Assembly (NCBI RefSeq): GCF_900116555.1
Contig: NZ_FPAT01000002.1
Span: 372,001-436,000 of the forward strand
Reading direction: 5' to 3'
DNA from: Actinopolyspora lacussalsi subsp. righensis
Lineage (GTDB): Bacteria > Actinomycetota > Actinomycetes > Mycobacteriales > Pseudonocardiaceae
Length of the DNA stretch: 64,000 nt
A program made the position numbers and the translations under genes. A model generated the notes under the pieces. That model worked only from the letters and a program-made list of their open reading frames with translations. It was not told the origin of the DNA and did no database searches. Within the stretch, counting starts at the first letter, position 1, and each line of letters begins with the position of its first letter. Positions 1-64,000 of the stretch are shown piece after piece.

Positions 1-393
1 AAGCAGTTCGGCCACCGCCTCGTCGGCGGGCCGGATCGCGACCGCGGCCTCGGTTTCGCCACCCGTGGTCAGCTCGGTGAGCGGATCGTCCAACAGGCTC
101 AGGTCGGTCAGTGGTTCGCCGCGACGCGCCGCGCGTGCCAGGACCTCGCCGGTGACTCGTTCTCGCTGCCGCAGCGCTCGGTCCGGAACCAGCCGCTCCG
201 GCATCCGGACCGTCGTGACGTCCCGCGGACCGACCCGGGTCCCCGGAGTCAGATCTCGGGACGCGGTCAGCACCGTCTTCGTTCTCGAAGCGGTCCCGGA
301 GTGCGCGGGCAGTGCGTACCACCCCGCCATCAGCAGCAGCACGGCCGCCAGGGCACGACGGAGCAGCACGATTCGTCTGCCCCGCATCCGCAT
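1..393 (-). CDS. SAF-domain protein, 3' end outside the window
   Basis: The minus strand reads without a stop from about 489 to the left edge. From the ATG at 393 the product starts with a basic stretch, then one hydrophobic segment (about residues 8-27, rich in A/V/L), then a periplasmic SAF-like region (TASRDLTPGTRVGPRDVTTV, then RERVTGEVLARAARRGEPLT). That matches the single-pass SAF proteins commonly found beside fmdB in actinobacteria. The family includes CpaB/RcpC-like pilus assembly factors and many proteins of unknown role. The C-terminus is lost at the window edge. A TTG at 456 would add about 21 basic residues, so the start is uncertain. The precise function is not known. Confidence 0.72.
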   Translation of the reverse strand, partial: MRMRGRRIVLLRRALAAVLLLMAGWYALPAHSGTASRTKTVLTASRDLTPGTRVGPRDVTTVRMPERLVPDRALRQRERVTGEVLARAARRGEPLTDLSLLDDPLTELTTGGETEAAVAIRPADEAVAELL

Positions 394-761
394 CGTCTCG
401 CGCAGCCGTTCCCGCGCGCCTCGCCGTAGCCGTCGGTCAGCGGTGCTTTCCCGCAATTCGATCTCCCGCTCGGTGCGTGGTGATTCTCGTCACCACGAGT
501 CTGGAGCGGCGTCGGAGGTTCCGAACAAACTCGACCGGCTCCGCTGTGGAGCGTCGATCCGGATGTGGACGGCAGCGGGGGTGGCGGAACCGGGTCAGGA
601 AGCCCGTGTCCCCGCGCGTCATCCTGCCGCGAGCCACCGTACGGCCGAGCCGCGGAACGGATGGGGTGCCGAACCGGGCCTGCCGGTGCGGTCTCCCGCT
701 GTCCGCCCGTGGCTCGCCCGGACAGCGGACGTACCTCGGGATCCGCGAGGGAGCGGTTCTG

Positions 762-1121
762 TCAGTTCGTGGCCGCGGAGGTCTGCGTCTGGGCTCCGGA
801 GGAGCTCGATTCCGAGGAACCACCGGAACTCCCACCCGACGACTCGGAACTCCCGGAGCTTCCCGAACCGGAGCTGTCGGAGGAGCCGTTGCCCGAGCCG
901 GAGTTCGTCCCCGCCGAGGCCCCGGACTCGCTCGAGGAGTTCGACCCGCGGCTGTCGTTGCGGTAGAACCCGCTGCCCTTGAAGACGACACCCACCGCGT
1001 TGAACTTCTTCCGCAGCCTGCCCGAGCACTCCGGGCAGTCGGTGAGCGAGTCCTCACTCAACGACTGGAAGGTCTCAAAATCGTGCCCGCAGGCGGTGCA
1101 GGCGTACTGGTAAGTGGGCAC
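762..1121 (-). CDS. FmdB-family zinc-ribbon protein, Ruc-like redox chaperone
   Basis: 119 aa. An N-terminal zinc ribbon begins PTYQYACTACGHDF and carries two CxxC pairs (CTAC at about residues 8-11, CPEC at about 32-35). A long Ser/Gly-rich, low-complexity and presumably disordered tail fills residues 50-119. GTG at 1121 is the likely start because GGAGG lies 9 nt upstream; the in-frame ATG at 1130 touches that Shine-Dalgarno. M. tuberculosis Rv0991c (Ruc) has the same build, the same neighbour (5-FTHF cyclo-ligase) and HrcA/CIRCE control, and is a chaperone activated by oxidation of the zinc cysteines. A CIRCE copy lies about 87 nt upstream here. That this copy is an active chaperone is inferred from homology and context. 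Confidence 0.85.
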   Translation of the reverse strand: MPTYQYACTACGHDFETFQSLSEDSLTDCPECSGRLRKKFNAVGVVFKGSGFYRNDSRGSNSSSESGASAGTNSGSGNGSSDSSGSGSSGSSESSGGSSGGSSESSSSGAQTQTSAATN

Positions 1122-1207
1122 GGGTCTCATACCTCCGGAATCGGACGGCGACGCATCGACGCGCCGCGCTCGGTGACACACGCGGTGCCGGTCCCCGGAC
1201 AACGACA

Positions 1208-1234
1208 TTGGCACTCGAACGGGACGAGTGCCAA
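1208..1234. promoter_or_regulatory. CIRCE element (HrcA operator)
   Basis: TTGGCACTC, 9 nt, GAGTGCCAA: two perfectly complementary 9-bp arms with the 9-nt spacer of the classical CIRCE box (TTAGCACTC-N9-GAGTGCTAA). The one changed position is compensated in the other arm. It lies between the divergent-facing end of the cyclo-ligase gene and the start of the FmdB/Ruc gene on the minus strand, about 87 nt from that start. No groES-like gene follows on the plus strand, so the FmdB gene is the probable target. HrcA is not encoded in the window. Confidence 0.85.
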
Positions 1235-1343
1235 TACGATAATGCTGCACGGCTGGACACCGACGCAATCGGGGCTGCGTCACAATGCGACGTCGATAAT
1301 GTCACGCGCCCGAAGGAGCTTCGGGGACCGCCCGTAACCGGAA

Positions 1344-1940
1344 TCACACCGGTAGGCGGGTGAATCCGGAAGCGGGGGTCACGACTCCGGTGACACGCAC
1401 GTCGTGTGCCTCGGCGGGCAGTTCCTCGACGAACTCCGAGTCCCGAACCACCGCCGCGAGCTCGGCCGAATCGTCGGCCAGCGGCAACGACCGGTCGTAG
1501 AAACCGGCACCCTTACCCAAGCGTACCCCTCGTCGGTCCACGGCCAGGGCGGGAACCAGCACCGCGCCCGCCTCCGAGATCGCACCCGCTCCCAGGTGGG
1601 GCGTGCTCGGTTCCAGCAGTCCGTAGGTCGCACGACGCAGCGAGTCCGGCCCCTCGTAGGCCGCCCACTCCAACGGGTTCCTGCCCGCCATGACGGGCAG
1701 CAACACGCGGTGGCCCCGTGCCACGAGGCTGTCGAGCAGTTCCGGTGATCCGGGTTCGGACCCCACCGGCACATAGGCGCAGACGGTTGTGATCCGTGTC
1801 TCGGACAACCATTCGATTATCGTCGTTCGCAGCGCACGGTTCTCCTCGGTACGGGTTCGTTCGGTGAGCGCGTCACGTTCCGAACCCAGCCTGCGTCGCC
1901 ACTGTTCTTTTCGGTTCAGTTCGTCTTCCGAGAGCGTCAC
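1344..1940 (-). CDS. 5-formyltetrahydrofolate cyclo-ligase
   Basis: 198 aa, usual length for the family. It converts 5-formyl-THF to 5,10-methenyl-THF with ATP in cytosolic folate metabolism. Visible hallmarks are the N-terminal basic helix (RKEQWRRRL), the mid-protein segment PLEWAAY, and the C-terminal signature VRLGKGAGFYDRSL, which holds the nucleotide-binding loop. GTG at 1940 gives the conventional N-terminus; the upstream in-frame ATG at 1979 would run into the divergent galU start. It is divergent from galU with only about 37 bp between starts, as in mycobacteria (Rv0992c/Rv0993). Confidence 0.93.
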   Translation of the reverse strand: MTLSEDELNRKEQWRRRLGSERDALTERTRTEENRALRTTIIEWLSETRITTVCAYVPVGSEPGSPELLDSLVARGHRVLLPVMAGRNPLEWAAYEGPDSLRRATYGLLEPSTPHLGAGAISEAGAVLVPALAVDRRGVRLGKGAGFYDRSLPLADDSAELAAVVRDSEFVEELPAEAHDVRVTGVVTPASGFTRLPV

Positions 1941-1977
1941 GAGACGAAGGGTAGTCAATATCGCTAGGCTCGCGGTC

Positions 1978-2901
1978 ATGAGTAGCCTGACAAGCTCGCA
2001 GGCGGCTGCGGCTTTCCGCACCGCGATCGTTCCAGCGGCGGGGCTGGGAACTCGCTTTCTCCCGGCCACGAAATCCGTGCCCAAGGAATTGTTGCCGGTC
2101 GTCGACACACCGGGAATCGAACTGGTGGCGGAGGAGGCGGCCGAAGCCGGTGCCGACCGCCTGGTCGTCGTCACCGCTCCGGACAAGAGTTCGGTGGTCG
2201 AACACTTCCACCCCCAGCCGGAACTGGAAGCCACTCTCGAGGCCAGGGACAAGCAGCGACTGCTTCGCAAGGTGCGCCGGGCCCCGGAGCTCATCACGGC
2301 CGATTCCGCCATTCAGGACAAGGCACTGGGACTCGGGCACGCCGTGGCCTGTGCCGAGCCGAACCTCGGTGCCGACGAGGACGCTGTCGCGGTGCTGCTG
2401 CCGGACGATCTGGTCTACCCCGCGAGTGCCGACGAGAGCGGTGTGCTGACCAGGATGTCCGAGGTGCGTTCCCGTCACGGCGGCAGCGTGCTGTGTGCCT
2501 TCGACGTGCCGCCCGAGCGGACCTCTTCCTACGGCGTCTTCGACGTTTCCGACACCGAGGAGCCCGATGTCAAACGTGTCCGCGGCATGGTGGAGAAGCC
2601 CCAACCCGCCGAGGCCCCATCCAATCTCGCGGCCGCGGGCCGCTATCTGCTCGACCGTCAGGTGTTCGACGCGTTGCGGCGCATCGAACCGGGTGCCGGC
2701 GGTGAACTGCAACTGACCGATGCCGTAGCGTTGCTGATCGCCGAGGGGCACCCGGTCCACGTCGTGGTCCATCGCGGGACGCGGCACGATCTGGGAAATC
2801 CCGGAGGTTTCCTGAAAGCGGCGGTCGATTTCGCGCTGCGGGACTCCGAGTACGGGACTGACCTGCGAGAGTGGCTGGGCGAACGGTTGAACCGGAGCTG
2901 A
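1978..2901 (+). CDS. galU: UTP-glucose-1-phosphate uridylyltransferase
   Basis: 307 aa. It makes UDP-glucose from UTP and Glc-1-P for cell-envelope and trehalose precursors. The nucleotide-binding motif AAGLGTRFLPATKSVPKELL sits near residue 24. GHAVACAEP (about residue 120) and VEKPQP (about 200) follow as in bacterial GalU. The ATG at 1978 fits the family N-terminus; upstream in-frame sequence is antisense to the cyclo-ligase gene. It is followed 64 bp downstream by the gephyrin-like gene, the order galU-glp-rimJ-glpR being conserved in actinobacteria. Confidence 0.95.
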   Translation: MSSLTSSQAAAAFRTAIVPAAGLGTRFLPATKSVPKELLPVVDTPGIELVAEEAAEAGADRLVVVTAPDKSSVVEHFHPQPELEATLEARDKQRLLRKVRRAPELITADSAIQDKALGLGHAVACAEPNLGADEDAVAVLLPDDLVYPASADESGVLTRMSEVRSRHGGSVLCAFDVPPERTSSYGVFDVSDTEEPDVKRVRGMVEKPQPAEAPSNLAAAGRYLLDRQVFDALRRIEPGAGGELQLTDAVALLIAEGHPVHVVVHRGTRHDLGNPGGFLKAAVDFALRDSEYGTDLREWLGERLNRS

Positions 2902-2965
2902 GCTCCGTACGCCGCTGTCCCGTGCGCGTACCGGTCAACAGTGTCTTCGCCGAAGAGGTCGAGCC

Positions 2966-4189
2966 ATGAGATCAGTGGATGAACAGCTTGCACGGGTACT
3001 CGCGGCCGCCGTGCGGCCTTCACCTGTTCGGGTGGCAATAGCGGAGGCGCAGGGCTTGTTGTGCGCCGAGGAAGTCGTGGCGGAGCGGGCGTTGCCGGGT
3101 GCCGACCAGGCCGCCGTGGACGGCTACGCGGTTCGCAGCGTCGATGTTCGCCACGCCGGTAGTGAACCGGTGGAGCTGCCCGTAGTGGGTGAGGTGACCG
3201 CCGGTTCACGACAGCCCCGTCGACTGCAGCCGGGTCAGACGGTTCACGTCACCACCGGCGCCCCGCTGCCGACGCTGGCCGACGCGGTGGTGCCGGTCTC
3301 GGAGACGGATCAGCATCCCGCCAAGGTCACGATCTGGCGTTCGGTGCCCTCGGCGGCCTTCGTCCGTCGCGAGGGTGAGGACGTGCGGTCCGGTGACGCC
3401 GCGGTCCGGCGGGGCACGGCGATCGGTCCCGCCCAGGTCGGTCTGCTGGCCGCGGTCGGCAGGAGCAAGGTACTGGTGCATCCCAGACCGCGGATATCGA
3501 TCATCTCGTTGGGACCGGAACTGGTCGATGTGGACCGTACTCCCGGTGCGGGGCAGGTTTACGACGTGAACTCCTATGCGCTCGCGGCGGCGGCCAGGGA
3601 CGCCGGTGCCGAGGTGACCAGGGTGGGCATCGTCGATTCCGATCCCAAACGCCTGCGCGAGGTGGTGGAGGGCAGGCTGCTGCTTTCCGAGATCGTGATC
3701 ATCGCCGGCGGTGCGGGCGGTTCCGCGGCCGAGGAGGTCCGCTCCTGTTTGGCGGAGCTCGGCGAGCTCGACACCACGAGAGTGGCCATGCACCCCGGTT
3801 CCACCCAGGGATTCGGACGACTGGGGCCCGACCGGGTGCCCACCTTCCTGCTCCCCGCCAACCCCGTGAGCGCTCTCGTCGTCTTCGAAGTACTGATAAG
3901 GCCGCTGTTGCGCTCGGCGCTGGGCAAGGCGAATCCGCATCGTCGTTCCATAGCAGCGGAGCTGGTATCGCCGGTTTCGTCCACGAAGGGGAGACGCGGT
4001 TTCGTACGGGGCAGACTGCTGCGCGACGCCGAGGGCGGTTCCTACCTGGTGCAGCCGGTGGGCGGCTCCGAGGAGCATCTGCTGGCTTCGTTGGCCGAGG
4101 CCAATTGCCTGATGATGCTCGACGAGGACGTCACTCAGGCCGTGGCAGGCGAGTGGCTCCGGGTGAGTTTCCTGTCACAGCGGTCCTGA
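2966..4189 (+). CDS. glp: Gephyrin-like MoeA paralogue Glp (cell-division factor)
   Basis: 407 aa with MoeA/gephyrin architecture: domain I with VDGYAV (51-56) and TTGAPLPTLADAVVP (96-110), an MPT-binding-like domain III, and a C-terminal beta domain. The canonical catalytic motifs are altered. TGDEL is SLGPEL (181-186), GGVSxGDxD is GGAGGS (248-253), and the PGNPVSA loop is PANPVSA (297-303). In Corynebacterium the gephyrin-like Glp binds FtsZ and a membrane receptor, GlpR; the receptor homologue is encoded two genes downstream here. The name MoeA is therefore probably misleading, although residual molybdotransferase activity cannot be excluded from sequence. RBS-like GAAGAGG lies about 12 nt before the ATG. 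Confidence 0.88.
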   Translation: MRSVDEQLARVLAAAVRPSPVRVAIAEAQGLLCAEEVVAERALPGADQAAVDGYAVRSVDVRHAGSEPVELPVVGEVTAGSRQPRRLQPGQTVHVTTGAPLPTLADAVVPVSETDQHPAKVTIWRSVPSAAFVRREGEDVRSGDAAVRRGTAIGPAQVGLLAAVGRSKVLVHPRPRISIISLGPELVDVDRTPGAGQVYDVNSYALAAAARDAGAEVTRVGIVDSDPKRLREVVEGRLLLSEIVIIAGGAGGSAAEEVRSCLAELGELDTTRVAMHPGSTQGFGRLGPDRVPTFLLPANPVSALVVFEVLIRPLLRSALGKANPHRRSIAAELVSPVSSTKGRRGFVRGRLLRDAEGGSYLVQPVGGSEEHLLASLAEANCLMMLDEDVTQAVAGEWLRVSFLSQRS

Positions 4190-4259
4190 GAACAGTGCTG
4201 ACGCATCCGCTCGGCGCGGCGGGGTGCTTTCGAGTCAGCGTTTCCAGTGATGGGAGCCG

Positions 4260-4934
4260 GTGTTCGTTATGGCGGGAGCCGTCCCCGAATTCGAGCTCGC
4301 CGAGGGCAGACATCCCGGTTGGCCCGCCAGGGTCGGGCCGCTGGTGGTGCCGGCGGGCAGGGTGGCGTTGCGCCCGCCCAGGCTGCGCGACGCCGCCGCT
4401 TGGAGCGAGGTGCGGCTGCGGGACAGGGACTACCTGCGGCGTTGGGAACCCACCGGTGGTGACTGGAACCAGCGCAACACGAGCACTGCCTGGTTCGGAC
4501 AGTGGAACGCGCTGCGCAGGATGGCGAGACGCGGCCATGTGCTGCCGTTCGTCATAACGCTGGACGGTGCGTTGGCGGGGCAGCTCACCATCGGGAACAT
4601 CATCCGGGGTGCGTTGCGTTCCGGATGGATCGGCTACTGGGTCTCGCGGCAGAGCGCGGGCTCGGGAGTGGCCACAGCCGCCGTGGCGCTGGCCGTGGAC
4701 CACTGCTTCGGCCCGACCGGACTCCACCGACTGGAGGCGACGGTGCGTCCGGAGAACTCACCCAGTGTGCGGGTCCTGGAGAAGTCGGGGTTCCGGCGCG
4801 AGGGGTTGTTCGAGCGGTATCTCGACGTGGCCGGAGCCTGGCGCGACCACTGGGTTTACGCGTTGACCCGTGAGGAGGTCCCCGAAGGGGCGGTGGCCGC
4901 GTTGATTCGATCGGGTCGTGCCGAGCGGCCCTGA
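4260..4934 (+). CDS. rimJ: RimJ-like GNAT N-acetyltransferase
   Basis: 224 aa GNAT-fold protein. RLRDAAAW at the N-terminus is the usual RimJ/RimL substrate-side helix. The acetyl-CoA pyrophosphate loop region lies around GYWVSRQSAGSGVATAAVAL (about residues 122-141), followed by the RLEATVRPENSPSVRVLEKSGF signature in two runs at about 155-176. RimJ-type enzymes acetylate protein N-termini, classically ribosomal protein S5. GTG at 4260 or ATG at 4269 can start it; GGGAG at 4252 favours the ATG slightly. It lies between glp and glpR in the conserved order (Rv0995 in M. tuberculosis). Confidence 0.85.
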   Translation: MFVMAGAVPEFELAEGRHPGWPARVGPLVVPAGRVALRPPRLRDAAAWSEVRLRDRDYLRRWEPTGGDWNQRNTSTAWFGQWNALRRMARRGHVLPFVITLDGALAGQLTIGNIIRGALRSGWIGYWVSRQSAGSGVATAAVALAVDHCFGPTGLHRLEATVRPENSPSVRVLEKSGFRREGLFERYLDVAGAWRDHWVYALTREEVPEGAVAALIRSGRAERP

Positions 4935-5252
4935 CGGAGCAGCTCCGACTCGGCTGCCGCGGCCACCGGGCGTTCCGCCCGCTGTGCGGGGTCGATGATT
5001 CCGCCGAACGCGCTCTCTGATGATGTTGTGTATTGACGATCACACGATCTCATTAGGAATCACTGGTTCTTTCGGGTGAAATCCATCGACAAAATTTGAT
5101 CACTGCGCGTCGTGTCTTGCCCCGTTTGCGGGATTTTCGTGCGTGCTTGGAGCGAGCCGGGCTCGGCGTGGCTCCAAGACAGGTATGAGGGTTCTGGATA
5201 ACGTGGACAGTGCAGGTGTGTGCCGCCGTTTGCCAGGGGGAGGTGGCAAGGT
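4935..5252 (+). other. Non-coding stretch before glpR with a possible promoter
   Basis: No convincing ORF. The middle (5000-5110) is AT-richer than its surroundings. TTGACG at 5033 is followed 15 nt later by TAGGAAT, a weak sigma-70-like promoter that could drive glpR separately from galU-glp-rimJ. A good Shine-Dalgarno (GGGGGAGG, 5236-5243) precedes the GTG at 5253. Confidence 0.4.
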
Positions 5253-6077
5253 GTGCTCAGCGCACTGATTTTCGTGGGGTTGGCAGCGGCTTGGCTCGTC
5301 GTTCTGGTGCCCATGTTCGTCCGCCGCGGCCGACGAGTCCCACGTACGACGGATACCGCGCTGAACTCGCGAGTGGTTCGGCGCGGTGGCCAGTCCCGGC
5401 CCGGGGCGGGTGGAACGAGCGGCAGTGGAAACAAGGAGGCGCTCACGATGCCTGACAGCACAGCAGGCAAGTCCCGTTCATCGGCCGCGCGGGACGACTC
5501 GGACCGAACCGACGTCGACGACGAGTTCGACGCCACGGGACGCGAGCACTGGAGTGGTTCGGACAGCGACGAGACGGGGTCGGGACGGCGTTACCGCCCC
5601 GGCCGAGGTGGCTTCGATCCGGACGCCGCCGCGCTGGCGGCACGTACCAAGTACGCGCGCAGACAGCGGATCGTGCTAGCCATGCTCGCGGTGGCCGTGG
5701 TGACCGCGGTGCTCGCCGGGTTGTCCTGGTCGGCGCTGTGGTGGGTGCACGGTCTCACCGATCTGCTGCTGATCGGATACCTGGGGTATCTGCGTAAGCA
5801 GGTGCGGATCGAGGAGGACGTGCGCAGTCGCAGGCTCGCGCGGCTCTCCGGTGAGTCGGACGAGCGTGACAAGGGGCACGAGGGCTCCCCGCACGCCGTG
5901 ACCGAGTCCGGTTACCCGGCCGACGAGCCCGTTCCGGAGGAGAGGCCCGCGGGGGCACGACCGGACGTTTCCCGTCCCGGGGACGCCGAGGTGCTCGACA
6001 TCGACGACGAGGATCCCGAGTTCGACGAACTCGACGATCGGTTGTGGCAGCCGTACCGCCGTGCGGTGGGAGAATAA
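5253..6077 (+). CDS. glpR: Glp receptor GlpR / SepX divisome membrane protein
   Basis: 274 aa. It opens with VLSALIFVGLAAAWLVVLVP, an N-terminal membrane helix (about 3-21) typical of SepX/GlpR. A long acidic disordered linker follows (about 30-128). Two adjacent helices lie at about 139-160 and 162-180, then an acidic cytosolic tail with EVLDIDDEDPEF. GTG at 5253 is preferred over the GTG at 5220 because GGGGGAGG sits 9 nt upstream and the shorter N-terminus matches the family. SepX stabilises the divisome in Streptomyces, and GlpR anchors Glp at the septum in Corynebacterium. Partnership with the Glp gene at 2966 is inferred from conserved linkage. Confidence 0.85.
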   Translation: MLSALIFVGLAAAWLVVLVPMFVRRGRRVPRTTDTALNSRVVRRGGQSRPGAGGTSGSGNKEALTMPDSTAGKSRSSAARDDSDRTDVDDEFDATGREHWSGSDSDETGSGRRYRPGRGGFDPDAAALAARTKYARRQRIVLAMLAVAVVTAVLAGLSWSALWWVHGLTDLLLIGYLGYLRKQVRIEEDVRSRRLARLSGESDERDKGHEGSPHAVTESGYPADEPVPEERPAGARPDVSRPGDAEVLDIDDEDPEFDELDDRLWQPYRRAVGE

Positions 6078-6167
6078 CGTCGAACGGCGGATGGGTGGGG
6101 GGTGTGCCCATCCGCCTGCGGCGGTTGCTATGCTAGTCGCGCACTCGGTCGGAAGGCCGGGAGCGCC

Positions 6168-6240
6168 GGGGCTGTAGCGCAGTTGGTAGCGCGTCTCGTT
6201 CGCATCGAGAAGGTCCGGGGTTCGATTCCCCGCAGCTCCA
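6168..6240 (+). tRNA. tRNA-Ala (anticodon CGC)
   Basis: 73 nt full cloverleaf. The acceptor GGGGCTG pairs with CAGCTCC and contains the G3:U70 wobble that identifies alanine tRNA. The D arm is GCGC/GCGC, the anticodon stem TCTCG/CGAGA has loop TTCGCAT (anticodon CGC, reading GCG), and the T arm is CGGGG/CCCCG with loop TTCGATT. The 3' CCA is not encoded. TATGCT about 35 nt upstream could be its -10 box. Confidence 0.97.
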
Positions 6241-6269
6241 CCGGGTCGCTCACTGTGCGAACCATTTTT

Positions 6270-6311
6270 CGAGGCCGTTTCCGCTGGCAAAGCGGGGACG
6301 GCCTCGTTTTT
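6270..6311 (+). terminator. Rho-independent terminator after tRNA-Ala
   Basis: CGAGGCCGT at 6270-6278 pairs perfectly with ACGGCCTCG at 6298-6306, and a run of five T follows directly. It stands 30 nt after the tRNA. Confidence 0.88.
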
Positions 6312-6579
6312 ATCGCGGAGCCGGGTCGCGTGCCTCCTCCCCGCCCGGCACCAATGCGACACCAGCCCGACCTGATCACCGGTTACCTCGCCAAGACCGG
6401 ACTGGGCCTCCCATCGCCATGACCCCGATCTCCAACCACCTCTAGCGGCGCGCGGAGGTATCCGAGTAGCGTACCGACTGGACGGTATGCATGTCGGTGC
6501 TCGGTGTCCGAACTTGGGTGACCTTCGTGCTGTAGCGAATGCCGTCGCTACGAGAATCCGACTACTACAGGGAGTGTCG

Positions 6580-6957
6580 ATGGCAGTCGATCCCGCGGCG
6601 GACGATCTCGCACGCGTGCTGGACGAAGTCCCGGAGGGACCTTTCGTGATGCTCAACCTGCTGCGGTTCACCCCGGACGGCCGCTCTTCATACGAGGAGT
6701 ACTCGAGGCGGGCCAGGCCCTTGCTGCAGCGTTACGGGGGTGAGGTCATCTATGTCGGCGATGGAACTACACCCTTGGTCGCCGAGGAAGGACAGGACTG
6801 GGACGCGGTGCTGCTCGTCCGATACCCCGATCGGGAGGCGTTCAGCCGTATGGTCGCGGATCCCGAGTACCAGGAGATCACCGGTCTGCGTGCCCGTGGG
6901 CTCGCTGAGGCCGTGCTCCAGCCGACTCTCCCCTGGGGCTCGCGTCGCGACTCCTGA
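6580..6957 (+). CDS. DUF1330-family protein
   Basis: 125 aa small ferredoxin-like-fold protein of the DUF1330 type: FVMLNLLRF near residue 22, YGGEVIYVGDG near 54, and VRYPDREAFSRMVADPEYQ near 80. These are the family's strand-helix repeats. The family is broad and mostly uncharacterised; some members act as small dimeric enzymes or stress proteins. ATG at 6580 follows AGGGAG by 7 nt. It stands alone between the tRNA terminator and a long non-coding stretch. Confidence 0.8.
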   Translation: MAVDPAADDLARVLDEVPEGPFVMLNLLRFTPDGRSSYEEYSRRARPLLQRYGGEVIYVGDGTTPLVAEEGQDWDAVLLVRYPDREAFSRMVADPEYQEITGLRARGLAEAVLQPTLPWGSRRDS

Positions 6958-7486
6958 CGAGCTCGGGCGGCGGGGAGCGTCGCGCCGACCGCCGGAGTGA
7001 ATCCCGGTACCGCAGGGCCGATTGTCCGGTAGGCGTCAGGTACTCCTCGAGCCCGCTGGTCACTTCAGAGGGCAGGACGGCGAGGCATCCGTTTTCGGGC
7101 CGTTGCCGGCCGTCGTGCACGCATCTCGCCGTCCGGCTGCGGGCGTCCACGCGGTAGGCCGATGCGCGTGATTGTCCACAGGACCTACGCATTGCGGGAC
7201 ATTCGTCGATATCCGCGGCGTCGGGTATCGCCCCCTCATGCCGAAACCCGGCCGCTCAGACCCGGCACCGTCAACGAGGTGGATCTCGCAGCGGACATCC
7301 ACCCGACTTTGACTCTGCTGCCCACCGGCAGTGCGACATCGTCGAACGTGGCATCAACCGCTGCAAACTGAGCCACTCGCTCGGCGCGGGAAACGGTGGT
7401 CGCACCATCGGTCTAGCGAGGAAAACCGGAATGAATCACGTGAGATCGGCATTTTGGAGCATAGTGGACTGCTAGCCTCGGCCACT
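6958..7486. other. Non-coding stretch before the ESX cassette
   Basis: No ORF here has a plausible start, RBS and codon use. The sequence drops in GC towards its right end, and the boundary of the lower-GC ESX cassette probably lies here. The gene that follows could start somewhat earlier than 7487. Confidence 0.4.
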
Positions 7487-8224
7487 GTGAACGAGGCTGG
7501 ATGGACACTCAACGATGAGGACTGGGAACGAACCCAGTACGAGGATCAAGACATACGTGATACCGCCGAGGGGAGTGCGAACGTACTCACCGGACGGGAC
7601 GCATCCGGAGTCGTGACTGTCGAAGTCATGTCAGATGGTGATGTAGTTGCTGTGCGCCTTGCTTCCGGATGGAAAGGCAGTGTCGAGCCGCACAGCCTGA
7701 ACAGTGTCGTCCTTGAGGCAGCCAACGCCGCCACGGCGCAGGCGTTGTCGCAGAAGATGGAAGGGTTCGATCCTGAGGCAGCGGTCGCCGGTTCGTCTGT
7801 CCGATCCGAGTCCGCAGAGCCCACCGCTGACGAAAGTCACATCACATCCGAAGATGCCATGCGCTTGCTGGATGCTGTCACCGCAGATCTCAACGACTTT
7901 ATGCGTCAGGTTTCCGCCGTCGCCGACCAGCCAACACACGTCGATAGTTCTGGTGGACACGTGACGGCCTCAGGGCAGCGTGGACAGCTCCTGAGCGTAG
8001 AGATTAACCCGCAGTGGGCTGGATCCGCCCGTGAGAGCGAAATCGAAGCCGAGATTACCGAGGCTCTCAAAAGGGTTAATAAAAAGAGTTCTCTTGGAGA
8101 GCTCGCTAACGGGCCTCAGAGCCGTAACATCGCTGAACTCAACGCGCTTGTCAGGGATCCCCAAGCGCTCATGCGGCGCGTGGGGCTTACGCCCGGACAC
8201 CGTCCGAACGATAAAGGTGAGTAG
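7487..8224 (+). CDS. YbaB/EbfC-like protein of an ESX cassette
   Basis: About 245 aa from a GTG at 7487 with no clear RBS; an upstream TTG at 7454 is possible. Two YbaB-like segments are visible. The first has VEVMSDGDVVAVRLASGWK and VVLEAANAATAQALSQKM. The second has HVTASGQRGQLLSVEINPQW followed by EITEALKRV. Actinomycetes often place such duplicated YbaB-like proteins directly before WXG100-type ESX substrates. DNA binding or a chaperone-like role is possible but unproven. The stop is 2 bp before the next ATG, so the genes form one transcription unit. Confidence 0.65.
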   Translation: MNEAGWTLNDEDWERTQYEDQDIRDTAEGSANVLTGRDASGVVTVEVMSDGDVVAVRLASGWKGSVEPHSLNSVVLEAANAATAQALSQKMEGFDPEAAVAGSSVRSESAEPTADESHITSEDAMRLLDAVTADLNDFMRQVSAVADQPTHVDSSGGHVTASGQRGQLLSVEINPQWAGSARESEIEAEITEALKRVNKKSSLGELANGPQSRNIAELNALVRDPQALMRRVGLTPGHRPNDKGE

Positions 8225-8226
8225 GT

Positions 8227-8556
8227 ATGTCTGGCAATGAAAGTATCAACGCGGCGCTCGATGCCATGCGCTCCGATGCTGCGGTATGGAACACGGCAGC
8301 GGCCGATATAAAAGGTCCTCTCAACAGCATCTCTAACCTGAAGCTTACTGGTGCGGAAATATCTTTTTTTGCCACTGAGAGAGGGCTGGACGCCACGTAC
8401 GATTCGGCGCGCGCTGCACTCGAAGACATGCTTGGTAAAGCTGCGGAATATTTTCAAAATATTAGCGACAATCTTGAGAGTGCTGCCCAACAGTACGAAC
8501 GCGACGATACAGATGCTGCAGGAAAAATTGAACAAGCTGGCCAGGGGTTGAATTAA
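8227..8556 (+). CDS. ESX/type VII secretion target, EspC/WXG100-like
   Basis: 109 aa all-helical hairpin type protein with no signal peptide. The C-terminal half carries YERDD (about residue 91), matching the YxxxD/E type VII secretion signal, in the AAQQYERDDTDAA context usual for EspC-like targets. It has no classical WXG turn; the central turn is GAEISFF. Local GC is clearly lower than the flanks (runs such as ATCTTTTTTTGCC), suggesting transfer. It is predicted to be exported by an ESX system that is not encoded in this window. Confidence 0.75.
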   Translation: MSGNESINAALDAMRSDAAVWNTAAADIKGPLNSISNLKLTGAEISFFATERGLDATYDSARAALEDMLGKAAEYFQNISDNLESAAQQYERDDTDAAGKIEQAGQGLN

Positions 8557-8580
8557 GGGAAAATTCGAAGGGTTGCAACT

Positions 8581-9342
8581 ATGAATGATACGGCTGCGCA
8601 GGTAAATGACAAGGCGAACGAAGTTGATGTGAAAATCAAAGAGTTTTTCGATAAAGCTAATGATATTCTAAGTTGGGTTCCTGATGCGTTTTCACATTTG
8701 ATTGATCCTGTCAAGAAGGGGTTGCATGATATCAGTCAAAAAATGCAGGAGTTTTGGAATGATGTCAAAAGATTTCTGATTACTGAACGAGGTGAGCCTG
8801 ATGCGCTTAAGGGTGCTGGCGATCAGTGGATGAGCCAGGTCGGTGATCCGGTACATGATACCGCTGGCGATATTGCGCTTCCCAAGCTGCGTACATACCT
8901 CGAATGGGAAGGAAAGGCGTCCGAAGCCTACAAGGCACTCGTGCCCGCGCAGGCTGAGGGGCTCAAGGGCATCAAGGGACTGGCGGAGCAGCTCAGAACG
9001 TCCCTGACGAATTTGGGTAACGCAATCGAGTCATTCTGGACTGCCGTGCTCATTGCGTTGGGAGCATTCGTCGTAGCCATTGTAGCCGCCATAGTTGAGG
9101 CGTGCGGTATCGTGACCTTGCCTGCTGCCATTCCTACCCTGCTGGGTGCGGTGGGCGCTGCCATCGGCCTCATCGCGACCGCGGTTTCCTCGACTATGAG
9201 TATGGTCGACACCATCAACGCTGAGCAAACCGCCATCAATCAGAAGATCCGCGACCTCGGCGACGAGTGGACGCGTTCCAACGCTGATCTCTCGGATGCG
9301 ACCACGAATGATGGCGACGCTTCGAACTGGCAGGTTGATTGA
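8581..9342 (+). CDS. Helical ESX-associated membrane protein (LXG-like)
   Basis: 253 aa. The N-terminal half is long amphipathic helices (KANEVDVKIKEFFDKANDIL, then KKGLHDISQKMQEFW). The middle holds a WXG100-like hairpin (about 100-150). Two hydrophobic helices follow (about 155-178 and 185-208), then a short helical tail. I see no recognisable toxin domain. RBS-like GAAGGG lies 8-13 nt before the ATG. It overlaps the next gene by 1 nt. The AT-rich first third and its place after an EspC-like gene suggest a secreted or membrane-inserted partner of that protein. The function is unknown. Confidence 0.65.
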   Translation: MNDTAAQVNDKANEVDVKIKEFFDKANDILSWVPDAFSHLIDPVKKGLHDISQKMQEFWNDVKRFLITERGEPDALKGAGDQWMSQVGDPVHDTAGDIALPKLRTYLEWEGKASEAYKALVPAQAEGLKGIKGLAEQLRTSLTNLGNAIESFWTAVLIALGAFVVAIVAAIVEACGIVTLPAAIPTLLGAVGAAIGLIATAVSSTMSMVDTINAEQTAINQKIRDLGDEWTRSNADLSDATTNDGDASNWQVD

Positions 9343-9920
9343 TGTATCCCGGATCGTTTCCTTACCTCCAGTTTATGTGGGTATCACCACCACTTGAAGC
9401 CAGGATCAGAAAAAAGCTCGCACGTGGTGGCGTCCCATCGATCGTCGCAGCTGTGTTCTTGGGTGTCATCGTTCTGCTTCTCGATGGCGACCTGATGATC
9501 GCGAAGCTGTTTCTCGGAATCGGCACTTTGTGCCTGCTCGCGGCGGGTAGCTATCTTCCGGCTGGACGTCGAAGCTTGTCCGCCGGATATCTTAATTTGA
9601 CTATCGCGGCTCAAGTGCGTCGTCCGTTGCTGGCACTGTCGATTATCGAGGCGGTGTTAATGGGGGTCGCATATCTACCGCTGGTTATTCATGCGACCGA
9701 GCCGACCGACGTGTCAACAGCGTCGCTCGTGATAGCCATGCTGATGCCCGTGTTCATGCTGGGTTTGGTCGTGATGAACTACCTGGTTGTCCGGCGTTTG
9801 TTGCCACCAGGTCCTGAGACCCTCCACAAGTACGGCTTGTCCGGGCAGATCGTAGGACCACCGGTTCAACCGGACTCACCACCCAGCCCTCCGCAGGCAT
9901 CGGGACCGCCACAAGCCTGA
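9342..9920 (+). CDS. Four-helix membrane protein of the ESX cassette
   Basis: 192 aa. Hydrophobic segments lie at about 33-50, 52-70, 90-112 and 123-148, followed by a Pro-rich cytosolic tail. The ATG at 9342 overlaps the TGA of the preceding gene by one base, so the two are translationally coupled. No family recognised. As the last gene of the cassette it may be a membrane partner or immunity-like protein for the preceding helical protein, which is speculation from position only. Confidence 0.6.
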   Translation: MYPGSFPYLQFMWVSPPLEARIRKKLARGGVPSIVAAVFLGVIVLLLDGDLMIAKLFLGIGTLCLLAAGSYLPAGRRSLSAGYLNLTIAAQVRRPLLALSIIEAVLMGVAYLPLVIHATEPTDVSTASLVIAMLMPVFMLGLVVMNYLVVRRLLPPGPETLHKYGLSGQIVGPPVQPDSPPSPPQASGPPQA

Positions 9921-9995
9921 TCAAACGCGTTTTCCCGAAGCTTCTCAGGGGCATGGTCGTTATCCTCCTCCGCCTTTCCCCGGGTGTGCTGGAAA

Positions 9996-10289
9996 TCAGC
10001 GTGACCGTACTGCGACCGCTGCCGCCCTCGCGGCATCGGTGAGGCGGTCGAAGCCGTGCTCGAAGGAACGCGGGATCTCGAATCCCCCGGCGAGTTCGAG
10101 GCCGACGAAGCCGTGCAGCGTGCTGCGAACGTAGCGGGCCGCGTCTACGGCTTCGTCACGGCTGGGGTGCTGGTGGGAGTGGTCGCGGTACGCGGTGGCC
10201 AGGGCGGTGAACGCGTCTCTTCCCGTCTTGCCGGTGGTGGCTCGGTGCAGCACGTCGCCGACTTCGTCGAACTCAAGTTCGTTGCTCAT
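9996..10289 (-). CDS. Stand-alone TetR C-terminal (WHG-like) domain, no HTH
   Basis: 97 aa. The sequence ARYVRSTLHGFVGLELAGGF (about 48-67) and the following FEHGFDRLTDAA match the ligand/dimer domain of WHG-type TetR regulators. The N-terminal helix-turn-helix is absent, and the usual 30-40 residues between the HP motif and this segment are missing. It is either a remnant or a DNA-binding-free modulator. The ATG overlaps the stop of the upstream acyltransferase gene by 4 nt (ATGA), as with every other junction in this operon, which argues for continued translation rather than random decay. Confidence 0.6.
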   Translation of the reverse strand: MSNELEFDEVGDVLHRATTGKTGRDAFTALATAYRDHSHQHPSRDEAVDAARYVRSTLHGFVGLELAGGFEIPRSFEHGFDRLTDAARAAAVAVRSR

Positions 10290-11335
10290 CGGGGTGCGGC
10301 CTCGGACGGTCGACCGCGTCGCGTTCGACCGCCTCGCATGACGGGTTGCTCGATGAATCGCCAGCTCAGCGCCGCCGCCACGATGGTCAGCACCAGGGCC
10401 AGTGGCCCGGCCACCGCACCCAGTTCGGGCCGCAGCCACAGGGTCAGCGGGTAGTTCCACAGGTAGGCCCCGTAGGAGACGAGGCCGAGTGCCGCGAGCC
10501 CCCGGGTCAGCAACGCGCGGTTGCCCAGCTCCTGCCAACGCGACCAGACCAGCAGGAGCGCTGCCGTCAGGGTGGCGATCGTCGGGCCGACCAGCAGGTA
10601 GGTCAGCACGTGACCGCGCAGGGGCAGGATCGACAGCACCGCGAGCCCCGCGAGGGCGAGTGGTACCAACCTGGCGGACATCCACCCCGAGTGGCCGCGC
10701 AGCCGAGTGGCAGCGCCGATCACGAAGCACACGAACCACGAGGTGGGCAGCCCGTAGGCGTTGTCGGGATGGGGCCACAACCAGATCAGCGTCGCCACAC
10801 AACCGGCCAGCACGATCACCGCGGTGGTCACGAGCGTGGCGGTGACGCTGCGACGTGTCCAGGCCAGCGTCAGCAGCGCGGGCCATACCAGGTAGAACTG
10901 CTCCTCGGTGGCCAGCGTCCAACAGTGGAACGCGGCGCCGCCCAAGTGGATGACCGGCAGGTTGCCGGTGAACGTCAGCATCACCGCGACGGTGCGGGGC
11001 AGGCTGCCGCTCTCGTCCAGCGGGTCGACGGTCGCCGTCACCGCGATGAACACGACGATCACCGCGAGCAACGCGGGCAACAGTCTCCGGGCCCTGCGCA
11101 GGTAGAACCGCCGGTAGTCGATCCTGCCGCCGGTGGCCAACTCCTTGGTCAGCACTCCGGTGATCAGGTAACCACTCAGCGTGAAGAACATCACGATCCC
11201 GACCACGCCCGCACCGGGGAATACGTCGGGGAAGGCGTGGCGCAGCATGACGAGTAGGACCGCGAGACCCCGGAGTACGTTGAGACCGACGATCTGTCCG
11301 CCACGTGCGAGCTGTCCGTCCCGTGCTCGGCTCAC
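10286..11335 (-). CDS. Acyltransferase-3 family membrane protein
   Basis: 349 aa. Family signatures are GLNVLRGLAVLLVMLRHAFP at the N-terminus with the catalytic-type R-x10-H pair, FFTLSGYLI, YLRRARRLLPAL and HCWTLATEEQFYLVWPALL. About ten membrane helices follow. Such enzymes acylate sugars or envelope glycans from the membrane. The GTG at 11335 overlaps the ddl stop (GTGA). In VanC-type glycopeptide resistance an acyltransferase-3 membrane domain is fused to the VanT racemase; here both activities are separate genes of one operon. The substrate is unknown. Confidence 0.82.
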   Translation of the reverse strand: MSRARDGQLARGGQIVGLNVLRGLAVLLVMLRHAFPDVFPGAGVVGIVMFFTLSGYLITGVLTKELATGGRIDYRRFYLRRARRLLPALLAVIVVFIAVTATVDPLDESGSLPRTVAVMLTFTGNLPVIHLGGAAFHCWTLATEEQFYLVWPALLTLAWTRRSVTATLVTTAVIVLAGCVATLIWLWPHPDNAYGLPTSWFVCFVIGAATRLRGHSGWMSARLVPLALAGLAVLSILPLRGHVLTYLLVGPTIATLTAALLLVWSRWQELGNRALLTRGLAALGLVSYGAYLWNYPLTLWLRPELGAVAGPLALVLTIVAAALSWRFIEQPVMRGGRTRRGRPSEAAPR

Positions 11336-12327
11336 CCGCTTGCCGCCGCGGCCACTTCGCCGTCGGCCAGGGCCGATCGGATGAGTCCGTCCAACAGCTC
11401 CGGATAGGTCAGTCCCTCGGCGGCGAACATCTTGGGAACCTGGGACTCGGCTGTCATGCCGGGCATCGTGTTCACCTCGTTGAGTACGAAACCATCGGAG
11501 GTCAGGAAGAAGTCGATCCGAGCGAGCCCGCGGCAGCCGAGGGCGTCGTACACCCGCAGGGCCGAATCGGTCAGTTCCCCGACCTCGGCTTCGGTCAGCC
11601 GAGCCGGGATCTCGAACGCCGCGCTTCCGTCGTACTTGGTGGCGGTGTCGAACAGGCCGTCGTCGACCAGGATCTCGAGCGGTGGTCCGACCCGGCGCCC
11701 GTGCTCCGGATCGTCGATCACGGTGACGTCCACCTCGCGGCCCGCCACCACGTGCTCCACGAGCACCCGTTCGTCGAGTTCCAACGCCGCCCGCAGCGCC
11801 GGTTCGAGTTCCGCCGCGGTCCGCACCAGGCGTACCCCGAAACTCGATCCCGCCGCGATCGGCTTGACCACCACGGCTCGGTCGAAGACTACTGTGGACA
11901 GCTCGTTCCACGTGACGAGCCTGTCCGGCGTGGTTCGTACCCCGGCGGCCTCGGCCACCCGCTTCGTCGCCCACTTGTCCATCGCGAGCGCGCCCGCACG
12001 TACCGGCGCACCGACGTACGGGACGTCGGCCAGCTCGCACAAGGCGGCGAGACTTCCGTCCTCGCCTCGTGGTCCGTGCAACAGCGGCATCACCACGTCG
12101 CAATCCGCGAGCACCCCGAGCGCGGCGGCGAGGTCGTCGGCGGGCGAGCTGCCGAGCGGCTGCCCGTCAGGACCCAGCCACCTGCCGTCGCGGCGGATGG
12201 TCAACGCCACCGCCTCGTAGTCGGCGGGGTCGAGTGCCGCACGTACCGAGGCCGCGGAGGCCAGTGAGACATCGTGTTCGCTGTTCTGCCCGCCGCCGAT
12301 CACGGCCACCCGTAACCGTCCGCTCAT
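11332..12327 (-). CDS. ddl: D-alanine-D-alanine ligase family protein
   Basis: 331 aa ATP-grasp ligase: GGGQNSEHDVSLAS at 11-24 (glutamate of the substrate triad at 17), VVVKPIAAGSSFGVRLV at 152-168, RIDFF with D272, and NEVNTMPGMT at 283-292 with E284/N286 for magnesium. The omega loop keeps KY (231-232), as in D-Ala-D-Ala ligases rather than the GSEN loop of VanA. The residue equivalent to Leu282 of E. coli DdlB, a specificity position (Met/Leu in Ddl, Arg in VanA/VanC), is Gln296. The acceptor amino acid is therefore not certain. It overlaps alr by 4 nt. Confidence 0.88.
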   Translation of the reverse strand: MSGRLRVAVIGGGQNSEHDVSLASAASVRAALDPADYEAVALTIRRDGRWLGPDGQPLGSSPADDLAAALGVLADCDVVMPLLHGPRGEDGSLAALCELADVPYVGAPVRAGALAMDKWATKRVAEAAGVRTTPDRLVTWNELSTVVFDRAVVVKPIAAGSSFGVRLVRTAAELEPALRAALELDERVLVEHVVAGREVDVTVIDDPEHGRRVGPPLEILVDDGLFDTATKYDGSAAFEIPARLTEAEVGELTDSALRVYDALGCRGLARIDFFLTSDGFVLNEVNTMPGMTAESQVPKMFAAEGLTYPELLDGLIRSALADGEVAAAASG

Positions 12328-13469
12328 CGAATGCTCCTCCGAATCCGGTGACCGATACCGGTCACGATCTCGTGCGGGATGGTGCCCGCCCAGTGCGCCC
12401 AGTCGTAGACGGTCGGTTCGCCGTCGTCACCCGGACCGAACACCACCGCCTCGGTGCCCGGCTGGACCGGATCGTCCCCCAGATCCACCACGACCTGATC
12501 CATCGAGATCACCCCGGCCACCGGGCACCTTCTGCCCGCGACCAGGACCCAAGCCCCCTCCGATGCGTCCCGACGCAGGCCGTCGGCGTAGCCGACCGGG
12601 AGCAGCGCCAGGTTGGTGGCACGGTCGGTCACATGGGTGTGCCCATAGCCGATCCCGGTTTCGGCGGGTACCCGCCGCACCTGGACGACGGGTGCGGTAA
12701 ATCGCAGCGCGGAGCGCAGTCGCGTGCTCTCGGACGGGTCGATGCCCACCAGCCCGGCTCCGATCCGAACCAGGTCCAGGTGCGTCTCGGGCTCGGTCAG
12801 CGTGGCGGCCGTGGCGGCCAAGTGACGCGTCGAGGGACGGAGCCCGGCCTGTTCAGCCGTCCCCACCCCGCTGAGCATCACTCGCAGTCCGGTCGTGTTC
12901 GCCGGGTGGCCCGGCTCGTCGGCCCTGGCCAGGTGGCCCATCACCCCCACGACCGTGATGTGTCCGGCGATCTCGGCTCGCCGGGCGGTCGTCATCAGGT
13001 CGGCCCACTCGTCCGGAGCGGCGCCGTCGCGGGCCATCCCCGTGTCGAGCTGGAGGTGCACTCGGGCCCGATATCCGGACCACGCGGCGGCCTCGACCAC
13101 GGCCGCCAGGTGGTTCTCACTGGGTACGGCGAGGTCGACCCGGTGCCTGCAAGCGGTCGTGACGTCGGCGTCCACCGGGTTCAGCCAGCTCAGCACCGGT
13201 GCGTCGACTCCGGTGGCGCGCACGGCCAGGGCCTCCGTGATCGACGTGGTGCCGAGCCAGGTCGCGCCGCTCGCGAGCGCGGTTCTGACCATCGCGTGCA
13301 GTCCGTGTCCGAACCCGTCGGCTTTCACCACGGCCATCACTTCGCCGCGTGCCTGCCTTACGAATCGGCGGGTGTTGGCGGCCACGGCGGCCAGGTCGAT
13401 CTCCAGCGTGGGTTCGTGGCCTCCCGTGGTGCTTCGGGAGGTCCGTGGGCGGGTCGCCGGCGCGTTCAT
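12324..13469 (-). CDS. alr: Alanine racemase (PLP)
   Basis: 381 aa. The PLP lysine is K49 in AVVKADGFGHG, and the catalytic tyrosine Y275 lies in GIGYGHTH. VGYADGLRR (292-300) and GVISMDQVVVDL (319-330) complete the fold-III signature. The position of Geobacillus Alr Tyr354 is His here (GIGHR), a site that varies in actinobacteria and is Asn in VanT serine racemases. Serine racemisation is thus conceivable but not shown. The ATG at 13469 overlaps the stop of the dipeptidase gene; a longer frame from 13562 would lie inside that gene. Confidence 0.9.
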   Translation of the reverse strand: MNAPATRPRTSRSTTGGHEPTLEIDLAAVAANTRRFVRQARGEVMAVVKADGFGHGLHAMVRTALASGATWLGTTSITEALAVRATGVDAPVLSWLNPVDADVTTACRHRVDLAVPSENHLAAVVEAAAWSGYRARVHLQLDTGMARDGAAPDEWADLMTTARRAEIAGHITVVGVMGHLARADEPGHPANTTGLRVMLSGVGTAEQAGLRPSTRHLAATAATLTEPETHLDLVRIGAGLVGIDPSESTRLRSALRFTAPVVQVRRVPAETGIGYGHTHVTDRATNLALLPVGYADGLRRDASEGAWVLVAGRRCPVAGVISMDQVVVDLGDDPVQPGTEAVVFGPGDDGEPTVYDWAHWAGTIPHEIVTGIGHRIRRSIR

Positions 13470-14077
13470 GCCGGCACCTTCGCTTCGACAGGTCCGTAGA
13501 TGGCGTGTCCGCTTTCGGTCAGTAACGCCCAGTACCTGTCCCCGTAGGACCAGTGCCACCACTCGGTGGGGTAGTTGACCAGTCCGGCGTCACCGAGCGC
13601 GCGTGCCAGTGTCATCCGGTTGCGCCGTGCCGTCCGGTCCACCTCGGCGTCGAACCAACACGCGCCGTCGCTGCGCTCCGGGGTGGCGTCGACCGCCGTC
13701 CCCATCCACAGTTCCTCGCCCTCCTCGTCGACCAGCGTCAGATCGACCGCCGCTCCGGCCACGTGCGGAGCCACTGCAACGGGTGCGACGAACCGGCTGG
13801 ACAGCCGGTCCAGTTCGGCCTCATCGGCGTCGGGATGCAGCACGCGTAACTCGCCGGTGTAGTCATCGATGATGGCCTGCTGATCCCCCACGCTCCGGTG
13901 GCCCTCCAGAACCCGCAGGTCCACACCGGGCGGCAGCGCGCCCCTGGCCTCGTCCAGCCGGTCGGCGAGCCCCGATCGCACCATGACCCCGGACGCGAAG
14001 GCCAAAGGTATCAGCGGATCACCGTTGTCACGCACACCGATCGCGCGAACTCGCGGGTCAGCCAGCAAGATCGTCAT
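13466..14077 (-). CDS. VanX-type D-Ala-D-Ala dipeptidase (M15D)
   Basis: 203 aa zinc peptidase. Zinc ligands are H105 and D112 in HVAGAAVD and H175 in EWWHW; E172 is the general base and R61 in LEGHRS is the transition-state arginine. Spacing matches VanX. VanX-type enzymes hydrolyse D-Ala-D-Ala so that modified precursors (D-Ala-D-Lac or D-Ala-D-Ser) dominate. It is the first gene of the overlapping operon with alr, ddl and acyltransferase. No VanRS-like pair is nearby, so inducible glycopeptide resistance is not demonstrated; peptidoglycan recycling is the alternative. Confidence 0.85.
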   Translation of the reverse strand: MTILLADPRVRAIGVRDNGDPLIPLAFASGVMVRSGLADRLDEARGALPPGVDLRVLEGHRSVGDQQAIIDDYTGELRVLHPDADEAELDRLSSRFVAPVAVAPHVAGAAVDLTLVDEEGEELWMGTAVDATPERSDGACWFDAEVDRTARRNRMTLARALGDAGLVNYPTEWWHWSYGDRYWALLTESGHAIYGPVEAKVPA

Positions 14078-14363
14078 GTCGTCGACACTATGAACGCACC
14101 GCGTGTCACCACATCGTCCGGAAGTACGAGCGGCAGGGCCGAACGGCCGGTTTTCTCTCCGCCCGGATGGGTCGATCGGTTGGGTGCCACGCCGATCGCT
14201 CCGGAACCGGCCGTTGTTCCACCACGGCCCCGAAGCCGAACGCCAGCTCCCACTGGATCGGGTGGAGCTCCGTCACACGAAGGTCGTTACCCCGCTCTCC
14301 GCCGCGAGAACCGTGCTACCGAGGGAAGGAACCGTTTCTCGTGGCGTTTCGAGGAGTCCTGGG

Positions 14364-14813
14364 ATGGACCTGGCCATGTCCCGTGAAGAGCGGGAGAAAT
14401 TTCTCGCCGAGACGCACGTGGGCGTGATAGCGGTACCGGACGACCGGACGGATCTGGCGCCGCTGCAGCTCCCGATCTGGTACGACTACCGCCCCGGTGG
14501 CGAGATCGTTCTGTTGACCGAACGTGTCTCGCGCAAGGCGGAACTCATCCGCCTCGCCGGCCGCTTCAGCTGTTGCGTCCAGGACGAGCGCCCGCCGTAC
14601 CGGTACGTCAGTGTCGAGGGTCCGGTGGTGGCCGAGGAGGACGTCGATCCGGACGAGTGGGAGGCGTTGGCCCACCGGTATCTCGATGCCGACGAGGCGG
14701 CCTCCTATCTCGCCGCGAATCGTCACCAGCTTCGGGACAACGCGACGTTCCGGATGCGACCGGAGCACTGGCGTACCGCGGACTTCGAGGCTTTCGCCGC
14801 GACGTTCGGTTGA
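14364..14813 (+). CDS. Pyridoxamine 5'-phosphate oxidase-fold (PPOX) protein
   Basis: 149 aa split-barrel flavin/F420-binding type. FLAETHVGVIAVPDD starts the barrel, LPIWYDYRPGGEIVLLT follows, then SRKAELIRLAGRFSCCVQ, and PYRYVSVEGPVV matches the conserved RYVxVxGxa strand. Family members reduce small molecules or bind haem, flavin or F420; the substrate cannot be predicted. ATG at 14364 has GAGGAG 9 nt upstream. The frame is open back to 14103 but that part lacks a matching RBS and looks non-coding. Confidence 0.8.
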   Translation: MDLAMSREEREKFLAETHVGVIAVPDDRTDLAPLQLPIWYDYRPGGEIVLLTERVSRKAELIRLAGRFSCCVQDERPPYRYVSVEGPVVAEEDVDPDEWEALAHRYLDADEAASYLAANRHQLRDNATFRMRPEHWRTADFEAFAATFG

Positions 14814-14910
14814 TCGGCGTTCCGGCCGGGTGAGGAGTGTCCGTGATGTCCCCCAGAATCGAGACCGAGACGTCCGCCCCGAACCGGGAACCACCACCGA
14901 GTACCCGCGT

Positions 14911-15054
14911 GACCACTGCCTGCACCAGCTGTTCGACGCGCGGGCGTGTCGAAACCCCGAGGCCCCGGCCGCGATTCACCACGGTGATGTACTCGGTTAC
15001 GCGGAGCTCCGTGCCCGTGCCCGTGCCCGTGCCCGTGCTCGCGCGCACCGGTGA
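14911..15054 (+). pseudogene. NRPS adenylation-domain remnant
   Basis: The frame reads CLHQLFDARACRNPEAPAAI and then LGYAELRARA before a stop. This matches the start of an NRPS adenylation domain, whose usual form is lheLFeaqa...tPda.A followed by lTYaELnarAnrlA. The conserved nara-type helix has become a run of alternating Arg-Ala encoded by a GC-rich hexamer array, then TGA. No start codon or Shine-Dalgarno fits this frame, and nothing downstream continues an NRPS. It is best read as the decayed 5' end of a lost synthetase module. Confidence 0.6.
15010..15039 (+). repeat. Hexanucleotide tandem repeat (CGTGCC)5
   Basis: Four exact CGTGCC units and a fifth CGTGCT unit in tandem inside the NRPS remnant. 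The array encodes Arg-Ala repeats and probably arose by replication slippage. Confidence 0.9.
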
Positions 15055-15684
15055 CGCCGTGGCCCGACCCGGGTCGTCGAGGGGTTCGCTCATCTCGCAA
15101 CTCCCGTAAGATGTGGTGACTCCGGATGCTACGTCGAGTGTTCGATTAATGGCTCGTGGTGATCCGCTATCGGGTGATCGATTCGCCCGGGATCGCCACT
15201 CACGTGTGCGCTGGCCGCTCGTGAGTTCTCGGGGACGCCAGGGGCAGCCGATTTCCCTTCCCGTGCGACACGATCAGTGCCCTTCCGCGTGTCTCGATTT
15301 GCTCCGTTCCGGATACGGGAGTGCACTGGGTGTATGGGGAACGGCGGTGTGCCGGTACACGGGATCTCACGCCCGGCTGGTCGGTCGGTGTTCGGGTCGA
15401 TCTCGCCGGACCGGGCGCGTTCGGGCCGCTCGTGGCACGTGTGTCACGCGGGGACGGATCGCCCGGTTCCCGTGCGGTGCCGCTCCGGCGCGGAGTGCGG
15501 TCTCGTCGACCGGGGCGTACGAGGACGCACGTGTGCCCGGTACCGCGCCGTTGCCTGAATCCCCACGAGGACGGCGTGGACATGCTCGCCAGGGCCGAGG
15601 TCGTGTTGTGGGACCCGTCGCGGGGCCCGCCGGGTGAGCATGCGGAATTCGCCACCTCGAAACCACCACGAGGAGGCACCAGCA
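15055..15684. other. Non-coding stretch upstream of catalase
   Basis: About 630 bp with only shadow ORFs lacking RBS and family features. Presumably it contains the catalase promoter; I could not identify a convincing regulator site. The Shine-Dalgarno AGGAGG is at 15671-15676. Confidence 0.4.
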
Positions 15685-17148
15685 GTGACGCAGGAAAAAC
15701 CCAAACCCCCGACAACAACCGATGCCGGAATCCCGGTCGAAAGCGACGAGCACTCGTTGACGGTGGGCCCGAACGGGCCGATCCTGCTGCAGGACAACTA
15801 CCTCATCGAGCAGATGGCGCAGTTCAATCGGGAGCGAATCCCGGAACGCCAGCCGCACGCCAAGGGCAACGGCGCGTTCGGTGAGTTCGTCGTTACCAAC
15901 GACGTCAGCGCCTACACGAAGGCTTCCGTGTTCCAGCCGGGCACCCGCACCGAGATGATGATCCGGTTCTCCACGGTCGCCGGTGAGCGCGGCAGCCCGG
16001 ACACCTGGCGTGATCCGCGTGGCTTCGCGGTGAAGTTCTACACCAGCGACGGCAACTACGACATGGTCGGTAACAACACGCCGGTGTTCTTCGTCCGCGA
16101 TCCGATGAAGTTCCAGCACTTCATCCGTTCGCAGAAGCGACGCGCGGACACCAATTCGCGCGACAAGGACATGCAGTGGGACTTCTGGACGCTCTCCCCC
16201 GAGTCGGCGCACCAGGTCACCTGGCTCATGGGCGACCGGGGGATCCCGAAGACCTGGCGGCACATGAACGGCTACTCCAGCCACACCTACATGTGGATCA
16301 ACGCACAGGGCGAGAAGTTCTGGGTCAAGTACCACTTCAAGACCGACCAGGGCGTCGACTTCCTCACGCAGCAGGAGGCCGACCACCTGGCCGGTGCGGA
16401 CGGCGACTACCACCAGCGGGACCTCTATCAGGCCATCGAGAACGGGGATCACCCCAGCTGGACGCTGTACATGCAGATCATGCCGTTCGCCGAGGCCGAG
16501 ACCTACCGGTTCAACCCGTTCGACCTGACCAAGGTCTGGCCCCACGGTGACTATCCGCTCATCGAGGTGGGGCGGATGAAGCTCAACCGGAACCCGACCG
16601 ATCACCACACCGAGATCGAGCAGGCCGCGTTCGAACCGAACAACCTCGTTCCGGGGATCGGTCCGAGCCCGGACAAGATGCTGCTGGCCCGGTTGTTCTC
16701 CTACGCCGATGCCCACCGGGCGCGACTGGGAGCCAACTACAAGCAGATCCCGGTCAACTCGGCCGAGGTGCCCGTCCACAGTTACAGCAAGGACGGCAGC
16801 ATGCGGGTCAACAAGATCTCGGATCCGGTGTACGCACCGAACTCCTACGGTGGTCCCGAGGCCGACACGGCCCGGTTCGGCGAGTACGCCGGTTGGCACA
16901 CCAGTGGGGAGATGGTGCACGAGGCCTACACCCCTCGCCGGGACGACGACGACTTCATCCAGGCGGGCACGCTGGTTCGTGAGGTGATGGACGACGCCGC
17001 CCGGGAGCGGCTGGTCAACAACGTCTCGGGGCACCTGCTCGACGGCGTCACCGAACCGATCCTGCAGCGCGCCTTCGAGTACTGGCGCAACATCGACGAG
17101 GACATCGGCAAGCGCATCGAGCGGGCGGTCCGCAACCACAACGGCTGA
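15685..17148 (+). CDS. katA: Clade-3-type monofunctional haem catalase
   Basis: 487 aa, the small-subunit catalase length. Distal pocket: H58 (RQPHAKG) and N131 (GNNTPVFF). Proximal haem ligand Y340 in [10 protein letters not shown], the RxFxY signature. It dismutates H2O2 in the cytosol. GTG at 15685 is chosen because AGGAGG stands 8 nt upstream; the frame is open 17 codons further. A GC-rich hairpin follows the stop. The animal-type haem peroxidase and PPOX genes nearby give this stretch a redox theme, but they are not in one operon. Confidence 0.96.
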
Positions 17149-17177
17149 CCGTTCGGTTCCACTCGCCGCGCCTCGTC

Positions 17178-17214
17178 ACCCGGGGTGCTCCGGTCCGGCC
17201 GGGGCGCCCCGGGT
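17178..17214 (+). terminator. GC-rich hairpin after catalase
   Basis: ACCCGGGG (17178-17185) pairs with CCCCGGGT (17207-17214). No T-tract follows, as is common for actinobacterial terminators, so the call is moderate. Confidence 0.5.
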
Positions 17215-17248
17215 TGTGCGCGGAGCGTACCGCAGGCCGCGCGCCCGG

Positions 17249-17266
17249 CGATTTCGCGAGAAATCG
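17249..17266 (+). repeat. Palindromic intergenic element, copy 1
   Basis: Core CGATTTCGCGAGAAATCG (7-bp arms around GCGA), followed by ACGC. It lies between the catalase and mycothiol-enzyme genes and upstream of the chosen start of the latter. The same core recurs at 25271, 25391, 49053 and 50795, always in this orientation. Confidence 0.9.
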
Positions 17267-17302
17267 ACGCACGGCGGGGTGGTTCGGCTCTACGGTGTGG
17301 TC

Positions 17303-18106
17303 ATGGGTGTACTGGACCACGAGCGCTACTGCTCGGAGATCGTCACGCAGGCCAAGCTGCTGGGCAAAGCCGTCGACGGCGCGGAACCGGACTCGGCCGT
17401 ACCGAGCTGCCCGGAGTGGAACCTGGAGCGGTTGATGCTGCATCTGGGAGGTGAGTACCGCTGGGCGGAGCGGATCGTGCGCACGCGTGATCAGGTAGAG
17501 ATCTGTGCCGCCCATGCCGACGGTGCCCCCGAGCCCACGGGGCAGGATTCGGCTTCCCTCGGGACATGGTTGGTCGAGGGGGCCGAGGGCCTCGCGGATG
17601 CGCTGCGTGGCGCGGGACCGGAGGCGGAGGTCTGGAATCCGATCGCCGGAGTACCGCGGAACGCGCTCTCGTGGGCTCGACGCATGACGCACGAGACGCT
17701 GTTGCACCGGGCCGACGCGGAGTTCACGGTCGGTGCGGAGTTCACATCGGATCCAGAGCTCGCGGTGGACGCGCTGGACGAGTGGATGCTGCTGTGCGCG
17801 CTGCCGCAGTTATCGCAGGCCGATCCCGAGCTGCGGCGGCTGTTCGGTGACGGGAACACGGTGCACCTGCACGCCACCGACGTGCCCGAGGAGCTCGCGG
17901 CGGAGTGGTTGGTCGACCTGAGTGGGGAGCCGATCACCTGGCGTCGTGCGCACGAGAAGGCGACCGTGGCGCTACGGGGGTCGCTGACGGGATTGCTGCT
18001 GGCCGCCTACCTGCGAAAGCCGTTGTCCGATTCGGACCTCGAGGTGCTCGGCGATACCGAGCTGCTGCGCGGCTGGTTGGAGCGCGTCACCGTCTGGTTC
18101 CGCTAG
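17303..18106 (+). CDS. Mycothiol-dependent maleylpyruvate isomerase-family protein
   Basis: 267 aa. The N-terminal DinB-like four-helix bundle carries SCPEWNLERLMLHLGGEYRW, with the histidine and the tryptophan typical of the family. A second metal-ligand region MTHETLLHRADAE (about 130) and a C-terminal sterol-carrier-like domain (HATDVPEELAAEW, then RGSLTGLLLAAYLRKPL) follow. Such proteins are mycothiol S-transferases or isomerases, typical of actinobacteria. ATG at 17303 lies just after a palindromic element, and upstream in-frame codons run through that element, so the ATG is preferred. The substrate is unknown. Confidence 0.85.
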   Translation: MGVLDHERYCSEIVTQAKLLGKAVDGAEPDSAVPSCPEWNLERLMLHLGGEYRWAERIVRTRDQVEICAAHADGAPEPTGQDSASLGTWLVEGAEGLADALRGAGPEAEVWNPIAGVPRNALSWARRMTHETLLHRADAEFTVGAEFTSDPELAVDALDEWMLLCALPQLSQADPELRRLFGDGNTVHLHATDVPEELAAEWLVDLSGEPITWRRAHEKATVALRGSLTGLLLAAYLRKPLSDSDLEVLGDTELLRGWLERVTVWFR

Positions 18107-18143
18107 GTTCCGCGCGGTTCGGCGGCCGTGCGGATGCGTCACC

Positions 18144-18185
18144 GGCGGACGGCGCCGCGCCTACCCGGGCACGGCGCCGTCCGCC
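18144..18185. terminator. Bidirectional hairpin between convergent genes
   Basis: A 14-bp perfect stem (GGCGGACGGCGCCG at 18144-18157 with its complement at 18172-18185) lies between the plus-strand mycothiol enzyme and the minus-strand peroxidase, ten bases before the latter's stop. No clear T-run. Confidence 0.75.
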
Positions 18186-18194
18186 AGTGGCTCG

Positions 18195-19661
18195 TCACTC
18201 CACCGAGACCACCCCGGCGTAGCGCAGCAGGTCGACGATCCCGAACTCGCTGCCCACGCCACCGATCGTGGGTTCCCAGCGCGGGAACACCGACAGGTAG
18301 GAACTCGGATCCGCCCGCAGCAGGCCGACCAGCGTCTCGGCGACGATGCGGCCGCCGACCGGACCGAGCTGTCGTCCCCCGCGCAGCACCTCGGCTTCCT
18401 TCAGCAGGTAGTACCAGAGGTATATCGGCCCCTCGCTCTCCAGCTCCTCGTCGCTGAGCGGGATCTCACCGATCTTGCGGGCCACGTCCTGCCCCGAGGG
18501 GAGCTGTTGCGTCTCGCTGCGCAACAGGTTGCGCACCACGAGCGAGCGCAGCTGCGACGGCAACGCACCGTCGACCGCGCCCGGAACGGCACGGATGGGC
18601 AGATCCAGCAGTCGCGTGTTGATCGCGGCCTCGAACCGCTTGGCCTGCGTGGCGCGTGTTTCCTCGTCCGCCTGGAAGAAGTAGCGCCAGTCCACCGTGT
18701 CCTCCGGCGCCACCGGTCCGCCGTTCAGATCCGTTCTGGGAACGCCGGGCGCCTCCGGATCCTCCGGAAAGATCGGTGCGAAGAAGGACTCGTTGACCCG
18801 GTAGTGCGAACGGATGGTGGCGTGGCCGAACCGGAAACCGGCCACCGCGAACTCCACCGGGATGAACGGATCACCGCTCGGGTCGAAGAACCGCGGTCCG
18901 TTCTCGGCTATGTCGTTCATCAGGTCCTCGCCGACCACCAGCGGGAGGAACTGATTGCGTACGATCCATTGGAAGTGCCAGCGCACCAACTGTTGTGCGG
19001 TGGCCAGGAGATCGTCGTAGTAATTGCTCAACGTCAGCAGTTCGGTGGTCGACCGGCCTTCCTCCGGCCGTTCGGGTGCTTCGGGAAACACTTGGCCGAA
19101 GACATCGGTGATTTCACCGGATCGAAGTTCGTCCACGATCCGGTTGTGGAACTTAGCGAATGCCAGATGCAGTTGCGATATAATCAGATTCTCGTCGTTG
19201 CGCGGATCGCCGATCAACGCCACTCCCTCCGGAGTTCGGGCGTGATCGTGTCCCCCTTCGGCGATCGCGAGTTTGGTCTGCTGTGACTCGGCGTCGTAGA
19301 GGAGTTCGTCGACGGCCGGACCGCCGCCGTACAGGTGGTCCAGATCGAGGCGCGGTGAGCGGAAACTGCGCAGGGCTTCGGGGTCGACCCGCTGTTCCAG
19401 GCTGCTGGTCGGATCGAACGTGATGTTGTGGTCGATGAACTGTCCGAGAAAGGTGAACCCCGAGTCGAGGACCGGGTTCTGTTGCTCGTCGGTCGTGGTT
19501 CCGGAATCCATTTTTCCACCAGGTAGGCCGAACTCCTCGGCGAGTTCCGGCCCGGTGGCCCTTCTGGGTTCGATCGTCGGAAACATTCTGCCGAATCTGC
19601 CGGTAACCGCACCGTTTCGTGCGGCCGACTGCCCCCGGTTCCGCGATCCGTGTACCGTCAT
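18195..19661 (-). CDS. Animal-type haem peroxidase (peroxidase-cyclooxygenase superfamily)
   Basis: 488 aa. Distal haem-linked Asp77-His78 in GQFIDHNITFD and proximal His280 in FRFGHATIRSHY match bacterial members of the myeloperoxidase-like superfamily. A PRNDENLIISQLHLAFAKFH helix near 153-172 is the expected equivalent of the NE..xLxxLHtlF segment. No signal peptide is apparent at this start. ATG at 19661 has GGGAG 8 nt upstream; the frame runs open to 19871, but the extension is low quality. Substrate unknown; halide or phenol oxidation is typical of the superfamily. Confidence 0.88.
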   Translation of the reverse strand: MTVHGSRNRGQSAARNGAVTGRFGRMFPTIEPRRATGPELAEEFGLPGGKMDSGTTTDEQQNPVLDSGFTFLGQFIDHNITFDPTSSLEQRVDPEALRSFRSPRLDLDHLYGGGPAVDELLYDAESQQTKLAIAEGGHDHARTPEGVALIGDPRNDENLIISQLHLAFAKFHNRIVDELRSGEITDVFGQVFPEAPERPEEGRSTTELLTLSNYYDDLLATAQQLVRWHFQWIVRNQFLPLVVGEDLMNDIAENGPRFFDPSGDPFIPVEFAVAGFRFGHATIRSHYRVNESFFAPIFPEDPEAPGVPRTDLNGGPVAPEDTVDWRYFFQADEETRATQAKRFEAAINTRLLDLPIRAVPGAVDGALPSQLRSLVVRNLLRSETQQLPSGQDVARKIGEIPLSDEELESEGPIYLWYYLLKEAEVLRGGRQLGPVGGRIVAETLVGLLRADPSSYLSVFPRWEPTIGGVGSEFGIVDLLRYAGVVSVE

Positions 19662-19968
19662 GAACAAACTCCCGCTTTGGTTTTCATGCGGCGAACATCG
19701 CCAAAGGATCGAATGTCTCTCGCCCCCCATGAACAGACCTTCGGTCGTTCCCGATGCGCCTGCGATCGTCTCCTCGCGAATCCGCGCGCGAAGAGATACT
19801 TCCTTACGGAGAGATCCGGTTCCCAATCGGATCCGTAAACGAAAGTAGTGGATTTCACTCGACAGTGACAATCAACTACTCGGTAAGTCACTCGAATGGA
19901 GCAGAGTTAGGATTTCGACAGCACGGGAGGTAGCGGGAGAACCGGGTAAGCCTGCCGATCAGCCCCGA
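19662..19968. other. Intergenic stretch, AT-richer
   Basis: About 300 bp upstream of the peroxidase gene with no supported ORF. It is less GC-rich than its flanks and presumably holds the peroxidase promoter. Confidence 0.35.
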
Positions 19969-21693
19969 TCAGCCCCGGGCACGTGTCACCGTTCGCAACA
20001 GGCCGGGCGTCAACCGCGAGAGCAGCAGGCCCGCCCTGGCCTCCGGCGTGATCGGTGCGACGGCTCGGTCGCGGCGAACCGCCCGCAGGATCTCCGCCGC
20101 GGCGCTCTCAGGGGTGAAGGCGCGACGACGATAGAGGCGCCCCGCTCGTTCCCGCTTGCGCCGTTGCTGTTCGGGAGAGCTGCCCACGAAGGTCGTCGTG
20201 TCGGTTATGCCGGAGCTGACCACTCCCGGGCACACCGCGGTGACCCCGATGCCGTGCGCGGACAGCTCACCCCGCAGTCGTTCGGAGAGGGCGAGTACCG
20301 CGGCCTTGGAACTCGCGTAGGCGGGCAGCCCCGGTACGGGCAGATAGGCCGCCGCCGAGGCCACGTTGACGATCCGGCCGCCCTCGCCGCGCTCGATCAG
20401 CTGTTCGGCGAACGCCCGGCAACCGTGGATCACGCCCCACAGGTTCACGTCCAGGACCCGTTGCCAGTCGGCCTCCGTGGTGTCCATGAAGGAACCGGAC
20501 ATGCCGATCCCGGCGTTGTTGATCACTATGTCGGCTACGCCGTGTTCCTCCCGTACCCGTTCGGCCAGCTCCCGCACCGAGGAGCCCGTCGCCACGTCCA
20601 CGCCGTACCCCGCGGCCACGGCCCCCTGATCGCGCAGCCGCGCCGCGGTCAGCCGCGCCGCGGCTTCGTCCACATCGGCCGCCACGATCTCGGCGCCCTC
20701 CGCCGCGAAGGCGTGCGCGGTGGCACGACCTATCCCGCTTCCCGCTCCGGTGACCACGACGAGCCGGTCCGCGAAACCCCGCTGATCGACGTCGGTTCGG
20801 GCTCTGCGCAGTTCCCTGGACTGTTCCCCGCCCTCCAGGTGCCGGACGAACTCCGCTGTGACGTGGGCGATCCGTTCCGGGGAGCTGCGGGGCAGCCAGT
20901 GCCCGCCCCGCAGGTGCCGCACCCGCAGGTCCTCGACCCAGCGGTCGATCTCGGTCTGCATGGGGGTTCCGACGAAGGAATCGCCCGTGGGGGCGAGTAC
21001 CTGCACCGGTACCGAGGTGGCGCGTGGGGTCGGAGCGCGGAACCGCCGCGAGGTGTTCCTGCGGTACAGCGCGAGCCCGGCCACCCCGTCACTGGTTCGC
21101 GCCGTGATGTGCCGAGCACTGGGGTCCAGCAGCCGTATCACCCGCCGCATGATGCCGGTGCGCCACGCCAGTTCGGGGATGACGGGAAGCTGGAAGAAAC
21201 CGATGTAGCCGGAGTGCGTGAGTTGGCTCACCAGGTCGCGGAGCCCTCGCGGCGTGGGACGGCGCAGTTTGCTCCGCATCCACTCGCCCGCGTGGTCGAG
21301 GGAGGGCCCGGAGATCGTGGTGAAGGAGCGGATTCGTTCCCGCAGCCGCGGCTCGGTGACGGCTTGCCACGCCTGGATCGATCCCCAGTCGTGGGCCAGC
21401 AGGTGCACGGGGCGTTCGGGACTGACCTCGTCCATGACCCGTTCCAGGTCGGCGGCGAGCCGGTCGAGGTCGTAGGCGTCGTTCCGGCGGGGCCTGTCCG
21501 ATTCGCCCGCGCCCCGCACGTCGTAGGTGACCACGTGATACCGCTCGGCGAGCATGGGGACCACCTCGTCCCAGACGTGCCGGTCGTCGGGATACCCGTG
21601 TACGCACACGATGCACGGCCGTGCACGGTCGCCGTGCTCGCGCACCGCGAGCCGGATTCCGTCGCTGGTGTGTACTCGCGGACTAGCCGTCAT
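19969..21693 (-). CDS. ephD: EphD-type fusion: alpha/beta hydrolase plus SDR
   Basis: 574 aa two-domain protein. Residues 1-290 are an epoxide-hydrolase-like alpha/beta hydrolase: CVHGYPDD oxyanion motif, nucleophile D in LLAHDWGS, and catalytic His in RGGHWLPR. Residues about 305-574 are a short-chain dehydrogenase with TGAGSGIGRATA, NNAGIGMSG and YASSKAAV (YxxxK). The fusion equals M. tuberculosis EphD (Rv2214c), linked there to oxidation/reduction of mycolic or lipid substrates. ATG at 21693 has GAGGA 8 nt upstream. Confidence 0.87.
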   Translation of the reverse strand: MTASPRVHTSDGIRLAVREHGDRARPCIVCVHGYPDDRHVWDEVVPMLAERYHVVTYDVRGAGESDRPRRNDAYDLDRLAADLERVMDEVSPERPVHLLAHDWGSIQAWQAVTEPRLRERIRSFTTISGPSLDHAGEWMRSKLRRPTPRGLRDLVSQLTHSGYIGFFQLPVIPELAWRTGIMRRVIRLLDPSARHITARTSDGVAGLALYRRNTSRRFRAPTPRATSVPVQVLAPTGDSFVGTPMQTEIDRWVEDLRVRHLRGGHWLPRSSPERIAHVTAEFVRHLEGGEQSRELRRARTDVDQRGFADRLVVVTGAGSGIGRATAHAFAAEGAEIVAADVDEAAARLTAARLRDQGAVAAGYGVDVATGSSVRELAERVREEHGVADIVINNAGIGMSGSFMDTTEADWQRVLDVNLWGVIHGCRAFAEQLIERGEGGRIVNVASAAAYLPVPGLPAYASSKAAVLALSERLRGELSAHGIGVTAVCPGVVSSGITDTTTFVGSSPEQQRRKRERAGRLYRRRAFTPESAAAEILRAVRRDRAVAPITPEARAGLLLSRLTPGLLRTVTRARG

Positions 21694-21877
21694 GATCACG
21701 TCCTCGTCGGGGGTCCCGAAGCCGTCGGCCCGCCCGGGGCGGGCAACCGACCGGTCCGGGCGTTATTTCGTCCGGCCCGATCGACGAAGTAACTGTTACC
21801 ACGAGTAACAGTAGGTTGTCGAACACCGAGCGGCACCGGTGATCCGCCGCGAGTCGTCGACTCACGTCCCGCTCTCG

Positions 21878-22807
21878 TTATCCCTGGGCAGGCGGAGGAA
21901 GGAGCGTGTCGGCGGTTCGGGTGATCGTGTCCAGCGCGGTGGCGATCGCCGGGCGGTCCCGGCTGCCGAGCCTGTTGGTCGCCAGAATGCGGCGTGCCGG
22001 TGCCGGTGCCGGTTCGCCGCGCAGCGGGATGCGGGTGACGGGCCAGTCCTGGTGCAGCCTGGCGAGCCTGGGAACGAGGATGATGCCGAAGTCGTGGGCC
22101 ACCAGGGCTGTTCCGGTCTCCCACTCGTCGGCGTAGTGCGCGACGTCCGGAGTGAACCCGGCCGCCATGCACGCGGTGCGCACCAGGTGGTGGTAGGTGC
22201 TGCCCGGCCGTCCCAGTATCCACGACTCGTCGGCGGCGTCGGCGAGCGTGACCGTCCGGCGCTCGGTCAGGTGGTGGTGCTCGGGTACCACCAGGTCGAG
22301 CGGATCGTCGAGCAGTGGATGCTGGTCGAAGCGGGTGTCCGATGCGGGCGGCGTGTCGTCGGTGGCGATCAGTAGTGCCAGATCGGCATCGCCCGCCAGC
22401 AGCAGATCGAAGCAGCGCGCCGGTTCGGCCTCGATGACCCGGACCCGCAGGTGCGGGTAGTGGTCCCTTAGCGCGGCGGCAGCCGGGGGAAGCAGGTGAG
22501 TCGCCGCGGTGGAGAAGCCGCACACGGTGAACGAGCCCTCGGGTTCGTCGGTGGCGGCGGCCAATTCCGCCCGGGCGCGCTCGGCCTGTGCGGACAGCAC
22601 CTCGGCGTGGCGCAGCACGGTCGTGGCGGCGGCGGTCAATCGGATGCCGCGTCCCGACTGGGTGATCAGTTCCACTCCGAGCTCGGCGGCGAGCTGACGC
22701 AACTGATGTGACACGGCCGAGGGCGTGTAGTGCAACGCCTGGGCGGCGGCGGTGACCGTGCCGTGGTGGGCCACCAGCTGCAGCACCCGCAACTTCGGAT
22801 CGATCAT
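21878..22807 (-). CDS. LysR-family transcriptional regulator
   Basis: 309 aa. The N-terminal winged helix-turn-helix (KLRVLQLVAHHGTVTAAAQA followed by LHYTPSAVSHQLRQLAAELG) is at residues 4-43, followed by the LysR substrate-binding fold. ATG at 22807 begins exactly at the family N-terminus. It is divergent from the MFS gene across an AT-rich gap of about 70 bp, the usual arrangement for a regulator and its target. The inducer is unknown. Confidence 0.9.
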   Translation of the reverse strand: MIDPKLRVLQLVAHHGTVTAAAQALHYTPSAVSHQLRQLAAELGVELITQSGRGIRLTAAATTVLRHAEVLSAQAERARAELAAATDEPEGSFTVCGFSTAATHLLPPAAAALRDHYPHLRVRVIEAEPARCFDLLLAGDADLALLIATDDTPPASDTRFDQHPLLDDPLDLVVPEHHHLTERRTVTLADAADESWILGRPGSTYHHLVRTACMAAGFTPDVAHYADEWETGTALVAHDFGIILVPRLARLHQDWPVTRIPLRGEPAPAPARRILATNRLGSRDRPAIATALDTITRTADTLLPPPAQG

Positions 22808-22879
22808 GTAAATATTTTGCACGAACATATGCGAAAACGTTTGCTTCTCTGCAGCAGTTTTCGTGGACAGACTGGTGTC

Positions 22880-24382
22880 GTGCTGTTCCGGAGATTTTTC
22901 GACGAAGATGGTTCCGGTCCCCGACTCGCCACGGGCAGGCTTGCCACCGGTCGCACCCACGAGGTGCGTACGGCGGTCTACCTGCTGGTCGTGCTCACGG
23001 CGGGGGCCTATCTGCCCAGCCCGTTGTACCCCGACTACCAGCAGGCCTTCGGATTCGGCGATCTCACGATGACGTCGATCTACGCCACCTTCGCACTCGT
23101 CAGCGCGCCCGCCCTGCTGCTGTTCGGCCCGGCTTCGGACGCGCTGGGTCCCCGGACGGTACTGCGCGCTGGCGTGCTGGCCGCCGCGCTCGGTTCGTGC
23201 TGCTTCGCGCTCGCCTCCGGCCCGGCCTGGTTGCTGGTGGGGCGCGCCGCGCAGGGAACAGCGCTGGGAGCCGTGACCGGTGCGACCAGCGCGCTGCTCG
23301 TCGAACGGGCCGCGAACAGGGACAGGTTACGCGCGTCCACAGTGGCCAGCATGGGATTCGTGGCGGGGACCGCCGCCGGGCCGCTCGTCGCGGGGGTGCT
23401 GGCCCAGTACGCGCCCGCGCCCCGCCTCTCGCCCTATCTGGTGCATCTGGCGCTGCTGGCGGTCGGGTGGTGCCTGGTCTCGGCACTGCCCGCGGCCACC
23501 TCCCGGGTGAGTCGTTGGCGCCCGACACGCCCGCGAATACCGGCGGGGATACGCGTTTCGTTCACCACGGCCGCCGCTTCCGGCTTCCTCGCCTGGACCG
23601 GGGCCGGCCTCTTCCTGGCGGTCGTGCCGGTCGTGCTCGGTCGCCGGGCGGGAGTCGAGAATCCGGCGATCACGGGCGCGCTGCTCTGTGCCGTGCTCAC
23701 CTGCTCGGTGCTGATTCAACCGCTGGTGACCCGGTTCGGCCCGCGCCTGGCGCAGCTGCTCGGGCTCGGTGCGTTGCTGAGCGGGCTCGTGCCGCTGGCG
23801 CTGACGGGCGGCGGTTCGCTGTCGGTGACCGTGATCGCGGCGGTGGCCACCGGAGTCGGGCACGGCCTCACCTACAGCGGCGCGGGCGCCACCATCGACG
23901 TGGTAGCTCCCGAACGGCAGCGCGCGGGGGTGACCTCCGCGCTCTACATCGCCTTCTACGCCGGTGCCGGACTGCCCGCTGTGGCGGTCGGACTGCTGAC
24001 CCGCTGGCACGACATGGCCACGGCCGTGTCCTGGTTGGGTGCCGTCGCCGCTTCGCTCGTGCCGATCGTCGTGATGGCGCTGCTGCTGGCCGACCGCAAC
24101 CGGCGGGTGTCGCGTACCGAGTTCCAGGCACGAACCGCCGCCACGTACCAGTCGTTCCGCGAGTCCCGTCGGTTCGGCCGATTCGGTCGACGCGACGTGC
24201 CCGCACACCAGGACCGGTTCGAACCGGCCGATACCGAGCTCACTCGGACAGGAGCCGGGGTCGGCAGCGTTGCGTCCGAGCCGAACGGCGTGGAATTCGA
24301 GCCGAACGGCGCGGGGTCCGAGTCCAGCAGGGCGGGGTTGGAATCCAGCAGCGCGGATTCCGAGCTCAGCCGATCGGGATGA
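22880..24382 (+). CDS. MFS transporter (probable drug/metabolite exporter)
   Basis: About 500 aa, twelve predicted membrane helices. Signatures are PSPLYPDYQ after TM1, FGPASDALGPRTVLRAG (the loop 2-3 motif A) and LLVGRAAQGTALGAVTGATSALLVE in TM4-5. The C-terminal 90 residues are hydrophilic and hold degenerate SEPNGVEFEPNG/ESSRAGLESSSA repeats. GTG at 22880 and ATG at 22829 are both possible starts; the first helix begins around 22980. It is divergent from the LysR gene, which probably controls it. Confidence 0.82.
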   Translation: MLFRRFFDEDGSGPRLATGRLATGRTHEVRTAVYLLVVLTAGAYLPSPLYPDYQQAFGFGDLTMTSIYATFALVSAPALLLFGPASDALGPRTVLRAGVLAAALGSCCFALASGPAWLLVGRAAQGTALGAVTGATSALLVERAANRDRLRASTVASMGFVAGTAAGPLVAGVLAQYAPAPRLSPYLVHLALLAVGWCLVSALPAATSRVSRWRPTRPRIPAGIRVSFTTAAASGFLAWTGAGLFLAVVPVVLGRRAGVENPAITGALLCAVLTCSVLIQPLVTRFGPRLAQLLGLGALLSGLVPLALTGGGSLSVTVIAAVATGVGHGLTYSGAGATIDVVAPERQRAGVTSALYIAFYAGAGLPAVAVGLLTRWHDMATAVSWLGAVAASLVPIVVMALLLADRNRRVSRTEFQARTAATYQSFRESRRFGRFGRRDVPAHQDRFEPADTELTRTGAGVGSVASEPNGVEFEPNGAGSESSRAGLESSSADSELSRSG

Positions 24383-24438
24383 GCCGTCGCGACACGGGCC
24401 AGCGTCGCGTCTTCCGGCCGTACCGGGTGCGAGCGGGG

Positions 24439-25062
24439 TCAGCCGCGGGCCTGTCGAATCCGTTCCAGCAGTCCCGAGATACGTTCGGCGGCCTCCGCCT
24501 GATCGCCTTCGGACAGCGCCGAACCCATCCCGACCGCGACCGCCCCGTTCGCTATCCAGTCGGGAGCCCGGTCCACCGAGACTCCGCCGGTGGGAACCAG
24601 CGGGGCCTGCGGCAGTGCCGCGAGCACGTCCCGCATGCTCTCCGGCGTCCACCTGCTCGCGGGGAACAGCTTGATCGCGTCGGCACCCGCTTCCAGAGCC
24701 CGCACCAGCTCGCTCGGCGTGTCGACACCGGGCAGCACCGCCGCACCGTAGCGGTGGCCGGTGGAGATCACCTCGTCGTGCAGCGACGGCGATACCAGGA
24801 ACCGAGCCCCGGCGTCGACGGCGAGTCGTGCGGAGGTGGCGTCCAGCACGGTGCCCGCCCCCAGCAGCGCGTTCGGGTACTCCGCACGGAGCTCGCGCAA
24901 CACCGTCGTGGCGTCCGGCGTGGTCAGCGAGACCTCCAGTACCTCCAGGCCCGCGTTCAGGCAGGCCGCGGCACGTTGCCTTGCCGTTCGTGCGTCGGCG
25001 GCCCGGACGATACCCACCACCCCGTGCTCGGCGATGGTGCTTGCTACCTGCCAGCGGTACAT
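24439..25062 (-). CDS. KDPG/KDPGal aldolase
   Basis: 207 aa class I aldolase. E47 in EVSLTTPDA matches the conserved EITLRTP glutamate, GAGTVLDA follows, the Schiff-base lysine is in DAIKLFPAS, and VPTGGVS closes the phosphate site. It cleaves 2-keto-3-deoxy-6-phospho-gluconate or -galactonate to pyruvate and glyceraldehyde-3-phosphate. With the dgoD, kinase, lactonase and GntR genes it most likely acts on KDPGal in galactonate breakdown. About 390 bp containing repeats separates it from the kinase gene upstream. Confidence 0.9.
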   Translation of the reverse strand: MYRWQVASTIAEHGVVGIVRAADARTARQRAAACLNAGLEVLEVSLTTPDATTVLRELRAEYPNALLGAGTVLDATSARLAVDAGARFLVSPSLHDEVISTGHRYGAAVLPGVDTPSELVRALEAGADAIKLFPASRWTPESMRDVLAALPQAPLVPTGGVSVDRAPDWIANGAVAVGMGSALSEGDQAEAAERISGLLERIRQARG

Positions 25063-25144
25063 TCCACTCCTCCGTACAGAACTCGAAACGGTATTCGTGT
25101 GCGCGCTCGGTTAGCCGGCACGTGAGTCGGCGCCTTGCTGTGTT

Positions 25145-25184
25145 GGGCCGGCTCTTGAGTAGCGACCTACGCGGCGAGCGGCCC
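25145..25184. repeat. Hairpin with GTAG-CGAC-CTAC core, copy 1
   Basis: An inner hairpin GTAGCGACCTAC (25159-25170) is enclosed by an outer stem GGGCCGgCTC / GAGCGGCCC. The same inner core with a different but complementary outer stem occurs at 48920-48959, so the stem covaries. Confidence 0.65.
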
Positions 25185-25270
25185 GGCCTTGCAATGCATC
25201 CGACTCACGCACCGGGGACCCATGCGCTGCGACACTCACGGTCGCTTCCCGGTGGTTGCTCCCACGGCGG

Positions 25271-25288
25271 CGATTTCGCGAGAAATCG
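25271..25288 (+). repeat. Palindromic intergenic element, copy 2
   Basis: Exact core CGATTTCGCGAGAAATCG. Beyond one G/A mismatch the flanks CGGCG / CGCCG extend the stem by five pairs. It lies between the aldolase and kinase genes. Confidence 0.9.
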
Positions 25289-25390
25289 ACGCCGCACGGG
25301 AGAACCCGCGGCGGTGCCGATTGCGTAAGTGGTGGGAGCTCGGCTCGCGGGAGTGGTGGGAGTGCGGCCCCGTGCCGTCCCACCGCCCGG

Positions 25391-25408
25391 CGATTTCGCG
25401 AGAAATCG
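25391..25408 (+). repeat. Palindromic intergenic element, copy 3
   Basis: Exact core CGATTTCGCGAGAAATCG, 120 bp after copy 2 in the same intergenic gap and in the same orientation. The gap 25063-25454 holds no gene; it consists largely of these repeats. Confidence 0.9.
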
Positions 25409-25454
25409 GCGCCACCGGGGCCGCGCCGACTCCACGATGCTTGGTCGAATGGCG

Positions 25455-26405
25455 TCAGCGCGTGGTGACCTGCTCGTCACCCACGGCCAGATCCCGCAGC
25501 CGCGAGTCAGGGAGGCCGTCCATGTCCCCGAGAATCTGCACCACGCTGCCCGCCACGGTGGCGGCCTCGGTCAGCGCCTCGGGCACCGAGATCCCCCGCA
25601 GGTGTGCGGACAGGAATCCCGCGTTGAACGCGTCACCGGCTCCCACCGGATCCACGGCGGGCACCTCGGCCGCCCGCTGGAACCACTCCCGCTCACCGTC
25701 GGTGGCCCAGGCCCCGCGCGAGCCCAGCTTGAGCACCACCAGCCGGGCACCCCGTTCGAGCAGCCACCCGGCGGCGGCACGCTCACCGACGCACCCGCTG
25801 ATCTCCTCGGCCTCGTCCAGACCGGTCAGTACCAGGTCGGTTCGCTCGGTGAGTGGGCGCAGCAGCTCCACCCACCGCTCGATCCCGGCCAGTTTGCGCC
25901 GAATGTTGGGATCCAGACTCACCGGAACCCCGGCATTCCGCGCCGCCCGCACCGCCCGTTCGGTGGCCGCTCTCGCGTCCTCGGACAGCGCGGCGGTGAT
26001 GCCGGTCAGGTGCAGCAACCCGGCCCCACTGATCCACTCCTCGTCCACGTCCCCCTCGTGCAGGGCGCTGCCGGCCGAGCCGCTCCGGTAGTAGCAGACC
26101 TCGATGGGGCGGTGCGCGTGCGCGTCGCGCACCAGCAGCCCGGTGGGCAGCGACTCGTCCACCACAGCCCGGGAGACGTCGACTCCTTCGCCGCGCAGGG
26201 TACGCAGCGCGGAACGGCCGAACGGATCGTCGCCCACCCGCCCGAACCACCCCACGCGGTGGCCGAGACGGGCCAGCCCCACGGCCGTGTTCGACTCAGC
26301 TCCGGCGATCGAACGCCGGAACCCCGCCGCGTGCTCCAGCGGCTGCCCCTGCTCCGCCAGCAGCAGCCCCATCGTCTCGCCGAAGGTGATCACCTCGGGG
26401 CTCAA
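25455..26405 (-). CDS. PfkB-family 2-keto-3-deoxy sugar-acid kinase
   Basis: 316 aa ribokinase fold. GAESNTAVGLARLG near 35 is the PfkB signature 1 region, and DPVGAGDAFNAGFLSAHL near 250 is signature 2 with the catalytic aspartate. It phosphorylates KDG or KDGal before aldol cleavage. The TTG at 26405 overlaps the lactonase stop (TTGA) and follows GAGGAGGA by 3-4 nt, which fits coupled translation; GTG at 26393 is an alternative. Operon order is gntR, lactonase, kinase, aldolase. Confidence 0.86.
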   Translation of the reverse strand: MSPEVITFGETMGLLLAEQGQPLEHAAGFRRSIAGAESNTAVGLARLGHRVGWFGRVGDDPFGRSALRTLRGEGVDVSRAVVDESLPTGLLVRDAHAHRPIEVCYYRSGSAGSALHEGDVDEEWISGAGLLHLTGITAALSEDARAATERAVRAARNAGVPVSLDPNIRRKLAGIERWVELLRPLTERTDLVLTGLDEAEEISGCVGERAAAGWLLERGARLVVLKLGSRGAWATDGEREWFQRAAEVPAVDPVGAGDAFNAGFLSAHLRGISVPEALTEAATVAGSVVQILGDMDGLPDSRLRDLAVGDEQVTTR

Positions 26406-27355
26406 GCGTCCTCCTCGATCCGGAACGGGTGCACACGGTTGCCACGGACATCGGGATCGAAGCGGAACAGCGCGCCCGCGTGGGGATCCTCCCGGTTCTC
26501 GATGCCCTGCCGGGAGGTGGTGATGTAGAGGGTGTCCAGGTCGGTTCCGCCGAACGCGCAGGCGGTCACCTGGGGTGTGGGCAGCTCCACCCTGGTGAGC
26601 AGTTCGCCCTCCGGGCTGTAGCGGTGCACCGCCCCGCCCTGCCAGAGCGCGACCCACAGGCAGCCCGCGGCGTCCAGTGTCAACCCGTCCGGAGCGCCGA
26701 GCTCGTCCGGAATCCGCACCACGGGACGCCTGTCGTGCAGCTCCCCGGTGCCCGGCGTGACGTCGAACCGGTCGATGCGCCGGGTGGGGGTGTCCACGTA
26801 GTAAGCCGTCCCGCCGTCGGGGGTCCACACCAGACCGTTGGAGATGGTCACCCCGTCCAGCACCCGCTCGGTACTCAGGTCGCCGTGCAGCCGCCACAAC
26901 GCCCCCCGCCCGGGGGATTCGTCGTAGGCCATCGATCCCGCGTAGAACCTGCCGAGGGCGTCGCACCCGCCGTCGTTCATGCGTACCGAGGGGTCGCTCC
27001 ACAACTCGGGCAGTGACTCCGGTGTCTCGTTGCCGGGCCGCAGCAGGGCGAAGCCCCGTTCCAGCGCCAGCACCAGACCACCGCCCACCACCGGCCGCGC
27101 CACGGCGGCCACGGTTCCGACCTTGGTGCGGCCGACGGTGCCGCCCGGAACCATGCTCAGCAGGTCTCCGGCGAGCATGTCCACCCAGTGCAGCTGTCCG
27201 GTGGCCTCGTCCCAGACCGGCCCCTCGCCGTGCTCGGCGCGGCTCTCGGTCAGCTGTTCGGCCCGGTGTACGGCAACGTTCGAATCGCTGTGCAAGCCGA
27301 AGAATCCTTTCGTGCCGGGTTCTGCCGATCCGGACGGTGCGTCCGGTTCGGACAC
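26402..27355 (-). CDS. SMP-30/gluconolactonase-like lactonase
   Basis: 317 aa six-bladed propeller. The first metal ligand is in HGEGPVWDEATGQLHWVDM, then VRMNDGGCDALGRFYAG, SNGLVWTPDG and GAPDGLTLDAAGCLWVALW, the repeated blade signatures of regucalcin-type lactonases. In this context it probably opens galactono- (or another aldono-) lactone to feed DgoD. ATG at 27355 is close behind the GntR gene stop (15 bp), so they share a transcript. Confidence 0.87.
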   Translation of the reverse strand: MSEPDAPSGSAEPGTKGFFGLHSDSNVAVHRAEQLTESRAEHGEGPVWDEATGQLHWVDMLAGDLLSMVPGGTVGRTKVGTVAAVARPVVGGGLVLALERGFALLRPGNETPESLPELWSDPSVRMNDGGCDALGRFYAGSMAYDESPGRGALWRLHGDLSTERVLDGVTISNGLVWTPDGGTAYYVDTPTRRIDRFDVTPGTGELHDRRPVVRIPDELGAPDGLTLDAAGCLWVALWQGGAVHRYSPEGELLTRVELPTPQVTACAFGGTDLDTLYITTSRQGIENREDPHAGALFRFDPDVRGNRVHPFRIEEDA

Positions 27356-27370
27356 TGCCGCTGCTTCCGC

Positions 27371-28126
27371 TCAGCAGTCCGAATCCTGTCGCTCGCTCGG
27401 GGGGTCTTCCGGTTTCCCCCGGGGTGTGTTGAACACGGCGCGCAGATCCCGCTCGGTGGTTCGCAGGTGCCTGCGCATCGCCTCGGCCGCCCCGCCGGGA
27501 TCGCGTCGCCGGACGCGGTCGAGCACCTCGCGGTGCTGTTCGGCCGCGTCGGCGTGCGAGCCACCCAGCTTCCGGTGGCCCCGGTAACTGGCGATCATGC
27601 TGTCGTGCAGGCTGCCCGCCAGCGCCTCGATGAGCAACGCCAACATACGGTTGCCGGAGGCACGCGCCAGCAGTTCGTGGAACCGCAGGTCGGCGTCGTG
27701 GTACTCGGTGGCGTCCTCGGCCTGGTCCATCGCCCTGATCGCCAGCTCCATCGCGGAGACGTCGCTCGAACCGGCGTTGTTCGCGGCGAGCGTGCTGGTC
27801 TGCGTCTCCAGGCCGTGCCTGACTTCGAGCAGTTCGAATGCCGAGCCGGGGTTCCAGCGCAGCAGGGTGTTGAAGAAGTCACCGATCTGATCCCCGCTGG
27901 GTGCGGTGACGCGGGGGCGTCTTCCCTTGCGGATCTCCACCAGGCCACGTGCCTGCAGTGACCGGATCGCCTCGCGCACGGTCAGCCTGCTGACACCCAG
28001 CCGGGTCGCCAGCTCGGACTCGGAGGGAAGCAGCTCGCCCACCCCGAACCGTTCGAAGATCAGTTCTTCGAGTTCCGTCGCGGCGTCCCGAGTTCCCGGG
28101 CGCTCCGGTTCGTCGGTCTCGCTCAT
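27371..28126 (-). CDS. FadR/GntR-family regulator of the galactonate locus
   Basis: 251 aa. The winged helix lies at about 20-80, with LPSESELATRLGVSRLTVRE and ARGLVEIRKGRRPRV. The C-terminal FCD domain has the metal-binding D/H residues in YHDADLRFHELLARASGN and the closing AMRRHLRTTERDL. It is likely the local repressor, analogous to DgoR. ATG at 28126 is preferred over 28156 (GAGGA 5 nt upstream). A 19-bp inverted repeat 60 bp upstream is a plausible operator. Confidence 0.88.
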   Translation of the reverse strand: MSETDEPERPGTRDAATELEELIFERFGVGELLPSESELATRLGVSRLTVREAIRSLQARGLVEIRKGRRPRVTAPSGDQIGDFFNTLLRWNPGSAFELLEVRHGLETQTSTLAANNAGSSDVSAMELAIRAMDQAEDATEYHDADLRFHELLARASGNRMLALLIEALAGSLHDSMIASYRGHRKLGGSHADAAEQHREVLDRVRRRDPGGAAEAMRRHLRTTERDLRAVFNTPRGKPEDPPSERQDSDC

Positions 28127-28185
28127 CCGTGTCCTCGGTCGCTCGTCGGGCGGCATCCGCCGAGTATCCCCGGCGTTCGGATCGA

Positions 28186-28204
28186 GAACATATCAGATAC
28201 GTTC
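28186..28204. promoter_or_regulatory. Candidate FadR/GntR operator
   Basis: GAACATATC-A-GATACGTTC, a 19-bp inverted repeat with 8 of 9 pairs, 60 bp upstream of the gntR start in the intergenic region shared with dgoD. Size and symmetry suit a FadR-subfamily dimer. Confidence 0.55.
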
Positions 28205-28306
28205 TTATCCCGGTAGGCTTTATCCTGATCGGATGCGTCGGTGAATCCGCAGCTCATACTAATCGAGTGGTCCGGTGATCGGGGCTTGATTGCTCCGGAT
28301 GCGGTG

Positions 28307-28335
28307 TTGACGCGGAGTAACCTGTCATACAGAAT
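28307..28335 (+). promoter_or_regulatory. Sigma-70-like promoter for dgoD
   Basis: TTGACG (28307-28312), 17 nt, CAGAAT (28330-28335), about 115 bp before the dgoD start. Good -35 and moderate -10. Confidence 0.55.
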
Positions 28336-28451
28336 CTCTCGCTCGACTCGACACTCGTCCAGGAGGGCACGCGACCCCCGGCAAGCGCGGACACCGAACT
28401 CCCACGAGCGAAACCCGACAGGCGAAACCCGACAGGCGGAACGGAGTGAAC

Positions 28452-29597
28452 ATGCGAATCACGGGGCTGGAGACTTTCCCAGTGCCGCCTCGTTGGCTGT
28501 TTCTCAGGATCTCCACCGACGAGGGGATCGTCGGCTGGGGCGAACCGGTGGTGGAGGGGCGTGCTCACACCGTCGCGGCGGCCGTCGACGAGCTGTCCGA
28601 GCTGTTGGTGGGGCGCGATCCGCTGGCCATCGAGGATCACTGGCAGGTGATGACCAAGGGTGGTTTCTACCGTGGTGGTCCGGTGCTCTCCAGCGCCGTG
28701 GCGGGCATAGACCAGGCGCTCTGGGACATCGCGGGCAAGAGCTACGGCGTACCCGTACACCGGCTGTTCGGTGGGCCGGTGCGCGAGCGGGTCCGGGTGT
28801 ACCAGTGGATCGGTGGTGACGAGCCCTCGGACGTGGCCGAAGCGGCCGCCGAGCAGGTAGAGGCCGGTTTCACCGCCGTGAAGATGAACGGCAGCGGCAG
28901 ACTGCGCCACATCGACACGCCCGCCGAGCTGGACGCGGTGGTCAGCCGGGTCGCCGCGGTGCGCGAGGTGCTCGGCGACGAGCGTGACGTGGCGGTGGAC
29001 TTCCACGGCCGGTTCTCCACCGCGATGAGCCGTCGGGTGCTGCCCCGCTTGGAGCCGCTGTCCCCGCTGTTCGTCGAGGAACCGGTGCTACCGGAGAACA
29101 CCGCCAAGGTCCGCGACCTCGTCACCTCGACTTCCATTCCCATCGCGCTGGGGGAGCGGTTGTTCTCCCGCTGGGACTTCCGCGATGTGCTGACCTCCGG
29201 AATCGCCGTGGCGCAGCCCGATCTCTCACATGCGGGCGGGATCTCGGAGGTGCGCCGCATCGCGGCGATGGCCGAGGCGCACGACGTGACGCTGGCGCCG
29301 CACTGTCCACTCGGGCCGCTGGCGCTGGCGGCCAGCCTGCAGATCGCCTTCGCGACCCCGAACTTCCTGATCCAGGAGCAGAGCAGGGGAATCCACTACA
29401 ACGTGGGCTCGGACCTGCTGGACTACCTGGTCGATCCCAGCCCGTTCCGGTTCGACGAGGGGCACGTCGCCGCGCCCCAGGGGCCCGGTCTGGGCGTCGA
29501 GATCGACGAGGCGAAGGTGCGCGAGGCCGCCGAGCGCGGTCACCGCTGGCGTTCACCGGTCTGGCGTGATTCGGACGGCGCCTTCGTCGAGTGGTGA
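28452..29597 (+). CDS. dgoD: D-galactonate dehydratase
   Basis: 381 aa enolase-superfamily enzyme, close to E. coli DgoD throughout: MRITGLETFPVPPRWLFLRI, WGEPVVEGRAHTV, GFYRGGPVLSSAVAGIDQAL, DFHGR, FVEEPVLPEN, GERLFSRWDF, QPDLSHAGGISE and APHCPLGPLALAASL. Metal ligands D (VDFHGR), E (VEEP) and E (LGER), plus the catalytic His in APHCPLGP, are present. It dehydrates galactonate to KDGal. ATG at 28452 has GGAG 5 nt upstream. The last 107 bp of the gene (36 codons) plus 6 bp recur at 33264. Confidence 0.93.
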   Translation: MRITGLETFPVPPRWLFLRISTDEGIVGWGEPVVEGRAHTVAAAVDELSELLVGRDPLAIEDHWQVMTKGGFYRGGPVLSSAVAGIDQALWDIAGKSYGVPVHRLFGGPVRERVRVYQWIGGDEPSDVAEAAAEQVEAGFTAVKMNGSGRLRHIDTPAELDAVVSRVAAVREVLGDERDVAVDFHGRFSTAMSRRVLPRLEPLSPLFVEEPVLPENTAKVRDLVTSTSIPIALGERLFSRWDFRDVLTSGIAVAQPDLSHAGGISEVRRIAAMAEAHDVTLAPHCPLGPLALAASLQIAFATPNFLIQEQSRGIHYNVGSDLLDYLVDPSPFRFDEGHVAAPQGPGLGVEIDEAKVREAAERGHRWRSPVWRDSDGAFVEW

Positions 29598-29603
29598 GCC
29601 GGG
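29491..29603 (+). repeat. dgoD 3'-end direct repeat, left copy
   Basis: These 113 bp (end of dgoD plus 6 bp) match 33264-33376 in direct orientation with only three substitutions. The left copy is the functional gene end. Confidence 0.93.
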
Positions 29604-29674
29604 GCTCGGTGGCGGTTCGCTCCTCGCTCACGAGGATGCACACCGTCCTCGGCCGTCGTGGCCGGAGACGCGAA

Positions 29675-29706
29675 AAGTCCCGCTCGGCGTGTACCGAGCG
29701 GGACTT
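29675..29706 (-). terminator. Terminator of the DUF397 gene
   Basis: A 13-bp perfect stem (AAGTCCCGCTCGG / CCGAGCGGGACTT) with a 6-nt loop. On the minus strand it is followed by TT beyond the paired TT, making a TTTT run, just after the DUF397 stop. It may also stop dgoD transcripts from the other side. Confidence 0.8.
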
Positions 29707-29718
29707 CACGGCAGCGGT

Positions 29719-29919
29719 TCAGCCGTCGAGGCGGTCGCTTTTGATCGCGTCGACGAAGGCGGTGAAGTGGCCCGGGGAGACCGCGAGGACGGGGCTGTCG
29801 GTGCCGAGCTTGCTGTCTCGGAGGAGAGCGGTCCCCGGTAGGTTCTGGGCGACCTCGACGCAGTTACCGCCACTGTTCGATCGTGACGACTTTCGCCACG
29901 TCGCACGCGAGAGATCCAC
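29719..29919 (-). CDS. DUF397 domain protein
   Basis: 66 aa. WRKSSRSNSGGNCVEVAQNL at residues 8-27 and the following VAVRDSK-like strand (LLRDSK), then FTAFVDAIK, are the whole DUF397 pattern. These small proteins accompany Scr1-type XRE regulators in actinomycetes and may act as toxin-like or signalling partners. It starts 13 nt after the regulator gene's stop on the same strand. Confidence 0.92.
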   Translation of the reverse strand: MDLSRATWRKSSRSNSGGNCVEVAQNLPGTALLRDSKLGTDSPVLAVSPGHFTAFVDAIKSDRLDG

Positions 29920-29931
29920 TGTGCCAGCCTC

Positions 29932-30789
29932 CTAGGTCTGTGCCGTGTGCGCCTCCCGAATGCTACGTATCAGCTCCAGGGAGGCTGGTGCTGGTAGGGC
30001 TGTGGATCGTAGTTCGTCGCCGACGTACTTCAGAGCTTCCACGTCGTTGGGGTCATCCACGGTGTGCCCTCCCAACGGAGTGTCGAGGAATCCGACAGCT
30101 TCGTTGTTGTCGAACGAGAGCAACGCGAACGAGCCGGAAGGGCTGGCGTGTGCTCCGGCGTTGTAGGGGAGCACTTGAACAATTACGTTCGGAAGTTCAC
30201 ACCAGCGCATCACTTGGTCCAATTGCTCTGTCATGAGTGCGGGGCCGCCGACTTCGCGATGTAGAGCTGCTTCGCTGATGACGGCTCGGAGGCGTAGTGG
30301 ATTCGGTTCAGTAAGCCGTTTCTGACGTTCCGCTCTGGCCTGTACCCGTCGTGAGATATCCACGGGGTTCGTCGTGTACCTACCCGCGCGGTGCACCTCG
30401 TAAGCGTATGCCTCGGTTTGAAGTAGACCGGGGATCAAGTCGAGTTCGAAGTTGACAGCCTCGGTAGCGAAGCTCTCGAAGTCCACGAACGGCTCGAACC
30501 AACTCGGTACGCGGTAACTCTCCCACCAACCACGCTGTTCGGCTTGCTGACGGGTCTCGTCCAACTGGCTGCGAACGTCTTGGTCTGCTTCGTAGAGATC
30601 GAGCAAGCTTATGAGCTCGTGACGTTTGATCTTGGAGCGTCCCGCTTCGATATGTCGGATCTTCGAGTCCGAACACCCGAGAGCGCTGCTTGCGTCCGCC
30701 ACGTCGAACTCCGCCGATTGGCGGAGTTTCGTAAGCCATGAGCCGAGCTGCCGACGCCTCGCGGATGACATGTCCAACAGCGTAGTCAT
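29932..30789 (-). CDS. XRE-family regulator, Scr1 type
   Basis: About 285 aa. An N-terminal helix-turn-helix (RRQLGSWLTKLRQSAEFDVA, then ALGCSDSKIRHIEAGRSKI) is followed by the DUF5753/Scr1 domain with YRVPSWFEPFVDFESFA, LIPGLLQTEAYA and the C-terminal VIVQVLPYNAGAHASPSGSF. Such proteins pair with DUF397 and regulate development or act as antitoxin-like proteins. Starts at 30789 or 30771 are both possible (also 30816). GC at third positions is lower than in the core genes, in line with transfer. Confidence 0.88.
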   Translation of the reverse strand: MTTLLDMSSARRRQLGSWLTKLRQSAEFDVADASSALGCSDSKIRHIEAGRSKIKRHELISLLDLYEADQDVRSQLDETRQQAEQRGWWESYRVPSWFEPFVDFESFATEAVNFELDLIPGLLQTEAYAYEVHRAGRYTTNPVDISRRVQARAERQKRLTEPNPLRLRAVISEAALHREVGGPALMTEQLDQVMRWCELPNVIVQVLPYNAGAHASPSGSFALLSFDNNEAVGFLDTPLGGHTVDDPNDVEALKYVGDELRSTALPAPASLELIRSIREAHTAQT

Positions 30790-30878
30790 GACAAGCTTCT
30801 GGAGATCATCACCCATTCAGATGAATGCATCGATGACACTATCAAAGATATATTCTGACACTGTCATGATGTTGTCGT

Positions 30879-31025
30879 ATGGATAGAAGAGTCAGGATCG
30901 ATACAGCAGTGATTGAATCAGAATCCGGCACTACAAGTGCTCTGCCGTTGGGCCGTGAAGCTCGGCCGTGCGGCTGTACTCGTGCGTACTTCGAGTCGAT
31001 GATCAGCGAGTTCGTCGCTTTGTGA
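30879..31025 (+). CDS. Possible 48-aa small protein
   Basis: ATG at 30879 opens a 48-codon frame divergent from the Scr1 gene, ending before a hairpin (31029). It has GTTSALPLGREARPCGCTRA then YFESMISEFVAL. No Shine-Dalgarno is visible and no family is recognised. A leaderless transcript is conceivable. Low confidence. Confidence 0.3.
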   Translation: MDRRVRIDTAVIESESGTTSALPLGREARPCGCTRAYFESMISEFVAL

Positions 31026-31028
31026 ACC

Positions 31029-31057
31029 ACTCGTCCGGTGGCGGTCACCGGACGAGT
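31029..31057. terminator. Hairpin after the small ORF
   Basis: ACTCGTCCGGTG / the matching CACCGGACGAGT, 12 perfect pairs around a short loop. No T-tract. Position fits a terminator of the small plus-strand ORF. Confidence 0.55.
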
Positions 31058-31220
31058 AGCCCTTCCCGCGTCGTGTGCTTGGCGGCCTTGGACGCGGGGG
31101 TGGCTCCGTCAGCCGTTTACTACTGATGTGGAGCGTTGTTGATGCTATCGCCTGGTATGAGACGCGTCGCTACGCGTCTCGAACTTCCGCACCATGTCCT
31201 CTTGTTGGGGGTGGTGTGAG

Positions 31221-31502
31221 GTGGGTTCGTTGTTTCCGCGTGGCCTGGTGTGTGTGGTGTTGGCCGTGACGGAGGCCGATCACCGGTCTGGCCAGCTGCC
31301 TCGGTTGCATGCGATCGAGCGTCACCCGGCCGAGTACACGGCCTCGTGGGTGCTGAGTCTGTGCCAGGTTTATCTGGGGTTGGGTGAGATCACCGGAATC
31401 GGTGAGCCGGAGGCTGATCCGGAGTTGTGTGCGCAGTGCTGTTGGGCGATGGCGGGGTCGGGTCGGCGGGGGCGGGTGGTGCGCCATGCCCGCGCTCACT
31501 GA
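31221..31502 (+). CDS. Hypothetical island protein 1
   Basis: About 93 aa from GTG at 31221 (the frame is open from 31194). It contains AVTEADHRSGQLPRLHAIER and YTASWVLSLCQVYLGLGEITG, and ends in a Cys-containing basic tail (CAQCCW). Its end overlaps the start of the next gene by 17 nt. No family recognised; small cysteine-containing proteins in tight overlap are common in actinobacterial integrative elements and plasmids. Confidence 0.5.
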   Translation: MGSLFPRGLVCVVLAVTEADHRSGQLPRLHAIERHPAEYTASWVLSLCQVYLGLGEITGIGEPEADPELCAQCCWAMAGSGRRGRVVRHARAH

Positions 31503-32007
31503 TCAGCCCGTGCCGCCGCCTCGGTTCGTGACCGGCACCGAGTCCGGGACGATTCATGCCACCGCCCCGTATAAACACGCCGAGTCCGCCCGTGCGGGTC
31601 GGGGGAGGGTGGCCTGTTTCTGCGGCGAGGTGGTCGAGTTGGCCCCGCACCCGCCGGAGCGGGTGTTGGGCGGGTGGCATCACTACTGCCGGGTGTGTAC
31701 TGAGTATCTGCTCGCTGCCAGTGATCCCTCCCCGCCGAGTCCGACGAATCTCTACGAGCCCTGGCTGTGCGAGCTGGCCCAGCTCGACACTTCGGCCACT
31801 GTGGACGGTGTGTCGGCGTGGTCGGTGGTTCCGTGTCGCCAGCAGCGGCACGGCCGGGCGGTGCTGCGGCTGAAACCCACCGCCGCCGGGATCGCGTTGC
31901 TGGCGCCTGCCCCGGCCGCTGCCTCGCTGTTCACGCTCGCCGAGGCGCGGCAGCTGCGGGACGCGCTGGATACGGCCCTGCGGGACCGGGAGGGGTGGCG
32001 ATCATGA
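31486..32007 (+). CDS. Hypothetical zinc-ribbon-like island protein 2
   Basis: 173 aa. A cysteine cluster, ACFCGEVVELAPH followed by HHYCRVCTEYLL (CxC...CxxC), suggests a zinc-binding knuckle near residues 44-85. The C-terminal half ends with LFTLAEARQLRDALDTAL, a helix typical of small helical proteins. The gene overlaps its neighbours on both sides (17 nt with the previous, 4 nt ATGA with the next). No named family. Confidence 0.55.
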   Translation: MPALTDQPVPPPRFVTGTESGTIHATAPYKHAESARAGRGRVACFCGEVVELAPHPPERVLGGWHHYCRVCTEYLLAASDPSPPSPTNLYEPWLCELAQLDTSATVDGVSAWSVVPCRQQRHGRAVLRLKPTAAGIALLAPAPAAASLFTLAEARQLRDALDTALRDREGWRS

Positions 32008-32534
32008 CGCTGACCCTGCTGCTGCTCGCGCTGCGTTGTCTGCTCGGGAAAAACCGTGTCGTCGGGAGAAATCGTGTCCGAGTTCGAGATCGCGGTGCTG
32101 CTGCTGGCGCTGCTGACCCTGGTGCTGGCGCGGCTGGCTTGGGGACCGAACCGATAACCGACCCTCCCGGTCACGGCTGGTTCGCCAGCGTGTTCGAGTC
32201 GAAGTGGCACGCCTGCCCCGCCAACACCAAAGCGGGAAACAGCGGGCTGCGGGCGCTGTGTGGGCACCTGTCCCGACGCGGCCCCTACCGCGGCCGTGCC
32301 GCCAGCGGTCCGCCCGATGAGGACGGCCGGTCGGTCTGTGACGCCTGCCTGCACGCCATCGGGCACCTGCCGCCCCGCCCACCACGGCTTCCTCCGGTGT
32401 GGATCGCCCACGGCGACACCGAGCCGGGCTGGCCCACCACCGATCCCGACGAGCCCAACACCCCCGCCGAGAAAACACCCGGTAACCCGTGTCCAGCAGG
32501 GACCGGTCACCACGGTCTCCCAGCCGTGGCCTGA
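32004..32534 (+). CDS. Hypothetical island protein 3 with nested mini-ORF
   Basis: 176 aa from ATG at 32004, with GGGAGGGG about 7 nt upstream and ATGA overlap with the previous gene. The part after about residue 45 looks genuinely coding: WFASVFESKWHACPANTKAG, LCGHLSRRGPY and SVCDACLHAIGHL, a C...C...CxxC..H zinc-like pattern. The first 45 codons overlap another frame (32074-32157), whose 27-aa membrane peptide looks more protein-like. The real start of this protein may then be TTG at 32139. Function unknown. Confidence 0.5.
   Translation: MTLTLLLLALRCLLGKNRVVGRNRVRVRDRGAAAGAADPGAGAAGLGTEPITDPPGHGWFASVFESKWHACPANTKAGNSGLRALCGHLSRRGPYRGRAASGPPDEDGRSVCDACLHAIGHLPPRPPRLPPVWIAHGDTEPGWPTTDPDEPNTPAEKTPGNPCPAGTGHHGLPAVA
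32074..32157 (+). CDS. 27-aa single-helix membrane peptide
   Basis: GTG at 32074 with GGGAG 5 nt upstream encodes a peptide with FEIAVLLLALLTLVLARLAW as one hydrophobic helix. It lies out of frame within the annotated start of the larger ORF. Small membrane proteins of this kind occur in spread/transfer loci of actinobacterial elements. Competing frames mean only one of the two N-terminal readings need be real. Confidence 0.4.
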   Translation: MSEFEIAVLLLALLTLVLARLAWGPNR

Positions 32535-32780
32535 CCGTCCACTCCAGGCCCGGGCGTGTGCCGTGAAAACCCCCGACACCTCCGGCACACGCCCGCCCGG
32601 CCCCCTGCACAACGGCGTGCCGGGGGCCGTCCCAGGCCGGTGCCGCGCCGGAGTTCTCCCTTCCCCATCCGGCGCGGCACCACCCCGGCCGGGAACAGGG
32701 GCCGCTCCCACCCCACCCCCGGCCGGGGACCCCCACACCACCGAAATACCGAACCACCGAACCGAACCGGACCCACCAGC

Positions 32781-33101
32781 ATGCCCCGACTCTCCCCGGT
32801 CACCACGATCCTGCTGCGCGAATGCGCCGGAACCGGCCTGGCCGTAGCGGCCTTCGCCTACAGCGGCTGGATCACCGTCGTCCTGAACCTGTCCCTCGTC
32901 ACGACGATCACCCACCCCAGCGAACCCGGCATCGAACTCCACGCGTTCTTCGGCGCACTGGCCTGCCTGCTGTGGTGGACAGGCATCGCCGGACTACGCC
33001 TCGCCGGATGGCGCACCAACTGGCCCACCCGCATCGGCCTACTCCTCACCGGCATACACACGATCGAACTCACTGTCGCGGCGGTAGTCCACTACACGTG
33101 A
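32781..33101 (+). CDS. Small island membrane protein
   Basis: 106 aa with three to four hydrophobic helices (about 14-38, 50-72, 80-103): AVAAFAYSGWITVVLNLSLV, FFGALACLLWWTGIAGLRLA, then LLLTGIHTIELTVAAVV. No family recognised. It sits at the end of the small-gene run, 247 bp after the previous gene. Confidence 0.55.
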   Translation: MPRLSPVTTILLRECAGTGLAVAAFAYSGWITVVLNLSLVTTITHPSEPGIELHAFFGALACLLWWTGIAGLRLAGWRTNWPTRIGLLLTGIHTIELTVAAVVHYT

Positions 33102-33230
33102 AACTCGAAATCCGATGGGCGCAGCCCGACAGATCCGCACCGCTGTCACAGGTCAGGATGGACATCCACATCGCACAGCATTGGCCAGTTGGAATTACCG
33201 CAGTCGAGTGAGCCGCCAGTCAGTGTCGGC

Positions 33231-33259
33231 CGAACTCACCCCACCCGGAACGTCCGCGA
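33231..33259 (+). repeat. Copy of the ceramidase 3' end
   Basis: 29 bp identical to 38262-38290, which is the end of the ceramidase gene (its last seven codons, the stop and 5 bp beyond). Only 4 bp separate it from the duplicated dgoD tail. Confidence 0.85.
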
Positions 33260-33263
33260 GGTT

Positions 33264-33376
33264 TGGGCGTCGAGATCGACGAGACGAAGGTGCGCGAGGC
33301 CGCCGAGCGCGGTCACCGCTGGCGTTCACTGGTCTGGCGTGATTCGGACGGCGCCTTCGCCGAGTGGTGAGCCGGG
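33264..33376 (+). pseudogene. Truncated dgoD 3'-end duplicate
   Basis: 110 of 113 bp match 29491-29603. It encodes the last 36 residues of DgoD (LGVEIDETKVREA and onward) with its stop, and lacks the rest of the gene. It is preceded by a ceramidase tail copy rather than by dgoD sequence, so it is a recombination scar, not a decayed full gene. Confidence 0.92.
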
Positions 33377-33404
33377 CCGGCTCGACAGCGGATGGTCGGT
33401 ACCG

Positions 33405-33429
33405 GAGTCCCGGTCTCGGACCGGGACTC
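33405..33429 (-). terminator. Terminator hairpin after rsr
   Basis: GAGTCCCGGTC (33405-33415) and GACCGGGACTC (33419-33429) form an 11-bp perfect stem with a 3-nt loop, 10 bp beyond the rsr stop. No T-tract. Confidence 0.6.
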
Positions 33430-33438
33430 GCCCGCGGT

Positions 33439-35043
33439 TCACGCCTCCCAGGGCCATTGTTGTTCACCACCCGCTTCCACCAGCGGGATCAGGCCGAAGC
33501 AGGTGTCGTTGAGCCCGCCGTAGGTGTGGCGGTTGGTGACACCGGCCGGGGTGTGACCCGCCTCGTAACCTGCCAGGTTGAACGTGTGCACCGGTGTGCT
33601 CTCGGGCAGCACCTCGGTCACGGGCTCAGCGTCCGGGCCGGTCTGCTCGTCGGTCAACAGCACCACGCGGTCGTGCCCGTCGTAGTGCTCGCGCAGCGCC
33701 TGCTGCGTGGCGGTGCCGCCGTCCAGCATGAATCCATCGTCGAACCACCTGCGCAGCGAGTCGAGCACGGCCTCATCGGGTCGCGGCGGAAACCGTGCGG
33801 AGTGCGACCGTTCGCGCCACCGGCCGCTCAGTCCCGAGTAGGAGACCACTTCCGTCCGCTCGCAGCGTGCCGCCAAGGCTAGTCCGAACAGGGCGGCGGC
33901 GTCCGAACGGCGCACACTGCCCCGTCGGCTGAACGGCCGGTCCATCGAGGCTGAGGTGTCGACCAGTACCAGCGTGCTGCCCCGCAGGACCGGAATGTTC
34001 GGCAGCGTGTGCTGCACGGCGCGTTCCAGGCACTCCCGCCAGCGATCGCCACGCACGGCTCGACCCGCCGCGAACACCGCCAACGGCAGCTGGCGCGAGC
34101 GCGCCACCTCGGTGGGATCGCCCAGTTTCGCCGCTATCCCCGCCGCTGTCTCGTCGGAGATCCCGGCCTTGTCGAAGTTGCGCAGGTTGCGCAGCAGGGC
34201 GGTGTAGCCCATCGCGGGAATCACGCTCTCCCATGCCTGGGCATCGAGCCGTTCACCCAGCCAACCGGCCAGCGATTCCCAGGTGAACCCCGCACGCCGA
34301 AGTCGTTCGGCGCCCGCCGGATCGGTGATCCAGCTCCGCCGTGACCGCGGCGCCACCTCGCGAAGTTCGGCGTGCTCGCGCAGTACCGACAGTTCGGCGG
34401 GGATGTCCGCGTCGTCGCGTCGGCGGTCCAGGCAGTACCGCAGTAACGTGCTCTGGTGCCGGTTCGCCGGTTTCGGGTGCGTGAGCTCGACGACGTCACC
34501 GAACCGGAAGTTCCGCTTGGGCGAGTCCCACTTGAGCAGGGCGTGTTCGTGCCACAGCCGCCGGATCGCGTCGTTGATTCCCTTCTTGATCGGCATGGGC
34601 GGCGGTTTGCCGTGTTCGGCGACCCAGTGGGCTAGCAGCTCCCCCGGTTCGTCCGCCCGCCGCAGCACACTGTCGACGACCCGCCGCGAGAGTCCGTCCA
34701 GCCCGGCGGCGCGTCGTGCGGCCACGAACTCGGCAGCTCCGAGCAGGGCGACCGAACGCAGACCCGCCCCGTTACGCAGCCACCCCAGCAGCCGGGCCGT
34801 CCATTCGCCGTCGGTCACGGCACGCTCGCGAATCAGCCGAACGAAACGGGAGTCCCGTTGTCCGGCCGATTCGTAGAAGCTCGGCTCGCCGACCAGGTTG
34901 GTCACGGCGAGCAGGAACAGTTCCGCGCGGGGATCGCGGACGTAGCCCGGGCCGCCCTCGTGCGTGACGGCTGTCGGCTCGGTTCGGTCCCGCTTGCCGG
35001 GATGTCCGTGAGTTCGGGCCGCCGCACGGTTGAACTTCGCCAC
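33439..35043 (-). CDS. rsr: Ro60/TROVE RNA-binding protein (Rsr)
   Basis: 534 aa. Residues about 30-340 form the TROVE HEAT-repeat ring (FLLAVTNLVGEPSFYE, HWVAEHGKPPPMPIKKGINDA, FRFGDVVELTHPKP, YTALLRNLRNF). A von Willebrand A domain follows with the MIDAS motif DTSASMD at about 362-368. Ro proteins bind Y RNAs and misfolded RNAs and join exonucleases in RNA quality control. GTG at 35043 has AGGGAGGGAG directly upstream, so it is preferred over ATG at 35061. A Y-RNA-like gene lies 62 bp upstream on the same strand. No rtcB/rtcA genes are nearby. Confidence 0.92.
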   Translation of the reverse strand: MAKFNRAAARTHGHPGKRDRTEPTAVTHEGGPGYVRDPRAELFLLAVTNLVGEPSFYESAGQRDSRFVRLIRERAVTDGEWTARLLGWLRNGAGLRSVALLGAAEFVAARRAAGLDGLSRRVVDSVLRRADEPGELLAHWVAEHGKPPPMPIKKGINDAIRRLWHEHALLKWDSPKRNFRFGDVVELTHPKPANRHQSTLLRYCLDRRRDDADIPAELSVLREHAELREVAPRSRRSWITDPAGAERLRRAGFTWESLAGWLGERLDAQAWESVIPAMGYTALLRNLRNFDKAGISDETAAGIAAKLGDPTEVARSRQLPLAVFAAGRAVRGDRWRECLERAVQHTLPNIPVLRGSTLVLVDTSASMDRPFSRRGSVRRSDAAALFGLALAARCERTEVVSYSGLSGRWRERSHSARFPPRPDEAVLDSLRRWFDDGFMLDGGTATQQALREHYDGHDRVVLLTDEQTGPDAEPVTEVLPESTPVHTFNLAGYEAGHTPAGVTNRHTYGGLNDTCFGLIPLVEAGGEQQWPWEA

Positions 35044-35104
35044 GGCCGCTCCCTCCCTCATGAATCGTCGATCGAGAACCGAGTGGACGGCCCTGGAACG
35101 GGTT

Positions 35105-35204
35105 GGCGACGGCGGTTACAGTGCTCTGCCGATTGAGCTACCGGTCGTACCGGACGGGACTCGAACCCGCAACAGCTGTGTTTGAGGACGAAGTAGCCGT
35201 CACC
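35105..35204 (-). ncRNA. Bacterial Y RNA with permuted tRNA-like module
   Basis: On the minus strand, GGUGACGGC (5' end, 35204) pairs with GCCGUCGCC (3' end, 35105) as a 9-bp terminal stem beside a 3-nt bulge (ACC), the expected Ro-binding end. Inside, in this order, come a T arm (GCGGG-UUCGAGU-CCCGU, a perfect B box), a short closed acceptor-like hairpin (CCGGU-ACG-ACCGG) and a D arm (GCUC-AAUCGGCA-GAGC preceded by UA). T arm before D arm is a circular permutation of a tRNA, as described for YrlA-type Y RNAs. Its place directly upstream of rsr supports this. Exact ends are estimates. Confidence 0.82.
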
Positions 35205-35493
35205 GGCACATCGGGCCATCCACTCGGGACGATCGACTCCCGGTGGTGCGGGGGTTTCGGGCAACCGTCGAACCGTGGTTCGAGCGAGCCGGAGAGCTCC
35301 CACCGGGAGCCGATCACGACGGGCATTCTGCTGGTGGCGCGTCGCGCCTCGCAACGGAATTTCCGCCGACCGGGCACCCGGGTGAGCGGCTCTTTCGTCG
35401 CCGGACTCACCACTCGTCCCCTGTGCCGAGATGGCGGCACGGCTGACTCCGGTTCATGCGGGGGAGGTTGTGCGATGACATGTCGGTGCGACC

Positions 35494-36006
35494 TCAGTGG
35501 TCCGCTTCGTCCGGGGGGATATCGCCGAGGCTGGTGAGGAGTTTGCGTAGCAGTTCGGTGAGGTGTTCCTGCTCGTGCGGATCGAGTCCGGCGAGTGCTC
35601 GTGTCTCGTGCTCGACGTGGTCGACCATGGCCGCGTCCACGACTCGGTAACCGTGTTCGGTGAGTGTGATCAGTACGCTGCGCCGGTTGTCGGGGTCGGT
35701 TTCGCGGGTCACCAGTTCCTTGGCCGCCAGCCGGTCGATGCGGTTGGTGATGGCTCCGGAGGTGACCATGGCGGCTTCGACAAGGGCGCTCGCCGTCAGC
35801 TGGTACGGGGCTCCGGAGCGACGGAGTGTGGCCAGGATGTCGAATTCCCAGGACTGCAGGTCGTGGGCGGCGTAGTTCTCGCGCAGTGTGCGTTCGAGCC
35901 GTTGTGAAGCGCGCTTGATGCGTCCCACCACGCCCATCGGCGCGGGGTCGATGTCCGGTCGTTCGGTGCTCCACTGCTCCAGCAGTCGGTCCACACTGTC
36001 CCTCAC
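35494..36006 (-). CDS. MarR-family regulator
   Basis: 170 aa. The winged helix has LQSWEFDILATLRRSG, LTASALVEAAMVTSGAITNR and IDRLAAKELVTRETDPDNRR (DxRs wing), followed by the C-terminal dimer helix with HEQEHLTELLRKLL. GTG at 36006 has AAGGAG 4 nt upstream. It is divergent from the EamA transporter gene with an 85-bp AT-rich gap, so it most likely represses both. The 288 bp between it and the Y RNA holds nothing I can support. Confidence 0.9.
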   Translation of the reverse strand: MRDSVDRLLEQWSTERPDIDPAPMGVVGRIKRASQRLERTLRENYAAHDLQSWEFDILATLRRSGAPYQLTASALVEAAMVTSGAITNRIDRLAAKELVTRETDPDNRRSVLITLTEHGYRVVDAAMVDHVEHETRALAGLDPHEQEHLTELLRKLLTSLGDIPPDEADH

Positions 36007-36029
36007 TGATCTCCTTAACGTTGAAGTGT

Positions 36030-36083
36030 TTGACTCATACTAGCAGGCGAGTTAATCTAATGAATGTTGATTATTTTAACATT
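36030..36083 (+). promoter_or_regulatory. Promoter and MarR operator candidate before eamA
   Basis: TTGACT (36030-36035), 17 nt, TAATCT (36053-36058) is a promoter-like pair. Just downstream AATGTT (36063-36068) and AACATT (36078-36083) form an inverted repeat spaced by 9 nt, a fitting MarR site in an AT-rich gap. Confidence 0.55.
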
Positions 36084-36091
36084 AAGGGGAA

Positions 36092-37129
36092 ATGGTGACC
36101 CGGATCGCTGAAGCCGGAAGTTCCGCCGCGGACGGCTCCCCGGCGCGGACATGGAGTCTGACCGGTCTCGCCGCGTTGGCGCCGGCGACGTGGGGAACCA
36201 CTTACCTGGTGACCACCGAGTTCCTGCCGCCGGACCGCCCGATACTTTCCGGTGCGATCCGTGCACTGCCCGCGGGGCTGATCGTGCTCGCGCTGACCCG
36301 GACACTGCCGCGGGGAAGCTGGTGGTGGCGTGCGGCTTTGTTGGGCACCCTCAACATCGGAGCCTTCTTCGCGTTGCTGTTCGTCGCGGCCTACCGGCTG
36401 CCCGGGGGTGTCGCGGCCACTCTCAGCGCGGTGCAGCCGTTGTTGGTCGCGGGGTTGGCGTTCGGGCTGCTCGGAGAACGGCCGACGCGCTGGCGTCTCG
36501 GCTGGGGTGTGGCCGGAGTGGTCGGCGTGGCCATGATGGTGCTCCAAGGGAAGCTGAGCTTCGACCCGATCGGGATCCTGGCAGGACTCGCCGGCGCCGG
36601 GGCGATGTCGGCCGGTGTCGTGCTTACCAAGCGGTGGGGCCGCCCCGAGGGGGTGAGTCTGTTGACCTTCACCGGCTGGCAGCTGACCGCGGGTGGTCTC
36701 CTGCTCGCGCCGCTGGCTCTGGCTTTCGAGGGAATGCCCCCGCCGTTGGATCTGTCCGCGATGGCCGGATACCTCTGGCTGGGCGGTGTCGGCACGCTGC
36801 TGGCCTACATGCTGTGGTTCCAGGGGGTGGCTCGGTTGCCCGTCGCGGCCGTGTCGTTCCTCGGTCTGCTTTCCCCGGCCGTGGCCACGATCCTGGGATG
36901 GTTGGTCCTGAACGAAACCCTGACCGGCGTCCAGACGATCGGTTTCGTGCTCGCCCTGCTCTCGATCGCGGCCGCACAGCTCAGCCCTCCCGACTTCGGC
37001 AGGTCGCACCGATCGAACTCGCCGTCCCCATCGGGGAACCGGCACCGAAAGCCGCTGCGGCGGAGGAGTCCGACGAGTCCCGACGCGCACCGGCAGCCAC
37101 AGACCACCGGTAGTGACAGCCACCGGTAA
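36092..37129 (+). CDS. EamA/DMT-family exporter
   Basis: 345 aa with ten predicted helices and two EamA repeats. GLAALAPATWGTTYLVTTEF and AAYRLPGGVAATLSAVQPLLV belong to repeat 1. GVVLTKRWG starts repeat 2, and ARLPVAAVSFLGLLSPAVAT ends it. The cytosolic tail after 290 is basic and Ser/Pro-rich. Members export amino acids or small metabolites. ATG at 36092 follows AAGGGGA by 2-8 nt. Divergent from marR and 35 bp before the NmrA-like gene, probably one operon. Confidence 0.88.
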   Translation: MVTRIAEAGSSAADGSPARTWSLTGLAALAPATWGTTYLVTTEFLPPDRPILSGAIRALPAGLIVLALTRTLPRGSWWWRAALLGTLNIGAFFALLFVAAYRLPGGVAATLSAVQPLLVAGLAFGLLGERPTRWRLGWGVAGVVGVAMMVLQGKLSFDPIGILAGLAGAGAMSAGVVLTKRWGRPEGVSLLTFTGWQLTAGGLLLAPLALAFEGMPPPLDLSAMAGYLWLGGVGTLLAYMLWFQGVARLPVAAVSFLGLLSPAVATILGWLVLNETLTGVQTIGFVLALLSIAAAQLSPPDFGRSHRSNSPSPSGNRHRKPLRRRSPTSPDAHRQPQTTGSDSHR

Positions 37130-37164
37130 CGACACGAAACCACTCTCGGGAAAGGAAGAAAACG

Positions 37165-38046
37165 TTGAGTCGAACCCTGTTGATCACCGGAGCCACCGGC
37201 ACCGTGTCCAGTGCTCTGCTGGAGGCCCTGCGGCATTCCGAACTCGAACCACGGGCGCTGGTCCGCGATGAGGCGAAGGCCGAGCAATTCGAGGCACGGG
37301 GTATACGGGCCGTCGTCGGCGACCTCGACGACGCCCGGTCGCTCCCGGCGGCCTTCGAGGGCGTGCAGGATCTGTGGTTGCTGACCCCGAACAGTCCCCG
37401 GGCGCCCGAGAACAACATGAACGCCGTCTGGGCCGCGCGTCGGGCGGGCGTGGAACGGGTGGTTCGCCTGTCGGCGGTCGGTGCGGCCCATGACGCGCCG
37501 ACCCGCAGCGGACGGTTGCACGCACTGTCCGATCGCGAGACCGAACGATCCGGCATGTACTGGACGATCCTGCGACCCCACTGGTTCATGCAGAACCTGC
37601 TCAACGAGGCAGGCGACATCGCGGCCGAGGGAGCGTTCTCCCTCAACATGGGCCAGGAGCGGTTGGGGATGATCGACGTGCGCGACATCGCCGAGTTCGC
37701 CGCGCGGGTACTCACCACGGAACCGGACCGCCATCACGGCAAGACCTACACCCCGACCGGACCGCGCTCGCTGTCCTTCACGGAGGTGGCCGAACAGCTC
37801 GGTCGAACGCTCGGACGAGAGATCCGCTACGTGCCGACGACCGACGAAGTTGAGCGCAAGACCCTGCTCGACATCGGCGTGCCGGAATGGATGACCGAGA
37901 TGCTCATCGAGTACGGACAAGCCTACGCGACCGGGTGGGGTGACTTCACGACGAACGATTTCCAGAACGTCGTGGGCCACCAGCCCCGTGGTTTCGCCGA
38001 CTTCGCACAAGACCACGTCGACAGCTTCGCCCCGGCACACCGATAA
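37165..38046 (+). CDS. NmrA-like NAD(P)-binding SDR protein
   Basis: 293 aa atypical SDR. The N-terminal nucleotide loop is TGATGTVSSALLEAL (GxxGxxG variant), followed by GDLDDARSL, LSAVGAA and RPHWFMQNL. There is no YxxxK dyad, as in NmrA/HSCARG-like redox sensors and quinone or NADP binders. The TTG at 37165 has GGAAAGGAAG a few bases upstream. Its place behind a MarR-controlled exporter suggests a stress or detoxification response. Confidence 0.83.
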   Translation: MSRTLLITGATGTVSSALLEALRHSELEPRALVRDEAKAEQFEARGIRAVVGDLDDARSLPAAFEGVQDLWLLTPNSPRAPENNMNAVWAARRAGVERVVRLSAVGAAHDAPTRSGRLHALSDRETERSGMYWTILRPHWFMQNLLNEAGDIAAEGAFSLNMGQERLGMIDVRDIAEFAARVLTTEPDRHHGKTYTPTGPRSLSFTEVAEQLGRTLGREIRYVPTTDEVERKTLLDIGVPEWMTEMLIEYGQAYATGWGDFTTNDFQNVVGHQPRGFADFAQDHVDSFAPAHR

Positions 38047-38261
38047 CCCCACCGAACACGAACCTCGCCACTCACCCGGCGGACCAAGCCCTGTGACCAC
38101 GAGAACGAACCCGTCGTGACCGGGTCGGAAACAGCGTTGATCGCCCGAAGTCTTGGGAGGCCGCGCTCGGCCCGCCACCCCCGATCGCACCCCGTTCGGT
38201 TACTCGGAGCACCGCGACGAGGAAGGTCGAACGGCAAGCTGGGTTGGGGAATTTCCTTAGT

Positions 38262-38290
38262 CGAACTCACCCCACCCGGAACGTCCGCGA
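38262..38290 (+). repeat. Ceramidase 3'-end direct repeat, right copy
   Basis: 29 bp spanning the ceramidase stop, identical to 33231-33259 in the same orientation. Together they bracket the rsr-NmrA segment. Confidence 0.85.
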
Positions 38291-40306
38291 TGTTCCGGAG
38301 AAGGGGGTGATCTCCCCGCCCACCGCCTTGGCGGCGCCGTGGTGCACGATGCGGTACTCGCCCTCGGCGGCGTCCGGTGGGATCGTCCAGCTGACGGTCG
38401 CGGTGGAGGCAGCCACCCCGCGACGTGCCCAGTGGAACCGGGTCGACCAGTCACCGTCGTCGGCCACCGTCACCCAGCCGTCGGCCGAGCGGCGCTGCAC
38501 CAGCAGGTAGCTGCCGTCGCGGTGCAGGTCGTTGTTGGGGTGTGCCGAGGCGAACACCACCCGCACCGTCCCCCCGCGTCGGTGGCGTTCCCCGGGCTGT
38601 TCCAACACCTCGCCGAACTCCCGGCCCACCGGTGGCGAGTCGAACACCACGCCCGGCTGCAGTCGCACCCCGCCGCCTTCGGGATTGCCCGCCGGGGACG
38701 GTCCCCGGGCGCTGTCCCGACCGGCGGCCATGTCGGCCGCGATCCTGGCGAACTCCTGCTGGTAGGCGGGCAGCGACCACCTCCCGAACATGGTGTGGCC
38801 GCCTTCGTAGGCCTGCTGGTCGTACTCCTCCGGAGTGGTCAGGTAACCGGCGTAGTCGTTGGCGTAGCCCGCCACCACGACATCGGTGGGATCCACCCCG
38901 AGCTCGGCGGCCACCGTGCGGCGCAGCCGCAGCCCGCCGACGATGCTGACCTCCTGCGGAATCCCGACCAGGTGCAGCGTGCCGATCCGCACCAGCTGGA
39001 TCGGCAGTATTCGCGGTACCCAGCCCATCGACCCCACCGGCAACAGGATCTCTTTGGGTGCCTGCCGGTTCCGCAGTCGCGGTGACGTCCGATACAGCGC
39101 ACGGCTGATCGTGCCGAAGAACGGGTTGTTGCCCGCTCCCTCCTCGAAGAAGGACGGCCCCGGACCGTCCTCCGCACCCGCCGCGAACGACGCCCCCAGC
39201 GCCGCCGCGCAGGTCCGGTGCGAACTTCCGTCGCCGGTGAACTCCGGGGCGACACGGGTGTCCGACATGTCGACGTAGGACATTCGATGGTCGATGCCGC
39301 CGTCCACGGCGGTGGTCGCCTCCCGCAGCAGCCGGGCCGCCGCGGTGTACTGCCGATCGCCGATGATCCGGGTGTTGGCGAACTCGTCGTCCGTGGGGCC
39401 GGTTCCGGGGCGCAGCTCCAGGTTCGGCGACATGTCGGCGGCGTTGGACTGCGCGAACGCGGCGACGAACCCGGGGTCGCCCGCGCGGTAGTCCACTCCC
39501 GCGATCTCGCGCTCCCACCGGTAGGCGGCGTAGCCCTTGTTGTCGCCGCTGATGAGCGTGTTGGCCGGGCTGAGGCTGGTGGTGTGGGTGGCGAACCAGT
39601 TGATCGCGCCCACGGCCCTCCCGCCGCGTTCGAAGCGCAGCAGCACCGTGGCCGGGTCCGTCGCGTCGGGGAAGTGGTTCCGGTCCGTCGCCGGGTTGCG
39701 GTCGAACGCCGCGCGGGAGCGGTTGACGCTGGCGTTGGTCAGCTCGCCGCGTGCGATGTGGAGGTTTCCGGGAGCCAGGTCGGCGTCGGCGCGTTCGATC
39801 GATTCGGTGATGCCCGCCACCAGCGCTTCGAAGGTGCCGGGCTGGAAACCCAGCGTGGTGACGTTGTAGAGGGTGTGGCAGGAGAAGCCACCCGGTCCGG
39901 CGTGGGTGTGGGTGGCCGTCAGCAGCACGTTGTGTTCGCCGTAGCGCGTGCCGTGTGCGCGTGCCAGGCGTTCGAGCACGGCGCGGCGCACGGCCCCGAA
40001 GATCATCCCCGCGTCCACCGTCACCACGGCCACCCGCCGTTCGGGGGCGGTTCGTTCGGCGATGACGAAGGCGCGGGCGCGTTGCCGCTGGTGGATGCCG
40101 GTGGTGCGCTGTTCCGGCCGGGCGTAGCCCATCATGCCGTTCTCGGCGGGCTGGCCCGTCACGTCGCCGATGCCGCGACCGAGCAGGTAGTGCCCACCTC
40201 CGGGCTCGCTCGCCGCGGCGGTGCGTCCCGCGGCGGCGGCCGTCAGCAGTGCGGTCAGGCCGCCCCGCAGCACCGGGCGTCTGCCGAACGTGTTTCCGCC
40301 GTACAT
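38267..40306 (-). CDS. Secreted neutral/alkaline ceramidase
   Basis: 679 aa. A twin-arginine-type leader (GRRPVLRGGLTALLTAAAAG) precedes the mature enzyme. The catalytic domain has GIGDVTGQPAENGMMGYARPEQ, the zinc-site TATHTHAGPGG, INWFATHTTS and the nucleophile serine region SNAADMSPNL. After about residue 510 comes the C-terminal immunoglobulin-like domain. It cleaves ceramide amide bonds outside the cell; homologues occur in Pseudomonas and Mycobacterium. It converges with the NmrA gene; its last 24 bp including the stop recur at 33236. Confidence 0.92.
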   Translation of the reverse strand: MYGGNTFGRRPVLRGGLTALLTAAAAGRTAAASEPGGGHYLLGRGIGDVTGQPAENGMMGYARPEQRTTGIHQRQRARAFVIAERTAPERRVAVVTVDAGMIFGAVRRAVLERLARAHGTRYGEHNVLLTATHTHAGPGGFSCHTLYNVTTLGFQPGTFEALVAGITESIERADADLAPGNLHIARGELTNASVNRSRAAFDRNPATDRNHFPDATDPATVLLRFERGGRAVGAINWFATHTTSLSPANTLISGDNKGYAAYRWEREIAGVDYRAGDPGFVAAFAQSNAADMSPNLELRPGTGPTDDEFANTRIIGDRQYTAAARLLREATTAVDGGIDHRMSYVDMSDTRVAPEFTGDGSSHRTCAAALGASFAAGAEDGPGPSFFEEGAGNNPFFGTISRALYRTSPRLRNRQAPKEILLPVGSMGWVPRILPIQLVRIGTLHLVGIPQEVSIVGGLRLRRTVAAELGVDPTDVVVAGYANDYAGYLTTPEEYDQQAYEGGHTMFGRWSLPAYQQEFARIAADMAAGRDSARGPSPAGNPEGGGVRLQPGVVFDSPPVGREFGEVLEQPGERHRRGGTVRVVFASAHPNNDLHRDGSYLLVQRRSADGWVTVADDGDWSTRFHWARRGVAASTATVSWTIPPDAAEGEYRIVHHGAAKAVGGEITPFSGTSRTFRVG

Positions 40307-40516
40307 CGCCTACCTCCGCGCCGGGGATGACGCGCGTCACAGTAGCGCGGCGATCACTGAGAAGTGAATATTTCTCGCTTAATGTCGCCCGAAGGGATGA
40401 CGCTAAGAAAATCTTTCTCTTTATCTGGAGTTAGAACGGAAAATATTGCTCGATATTCGTTATTTGGGGTATGAATTCCTTAAGGCGAGGTAGTCGCGGC
40501 CCACAGGAGGCTGAAC

Positions 40517-41881
40517 ATGACCGCACAGCGACTCGCACCGGTCGAGCACGACGCCGCTCCGGAGGAGCAGGCTCCGAACGTCGTCGACGAACTCCGCTCG
40601 CGGGTGACCGGTGATCTGCTCGACGTGGTCGTCGATCTCGACTCCGGTGAGGGATGCCGCCTCAGCGACCCGCGGGACGGCACCCGGTATCTCGACATGA
40701 CGATGTACTTCAGCTCCGCGCCGCTCGGCCACGGTCACCCGGGCCTGCGCACTCCCGAGTTCGAGGCGGCCCTGGTGCGGGCGGGCAGGGTCAAACCGGC
40801 CAACCCGGACTTCGCCACGGTGGAACAGGCCCGGTTCGCCGAGACCCTGCGGCGCGTGTTCGGGGATCCCGAGCTGCCGTGGTTGTTCTTCATCGAGGGC
40901 GGCGGTCCGGCGGTGGAGAACGCCCTCAAGGTGGCCTTCGACTGGAAGACCAAGCACAACGCGCGGCGCGGCGTGCCGATGCGCGGCTCACGCGCGATGC
41001 ATCTGCGGTGGGCCTTCCACGGCCGGACCGGTTACACGATGTCGCTGACCAACACCGACCCGAGGAAGGTGCGCGACTACCCGGCCTTCGACTGGCCCAG
41101 GATCCCGAGCCCCGCCGTGGAACCGGGGTCGCGGTGGGACACGGCCGAACTGCTGCCCGCCGAACGGGAGGCACTGGACGCGGCGGAGGCCGCGCTGACC
41201 CGCTACGGCAACGAGATCGCCTGCTTCGTCTACGAGCCGATCCAGGGGGAGGGCGGCGACCGGCATCTGCGTCCGGCCTTCCTGCGCGAGATGCAGCGGC
41301 TGTGCCGGGAGCACCACGTGCTCACCGTCGCGGACGAGGTGCAGAGCGGCGGAGGCATCACCGGCCGCCCCTGGGCGCACCAGGCCCTGGGGCTGGAACC
41401 CGATCTGGTCGCCTTCGGCAAGCGACTGCAGGTGTGCGGCGTCATGGGCGGTAGGCGGGTGAACGACATCGAGGACAACGCCTTCCGCGAGCCCAGCAGG
41501 ATCAGTTCCACCTGGGGCGGTTCCCTGGTGGACATGGTGCGCGCCACCAGGATCCTCGAAGTGATCGAGTCGGAGAACCTGCTGGACCACGCGGCGCGGA
41601 TGGGGGAGTTGTTGCTCTCCGAGCTGCGTGGGCTGGCCGCGGAGTACCCGGATCTGGTCACCGCTCCTCGCGGTCGCGGTCTGATGGCCGCGCTGGACTT
41701 CCCGGACGGCACGCTGCGGGACCGGGCGACGGCCCTGGCCAGGCAACGTCATCACACCGTTTTCCTGCCCTCCGGTCCGCGTTCGCTGCGGTGGCGCCCC
41801 GCGTTGTCGGTGCGCCCGGACGAGCTCACCGACGCCGTGGCCGCGCTGCGCGCGACACTGCGGGAGCTGTCCTCGGAGTGA
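40517..41881 (+). CDS. lat: L-lysine 6-transaminase
   Basis: 454 aa class III aminotransferase. GHGHPGLRTPEFEAALVRAGRVKPANPDF, FIEGGGPAVENALKVAFDWK, FHGRTGYTMSLTNTDP, the PLP aspartate in VADEVQSGGG and the PLP lysine in AFGKRLQVCG match Lat enzymes, which move the epsilon-amino group of lysine to 2-oxoglutarate. The product feeds alpha-aminoadipate or piperideine-6-carboxylate. ATG at 40517 has CAGGAGG 8 nt upstream. It stands alone; the 210 bp before it are AT-rich and probably a promoter. No partner dehydrogenase is beside it. Confidence 0.93.
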   Translation: MTAQRLAPVEHDAAPEEQAPNVVDELRSRVTGDLLDVVVDLDSGEGCRLSDPRDGTRYLDMTMYFSSAPLGHGHPGLRTPEFEAALVRAGRVKPANPDFATVEQARFAETLRRVFGDPELPWLFFIEGGGPAVENALKVAFDWKTKHNARRGVPMRGSRAMHLRWAFHGRTGYTMSLTNTDPRKVRDYPAFDWPRIPSPAVEPGSRWDTAELLPAEREALDAAEAALTRYGNEIACFVYEPIQGEGGDRHLRPAFLREMQRLCREHHVLTVADEVQSGGGITGRPWAHQALGLEPDLVAFGKRLQVCGVMGGRRVNDIEDNAFREPSRISSTWGGSLVDMVRATRILEVIESENLLDHAARMGELLLSELRGLAAEYPDLVTAPRGRGLMAALDFPDGTLRDRATALARQRHHTVFLPSGPRSLRWRPALSVRPDELTDAVAALRATLRELSSE

Positions 41882-41918
41882 GAATCCACAGTGGAACTCG
41901 CGTGCCTGGCGTGGTAGG

Positions 41919-42521
41919 TCAGATCCAACCTTCCTCCCAGGCACGGCGAGCGGCCTCGTGCCTGGTCTCGGCCCCCAGTTTGTTCATGGCCGCGGACAGG
42001 TAGTTGCGAACCGTCCCCGGAGCCAGGTGCACCCGCTCGGCGATGGTGCTGACCGAGGCCCCGTGCTGGGTGTGCCGCAGCAGCTCGATCTCGCGCTCAC
42101 CGAGCGGGCAGTCCCCCTCGGTGAGCGCGCTGGCCGCTATCTCGGAGTCGACGTAGCGCCCGCCGTTGTGGACGTCGCGGAGAATGGCCGCGAGTTTGCT
42201 CGCCGGTGTCGTCTTCGGCACGAAACCACGCACCCCCGCGCTCAGCGCACGCTTGAGCACCCCCGGTCTGGCGTGCCTGGTGACCAGTACCACCGGGGTC
42301 GCCGTGTCGCGCGCGATCTCGGCCGTGGCCTCGACACCGTCCAGTTCGGGCATCTCCAGGTCCAGCACGACCACGTCGGGGCGCTCGCGCGAGACGGCCT
42401 CTACCGCCTCGGTGCCGCTGCTGGCCTGCGCGAGGACCTCGATGTCGCTTTCCAGGTCGAGCAGTGCCGCCATGGCGCCACGGATCAGGTCCTCGTCGTC
42501 GGCCAGCACGACACCGATCAT
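41919..42521 (-). CDS. NarL/LuxR-family response regulator
   Basis: 200 aa. Receiver: acidic pair DDE at 9-11, phospho-accepting D54 in VVVLDLEMPELDG, and the conserved Lys in FVPKTT. The C-terminal LuxR helix-turn-helix has REIELLRHTQHGASVSTIAE and LAPGTVRNYLSAAMNKLGA. The cognate kinase gene lies 96 bp upstream on the same strand. Resembles DesR/LiaR-type regulators of divergent ABC exporters. Confidence 0.93.
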   Translation of the reverse strand: MIGVVLADDEDLIRGAMAALLDLESDIEVLAQASSGTEAVEAVSRERPDVVVLDLEMPELDGVEATAEIARDTATPVVLVTRHARPGVLKRALSAGVRGFVPKTTPASKLAAILRDVHNGGRYVDSEIAASALTEGDCPLGEREIELLRHTQHGASVSTIAERVHLAPGTVRNYLSAAMNKLGAETRHEAARRAWEEGWI

Positions 42522-42617
42522 GCTCGGGCGTCCTTTCGGAGTTCCGTTCCGCCTCGGGTACTCGGGTGGTTGGTGCCGGTCGGTTCCGGTGCCACCGAGC
42601 GGGCCGTGGGGGAGTCC

Positions 42618-43805
42618 TCAACCCTCCCCGGGCGCCGGGGCGTGACCGACCAGCTCGAACCACTCGCCACGACGTTCGGCCGTGAGGCTGCCGTGCATCG
42701 GGTCGAAGCGATCCCGCAGTCCGGCGATCCCCGAACCGGCGTCGTGCTCCGATCCGTTCCCGGCCCCATCGTTGCACAGTGTCACCGATATGCCGTCGGT
42801 GTCGTCGATGCGCAACTCGCACCGTCGGGCACCGCTGTGCCGGAGGATGTTGGTGGTGCCCTCACGCACCATGGCGGCGAACAGCGGCTGCAGCGGCGGC
42901 GGCACCGAAGTGCTGCTGCCCTCGACGGTCGTCTCGATGCTCGCCGCCCGCAGGATCCGTACCGCGTTGTTCAACTCGGTGGACAGATCGCTGCGCCGGT
43001 AACCGTGCACGACCTCGCGGGTCTCCCGCAGCGCCCGACGGGCCGTTTCGGCGATCTCGGCCGCCTGGGCGCGCGCGGCGTCCGCATCGCTGTCGATCAT
43101 GCGTTCGGTCAGTTCCCCCTTCAACGCGATCACCTGCAGGTGATGCCCCTGCACGTCGTGCAGTTCGCTGGCGAACCTCAGCCGTTCCCGCGCCACGGCC
43201 AGTTCCGCCTCCGTGCCACGGGCCCGGTCCAGCTCGCACACCACGTCCCAGATCCAGCCCTGCACCAGCAGCATGAACACGGTCATGGCCACCAGGAACG
43301 TCGCGTAACCCACCGTCACCGGGACGAACTCCTCGTTCCCCGTCGCGACCACGCTCGCGCTCGCCACTCCGGCCGTCAGCACCGTACAGCCGCAGCCCAT
43401 CCACCAGCGGTGTTCGCGCCGTGACCCCGTCACTATCGCCGCCGCGAACAGGGCGGGCAGCAGCGTGAACAGCAGGAAGGCGGGGATCTCCCGCGTGGTC
43501 ACGTAGCCCAGCACGACCAGCGACGCGGTGAAATCCGTTGTGATCCGAACGGGCTCCGGGATGCCCGCGCCCATCCCGCGCATGATCATCCCGCACGCCC
43601 GGGTTCCCTCCACCGCGATGGCCAGCACCACCGCCAACAGCACCACCAGCTCGACGTTGTTGTAGAGCCCCGTCACCCGGCCGTGCACCAGATTGACGAT
43701 CGCGAGCAGACAGTAGATCGGCGCGGTCGGCATCACCATCCACCAGGTGTAGCGGTGCACCCGGCGTACCCGTGCGGCGCTGTTCTCGGAAGCACTGGAG
43801 TTCAC
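42618..43805 (-). CDS. HisKA_3-type sensor histidine kinase
   Basis: About 395 aa. Five or six N-terminal membrane helices with hardly any extracellular domain (intramembrane-sensing type) lead into the DHp helix with the phospho-accepting His in RLRFASELHDVQGHHLQVIAL. The ATPase domain has EGTTNILRHSGA (N box) and SGIAGLRDRFDPMHGSL (G boxes). GTG at 43805 is chosen from a GGGGA 10 nt upstream; GTG at 43841 is possible. Pairs with the response regulator downstream and faces the ABC genes. Confidence 0.9.
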   Translation of the reverse strand: MNSSASENSAARVRRVHRYTWWMVMPTAPIYCLLAIVNLVHGRVTGLYNNVELVVLLAVVLAIAVEGTRACGMIMRGMGAGIPEPVRITTDFTASLVVLGYVTTREIPAFLLFTLLPALFAAAIVTGSRREHRWWMGCGCTVLTAGVASASVVATGNEEFVPVTVGYATFLVAMTVFMLLVQGWIWDVVCELDRARGTEAELAVARERLRFASELHDVQGHHLQVIALKGELTERMIDSDADAARAQAAEIAETARRALRETREVVHGYRRSDLSTELNNAVRILRAASIETTVEGSSTSVPPPLQPLFAAMVREGTTNILRHSGARRCELRIDDTDGISVTLCNDGAGNGSEHDAGSGIAGLRDRFDPMHGSLTAERRGEWFELVGHAPAPGEG

Positions 43806-43973
43806 CAGGGCAGCATCCCCGATCCGGGCCGAGCCACACACACCGGAGCGGCGATTCGAGCGCGGTTGTCACCTGCCCCGATGACGGATGTCATCACCTC
43901 GGCCACCACGGTCACCGACACCGGTGATCGCTGTTCCTACCGCACCGTCCCCGTGGGCAGCAGGCTCGGGGAC

Positions 43974-44912
43974 ATGTTCGAAGAAGTAGTCAACGTCGAC
44001 CGGGTGCGCTGCTCCTACGGTTCCTTCGAGGCCGTGCGCGGCGTGCGGTTCGACATCCGCGCCGGGGAGCTGTTCGCGTTGCTCGGCACCAACGGTGCGG
44101 GCAAGACCACACTGCTGGAAACCGTCGAAGGGCTCCGCCCGGCCACCGGGGGAAGCGTACGGGTGTTCGGCAAGGACCCGTGGCGGCAGCGGGCCGAGGT
44201 GCGTCCCCGCACCGGGATCATGCTGCAGCAGAGCGGATTCGCCGGGGAACTCACCGTGCTGGAGACGGCCCGGTTGTGGCGCGCCATGCTCCCGGACGCG
44301 AAGGACCCGCGCGCCGCCCTGGAAACCGTCGGGCTGCGGCACCGCGAACGGGTTCGCGTCAAGCTGCTCTCCGGTGGTGAGCGCCGTCGGCTGGATCTGG
44401 CGCTGGCCACAATGGCCCGCCCCGAGCTGCTGTTCCTCGACGAACCCACCAGCGGGCTCGATCCGGAGTCGCGAAGAGCCAGTTGGGAACTGGTGGCCGG
44501 GTTGCTGGCCGAGGGAACCACCGTGCTGCTGACCACGCACTACCTGGAGGAGGCCGAGCGGCTGGCCCACCGGCTGGCGATCATGCACCGCGGCGGGATC
44601 GCACTGTCGGGAACGCTGTCCGAGGTGCTGTCCGCCGAGAGCGCCCGCATCCGGTTCTCCGTCTCCGCGCGAGCTCCCGGACTCCCGGAGCTGGCCGGCG
44701 AGGTGGAACGGGACGACACGGGCCGGGTGGACATCCGCACCGAGTCGTTGCAGCCCGATCTGCACCGGGTGCTCGACTGGTCGCGGGACCACGGGATCCA
44801 CCTCAGCGGCCTGCGCGCCCGGCAGGCCTCCCTGGAGGACGTCTTCCACGCGGTACGCGAGAGCGACGGCCGCCCCGGTCGGGCAACACAGCAGGAGGTG
44901 AAGTTCCGATGA
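43974..44912 (+). CDS. ABC transporter ATPase (exporter, ABC-2 type)
   Basis: 312 aa. Walker A GTNGAGKTT (about 41-49), Q loop LQQSG, signature LSGGERRR, Walker B LLFLDEPTSGLDP, and H-loop THYLEEAE. The C-terminal DUF4162-like region follows residue 220. ATG at 43974 begins just before the first strand; longer in-frame starts run into the divergent kinase gene region. Its stop overlaps the permease ATG (ATGA), so the two are translated together. Confidence 0.94.
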   Translation: MFEEVVNVDRVRCSYGSFEAVRGVRFDIRAGELFALLGTNGAGKTTLLETVEGLRPATGGSVRVFGKDPWRQRAEVRPRTGIMLQQSGFAGELTVLETARLWRAMLPDAKDPRAALETVGLRHRERVRVKLLSGGERRRLDLALATMARPELLFLDEPTSGLDPESRRASWELVAGLLAEGTTVLLTTHYLEEAERLAHRLAIMHRGGIALSGTLSEVLSAESARIRFSVSARAPGLPELAGEVERDDTGRVDIRTESLQPDLHRVLDWSRDHGIHLSGLRARQASLEDVFHAVRESDGRPGRATQQEVKFR

Positions 44913-45649
44913 GTACACCACTGCGGACACCACGTACCGCGGTACCGGCGCTGCTGCGTGCCGAACTCAACCTGTTGCTGCGCAACCGTACTGTCGCGGT
45001 GACCGCCACGTTGCTTCCCGTGGTGCTGGGGCTGCTGCTGACCAGGACCTCCGGGCCCTCGACGGCGGTGCCCGCCCTGGCGATGCAGGTCCTGACGATC
45101 CTGGGGTTCACCGTCTACCTGACCGTGACCACCACCCTGACCAGCAGACGCCAGGAGCACTACCTCAAGCGGCTCTGCTGCGCCGCGCCCTCTCCGACGA
45201 CCGTGCTCAACTCGCTGGTGCTCGTGCCCGCGCTGCTCGCCGTGGCGCAGCTCGCTGTGGTGCTCGCGGTCGGGCTGCGGCTGCTCGCTCCGCTGCGGGT
45301 GGAGGCGCTGTTCCTGCTGCTGGCGGTGCTGGCAGGCACGGTCTGTTGCGCCGTCGTGGGGGTGGCCACCACCGGTTTCACCTCCAGTGCCGAGCACGCC
45401 CAGATCACCACGCTGCCGTTCCTGCTGTTGCTGCTCGGTGGTGGGGCGGGTTCGGCCGTGGCGGGGCAGGCCGCTCAGCCGTTGCGGTTCACCCCCGGCG
45501 GTGCGGTCACCGACCTGGTACGGCACGCCGTGGCCCCGGGCGAGGGCGTGTTCACCGCGACGCTTACGGATCTGGCGGTGCTGGCCGCGTGGACGCTGCT
45601 GGCTTTGTTGGTGGCGCGGCGCACCTTCCGCTGGGAGCCGCGCGGCTGA
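44909..45649 (+). CDS. ABC-2 type permease
   Basis: 246 aa with six predicted helices. ELNLLLRNRTVAVTATLLPV leads into helix 1. LTSRRQEHYLKRLCCAAPSP is the cytosolic elbow typical of ABC-2 permeases. TTLPFLLLLLGGGAGSAV and LRFTPGGAVTDLVRHAVAPG follow. Coupled to the ATPase upstream; likely regulated by the divergent NarL-type two-component system. The export substrate is unknown, with an antibiotic or lipid the usual guess. Confidence 0.9.
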   Translation: MSTPLRTPRTAVPALLRAELNLLLRNRTVAVTATLLPVVLGLLLTRTSGPSTAVPALAMQVLTILGFTVYLTVTTTLTSRRQEHYLKRLCCAAPSPTTVLNSLVLVPALLAVAQLAVVLAVGLRLLAPLRVEALFLLLAVLAGTVCCAVVGVATTGFTSSAEHAQITTLPFLLLLLGGGAGSAVAGQAAQPLRFTPGGAVTDLVRHAVAPGEGVFTATLTDLAVLAAWTLLALLVARRTFRWEPRG

Positions 45650-45692
45650 TCGGAGTTCTCCGGGGACTCCGGGGCGCTCGCGGCCGGGCCGC

Positions 45693-47270
45693 TCACCGCC
45701 ACGAGGGGAGCCAGAGCTCGGCCGCCCAGCGCGCCTCGGTGATCGGGAAACCGTTCAGGATCGGCCACAGCCACACGAAGTTGGCCACCACCAGTCCGAC
45801 GTAGAGCGCGACCACCAGCAGACCTGTCTTGCGGCGTTCGGTGCTCGCGTTCGAACGCCCCAGGATCTCGCCGAGTACCAGCACGATCCCCAGCACCAGG
45901 AAGGGAGCCAGCGGTGTGGCGTAGAAGTAGTACATCTGCCTGTCGAGGTTGACGAACCAGGGCAGGTAACCGGCGCAGTAGCAGACCAGCACCGCGGCGT
46001 AGCGCCAGTCCAGCCGTCCGACGGCACGCCACACCGCCCAACCCGCGACCGGCAGCGCCACCCACCACAGTGCCGGGGTCCCCAGCAGCATCGTGGCCTG
46101 CACGCAGTCGCCCTGGCCGCAACCGGGCATCCCGGACTCGTAGTAGTAGAGCATCGGCCGCATGCCCATCGGCCAGGCCCACGGCTTCGACTCCCAAGGG
46201 TGCGGATCGTCGCCGGTGACCAGATGAGTGTGGAACTCCAGCACGTTGAAGTGGTAATACAGCAGCGATCGCGCCATGTCGGGCAGGAAACCGAATCCCA
46301 CGTCGTCCGCGACGGCCGCCGCGTGCCGGTCGGTGGCCGTCTCGCTCGCGTACCAGGCGGCCCAGGTGGCGAAGTAGACCACCAACGGCAGCACGAACAG
46401 CGAGGCGAACGTGGGCAGGGCGTCCCGCAGCGACGCGCCGCGCCACGGGCGTGCCACTCCCGCGCTCCGCCGGGCCAACGCGTCCCAGACAAGGCTGAGC
46501 AGGCTCAGGGCCAGCACGAAGTAGATGCCGCTCCACTTCACCCCGCACGCCATCCCCAGCAGGATGCCCGCGCCGAACCGCCACCAGCGGAATCCCAATC
46601 TGGGGCCCAGCTCCGATTCCCCGATCCGCTGTTCGGTGACGACCAGCGCCAGGCGGGAACGCATTCGGTCGCGATCCACCAGCAGGCAGGCGAACGCGGC
46701 GAGCACCAGCACGGCGTGGAAGATGTCCAGCATGCCCACGCGCGCCTGCACGTGGCTGAGCCCGTCGCAGATCAACAGGATTCCCGCCAACGCGCCCAGC
46801 AGGGTGGAACGCGTCATGCGGCGCGCGACGCGCACCAGCAGCAGCACCATCAGCGTGCCCGCGACCGCGGCGCTGAACCGCCAGCCCAGCGGGGTGTAGC
46901 CGAACAGCCACTCGCCGACCGCTATCAGGTGTTTGCCCACCGGCGGGTGGGCCACCAGCTCGTAACCGGGATTGTCCTCGAAGCCACCGTTGCGCAGCAT
47001 CTGCCACGCCTGCGGGACGTAGTGCTTCTCGTCGAAGATCGGGGTGCCGTCGTCGGTCGCCTGCCCCAGTCGCCAGAAACGGACCACACCCGCCAGCAGC
47101 GTGACCACCAGGGTCACGATCCATCCGCGCAGGCGATCCGTGGGTTCCCTCGGCGACAACAGTTTCGCCCGGTCGTGTTCGCCGGGATACCGGGCCGGCG
47201 GGGTTTCGCCGTCGCGAACGGCTTCGTCGCGGGCACTGCTGCCACCGGAGCTCGGCACGAGGACGTTCAC
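45693..47270 (-). CDS. pmt: Protein O-mannosyltransferase (GT39)
   Basis: 525 aa integral membrane enzyme. The catalytic DE pair is in the first extracytoplasmic loop (PIFDEKHYVPQAWQ), followed by NPGYELVAHPPVGKHLIAVGEWLFG. A C-terminal domain has FHTHLVTGDDPHPWESKPWAWP and MYYFYATPLAPFLVLG. It transfers mannose from polyprenyl phosphate to secreted proteins, as M. tuberculosis Rv1002c does. GTG at 47270 leaves 11 bp to the divergent rsmI start. The Pmt/rsmI divergent pair is conserved in actinobacteria. Confidence 0.93.
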   Translation of the reverse strand: MNVLVPSSGGSSARDEAVRDGETPPARYPGEHDRAKLLSPREPTDRLRGWIVTLVVTLLAGVVRFWRLGQATDDGTPIFDEKHYVPQAWQMLRNGGFEDNPGYELVAHPPVGKHLIAVGEWLFGYTPLGWRFSAAVAGTLMVLLLVRVARRMTRSTLLGALAGILLICDGLSHVQARVGMLDIFHAVLVLAAFACLLVDRDRMRSRLALVVTEQRIGESELGPRLGFRWWRFGAGILLGMACGVKWSGIYFVLALSLLSLVWDALARRSAGVARPWRGASLRDALPTFASLFVLPLVVYFATWAAWYASETATDRHAAAVADDVGFGFLPDMARSLLYYHFNVLEFHTHLVTGDDPHPWESKPWAWPMGMRPMLYYYESGMPGCGQGDCVQATMLLGTPALWWVALPVAGWAVWRAVGRLDWRYAAVLVCYCAGYLPWFVNLDRQMYYFYATPLAPFLVLGIVLVLGEILGRSNASTERRKTGLLVVALYVGLVVANFVWLWPILNGFPITEARWAAELWLPSWR

Positions 47271-47281
47271 ACGCAAATCGT

Positions 47282-48142
47282 ATGGTGGTTCTCGTGACTG
47301 ACGAATCCGGATCGGGCACATTGTTGCTGGCGGCCACCCCACTCGGCGACGCGCGCGACGCCTCGCCGAGGCTGACCGAGGCGTTGGCCACGGCCGACGT
47401 CGTCGCCGCCGAGGACACCAGGCGGGTCCGTGCGCTGGCCGGTTCGCTGCGAGTGGCTCCATCCGGGCGGGTGCTGAGCTATTACGACGCGGTGGAGGAG
47501 AGCAGGCAGTCCACGCTGCTGGAGGCGCTGCGCGGTGGTTCGACCGTGTTGTTGGTCACCGACGCGGGGATGCCCAGCGTCTCCGATCCCGGTTACCGCC
47601 TGGTCGCGGCGTGCGCGTCGGAGGGCCTGCCCGTGACCTGTCTGCCCGGCCCCAGCGCGGTGACCACCGCGTTGGCGCTGTCCGGGCTCCCCAGCGACCG
47701 GTTCTGCTTCGAGGGATTCCCACCGCGCAAGTCCGGGCCGCGCAGACGCTGGCTGGCCGGGCTGGTGGCCGAGCGGCGCACCGCCGTGTTCTTCGAGGCA
47801 CCGCATCGCATAGCCGACACGCTCGACGACGCGGTGACCGTGCTCGGCTCACGACGACGTGCCGCGGTGTGCCGGGAGCTGACCAAGACCTACGAACAGG
47901 TTCGTCGTGGGGAGCTGGGCGAACTCGCCGAGTGGGCACGGGAGGGCGTGCGCGGCGAGATCACCGTGGTGCTCGCCGGAGCGGAAACCGCGGCACCGGA
48001 GGACCCCGCGGAACTCGTGGCCCAGGTCGAGCAGCGTGCGGCCACCGGGATGCGACTCAAGGACGCGGTGGCCGAGATAGCCGAGATGGGCGGAGTGCGC
48101 AAGAAGGACCTCTACGACGCGGTGCTGGCGGCACGCGGCTGA
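47282..48142 (+). CDS. rsmI: 16S rRNA (cytidine(1402)-2'-O)-methyltransferase
   Basis: 286 aa. Family motifs: LLLAATPLGDARDASPR at the N-terminus, ADVVAAEDTRR, LVTDAGMPSVSDPGYRLV, LPGPSAVTTALALSGLPSDRF (SAM pocket) and FEAPHRI. It methylates the ribose of C1402 in the decoding centre with SAM. ATG at 47282 or GTG at 47294 can start it; both leave the divergent pmt gene intact. Confidence 0.95.
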   Translation: MVVLVTDESGSGTLLLAATPLGDARDASPRLTEALATADVVAAEDTRRVRALAGSLRVAPSGRVLSYYDAVEESRQSTLLEALRGGSTVLLVTDAGMPSVSDPGYRLVAACASEGLPVTCLPGPSAVTTALALSGLPSDRFCFEGFPPRKSGPRRRWLAGLVAERRTAVFFEAPHRIADTLDDAVTVLGSRRRAAVCRELTKTYEQVRRGELGELAEWAREGVRGEITVVLAGAETAAPEDPAELVAQVEQRAATGMRLKDAVAEIAEMGGVRKKDLYDAVLAARG

Positions 48143-48225
48143 CGCGATCCCCGCCGAAGGCGAGCAGCGGAGTCCGCCGAGGGTGAGCAGCGGACTTCCA
48201 CGGACTTGCCGATACCGTGGCGGTC

Positions 48226-48849
48226 ATGGATGTGCGGGTCATCGATCACCCCCTGACGCGGGCGCGGCTGTCCACCATGCGTGACGCGCGGACCGACAAC
48301 GCGGCGTTCCGGGCCGCGCTGCAGGAACTCACCCTGATGCTGCTCTACGAGGCGATCAGGGACGCCGAGGTGGCCGAGGAGTCCATCCACACCCCCGTGG
48401 CCCGCACCACCGGGTACCGGCTGGCCAACCCGCCGCTGCTGGTGCCGGTGCTGCGCGCCGGGCTCGGCATGGCCGACCAGGCCCACCGGCTGATCCCGGA
48501 GGCGCAGATGGGATTCGTCGGCCTGGCCAGGGACGAGGAGACGCTGCGCCCCACGCCCTACATGGAGTCGCTGCCGGACGACCTCTCGCGGCGTCCGGTG
48601 ATCGTGCTCGATCCGATGCTTGCCACCGGCGGGTCGATGGTCCACACGATCGGACTGCTGCATCAGCGTGGCGCGAGCGACGTCACCGCGATCTGCACGC
48701 TGGCGGCCCCGGAAGGGATCGACCGGTTGTCCGAGTCGGGGCTTCCGATTCGCGTGGTCACGGCGAGTGTGGACGAACGACTCAACGAGTCCGGGTTCAT
48801 CGTCCCCGGGCTGGGTGATGCCGGTGATCGTGAGTACGGACCCCGATAG
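48226..48849 (+). CDS. upp: Uracil phosphoribosyltransferase
   Basis: 207 aa. [20 protein letters not shown] at the N-terminus is characteristic. [10 protein letters not shown] and the PRPP loop [14 protein letters not shown] (about 125-138) follow, and the C-terminal uracil site is [13 protein letters not shown]. It salvages uracil to UMP. ATG at 48226 fits the family better than the GTG at 48217. A structured hairpin follows 70 bp after the stop. Confidence 0.95.
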
Positions 48850-48919
48850 CAGGACTTCGCTGCCTCGGTTTCCGTGGTCGGTTGCTTGGCGGAACCTCTC
48901 GCGCGGCTCTCGCTCCGGG

Positions 48920-48959
48920 AGGCCCGACATCGGGTAGCGACCTACACAACGTCGGGCCT
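48920..48959. repeat. Hairpin with GTAG-CGAC-CTAC core, copy 2
   Basis: AGGCCCGAC / GTCGGGCCT outer stem (9 pairs) around the inner GTAGCGACCTAC hairpin at 48934-48945. Shares the inner core with 25159-25170 while the outer stem differs but still pairs. It may double as the upp terminator. Confidence 0.65.
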
Positions 48960-49052
48960 TCCTCGCGAGAGTCGCGCCAGAGAACCCGCGGCGGCGCCGA
49001 CTGCGACAGTGGTCGGGGTTCGGCGCTGCGTCGAAGCGTCGAAGCGGCCCGG

Positions 49053-49070
49053 CGATTTCGCGAGAAATCG
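49053..49070 (+). repeat. Palindromic intergenic element, copy 4
   Basis: Exact core CGATTTCGCGAGAAATCG followed by ACGCC, between upp and the chitinase gene. Apart from this, the hairpin at 48920 and the operator at 49249, the 476-bp gap 48850-49325 has no gene. Confidence 0.9.
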
Positions 49071-49248
49071 ACGCCGCCGCGCTGTGTGTCGAGTCATCAC
49101 CGTGTGCGCGGCAGCGGGAGCACTTCGGAGCGCCGACCGCGGAAATATCGGTCCATTGTGGACTCGAAAAGTACGTCGTCCCCGGTGAACCGTTTCCACG
49201 GCATCGCGGATCCGGTTTCGTGGCACTGCGTCCGAATGGGTGAAAGAT

Positions 49249-49282
49249 TGGTCCATACCTTGACCAAACTTGGTCTAGACCA
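49249..49282 (+). promoter_or_regulatory. DasR-type (dre) site and direct repeat before chitinase
   Basis: TGGTCTAGACCA (49271-49282) is a perfect 12-bp palindrome equal to the core of the DasR-responsive element of Streptomyces. A related TGGTCCATACC begins 22 bp upstream at 49249, giving the spaced direct repeat known from chitinase promoters. The pair lies 44 bp before the chitinase start. Confidence 0.8.
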
Positions 49283-49325
49283 CACGGTATTGGGCATCCC
49301 GTACCGATCCCATCGGGAGTGAGCG

Positions 49326-50711
49326 ATGTCTCTGAGTACACGTTCGACGTGGCGATTATCAGCACTGGCAACCGGAGCCGCGCTGTTCACGGGGCTGTTG
49401 GCCGCACCGGCCACTGCCACCGGCGTTGACGGTTCCACCGAGCAGGGCGCGGATCGCGCGGCCACCGCCGAGGCGGCTGCCCAAAGTGGATCCCGCAAGG
49501 TCGGCTACTTCACACAGTGGTCGATCTACGACCGGCAGTTCTACATCAACGATCTGGTCACCTCGGGTACCGCCGAGAAACTGACCCACATCAATTACGC
49601 GTTCGGAAACCTGGATTCCTCCGGGCAGTGCTTCACCGGTAACCAGGCCGGTGAGGCCGACGCGTGGGCCGATTACCAGAAGCGGTTCTCGGCGGCCAAC
49701 TCCGTCGACGGTGTCGCCGACACCTGGGACCAGCCGTTGGCGGGCAATCTCCACCAGCTGGCCGAGCTCAAGGAGATGTATCCCCACCTCAAGGTCTACA
49801 TCTCGCTGGGCGGCTGGTCGTGGTCGGACGACTTCCACACCGCGGCCGCGACGCAGCAGTCCCGCGCGCAGCACGTGAAGTCCTGCATCGACATGTGGTT
49901 GCGGGGCAACCTGCCGAAGCTCGGCGGTTCGCCGCAGGGCGGCGAGGGCGTCGCGGCGGGCATCTTCGACGGCGTCGACATCGATTGGGAGTGGCCCGCT
50001 TCCGAGGGCGGCCCCGGCACCATCGTGGATCCGGCCGACAAGCAGAACTACACCGCCCTGTTGCGGGAGTGGCGCAGCCAGCTCGACGGTCTGGAAGCCG
50101 AGACCGGCGAGACCTACGATCTGACCGCTTTCCTGCCCGCCTCACCCGAGAAGATCGACGCGGGCTTCGAGGTGAACAAGGTCTTCGACTCGCTGGACTT
50201 CGCCACCGTGCAGGGCTACGACCTGCACGGCGCCTATGAGGAGACCACCAACCACCAGTCCGCGCTGTACAGCCCGGCCGGTGATCCCTCCACCGAGCGG
50301 TTCAGCGTCGACAAGGCGATCGACACCTACCTGGCCAGAGGGGCTCCGGCGAACGAACTGGTGCTCGGAGTCCCGTTCTACGGCCGAGGATGGACCGGGG
50401 TTCCGGACCAAAACAACGGCCTGTTCCAGACCTCCACCGGACCTGCTCCCGCCACTTACGAAGCGGGATACGAGGACTACAAGGTGCTCAAGGACAAGGT
50501 CGGCCAGTACACGATCCACCGTGACGAACAGGCGGGCTTCGCGTGGCTGTTCGACGGCAACACGTTCTGGACCTTCGACGATCCCGTGGAGATCGCCAGG
50601 AAGATGGACTACGTCAACGGTAACGGTCTGGGCGGCGCCATGATCTGGTCGCTGGACGGTGACACCGCGGACGGTGAACTGATGACCGCCATCGACGAGA
50701 ACCTGAACTGA
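49326..50711 (+). CDS. Secreted GH18 chitinase
   Basis: 461 aa. A signal peptide is at 1-32 (LSALATGAALFTGLLAAPAT, cleavage near ATATG). The GH18 barrel has KVYISLGGWSWSDDF (156-170), and the catalytic DGVDIDWE at 215-222 has D218, D220 and proton donor E222. GYDLHGAYE and the closing MIWSLDGD follow. There is no separate chitin-binding module. ATG at 49326 is preceded by GGGAG and a DasR-like operator, so induction by N-acetylglucosamine signals is expected. Confidence 0.95.
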   Translation: MSLSTRSTWRLSALATGAALFTGLLAAPATATGVDGSTEQGADRAATAEAAAQSGSRKVGYFTQWSIYDRQFYINDLVTSGTAEKLTHINYAFGNLDSSGQCFTGNQAGEADAWADYQKRFSAANSVDGVADTWDQPLAGNLHQLAELKEMYPHLKVYISLGGWSWSDDFHTAAATQQSRAQHVKSCIDMWLRGNLPKLGGSPQGGEGVAAGIFDGVDIDWEWPASEGGPGTIVDPADKQNYTALLREWRSQLDGLEAETGETYDLTAFLPASPEKIDAGFEVNKVFDSLDFATVQGYDLHGAYEETTNHQSALYSPAGDPSTERFSVDKAIDTYLARGAPANELVLGVPFYGRGWTGVPDQNNGLFQTSTGPAPATYEAGYEDYKVLKDKVGQYTIHRDEQAGFAWLFDGNTFWTFDDPVEIARKMDYVNGNGLGGAMIWSLDGDTADGELMTAIDENLN

Positions 50712-50794
50712 TCCCTTCCCAGGCATGGGCCACGTGGCGGGCCCATGGTCCGCCCCGGCGATCCCCGTCGCCGGGGCGGATTTCCGCGGCGCGG

Positions 50795-50812
50795 CGATTT
50801 CGCGGGAAATCG
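50795..50812 (+). repeat. Palindromic intergenic element, copy 5
   Basis: Core with one change in the loop/arm border (CGATTTCGCGGGAAATCG) followed by ACGCC, between chitinase and glycosyltransferase genes. Confidence 0.85.
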
Positions 50813-50996
50813 ACGCCAGCCGGGGAGGCACCAGCCGCCACCGCCGCGCTGGAGCGGCGAACGGCGTTGATTACCGATTGTGACCGCGTGTCCGGCCGAT
50901 CATGCCGTCCGAACATCACTAACCCGGCGTACGCACGTTGTTGAGGTGGGGTTCGCACTGCCGGTGGGGTCCTTTTCCGGGGACGCATGGCAAGCT

Positions 50997-52184
50997 GTGC
51001 GTGTGGTATCACGACATAACGCTGTCCGAGGTGCTCTGCTGGCCGCGACGGTGGGCGGGACCGTGTATCGCAGCCTGCGCACCCTTCGGAAAGCGCGAGC
51101 CATTCTGCCGTTGGAGCAGCAGCCGGCGAGTACCGTGCTGCCGCCTACCGTGACCGTGGTGGTTCCCGCGCGTAACGAGGAGGACGTGCTGGACAACTGT
51201 CTGCGCGGCATCCGCGAGCAGACCTACGGTCGCGAACGTGGCCCGGACGACGAGGAACCCGCCCTGCGGGTCGTGGTGGTGGACGACGGTTCCACCGACG
51301 GTACCAGCGAGATCGCTGCCCGCCACGCGGCCGAGGACCCGCGAGTACGGGTCGTACGCAGCGAGGGGCCGCCGTCGGGGTGGACCGGCAAGGTGCACGC
51401 GATGCACGTCGGTGTCGAGGCCGCTGGCGAGCCAGAGGCCGGTGAGTGGCTGATGTTCGTCGACGCCGACACCGTGCTCGCTCCCGAACTGCTGGCGAAG
51501 CTGCTGGCGACCGCGGAACACGCGGACGCCGATCTGGTCTCCACACCGGGTGGGCCGCCCGCCGAACACTCGGCGAGCTGGCCGATACTGATGCCCGCCG
51601 GGCTGCAGATGATCGGTGAGAACGCCGATCCGGTCGGCAAGGGAAGCAAGGCGTTCGCCATCGGCCACTGCATCCTGCTGCGTCGCTCGCACTACGAGAA
51701 GATCGGCGGCTGGGCGGCACTGTCCGGACGTCGCAACGAGGACATCGCGATCGCCACCACCGTACGCGATCACGGCGGGATCACCAGGGTTGTGGAAGGG
51801 CTCTCGTACGCGACCACCAGCGGTATGGACCCATTCCGGCAGGGGTGGGACTCCTTCCGCAAGAGCTTCGTGGCGGGGACCAACGGTTCGCTTCCGCTGT
51901 TGCTCGGCATCGGGCTCGGCCAGATCTCGCTGTCGCTGGCCTCTCCGGCGATCCTCGCGGCGGGAGTGCGTGGTCGGAAGCCGGCGTTGATCGCGCTCGG
52001 CTCACTCGGTTGGACGGCACAGAGCGCGACGCACGCCCGCACCGCGCGCGTCATGCACGCGGGACCCTGGTTGGCACCGGCCGCACCGTTCACCAACGCG
52101 GTCTTCGGCTGCATCATGCTGCACGGTGCGCTGGAGGTGGCGCGGGGAGTGACCAGCTGGAAGGGACGCGCCGCGAAGTTCTGA
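50997..52184 (+). CDS. GT2 family membrane glycosyltransferase
   Basis: About 395 aa. GT-A domain: VTVVVPARNEEDVLDNCL, VVVDDGSTDGTSEIA, DAD metal motif in LMFVDADTVLA, and an RRNEDIA acceptor-side motif. Two to three membrane helices follow at the C-terminus (LLLGIGLGQISLSLASPAIL and ALIALGSLGW). Layout is like CrtQ or hopanoid-associated glycosyltransferases; the acceptor is unknown. Start is uncertain: GTG at 50997 or 51003, with GGGGA upstream; the frame is open to 50880. Confidence 0.82.
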   Translation: MRVVSRHNAVRGALLAATVGGTVYRSLRTLRKARAILPLEQQPASTVLPPTVTVVVPARNEEDVLDNCLRGIREQTYGRERGPDDEEPALRVVVVDDGSTDGTSEIAARHAAEDPRVRVVRSEGPPSGWTGKVHAMHVGVEAAGEPEAGEWLMFVDADTVLAPELLAKLLATAEHADADLVSTPGGPPAEHSASWPILMPAGLQMIGENADPVGKGSKAFAIGHCILLRRSHYEKIGGWAALSGRRNEDIAIATTVRDHGGITRVVEGLSYATTSGMDPFRQGWDSFRKSFVAGTNGSLPLLLGIGLGQISLSLASPAILAAGVRGRKPALIALGSLGWTAQSATHARTARVMHAGPWLAPAAPFTNAVFGCIMLHGALEVARGVTSWKGRAAKF

Positions 52185-52463
52185 AGCGGGGCATCGTCCC
52201 TGGTCGATCTCGTGTGGTGTGTAACGTCGCCGTTGATCGGATGCACGAGAGCCTCACGGCGGATTGTCGCGAGATCGCGGTCCGCTGCCCGAACGCACGG
52301 TCGACGCGTCCCGCGATGAACACGTTTTGAATTTTCTCGCTTACATTTCGTGATCGCGCTCCTTTTTCGGTTCGTCGCTGGGGAATGCTTCGGCTGATGC
52401 CCCGGGGAGCGGTGACGAACTTTCCTGCTATCGGATCAGGGCGAATACCGGACGATTTGGATA

Positions 52464-52736
52464 GTGTCCGGTGTGGAATCCACGTCGGCAAGAGCGGATT
52501 CCGTGACGGTTCTGAATGCCGATCCGGACTTCTTCTACCGCAGCGTCGCCTCGAACAGGCTCGAACCCAAGCTCGTACTGGAGGGATCGAGCGGATGCTG
52601 GTGGGGCGAGAAACACCACTACACCTGCTGCGGGCTGAACGGTTCGTTCATGAATTCCCCCGGCAAGGCACCGGAGCGCTTCCACGAGGAACTGGTTGAC
52701 GTCGCCTACCTGTTCGATACGGCCCGGCCGGAATAG
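52464..52736 (+). CDS. Hypothetical protein, possibly part of a broken gene
   Basis: 90 aa from GTG at 52464 with no good RBS. Composition looks protein-like: DPDFFYRSVASNRLEPKLVL, GCWWGEKHHYTCCGLNGSFM and FHEELVDVAYLFDT. No family recognised. Another protein-like stretch (WSTTHSRSWLKYVVAGDGIV, 52769-52882) follows in a different frame, so a frameshifted or degraded larger gene is possible. Confidence 0.35.
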   Translation: MSGVESTSARADSVTVLNADPDFFYRSVASNRLEPKLVLEGSSGCWWGEKHHYTCCGLNGSFMNSPGKAPERFHEELVDVAYLFDTARPE

Positions 52737-52966
52737 CCGGAACGCCGGAGCGGAAACTGCCGCACGCGGTGGAGGAATGGTCGACGACCCACTCGCGCAG
52801 CTGGCTCAAGTACGTGGTCGCCGGTGACGGGATCGTGATTCTCGGTGCCAGACCGGCTTTTCCCGACACCAAGCTCGACTAGTGGTCCGACTCCTGGTTC
52901 CCGTGCGAGTGTCTCCAGCGGGAAGGGCCGGGTTTTCTCCAGATCCGGGACAGGAGGGGATCGGCT

Positions 52967-53113
52967 GTGGAATGCTACACGGTGAGTGATCCGGAACTCG
53001 TTCGCGCGGCCCGTTCGCTGGCAGGCGGAACGACGCCCGACGAGATCGATTCCGGCACGAGGGAACGGTTCGCGGACAGTGGCCTCATCGTGCGGTTGGG
53101 GTCTCTGGAGTGA
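52967..53113 (+). CDS. 48-aa small protein with strong RBS
   Basis: GTG at 52967 preceded by AGGAGGGG at a spacing of about 7 nt. The product has MECYTVSDPELVRAARSLAG and GTRERFADSGLIVRLGSLE-like helices; acidic, no membrane segment. Unrecognised. The good Shine-Dalgarno makes translation plausible. The rest of the gap 52185-53326 holds no supported gene beyond this and the two fragments at 52464 and 52769. Confidence 0.4.
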   Translation: MECYTVSDPELVRAARSLAGGTTPDEIDSGTRERFADSGLIVRLGSLE

Positions 53114-53326
53114 TGGGCTCCCGCGAGGATTCGTCGCTGGCCCGTGCCCGCGATGGCGGTGTGAACCACTGTCCGGTGTGAGCGGCTGCGAGAGCGTGTA
53201 ACTGTGAACAGTGCCCCACTGCTGCGTGGGCTGGACACCGCTCCGCGTGGCTGAGGGAGTCTTCGGTTCGGTTTGCCCTCCGCTCGTGTCGCGCCCCGCG
53301 GAGGCGTCGGGCACAGCGGCACGGAC

Positions 53327-53779
53327 TCACTCCATCAGGTTCGCCGCCACGGTGGCGCCGAGCTCCCAGCACGCGTCCAACCCCGTCGAGTCGGGTTGTC
53401 CGGTGAGGTCCACCGGTTCGGCGACCTGCTGCCATCCCAGACCGGTGGTTATGGAACGAGCGGCCCGGAGCGCGCCCTCGGTGCCCTCGTTGCCGTGCAC
53501 GTAGATGCCGAACGGCCTGCCGCCGGTGGCGTCCAGACACGGGTAGTAGATCTGGTCGAAGAAGTGCTTGAGCGCGCCCGACATGTAGCCGAGGTTGGCC
53601 GGGGTGCCCAGCAGGTATCCGTCGGCCGCCAGCACGTCGGCGGCGGTGGCGGACAGCGCGGCCCTGCGCACCACCTCGACACCCTCGATCTCGTCGGTGG
53701 TCGCCCCCTCGACGACCTTCTCGAACATAGCCTGCATCCCCGGCGAAGGGGTGTGGTGCACGATCAGCAGTCGGGCCAT
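53327..53779 (-). CDS. Flavodoxin-like NAD(P)H/FMN reductase family protein
   Basis: 150 aa flavodoxin fold. ARLLIVHHTPSPGMQAMFEK is the phosphate-binding first loop, DGYLLGTPANLGYMSGALKHFFDQ is the FMN isoalloxazine segment of WrbA-like proteins, and YVHGNEGTEGALRA follows. Probably an FMN-dependent quinone or related reductase; partner and substrate unknown. ATG at 53779. Single gene. Confidence 0.87.
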   Translation of the reverse strand: MARLLIVHHTPSPGMQAMFEKVVEGATTDEIEGVEVVRRAALSATAADVLAADGYLLGTPANLGYMSGALKHFFDQIYYPCLDATGGRPFGIYVHGNEGTEGALRAARSITTGLGWQQVAEPVDLTGQPDSTGLDACWELGATVAANLME

Positions 53780-53858
53780 GCCGTCAGTCTAGGAGTCCGG
53801 TGTCTCTCCCAGAGCGAGGCGGCTGGGGCGGGGTTCCCGGCGTCGGAAACGCCGGTGC

Positions 53859-54245
53859 TCAGCAGCGGTTCTTCCACCAGTTCCCGTTGTTCCACGTGGG
53901 GACCGGGACTGTTTTGGCGATGTAGAGCTCGTCCAGCGGTGCGACGTGGGAGCGCAGCTCCCTGGCGAGATGCCTCGGCAGGGCTCGGAGCGCGCGTTCC
54001 AGCGTGTCCCTTTCGAACGGGGCGATGAACTCGGTGAGGTGGTTGTTCTCGCCCTGAAGCTTCGCGGCGGGGGCGTGACACGCCGAACTCCATTTAGCCA
54101 GCGCTTGAGCCACGCTCGCCGCGTCGAGATCGTCGCGGCCCAGCCGGTCCAGGGCGTGTGCCACGCGGCGTGACACACCGGGAATCTCGCTCGTCGGAGT
54201 CGTCGGTGGTGCGCGCCGAACGCGCGCGGGCCGGTTACGCGGCAT
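53859..54245 (-). CDS. Conserved-looking hypothetical protein
   Basis: 128 aa. A basic N-terminus is followed by a helical part (VSRRVAHALDRLGRDDLDAA, LAKWSSACHAPAAKLQGE, then RALRALPRHLARELRS). The tail is aromatic and Cys-ending (TWNNGNWWKNRC). No family recognised. ATG at 54245; a longer frame reaches 54334. Confidence 0.5.
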   Translation of the reverse strand: MPRNRPARVRRAPPTTPTSEIPGVSRRVAHALDRLGRDDLDAASVAQALAKWSSACHAPAAKLQGENNHLTEFIAPFERDTLERALRALPRHLARELRSHVAPLDELYIAKTVPVPTWNNGNWWKNRC

Positions 54246-54423
54246 CTTCCCTTCGGGAAGGGATCATCTCGGTAGCCATGTCCCGAACGTACCCTGATCG
54301 CGCCCGTTCTTCGAATGCTTTTTCTCCGTAGCACGGCGTGCTGGCCGCATCACCGGAGATTTCGAGTGCGGAGTTCGCCGATCCCGGCCAATCGCGCCGC
54401 GGTGTTTGCCATGATCGGGAACC

Positions 54424-55386
54424 GTGGCACGTTCCCAGCCAACCCCGGAAGTTCCCCGGGTGCTCAGCAACAGGGCGATCACGATCGGCGCAGTCGTGGT
54501 CGTCGGGATCACGCTGCTCTCGACGACCCTGCTGGTGGTCGTGCTGCGGGACGCGCCACCCAAGGTGATCCTCGAAGCCGTACGTACCTCGGCGAGCATC
54601 GGAGTGGGCACGGGCGGCGCCGCCGCTCTCTGGTTGGCGGCCCGGCGGCAGCGCAGCACCGAGGTCAGCATTCTGCGACGGGATCACGATGCCACCGAGA
54701 CCCGGGTCACCGAACTCTACGGCAGAGCCGCCGAGCAGCTCAGCGCCGACAAGGCCCCGGTGCGGCTGGCCGGGATCTTCGCCCTGGAACGGCTGGGCCA
54801 GACCTACCCGACGCACCGGCAGACGATCGTCGATCTCATCTGTGCCTATCTGAGGATGTCCCCGGAGGCGCCGGACGAACAGTCGAGTCCCGAGCACGGC
54901 GGTCCCCAGGAGTTCGAGGTGCGGCAGGCCGCGCAGCAGGTGCTGGTCACCCACCTGCGGCTGGACGAGGAACCGGCGGAGGACTCGCTGTTCTGGCCGG
55001 ACATAGCGCTGAACCTGTCCGGAGCCGTACTGCACACCTTCACGTTCTCCCGATGCCGCGTGCGTTCGGCCACCTTCGCCGATGCCAGTTTCCACGGTCC
55101 GGCCGTGTTCCGGGGGACGCTGTTCGAGCGGCAAGCCGATTTCCGGGGAGTGCGATTCAGCGGCCTCGGGGATTTCCGCCGCGTCGGCTTCGAGGGCGAG
55201 GGCGTGACCTTCCGAGGCGCGACCTTCGCGGGAGAGGTGGACTTCGGCACGCACACCACTGCCGCACTCACCGGGGCGATGACCCGGTTGGACGACGACA
55301 CGCGCCGGAAATGGCCCGCCGACTGGACCGAACGACCGTTGCCCGACGAGCCGGGTTGGGCCGAGCTCGTGGCGCGGCGGGGCTGA
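54424..55386 (+). CDS. Pentapeptide-repeat membrane protein
   Basis: 320 aa. Two membrane helices (about 20-42 and 53-70) precede a soluble part with ELYGRAAEQLSADKAPVRLA and GIFALERLGQTYPTHRQTIV, a signature of actinobacterial pentapeptide-repeat proteins. Degenerate A(D/N)LxX-type repeats follow from about 195 (SGAVLHTFTFSRCRVRSATF onward to 280). Function unknown; similar genes are often present in many copies. GTG at 54424 is the only start giving the first helix. Confidence 0.8.
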   Translation: MARSQPTPEVPRVLSNRAITIGAVVVVGITLLSTTLLVVVLRDAPPKVILEAVRTSASIGVGTGGAAALWLAARRQRSTEVSILRRDHDATETRVTELYGRAAEQLSADKAPVRLAGIFALERLGQTYPTHRQTIVDLICAYLRMSPEAPDEQSSPEHGGPQEFEVRQAAQQVLVTHLRLDEEPAEDSLFWPDIALNLSGAVLHTFTFSRCRVRSATFADASFHGPAVFRGTLFERQADFRGVRFSGLGDFRRVGFEGEGVTFRGATFAGEVDFGTHTTAALTGAMTRLDDDTRRKWPADWTERPLPDEPGWAELVARRG

Positions 55387-55960
55387 ATCCCGCGAAACCG
55401 AGTTCGCGCGGGGTCGCCGCTCGCCCCGAACGGAAGAATCGACCGGAGATTTCCGACACGATGGAACCGAACGCGCTCGTGCTGCGTCCCATCCATGATG
55501 CTCCGGACAGGAACGGGGACATCCGGTTCGACACCGGTCGAATCGAGGGAACGTTCGGCATGGGAGTCAGGGAAGTGACCTATTCGCTCCGATCCGGCAA
55601 TGAGGCGGGCGCCGCGAAACCCGCGCTGTACGTCGAACAGCGTGGCGACGTTCCGGCTCCGTCGTGGTCGGGCGGTCGGAAGGCGTGGCTTGGGGGTCAC
55701 GCCACGCGGCTTGGCGGTCGCGTGCCGCCCGCCGCGACGGTCCCGCGGAACCGTGTCGCCCACGGTCTTCGTACGGTACGGCCTACTCGTGTGCGCTTCG
55801 GTCGGTACGTGAGCCTACCGGTGGACACCACCGCACGGCTTGGTGGTCGCGCGGGTCCCTCGTAGGTGATCGCGCTTTTCGATACCGGCACACGAGTCGG
55901 GTCGTTTCACCGCTTCCTACCGAGGGGAGCAGCGGTTCCCGAACGGTCGGGCCCGCGTTC
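55387..55960. other. Gap between convergent genes
   Basis: No supported gene in about 570 bp. An open frame from ATG at 55462 continues to 55865, but its second half is Arg/Gly-rich and unlike a protein, and no Shine-Dalgarno is seen. Confidence 0.4.
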
Positions 55961-57643
55961 TCAGAAGTCGACCAACGAACGAACCTCCGAGCTGAGGCTG
56001 GCGAGCAGTTCCCGCGCACGGCCGCGCGCGGCTGTCAGCCCCGACACCCGATCCGGTCCCTCGACGGGGACGACCGTCTGCAGATAGCACTTGAGCTTGG
56101 GCTCCGTCCCGGAAGGACGGATCACCACCCTCGGTCTTCCGGTCTCCGCGTCGCCCGCGTCCCGCAGAATCAGCACATCGGCCTCGGGCAGCAGGTCACG
56201 TGTTTCCACCGGTGTTCCGGCCAGTTCGGTCGGCGGGTTCCGCCGCAGCAGTCGCATCGTCTCCGCCCTCGTCCCCGGATCCGTCATGCGTACCGTGATC
56301 TGTTCCGTCTCGTGCACCCCGTGTTCGATCTCCAGCTCGGCCAGCCGTTCCGACAGTGTCGTGCCGTCACGTGCCAGCGTGGCCGCGAGTTCGCAGGCCA
56401 GTACCGCCGTGGCGATCCCGTCCTTGTCCCGCACGTGATCCGGGTCGACGCAGTGCCCGAGTGCTTCCTCGTAGGCGTAGACCAGCCCGCCGCCACTGCC
56501 GTCGCCCGCTCGTATCAGCCACTTGAAGCCGGTCAGCGTCTCGTCGTAACGCGCCCCGTGCGCGCGTGCCACCGATTCCAGCATGGCGGAGGAGACGATC
56601 GTGGTCGCCACCAGCGGATCCGGGTTGACCACTCTGTCGATTGTGGACAGTATGTGCTCGCCGAGCAGTACTCCGGTCTCGTCGCCCCGCAGCATCCGCC
56701 AGCCGCCCTCCCGGGTGGGCACGCCCAGCGCGCACCTGTCGGCGTCCGGATCCAGCGCCACGGCGAGATCGGCGTCGACGTCACGTGCCAGTTCGAGCAC
56801 GGCGTCGGTGGCGCCCGGTTCCTCGGGGTTGGGAAATTCCACGGTCGGGAAGTCCGGATCGGGCTCCCGCTGTGCTGTGACGAAGTGCGTGTCGGTGAAA
56901 CCGGCACTCCGCAAGGCCCGTTCCAGCGGTTCGGCCCCCACACCGTGCAGTGCCGTCACCGCCACCCTTAGCCCTCCGGCACCGTCCCCGACGAGCTCGG
57001 CCACTCGTTCGAGGTATTCGGGCAGGGCACGCTCGTAGTGGTGCCAACCGTGCTCCCGGGGCACGGTGTCGGCGGCCCCCACCTCGGAGACGGCACCCTC
57101 GATCTCGGCGTCGTACGGTGCGACGAGCGGGTCGCCTCCCGCCAGGTAGACCTTGTAACCGTTGTCGGTGGGCGGGTTGTGCGAAGCGGTCAGCTGTACC
57201 CCCGCGACTGCTCCCAGCGCCCGTGTCGCGCGGGCCAGCACCGGGGTGGGCAGCGGTTCCGGCAGTACCCGCACCTCGAAACCGGCCGCGCACAGCACGT
57301 CGGCCGCGTCCACGGCGAACCGGCGGGAACCGTGCCTGGCGTCGTGGCCGACGACCACGGTGCCCACCGTGCCGCGTCGACGAAGCCAACCGGCCAGACC
57401 GGCGGTCGTGCGGATCACCACGGCGCGGTTCATCCCGTTCGGTCCCGCCCGGAGCGGCGCGCGAATCCCGGCCGTGCCGAAGGCGGGTGAGCCCGCCACG
57501 CGGTCCGCGAGGTCCGACGCGGCGTCCGAGTCCCCGTTCGCCGCACGCCGCGTCAACTCGGACAGCTCCGCGTGGTCGGCCTCGTCGACCTCACCCGCCA
57601 GCCACTCCCGCGCGGCTTCCAGGACTCGTTGTTCCCGGGACAT
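55961..57643 (-). CDS. Phospho-sugar mutase (PGM/PMM)
   Basis: 560 aa alpha-D-phosphohexomutase. N-terminal FGTAGIRAPL, the phospho-serine loop TASHNPPTDNGYKVY, metal loop DPDADRCAL, sugar loop GDETG/VYAYEEALG and phosphate-binding RPSGTEPKLKCYLQ are all present. It interconverts hexose 1- and 6-phosphates. ATG at 57643 has GGAGGT 7 nt upstream; the upstream in-frame GTG overlaps that site. Probably co-transcribed with the PNP gene before it, the pair being conserved in actinobacteria. Confidence 0.95.
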   Translation of the reverse strand: MSREQRVLEAAREWLAGEVDEADHAELSELTRRAANGDSDAASDLADRVAGSPAFGTAGIRAPLRAGPNGMNRAVVIRTTAGLAGWLRRRGTVGTVVVGHDARHGSRRFAVDAADVLCAAGFEVRVLPEPLPTPVLARATRALGAVAGVQLTASHNPPTDNGYKVYLAGGDPLVAPYDAEIEGAVSEVGAADTVPREHGWHHYERALPEYLERVAELVGDGAGGLRVAVTALHGVGAEPLERALRSAGFTDTHFVTAQREPDPDFPTVEFPNPEEPGATDAVLELARDVDADLAVALDPDADRCALGVPTREGGWRMLRGDETGVLLGEHILSTIDRVVNPDPLVATTIVSSAMLESVARAHGARYDETLTGFKWLIRAGDGSGGGLVYAYEEALGHCVDPDHVRDKDGIATAVLACELAATLARDGTTLSERLAELEIEHGVHETEQITVRMTDPGTRAETMRLLRRNPPTELAGTPVETRDLLPEADVLILRDAGDAETGRPRVVIRPSGTEPKLKCYLQTVVPVEGPDRVSGLTAARGRARELLASLSSEVRSLVDF

Positions 57644-57689
57644 CACGATCACCTCCGGCGATGCGCGCCGATCTGGCCGGCGAACCAGC

Positions 57690-58508
57690 TCAGGCGCGCT
57701 CGGCCAGCGAGCGCAACAGCTTGCCCATCCTGCCCGCGGCGGCCCTGCCCGCCTCCAACACTTCCTGGTGGTTCAGCGGTTCCCCGGTCATACCGGCCGC
57801 GAGGTTGGTGACCAGCGACAGCCCGAACACTTCGGCACCTCCCGCGCGTGCGGCGATCGCTTCCTGCACTGTGGACATGCCCACCAGCTCGGCACCCAGG
57901 GTGCGCAGCATCCGGATCTCGGCGGGCGTCTCGAAGTGCGGTCCCGGCATGCACGCGTAGACGCCCTCGGTCAGCGAGGGGTCGATCGAGGTCGCGATCT
58001 CGCGCAGCCGCGTCGCGTACAGGTCGGTGAGGTCGACGAACCTGGCTCCCACCAGTGGGGAGCGGGCCGTCATGTTCAGGTGGTCGCTGATGAGCACCGG
58101 CTGCCCCACGCTCATGTCCTCGCGCAGACCGCCCGCGGCGTTGGTCAGCACCACCGTGCGACAGCCCGCCGCCACGGCGGTCCGCACCCCGTGGACGACC
58201 TTTTCCACCCCGCGACCCTCGTAGAGGTGGGTTCGGCCGAGCAGCACCAGGACCCGCTTGTTCCCGATTCGCAGCGAGCGGATCCTGCCGGTGTGTCCCA
58301 CCGCCGCCGGGGGGTCGAAACCGGGCAGTTCGGACATGTCGAGTTCGCTGTCGGGCGAGCCCAGCTCCTCGGCCGCGGGCTGCCATCCCGAACCGAGCAC
58401 CACAGCCAGGTCGTGACCGGCGACTCCGGTCAGCTCGGCCAGGGTCGCCGCCGCGTTGCTCGCCACGGCCGCCGGATCGGGCAACTCCGATGTGGTGGAA
58501 GACGTCAC
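57690..58508 (-). CDS. Purine-nucleoside phosphorylase
   Basis: 272 aa trimeric-type [17 protein letters not shown], phosphate-site GHTGRIRSL and [19 protein letters not shown], and the base-site [24 protein letters not shown] are visible. It releases purine bases and (deoxy)ribose-1-P, which the neighbouring phospho-sugar mutase may process. GTG or ATG at 58508 begins it. 46 bp before the mutase gene. Confidence 0.93.
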
Positions 58509-58640
58509 AGTCTGTCAGCCTAACCAATGAGCCCGTCACGAGTCTCTCGCCCGTGCCGGAGGTCGCTCGGAACCGTGGTTCGTCCTCGCCGTGTTCGAGG
58601 GTTCTCCGCACGATCGGGAGTCGGCCTGTTCGGCGAGTGG

Positions 58641-60488
58641 TCAGCTTTGGACCTCGAACCGGTTCACGGTTCGTTCCAGCAGTCGTTGCGCCTCTGGCAT
58701 CGTGGCGGAAGTGGTCACCCGCACGATCCACAGATCACCGCCGCGAGGCATCAGCCGAGCCGCCACGTGACGCAGCAGTGGCTCCCGCGCCGTCGAATTC
58801 GCGTCGTACGAGTTGATAATCACGTTGTACGTCAGCTGCGTATCTCGCGACGCGCGCCTCGAATCGTTGCCGACGGGGGCCCTGGAGCGCAGCTCGAAGG
58901 TGTTGTTCGCGCCGCGCTGCCTCTCCTGGAGGGCGGTTATGTAGCCCTCCGTGGTGTAGCCGCGCTCGTAGTAGCCCCCGAACCGCTGCACCGCCAGTTC
59001 CGTCCGCCCGCCAGGGGAAACGAATCGAGCGGTCATGCTGCGGGTCGGGGTCTCACTGGTGTACTCCTGGTAGCGACTCCACCCCACGGGTACGGGCATG
59101 GAGTAGTAGCCGCCACCACCGTCGTTGCGGTGTTCCAGCGTTCCGTTGTTCCCCTCCAGCTCCACGAGTTCCCGTTGCTGGAGCGTCTCGGGTCCCGGGT
59201 CCTCGTAGTCGGGGATCACCTGTTCGCCCGCGAGTATCCGGGTCCCCACGAACGATGCTCCCGCGGCCGGTACGAACAACAGCACCGCCGCCAGCGTCAG
59301 CAGCAACACGCCGAGCGGCGAGCGACGCTTCCGCTGCCTCGGTGGCTCGCTGGGGGTGAACGGCAGTGGTCCCGGATCGGCCGCGAGCGGTGCCGATCCC
59401 GATTCGTCCGGTGCCCCGCCCGAAGCGGCGAGGCCGTCGGAGAACCCACCGCTGTACTGCGGACCGTTGTCGTGCTGGAAACCGCTGCCGGAGGTCTCCC
59501 GCGAGCCCCGCCCGGACCCCGAGGCGGGCTCCGCGGGCCACGATGATCCGGACCGCATGCCCGGTTCCGAATCGGACCCCTCCGGCAGCGGTGTCCGCAC
59601 CGTCGCCGATTCCTCGGGGACCAGCCCCGCGAACGGCTCCGCGCCGGGATCCGGCAGCAGCGGTTGCACGAGACCGCGCACCTCGCGCAGCGACATGCGT
59701 CGTCGCGGATCCTTGACCAGCAGGGCCGTGATGACCTCACCGATCGGGCCGGGTCTGGCGGTATTGGGGACGGGGCCGTTGACCACCGAGTTGATGGTGG
59801 CCACCGGATTGTCGTCGGTGTCGTACGGCGGCACGCCCTCCGCGGCGGCGTACAGGGCCGCACCCAGCCCCCAGAGGTCGGCCGCGGCGGTTACGGTCTC
59901 GCCTGCCGCCACCTCCGGAGCGATGAACGCCGGAGTGCCCAGCATGATCCCGGTGCGAGTGAGCGTGGGCTCGGCCACGTTGCGGGAGATCCCGAAGTCG
60001 CTGAGCTTGATCCGCCCGTCCGCGGCCAGCAGGATGTTGCCCGGCTTCACGTCCCGGTGCACCACACCGGCCTGGTGCGCGGTCTCCAGCGCCGAGGCGA
60101 CCGAGTCGATCACGACGGCGAGTTGGCCGTCGTCCATCGGACCGTGGTCGGCGATGATGCTCGCCAGGCTGTGCGAGGGCACCAGCTCCATCACCACGAA
60201 CGGCTCGTCGCCCTCGCGGGCGACGTCGTAGAGGGTGACCACGTTGGGATGGACCACCACCGCGGTGGCGCGTGCCTCCCGCAGCGTGCGTTCGCGGATC
60301 TCCGCGGCCTCGGCCTCCGGGATGCCCGGTGGTAGCCGCACAGCCTTGATGGCGACCGGCCTGCGCAGCAGTTCGTCCATGCCGGACCAAACCGAGCCCA
60401 TCGCGCCGCCGCCGATTCTGGCGCGCATTCGGTATCGGTCGGCGATCAGTCGACCGATACCGCTTTCTTCCGGTTCCTCCTCGGGCAC
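58641..60488 (-). CDS. Serine/threonine protein kinase with extracytoplasmic domain
   Basis: About 615 aa. The Hanks-type kinase domain has the GGGAMGSVW loop, VAIKAV lysine, HRDVKPGNIL catalytic loop, DFGIS and GTPAFIAPEV (about 10-275). A Gly/Ser/Pro-rich linker follows, then one membrane helix LGVLLLTLAAVLLFVPAAGA (about 400). The outer domain has no PASTA repeats and looks like a DUF-type ligand fold (YYSMPVPVGWSRYQEY, RTELAVQRFGG). GTG at 60488 removes 13 unlikely residues; 60527 is possible. Confidence 0.9.
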   Translation of the reverse strand: MPEEEPEESGIGRLIADRYRMRARIGGGAMGSVWSGMDELLRRPVAIKAVRLPPGIPEAEAAEIRERTLREARATAVVVHPNVVTLYDVAREGDEPFVVMELVPSHSLASIIADHGPMDDGQLAVVIDSVASALETAHQAGVVHRDVKPGNILLAADGRIKLSDFGISRNVAEPTLTRTGIMLGTPAFIAPEVAAGETVTAAADLWGLGAALYAAAEGVPPYDTDDNPVATINSVVNGPVPNTARPGPIGEVITALLVKDPRRRMSLREVRGLVQPLLPDPGAEPFAGLVPEESATVRTPLPEGSDSEPGMRSGSSWPAEPASGSGRGSRETSGSGFQHDNGPQYSGGFSDGLAASGGAPDESGSAPLAADPGPLPFTPSEPPRQRKRRSPLGVLLLTLAAVLLFVPAAGASFVGTRILAGEQVIPDYEDPGPETLQQRELVELEGNNGTLEHRNDGGGGYYSMPVPVGWSRYQEYTSETPTRSMTARFVSPGGRTELAVQRFGGYYERGYTTEGYITALQERQRGANNTFELRSRAPVGNDSRRASRDTQLTYNVIINSYDANSTAREPLLRHVAARLMPRGGDLWIVRVTTSATMPEAQRLLERTVNRFEVQS

Positions 60489-60995
60489 GCCCCGATTGTC
60501 CAACAGCCCGCCACGACTGCTCCACAAGGTGTTCGGACGACTTCACGGCGGCGTGGTGCCCGGTACGGCGGCGCCGCACCGCCGTACCGGCCGACTTCCG
60601 GGAGTGAACGGGCAAACCCGGCGAAGTGCCCCCCGTTCGTGTTCCCGGCGTGTTACTGACAGTGAACTTTCCCACGTGATCGGCTCTTCCGGGAGTCGGT
60701 CACACGGCCGATTCGCCGCCGAAACCGGCGGAAACGCTCCGACCGGCCGCGAAACACCCTGGTCCGCGGGCCGGAACGATCGGGTGTTTCGGGCGATCGT
60801 GGGCTAAGTTTGACGGTGATCGGGCCATCGTGACTGGTCCGGACAGCACAGACGCGGTATCGCTCGGGGCTCGTAACCGGTCCGCCACCACGGCGGCAGG
60901 TGGTGGCGGAAGCACCGTCGTACGGACCGTGTCGCGTCGCCGACGGCCCGCTAACGCCACAGCAGACCCGCAACGCCACAGCAGGGGAGGGATTC
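60489..60995. other. Divergent promoter region between kinase and mrp operon
   Basis: About 500 bp without a supported gene between divergently transcribed genes. It should hold promoters for the kinase and for mrpA, but I could not single out boxes with confidence. GGGGAGGG at 60983-60990 is the mrpA Shine-Dalgarno. Confidence 0.4.
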
Positions 60996-63362
60996 GTGCT
61001 CGCGCTGGTGATCTCGCACCTGCTGGTGGCGTTCCTGCTGCCTCCGGTCGCGATGCGCCACACCCGCGCCGCCTACCTCGTGGCCGCGCTGCCGCCCGCC
61101 GCTGCGCTGTGCTGGGCGCTGGCGCACGCGGCGGCGGTGCTGGCCGGTAATCAGCCCGTCGAGCGGGTGACCTGGTCGGCAACGCTGGGGCTGGAGTTCG
61201 TGTTCCGGCTGGACACCCTGGCGCTGGTGATGACGCTGCTGGTGTCGGGGATCGGTGTGCTCGTCCTGCTGTACTCCAGGTGGTACTTCGAGACCCCGAG
61301 CGGGGACGCGAAACGCTCCGCCCCGCTGTTGTTGGCCTTCGCGGGTGCCATGTTCGGACTGGTACTGGCCGACCACCTGCTCACCCTCTACATCTTCTGG
61401 GAACTGACCACGATCTGCTCGTTCCTGCTCGTCGGCCAGTCCGGGGTGAGCAGGGAATCCCGCAGGGCCTCACTGCAGGCCCTGCTGGTGACCACGCTGG
61501 GCGGCCTGGTGATGCTGCTGGGGTTCATCGTGCTCGGCGAGACGAGCGGCACCTACCGGATCTCGGAACTGGCTGCCGAACCGCCCACCGGCTCCGCTGC
61601 CGCGATCGCCACCGGGCTGATCCTGGTAGGGGCGTTCACCAAGTCGGCGCAGGTTCCGTTCCACAACTGGCTGCCCGCCGCGATGGTCGCCCCCACCCCG
61701 ATCAGCGCCTACCTGCACGCCGCCTCCATGGTCAAAGCGGGCGTATTCCTGGTCGGAAGGCTCACGCCGGTACTGTCCGAAGTGTCCTATCTGCCCGTGG
61801 TGACCGCGGTGTTCGGGCTGGTCACCATGTTCGTCGGCGGTTGGCGTGCGCTGCGGGAGTACGACCTCAAACTGCTGCTGGCCTACGGCACGGTCAGCCA
61901 GCTGGGATTCCTGATGGTGCTGGCGGGCTCCGGGAGCTACACCGGAGAGCTGGCACTGGCGGGCATGCTGCTGGCCCACGGTGCCTTCAAGGCCACGCTG
62001 TTCCTGGTCATCGGTATCGTCGATCACCAGACCGGCACCAGGGACATCCGTGAACTCTCGGGGGTCGGTCGCCGTCTTCCCTGGGTGGCCACGGTGGCGG
62101 TGCTGGCCGCCATGTCCATGTCCGGCGTGCCTCCGATGATCGGCTTCGTGGCGAAGGAGGCCGCGTTCGAGGCCTATCTCGGCGTCGGACCCGCGGTCGC
62201 GGTCGAGGCGGGGCTCGTACTGGGATCCGTGCTCACGGTGGCCTACACCGCACGACTGCTGGTCGGCGGTTTCGCCTCCAAGCGCGACACGATGCCCACC
62301 GAGGTCCACCCCCCGCCCGCCGGGATGCTGCTCCCGCCCGCCGTCACGGCGCTGCTGTGCCTGGCGCTCGGAGTCGCCTACCCGGTGACCGACGAACTCG
62401 CCGCCACCTACGCCGAACGAGCCGCGGGCCACTCCGGGGAATACCACCTGGGGCTCTGGCACGGCTTCAACCTCCCGCTGGTGTTCTCCCTGATCACACT
62501 GCTCGGTGGCCTGACGCTCGCCGCCTACAACGCCGGACTGAACCGGTTGCGTGATCGGTTGCCGAGCCCGCTCGACGCCCAGCGCGGCTACGAACGCGTC
62601 ATGGGCTCGCTGGAACGGCTCGCCGTCGGGGTCACCGGCCGAGTGCAGGTGGGTTCCCTGCCCACCTACCTCGGGGTCATCCTGCTCACGGTGCTGGTCG
62701 TTCCCGGCTCGGTGCTGTTGATCAGGGTCACCCCGATCGAACAGCTGCGCTGGTGGGACAACGTGCTGCAACTGCCGCTGGCGCTGGTCATCCTGATCGC
62801 CGCGGCAGGGGTGCTCCGCGCGACACGACGGATCACGGCGGTGCTGCTCGTGGGAGTCATCGGCTACGCCATCGGTGGGATGTTCATCGTCGGCGGCGGT
62901 CCCGACCTCGCGCTGACCCAGTTCCTGGTGGAGACGCTGACGCTGATCGCGTTCGTGCTGGTGCTGCGCCGGTTGCCCGCCCGGTTCACCGATACCCCCT
63001 CCTCACGTCGGGTGCGGTTGCCGAAGGTGCTGATCTCGCTGGCGGGCGGGGTGTTCGTCGGGTTCGCCGCGCTGATCTTCAGCTCGGCGCGCGACACCCC
63101 CTCGGCGGTGAGCGGGGAGTACCTGGAACACGCGGAGGAGGGCACCTCCGCCACCAACGTGGTCAACGCGATCATCATCGACTTCCGTGCCTTCGACACC
63201 GTGGGCGAACTCTCGGTACTGGCCGTGGCCGCCACCGGAGTGGCCAGCCTGGTGCTCAGTGCCAGGTCCGCACGTCGCAGGAAACACGCCAGGTCCGACT
63301 GGGAATCCCTGTCCGCGGCCGGGCGGGCTCCCGACGAACGCGGCGGAAAGGGGCGCACATGA
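60996..63362 (+). CDS. mrpA: Mrp-type Na+/H+ antiporter subunit A
   Basis: 788 aa, about twenty membrane helices. The NuoL-like core has YIFWELTTICSFLLVG, FTKSAQVPFHNWLPAAMVAPTP (proton-channel Lys and Pro) and HAASMVKAGVFLV. The C-terminal MrpA-specific part has GGGPDLALTQFLVET and a fused MrpB-like stretch ending IIIDFRAFDTVGELSVLAVAA. Multi-subunit Mrp complexes expel Na+ and support pH and salt homeostasis. GTG at 60996 has GGGGAGGG 5 nt upstream. Overlaps mrpB by 4 nt. Confidence 0.95.
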   Translation: MLALVISHLLVAFLLPPVAMRHTRAAYLVAALPPAAALCWALAHAAAVLAGNQPVERVTWSATLGLEFVFRLDTLALVMTLLVSGIGVLVLLYSRWYFETPSGDAKRSAPLLLAFAGAMFGLVLADHLLTLYIFWELTTICSFLLVGQSGVSRESRRASLQALLVTTLGGLVMLLGFIVLGETSGTYRISELAAEPPTGSAAAIATGLILVGAFTKSAQVPFHNWLPAAMVAPTPISAYLHAASMVKAGVFLVGRLTPVLSEVSYLPVVTAVFGLVTMFVGGWRALREYDLKLLLAYGTVSQLGFLMVLAGSGSYTGELALAGMLLAHGAFKATLFLVIGIVDHQTGTRDIRELSGVGRRLPWVATVAVLAAMSMSGVPPMIGFVAKEAAFEAYLGVGPAVAVEAGLVLGSVLTVAYTARLLVGGFASKRDTMPTEVHPPPAGMLLPPAVTALLCLALGVAYPVTDELAATYAERAAGHSGEYHLGLWHGFNLPLVFSLITLLGGLTLAAYNAGLNRLRDRLPSPLDAQRGYERVMGSLERLAVGVTGRVQVGSLPTYLGVILLTVLVVPGSVLLIRVTPIEQLRWWDNVLQLPLALVILIAAAGVLRATRRITAVLLVGVIGYAIGGMFIVGGGPDLALTQFLVETLTLIAFVLVLRRLPARFTDTPSSRRVRLPKVLISLAGGVFVGFAALIFSSARDTPSAVSGEYLEHAEEGTSATNVVNAIIIDFRAFDTVGELSVLAVAATGVASLVLSARSARRRKHARSDWESLSAAGRAPDERGGKGRT

Positions 63363-63925
63363 CCGATCCCCGAGCATCCGACGGGCGGAGCGAAGCGGCC
63401 GAGGGTGCCTGGTTCCACTCCGACGCCCCGGCCGAGCGCTGGTTGCTCTCCGGTTACAGCCGGGATCCCCGGGAGCGGACCATCCTGCTGGAGCTCGTCG
63501 CGCGCGTGGTGTTCCCGACAGTGATCGTCTTCTCGGTGTACCTGCTGTTCGCCGGGCACTACCGCTCCGGCGGCGGATTCAGCGGTGGTCTGGTGGCGGG
63601 GCAGGCGTTCGTGCTGCGCTATCTCGCGGGCGGCAGACTGGACGACAGCTCCACGGTGTCCATGCGCCCACCGGTGCTGATCGGGATCGGACTGACGACC
63701 GCCGTGCTCACCGGTCTGGTGCCGGTGCTGTTCGGCGGTGTGGTGCTGGAGAGCGCGAGCTTCACCTTCGCCGTCCCGCTGCTCGGCAAGATCAAGGTGG
63801 TAAGCAGTCTGTTCCTGGACATCGGTGTCTATCTGTTGATCCTCGGAGTGGTGCTCGATCTGCTGCGCACACTCGGATCGGGAATCGAGGCCGACATCGC
63901 CGCGCCGGGAGGTAGTCCGCGATGA
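63359..63925 (+). CDS. mrpB: Mrp-type Na+/H+ antiporter subunit B
   Basis: 188 aa. About 45 hydrophilic residues are followed by the MnhB domain: LLELVARVVFPTVIVFSVYL, FAGHYRSGGGFSGGLVAGQA and LFLDIGVYLLILGVVLDLLR. The ATGA overlap with mrpA and with mrpC shows a coupled operon. Confidence 0.94.
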   Translation: MTDPRASDGRSEAAEGAWFHSDAPAERWLLSGYSRDPRERTILLELVARVVFPTVIVFSVYLLFAGHYRSGGGFSGGLVAGQAFVLRYLAGGRLDDSSTVSMRPPVLIGIGLTTAVLTGLVPVLFGGVVLESASFTFAVPLLGKIKVVSSLFLDIGVYLLILGVVLDLLRTLGSGIEADIAAPGGSPR

Positions 63926-64000
63926 ACACCGTGAACCTGACGATGGCGATCGTGCTCGGCGGGCTCTACGCCACCGGGTTCTACCTGCTGCTGCAGCGTT
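63922..64000 (+). CDS. mrpC: Mrp-type Na+/H+ antiporter subunit C, cut by window end
   Basis: The first 26 codons only: MNTVNLTMAIVLGGLYATGF then YLLLQR, the first helix of MnhC/NuoK-like subunits. ATG at 63922 overlaps the mrpB stop (ATGA). Confidence 0.85.
   Translation, partial: MNTVNLTMAIVLGGLYATGFYLLLQR

Follow-up and report, generated by a model that had tools for sequence, protein, structure and literature searches.

The window analysed here is a stretch of 64,000 nucleotides from Actinopolyspora lacussalsi subsp. righensis, and all positions are those of this stretch. Positions 35087-35219 of its minus strand were assigned to a YrlA-type bacterial Y RNA which lies directly upstream of an rsr gene encoding a TROVE (Ro60-like) protein. 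We consider it very probable that this is a real, unannotated YrlA-type Y RNA of a known kind. The order of T arm, closed acceptor-like hairpin and D arm is readable on the minus strand, and the same order is given by the alignments with Rfam and with our own family models, as an earlier note made from the letters of this DNA had described for the inside of a 9-bp stem. The extent given in that note, 35105-35204, lies inside the core; the element is longer, and two more basal helices carry it to 35237 and 35067. The features are collected in Table 1. In addition to these, ACC sits between GUA and the 3′ strand of the 9-bp stem GGUGACGGC/GCCGUCGCC.

Table 1. Location of the Y RNA element, the rsr gene and the flanking repeats in the window
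Feature	Positions	Strand	Basis or remark
rsr/Ro60-like gene (TROVE)	33439-35043	minus	likely GTG start 35043; longer ORF starts 35061
Whole hairpin including basal stem	35067-35237	minus	MFE fold of 35060-35240; mature RNA ends not implied
Y RNA core, full-length match to actinomycete Y RNA models	35087-35219	minus	R2 99.8 bits; R1 95 bits
Upper presumed Ro-binding stem GGUGACGGC/GCCGUCGCC, 9 bp, with enclosed module	35204-35196 with 35113-35105	minus	folds; helix 2 of covariation alignment
UACUUC, family-conserved unpaired motif	35190-35195	minus	motif count in family members
Anticodon-stem equivalent ACAG/CUGU, opening into Ro stem (class B)	35179-35176 with 35121-35118	minus	read from sequence
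T arm GCGGG-UUCGAGU-CCCGU	35154-35170	minus	model alignments; helix 5 of covariation alignment
Closed acceptor-like hairpin CCGGU-ACG-ACCGG	35141-35153	minus	folds, Rfam alignment; helix 6 of covariation alignment
D arm GCUC-AAUCGGCA-GAGC	35123-35138	minus	model alignments; helix 7 of covariation alignment
Basal helix CCGAGUGGAUGGCCC/GGGCCGUCCACUCGG	35227-35213 with 35093-35079	minus	MFE fold of 35060-35240
Outermost basal helix GUCGAUCG/CGAUCGAC	35237-35230 with 35074-35067	minus	MFE fold of 35060-35240
Left 33-nt direct repeat	33231-33263	plus	97% identical to right copy, spacing 5031
Right 33-nt direct repeat	38262-38294	plus	flanks 5-kb insert

Gene neighbourhood and family assignment

The protein encoded downstream was identified as TROVE by PF05731 (49 bits, cut-off 23), a match which is unique to this gene in its own genome. 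Its ORF is open over 540 residues and the protein has the DxSxS motif; the TROVE protein claimed earlier for this place is supported by domain and motif. It is 48-56% identical to 14 relatives and is sequence kin of 9kop/9l5y (E 6.7e-27 with PDB TROVE chain 9kop_A), and the profile of the TROVE alignment also reaches Ro60 (9nen, 1yvp). Relatives such as L004 and L030 begin with MSKFN or MARFN at the equivalent of the GTG at 35043, and the distance of 62 bp between RNA and gene that had been noted agrees with this start.

Two covariance models were built for the family: R1 from 40 TROVE loci with the window in the seed, and R2 from 27 sequences with the window left out. R2 finds the window element with 99.8 bits (E 8.5e-22), the next-best match in the window having 16.1 bits, and the 95 bits of R1 are partly given by construction. 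The search of its own genome with R1 returned one full-length match and one weak match at neighbouring tRNA genes. The Rfam model for YrlA (RF02553), which the earlier note had named as a check, matched 35178-35117 over model positions 23-87 with E=4.7e-8 in a search of 601 bases, but its 42.4 bits remain below the gathering threshold of 69 bits. At this threshold no RF02553 match was obtained in the window element, in 18 relative loci or in 8 further phage and plasmid loci; as the window and all these loci miss it, YrlA is used here as a structural class and not as RF02553 is drawn. The window RNA has the permuted module (by model alignment and covariation), the paired ends and the rsr adjacency of this class. 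Its acceptor end is closed by ACG, which is not the free end of a linear cloverleaf, and no tRNA was called at the element by ARAGORN. Rfam, R2, covariation and neighbourhood agree that a YrlA-type Y RNA adjoins a gene of the TROVE/Ro60 kind. A tally of R1 matches over the phylum (255 of 396 genomes) was not counted as Y RNAs, as all seven doubtful loci that were checked (L080, L090-L094, L100; matched at positions 30-105 alone or scoring about 50 bits) proved to be neighbouring tRNA genes.

A TROVE protein was found in 66 of 297 genomes drawn from the family, that of the window included. The distribution of Y RNAs was surveyed in 66 TROVE loci (L002-L067), of which 65 came from this draw (the window is L003) and one from elsewhere; weaker and fragmentary TROVE matches were left out, and L053 and L063 share one genome. 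An R1 match (E 0.01 or better) is present in 64 of these loci, all except L042 and L062, and in 24 of the 26 loci outside the R1 seed; the match in L002 is weak (27.2 bits) and of a short form. Up to three Y RNAs stand in a row before rsr in relatives. A Y RNA upstream of a Ro-like gene was also found in Gordonia phages VanLee and Rabbitrun, in Streptomyces phages LuckySocke and BRock and in a Rhodococcus plasmid, and a match downstream of the TROVE gene in a Bifidobacterium plasmid and in Arthrobacter phage Atuin.

Between the end of the hairpin and the likely GTG start on the same strand there are 23 nt, and in 34950-35560 neither an intrinsic terminator nor a promoter resembling the sigma-70 consensus, the only one scanned for, was found. 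It may be argued from both facts that the element is chiefly a structured 5′ leader of the rsr mRNA, to which Rsr binds in cis to regulate its own translation, with no separate Y RNA. We regard this as unlikely, for relatives have such elements in tandem before rsr, the Bifidobacterium and Atuin matches lie downstream of the gene, the tRNA module is kept in a detail that a mere leader would not need, and the promoter scan was limited to one consensus. The window Y RNA is probably the partner of the adjoining Ro60-type protein.

The survey of these loci also gave several observations on the variety of the RNAs and their surroundings. Short Y RNAs of about 70-80 nt with no tRNA module lie between longer ones (L036:495-571, L031:3282-3359, L053:487-560 and others). 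In genus g27 (L055, L057-L060, L030) the Y RNAs are about 101-104 nt long and keep the T arm and the acceptor-like hairpin, with no D arm. In L004, L009 and L063 the common GCUC...GAGC arm is replaced by a D arm GUCUAGCGGCCCAGGAC or similar, which we take to be Glu-type. On Allomeiothermus plasmid pMESIL01 (L152) a gene for an RNB-domain ribonuclease directly follows TROVE, and CRISPR cas1/cas2 and an integrase gene precede it. On a Rhizobium plasmid (L151) TROVE adjoins a divergent gene for a Fis-family regulator, reminiscent of rtcR-regulated operons.

Covariation and folding of the element

The element is known directly by its sequence, its gene neighbourhood and its family, and its structure by covariation in relatives. 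In an alignment of 40 sequences, whose rows are related (10 of the 40 from one genus), so that its cells do not count as independent events, pairing is seen in 94.0% of 1469 cells, and 25 of the 37 pairs change on both sides. Double-change cells number 222 against a shuffle mean of 68.5, and pairing falls to 35-46% when the partners are slid by 1-3 columns. Two or more pairs with double changes were found in six of the seven helices. The basal stem (helices 1 and 2) covaries, the upper Ro stem (helix 2) being paired in 90.0% with seven of its nine pairs changing on both sides, and in the acceptor-like hairpin (helix 6) six of seven pairs do so. The T arm (helix 5) is paired in 100%, as is the D arm (helix 7), which is nearly invariant. 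The covariation test proposed for the element is therefore passed with 25 of 37 pairs, to which the D arm contributes a double change in one pair of one sequence. The anticodon hairpin pairs in 78.1% of cells because the class B rows (defined below) are without it. RNAalifold, run unaided on this mixed set of 40, recovers the basal, T, acceptor and D helices; the anticodon hairpin was not recovered.

Folding energies, which exclude tertiary contacts and protein, were also calculated. The 111 nt alone fold no better than shuffles (z -1.05; 31 of 200 as good), and the 181 nt with the basal stem (35060-35240) fold far better (z -5.16; 0 of 200 as good), the gain coming from two more helices that extend the hairpin to 35237 and 35067. 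In the minimum-energy folds of the window RNA the 9-bp stem and the acceptor-like hairpin are present, but the T and D hairpins are absent and the strands of the T arm are paired with those of the D arm instead. The ACAG/CUGU anticodon-stem equivalent, too, is absent from these minima; it forms in the constrained fold, and its inner two pairs were found in the register reading described below. The tRNA-like form of the window core has -46.4 kcal/mol against a minimum of -49.1, that is 2.7 worse, and over the 40 family members the mean gap is 4.6 kcal/mol. Among the single-sequence minima of the 40 aligned members, 31 contain the acceptor hairpin and 29 the upper Ro stem, 24 have the T arm and 19 the D arm, and the inner anticodon helix of two pairs is formed in 3. 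Single-sequence folding was hence rejected as support for the tRNA-like form, as it fails for the window and for many relatives; the support for this form comes from covariation and from a relative whose structure has been published.

The diverged, presumed Ro-binding loop and the possibly mobile setting of the window copy

Motifs were counted in 133 family members, which were left from 138 R1 matches in 75 loci after 5 had been dropped as tRNA arrays or partial. The internal loop, which we infer to be the Ro-binding site, has GGUGCG on its 5′ side in 123 of the 133 members and GAUCUCGG (with variants) on its 3′ side in 105, and UACUUC (first base U, A or C) occurs in 128. Both loop motifs are present in 101 members, and the window copy has neither; otherwise both are missing only in L088 (two copies), L089 (one copy) and L025 (two copies).

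The rsr gene and the Y RNA lie together in a 5-kb segment (33231-38294) bounded by the two 33-nt direct repeats. No TROVE protein was found in any of the 9 other genomes of the genus in the 297-genome draw, one of which belongs to the same species. Four congeners were searched for the flanks of the insert. In G165 (same species) and G038 the flanks are joined with an overlap of about 30 bases, equal to one repeat. The flanks adjoin each other in G117 too, where the left one lacks about 0.5 kb, and in G188 no near flank was found. The right half of the insert (35413-38181) is present elsewhere in G165 and G117 and occurs once in its own genome. Relative to the genus, then, the rsr-Y RNA pair looks like an acquisition. 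A stretch of 117 nt (33260-33376) on the left border of the insert recurs at 29487-29603, about 3.8 kb away, and is 97% alike.

The divergence of both loop motifs, the insert between repeats and the nine congeners without a TROVE protein could also mean that this Y RNA is in decay or put to another use, and that it came with a mobile segment and has lost the conserved Ro-binding loop and with it the usual binding of Rsr. The window protein, moreover, departs at 13 positions that are invariant in the other 14 aligned TROVE proteins, the departures in these 14 being 1-18 each and 6 or fewer in 12 of them. Such decay is nevertheless improbable in our judgement, since the stem is intact and extended by two further basal helices, the pairs of the tRNA module are still possible, the ORF remains open over its whole length with the DxSxS motif in place, and the loop of the RNA may have changed in step with the protein.

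Class A and class B modules, with their proposed function and origin

The module of the 133 members was further analysed for an anticodon arm. Both T and D arms were found by pattern in 71 of them, and the other 62 are short without module, reduced, or have arms outside the patterns. The anticodon positions were then located by counting a constant number of nucleotides from the T arm. In this reading 68 of the 71 form the inner pairs 27-28/42-43, and a full 5-bp anticodon stem with a 7-nt loop and a 5-nt variable region is present in 42. With the reading shifted by 1-5 nt the full stem forms in 0-4 of 71; at the worst shift the two inner pairs alone form in 37 and the three outer pairs in 17. 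When the 3′ strands were dealt among the sequences in 2000 rounds, the full stem had a mean of 12.9 and a maximum of 23, against 42 in the real set. These 42 RNAs are spread over 8 of 13 genera, with 20 in a single genus, and show nine stem combinations. Their loop has U33 in 42, C32 in 40, A37 in 38, A38 in 41, U36 in 36 and A34 in none, and the commonest loop is CUGUUAA (12 of 42). Read from their sequences, 42 of the 71 related RNAs are thus apparently complete circularly permuted tRNAs with an anticodon arm.

We name class A the Y RNAs with this exact anticodon arm, in which the 5-bp anticodon stem is broken between nucleotides 28 and 29 and the loop has U33 and mostly U36-A37-A38. In class B a longer anticodon-stem equivalent opens into the Ro stem. 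The remaining 29 of the 71 do not fit class A, and many of them, including the window copy, are class B; in the class A register the window copy forms pairs 27-28/42-43 alone. Both classes stand side by side in 4 of 7 loci of genus g53 in family f5 (L081, L083, L085, L086). Named examples were drawn from phage and plasmid records that have a TROVE match, 5 of 44 and 6 of 12 being taken, respectively. These gave 41 R1 matches, of which 21 were read and nine have both arms, and the anticodon arm is exact in four of the nine: in Gordonia phage VanLee (loop CUUCUAA), twice in Rhodococcus rhodochrous plasmid NZ_CP027560 (loops CUGUUAA and UUUGGGA) and in Gordonia phage Rabbitrun (loop AUUUUAA; its acceptor region holds a long insert). 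Of the five that are not exact, BRock 2716-2851 and LuckySocke 2360-2506 fit four of the five pairs. An un-permuting test was also tried, in which ARAGORN called a tRNA in 33 of 40 rejoined sequences against 4 of 40 native ones. It says little on the anticodon arm and was set aside because shuffling the anticodon segment alone still gives 3036 of 4000 calls; a triplet anticodon was given in 2334 of 4000 shuffled sequences, against 29 of 40 real ones.

In the parts available of PMC8394870, PMC9569102, PMC11472068 and PMC7790460 an anticodon arm in Y RNAs has no mention, the word anticodon itself having been sought in PMC11472068 alone. No description of it was met in our literature search, whose scope did not take in the key papers Chen 2014, Wang 2018 and Sim and Wolin 2018, and the anticodon-arm variant may be new.

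The known YrlA RNAs have D, T and acceptor-like arms, are modified by DusA (dihydrouridine) and TruB (pseudouridine), and tether Rsr by the basal stem, according to PMC8394870; PMC11472068 describes the superposition of bacterial Y RNA 6CU1 on tRNA by circular permutation. The window RNA resembles YrlA (RF02553; Salmonella YrlA, PDB 6CU1) in the order of its arms, in the gene beside rsr and in a stem formed in the anticodon-stem place with the strand after the D arm, the permutation and the basal stem for Rsr being known for YrlA from the printed accounts. It differs in its sub-threshold Rfam score, in its longer basal stem and in having no loop motifs of its own actinomycete family. Many of its relatives, in addition, have an anticodon hairpin where the Rfam consensus, compared over model 23-87, pairs four bases with the strand after the D arm. 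In Deinococcus radiodurans, too, a Y RNA is the partner of the bacterial Ro60 protein Rsr, and it tethers Rsr to PNPase (RYPER), as given in PMC8394870 and PMC7790460; such tethering was demonstrated there and is presumed for the window RNA. With tRNA the element shares T and D arms, to which its class A relatives add an anticodon arm of exact tRNA dimensions; the closed acceptor end and the permuted order are unlike tRNA.

In the circularly permuted tRNA genes of algae the 3′ half stands before the 5′ half, and they are processed to working tRNAs. Unlike these, the window RNA has an acceptor end closed by a short loop, and its break lies in the anticodon stem, inside the Ro-type stem.

For the window RNA itself we infer expression, Rsr binding, a partner and a function. 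In this explanation the gene of a YrlA-type Y RNA lies on the minus strand just ahead of rsr or within the rsr leader, and the Ro60-like ring protein would presumably sit on the long basal stem, which holds the internal loop. The opposite end, in its working form, would be a permuted tRNA body with the T arm, the closed acceptor hairpin and the D arm set on the anticodon-stem equivalent. This body may be offered to a second partner, candidates for which are a tRNA enzyme, an RNase (PNPase, for example) and a tRNA-cutting nuclease that would be kept occupied by it. By analogy, the RNA would function as a tether for Rsr and possibly as a tRNA decoy. The class A RNAs, as decoys or sensors, would be directed to modifying enzymes and anticodon nucleases. 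It is rather likely, in our estimate, that many Y RNAs next to rsr in actinomycetes, and in phages and plasmids, are complete permuted tRNAs which offer a decoding-like loop while bound to Ro60 and so serve as decoys or sensors for anticodon-loop enzymes, and that the permutation may stem from a tandem tRNA junction. The structural part of this reading is well supported, and its function and origin are conjecture. PMC7790460 reports that no fragments of Salmonella YrlA were observed, from which it follows that the RecA-dependent nuclease does not cut this RNA, and suggests that YrlA may inhibit that nuclease. This idea would be better tested on the class A RNAs, in which the loop is retained.

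As regards origin, the best non-Y matches of R1 among those checked are tandem tRNA-Asn junctions with genes 4-5 nt apart (L090-L092, 56-62 bits), and the loop of this tRNA-Asn is CUGUUAA, the commonest in class A. Ro-like genes with Y RNA matches were also seen within tRNA arrays (L145 LuckySocke, L147 BRock, L149 Atuin, L032). Taken together, these observations suggest that the permuted module arose from a tRNA-gene junction. That the window element is itself a relic of tandem tRNA genes, whose two-gene junction resembles a permuted tRNA and gives just these best non-Y matches, is very improbable, as ARAGORN finds no tRNA in it, the junction matches span model 30-105 alone while the window RNA is matched over the full model including the Ro stem, and the basal stem covaries; as a story of origin the relic is possible. 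Isotype coupling was rejected as a general rule, the nearest tRNA carrying the anticodon of the module in 3 of 40 rows (L017, L021, L039) with a tie in L029. The isotype-likeness test, with 33 tRNA genes from 31 loci of its own genome (which has 50 tRNA matches) as reference, gives no support for a simple tRNA copy, and no claim is based on the RNAs whose D arm is Glu-type, as there are just three of them.

These data carry a warning for annotators. The VanLee 'tRNA-Arg(tct)' (L146:2677-2748) overlaps a Y RNA match of 110 bits and has no Rfam tRNA match, and ARAGORN calls a tRNA-Glu in L027 and a tRNA-Gly in L026 that overlap matches to the Y RNA model scoring 105 and 98 bits, respectively. 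A weaker case of such overlap is the tRNA-Ser(gct) annotated at L145:2714-2787 of LuckySocke (49.5 bits). The window adds to the family a Y RNA-rsr pair that had not been annotated, whose Ro loop has diverged and which lies on a segment missing from the congeners examined; this pair is a natural test of how the RNA and the protein co-vary.
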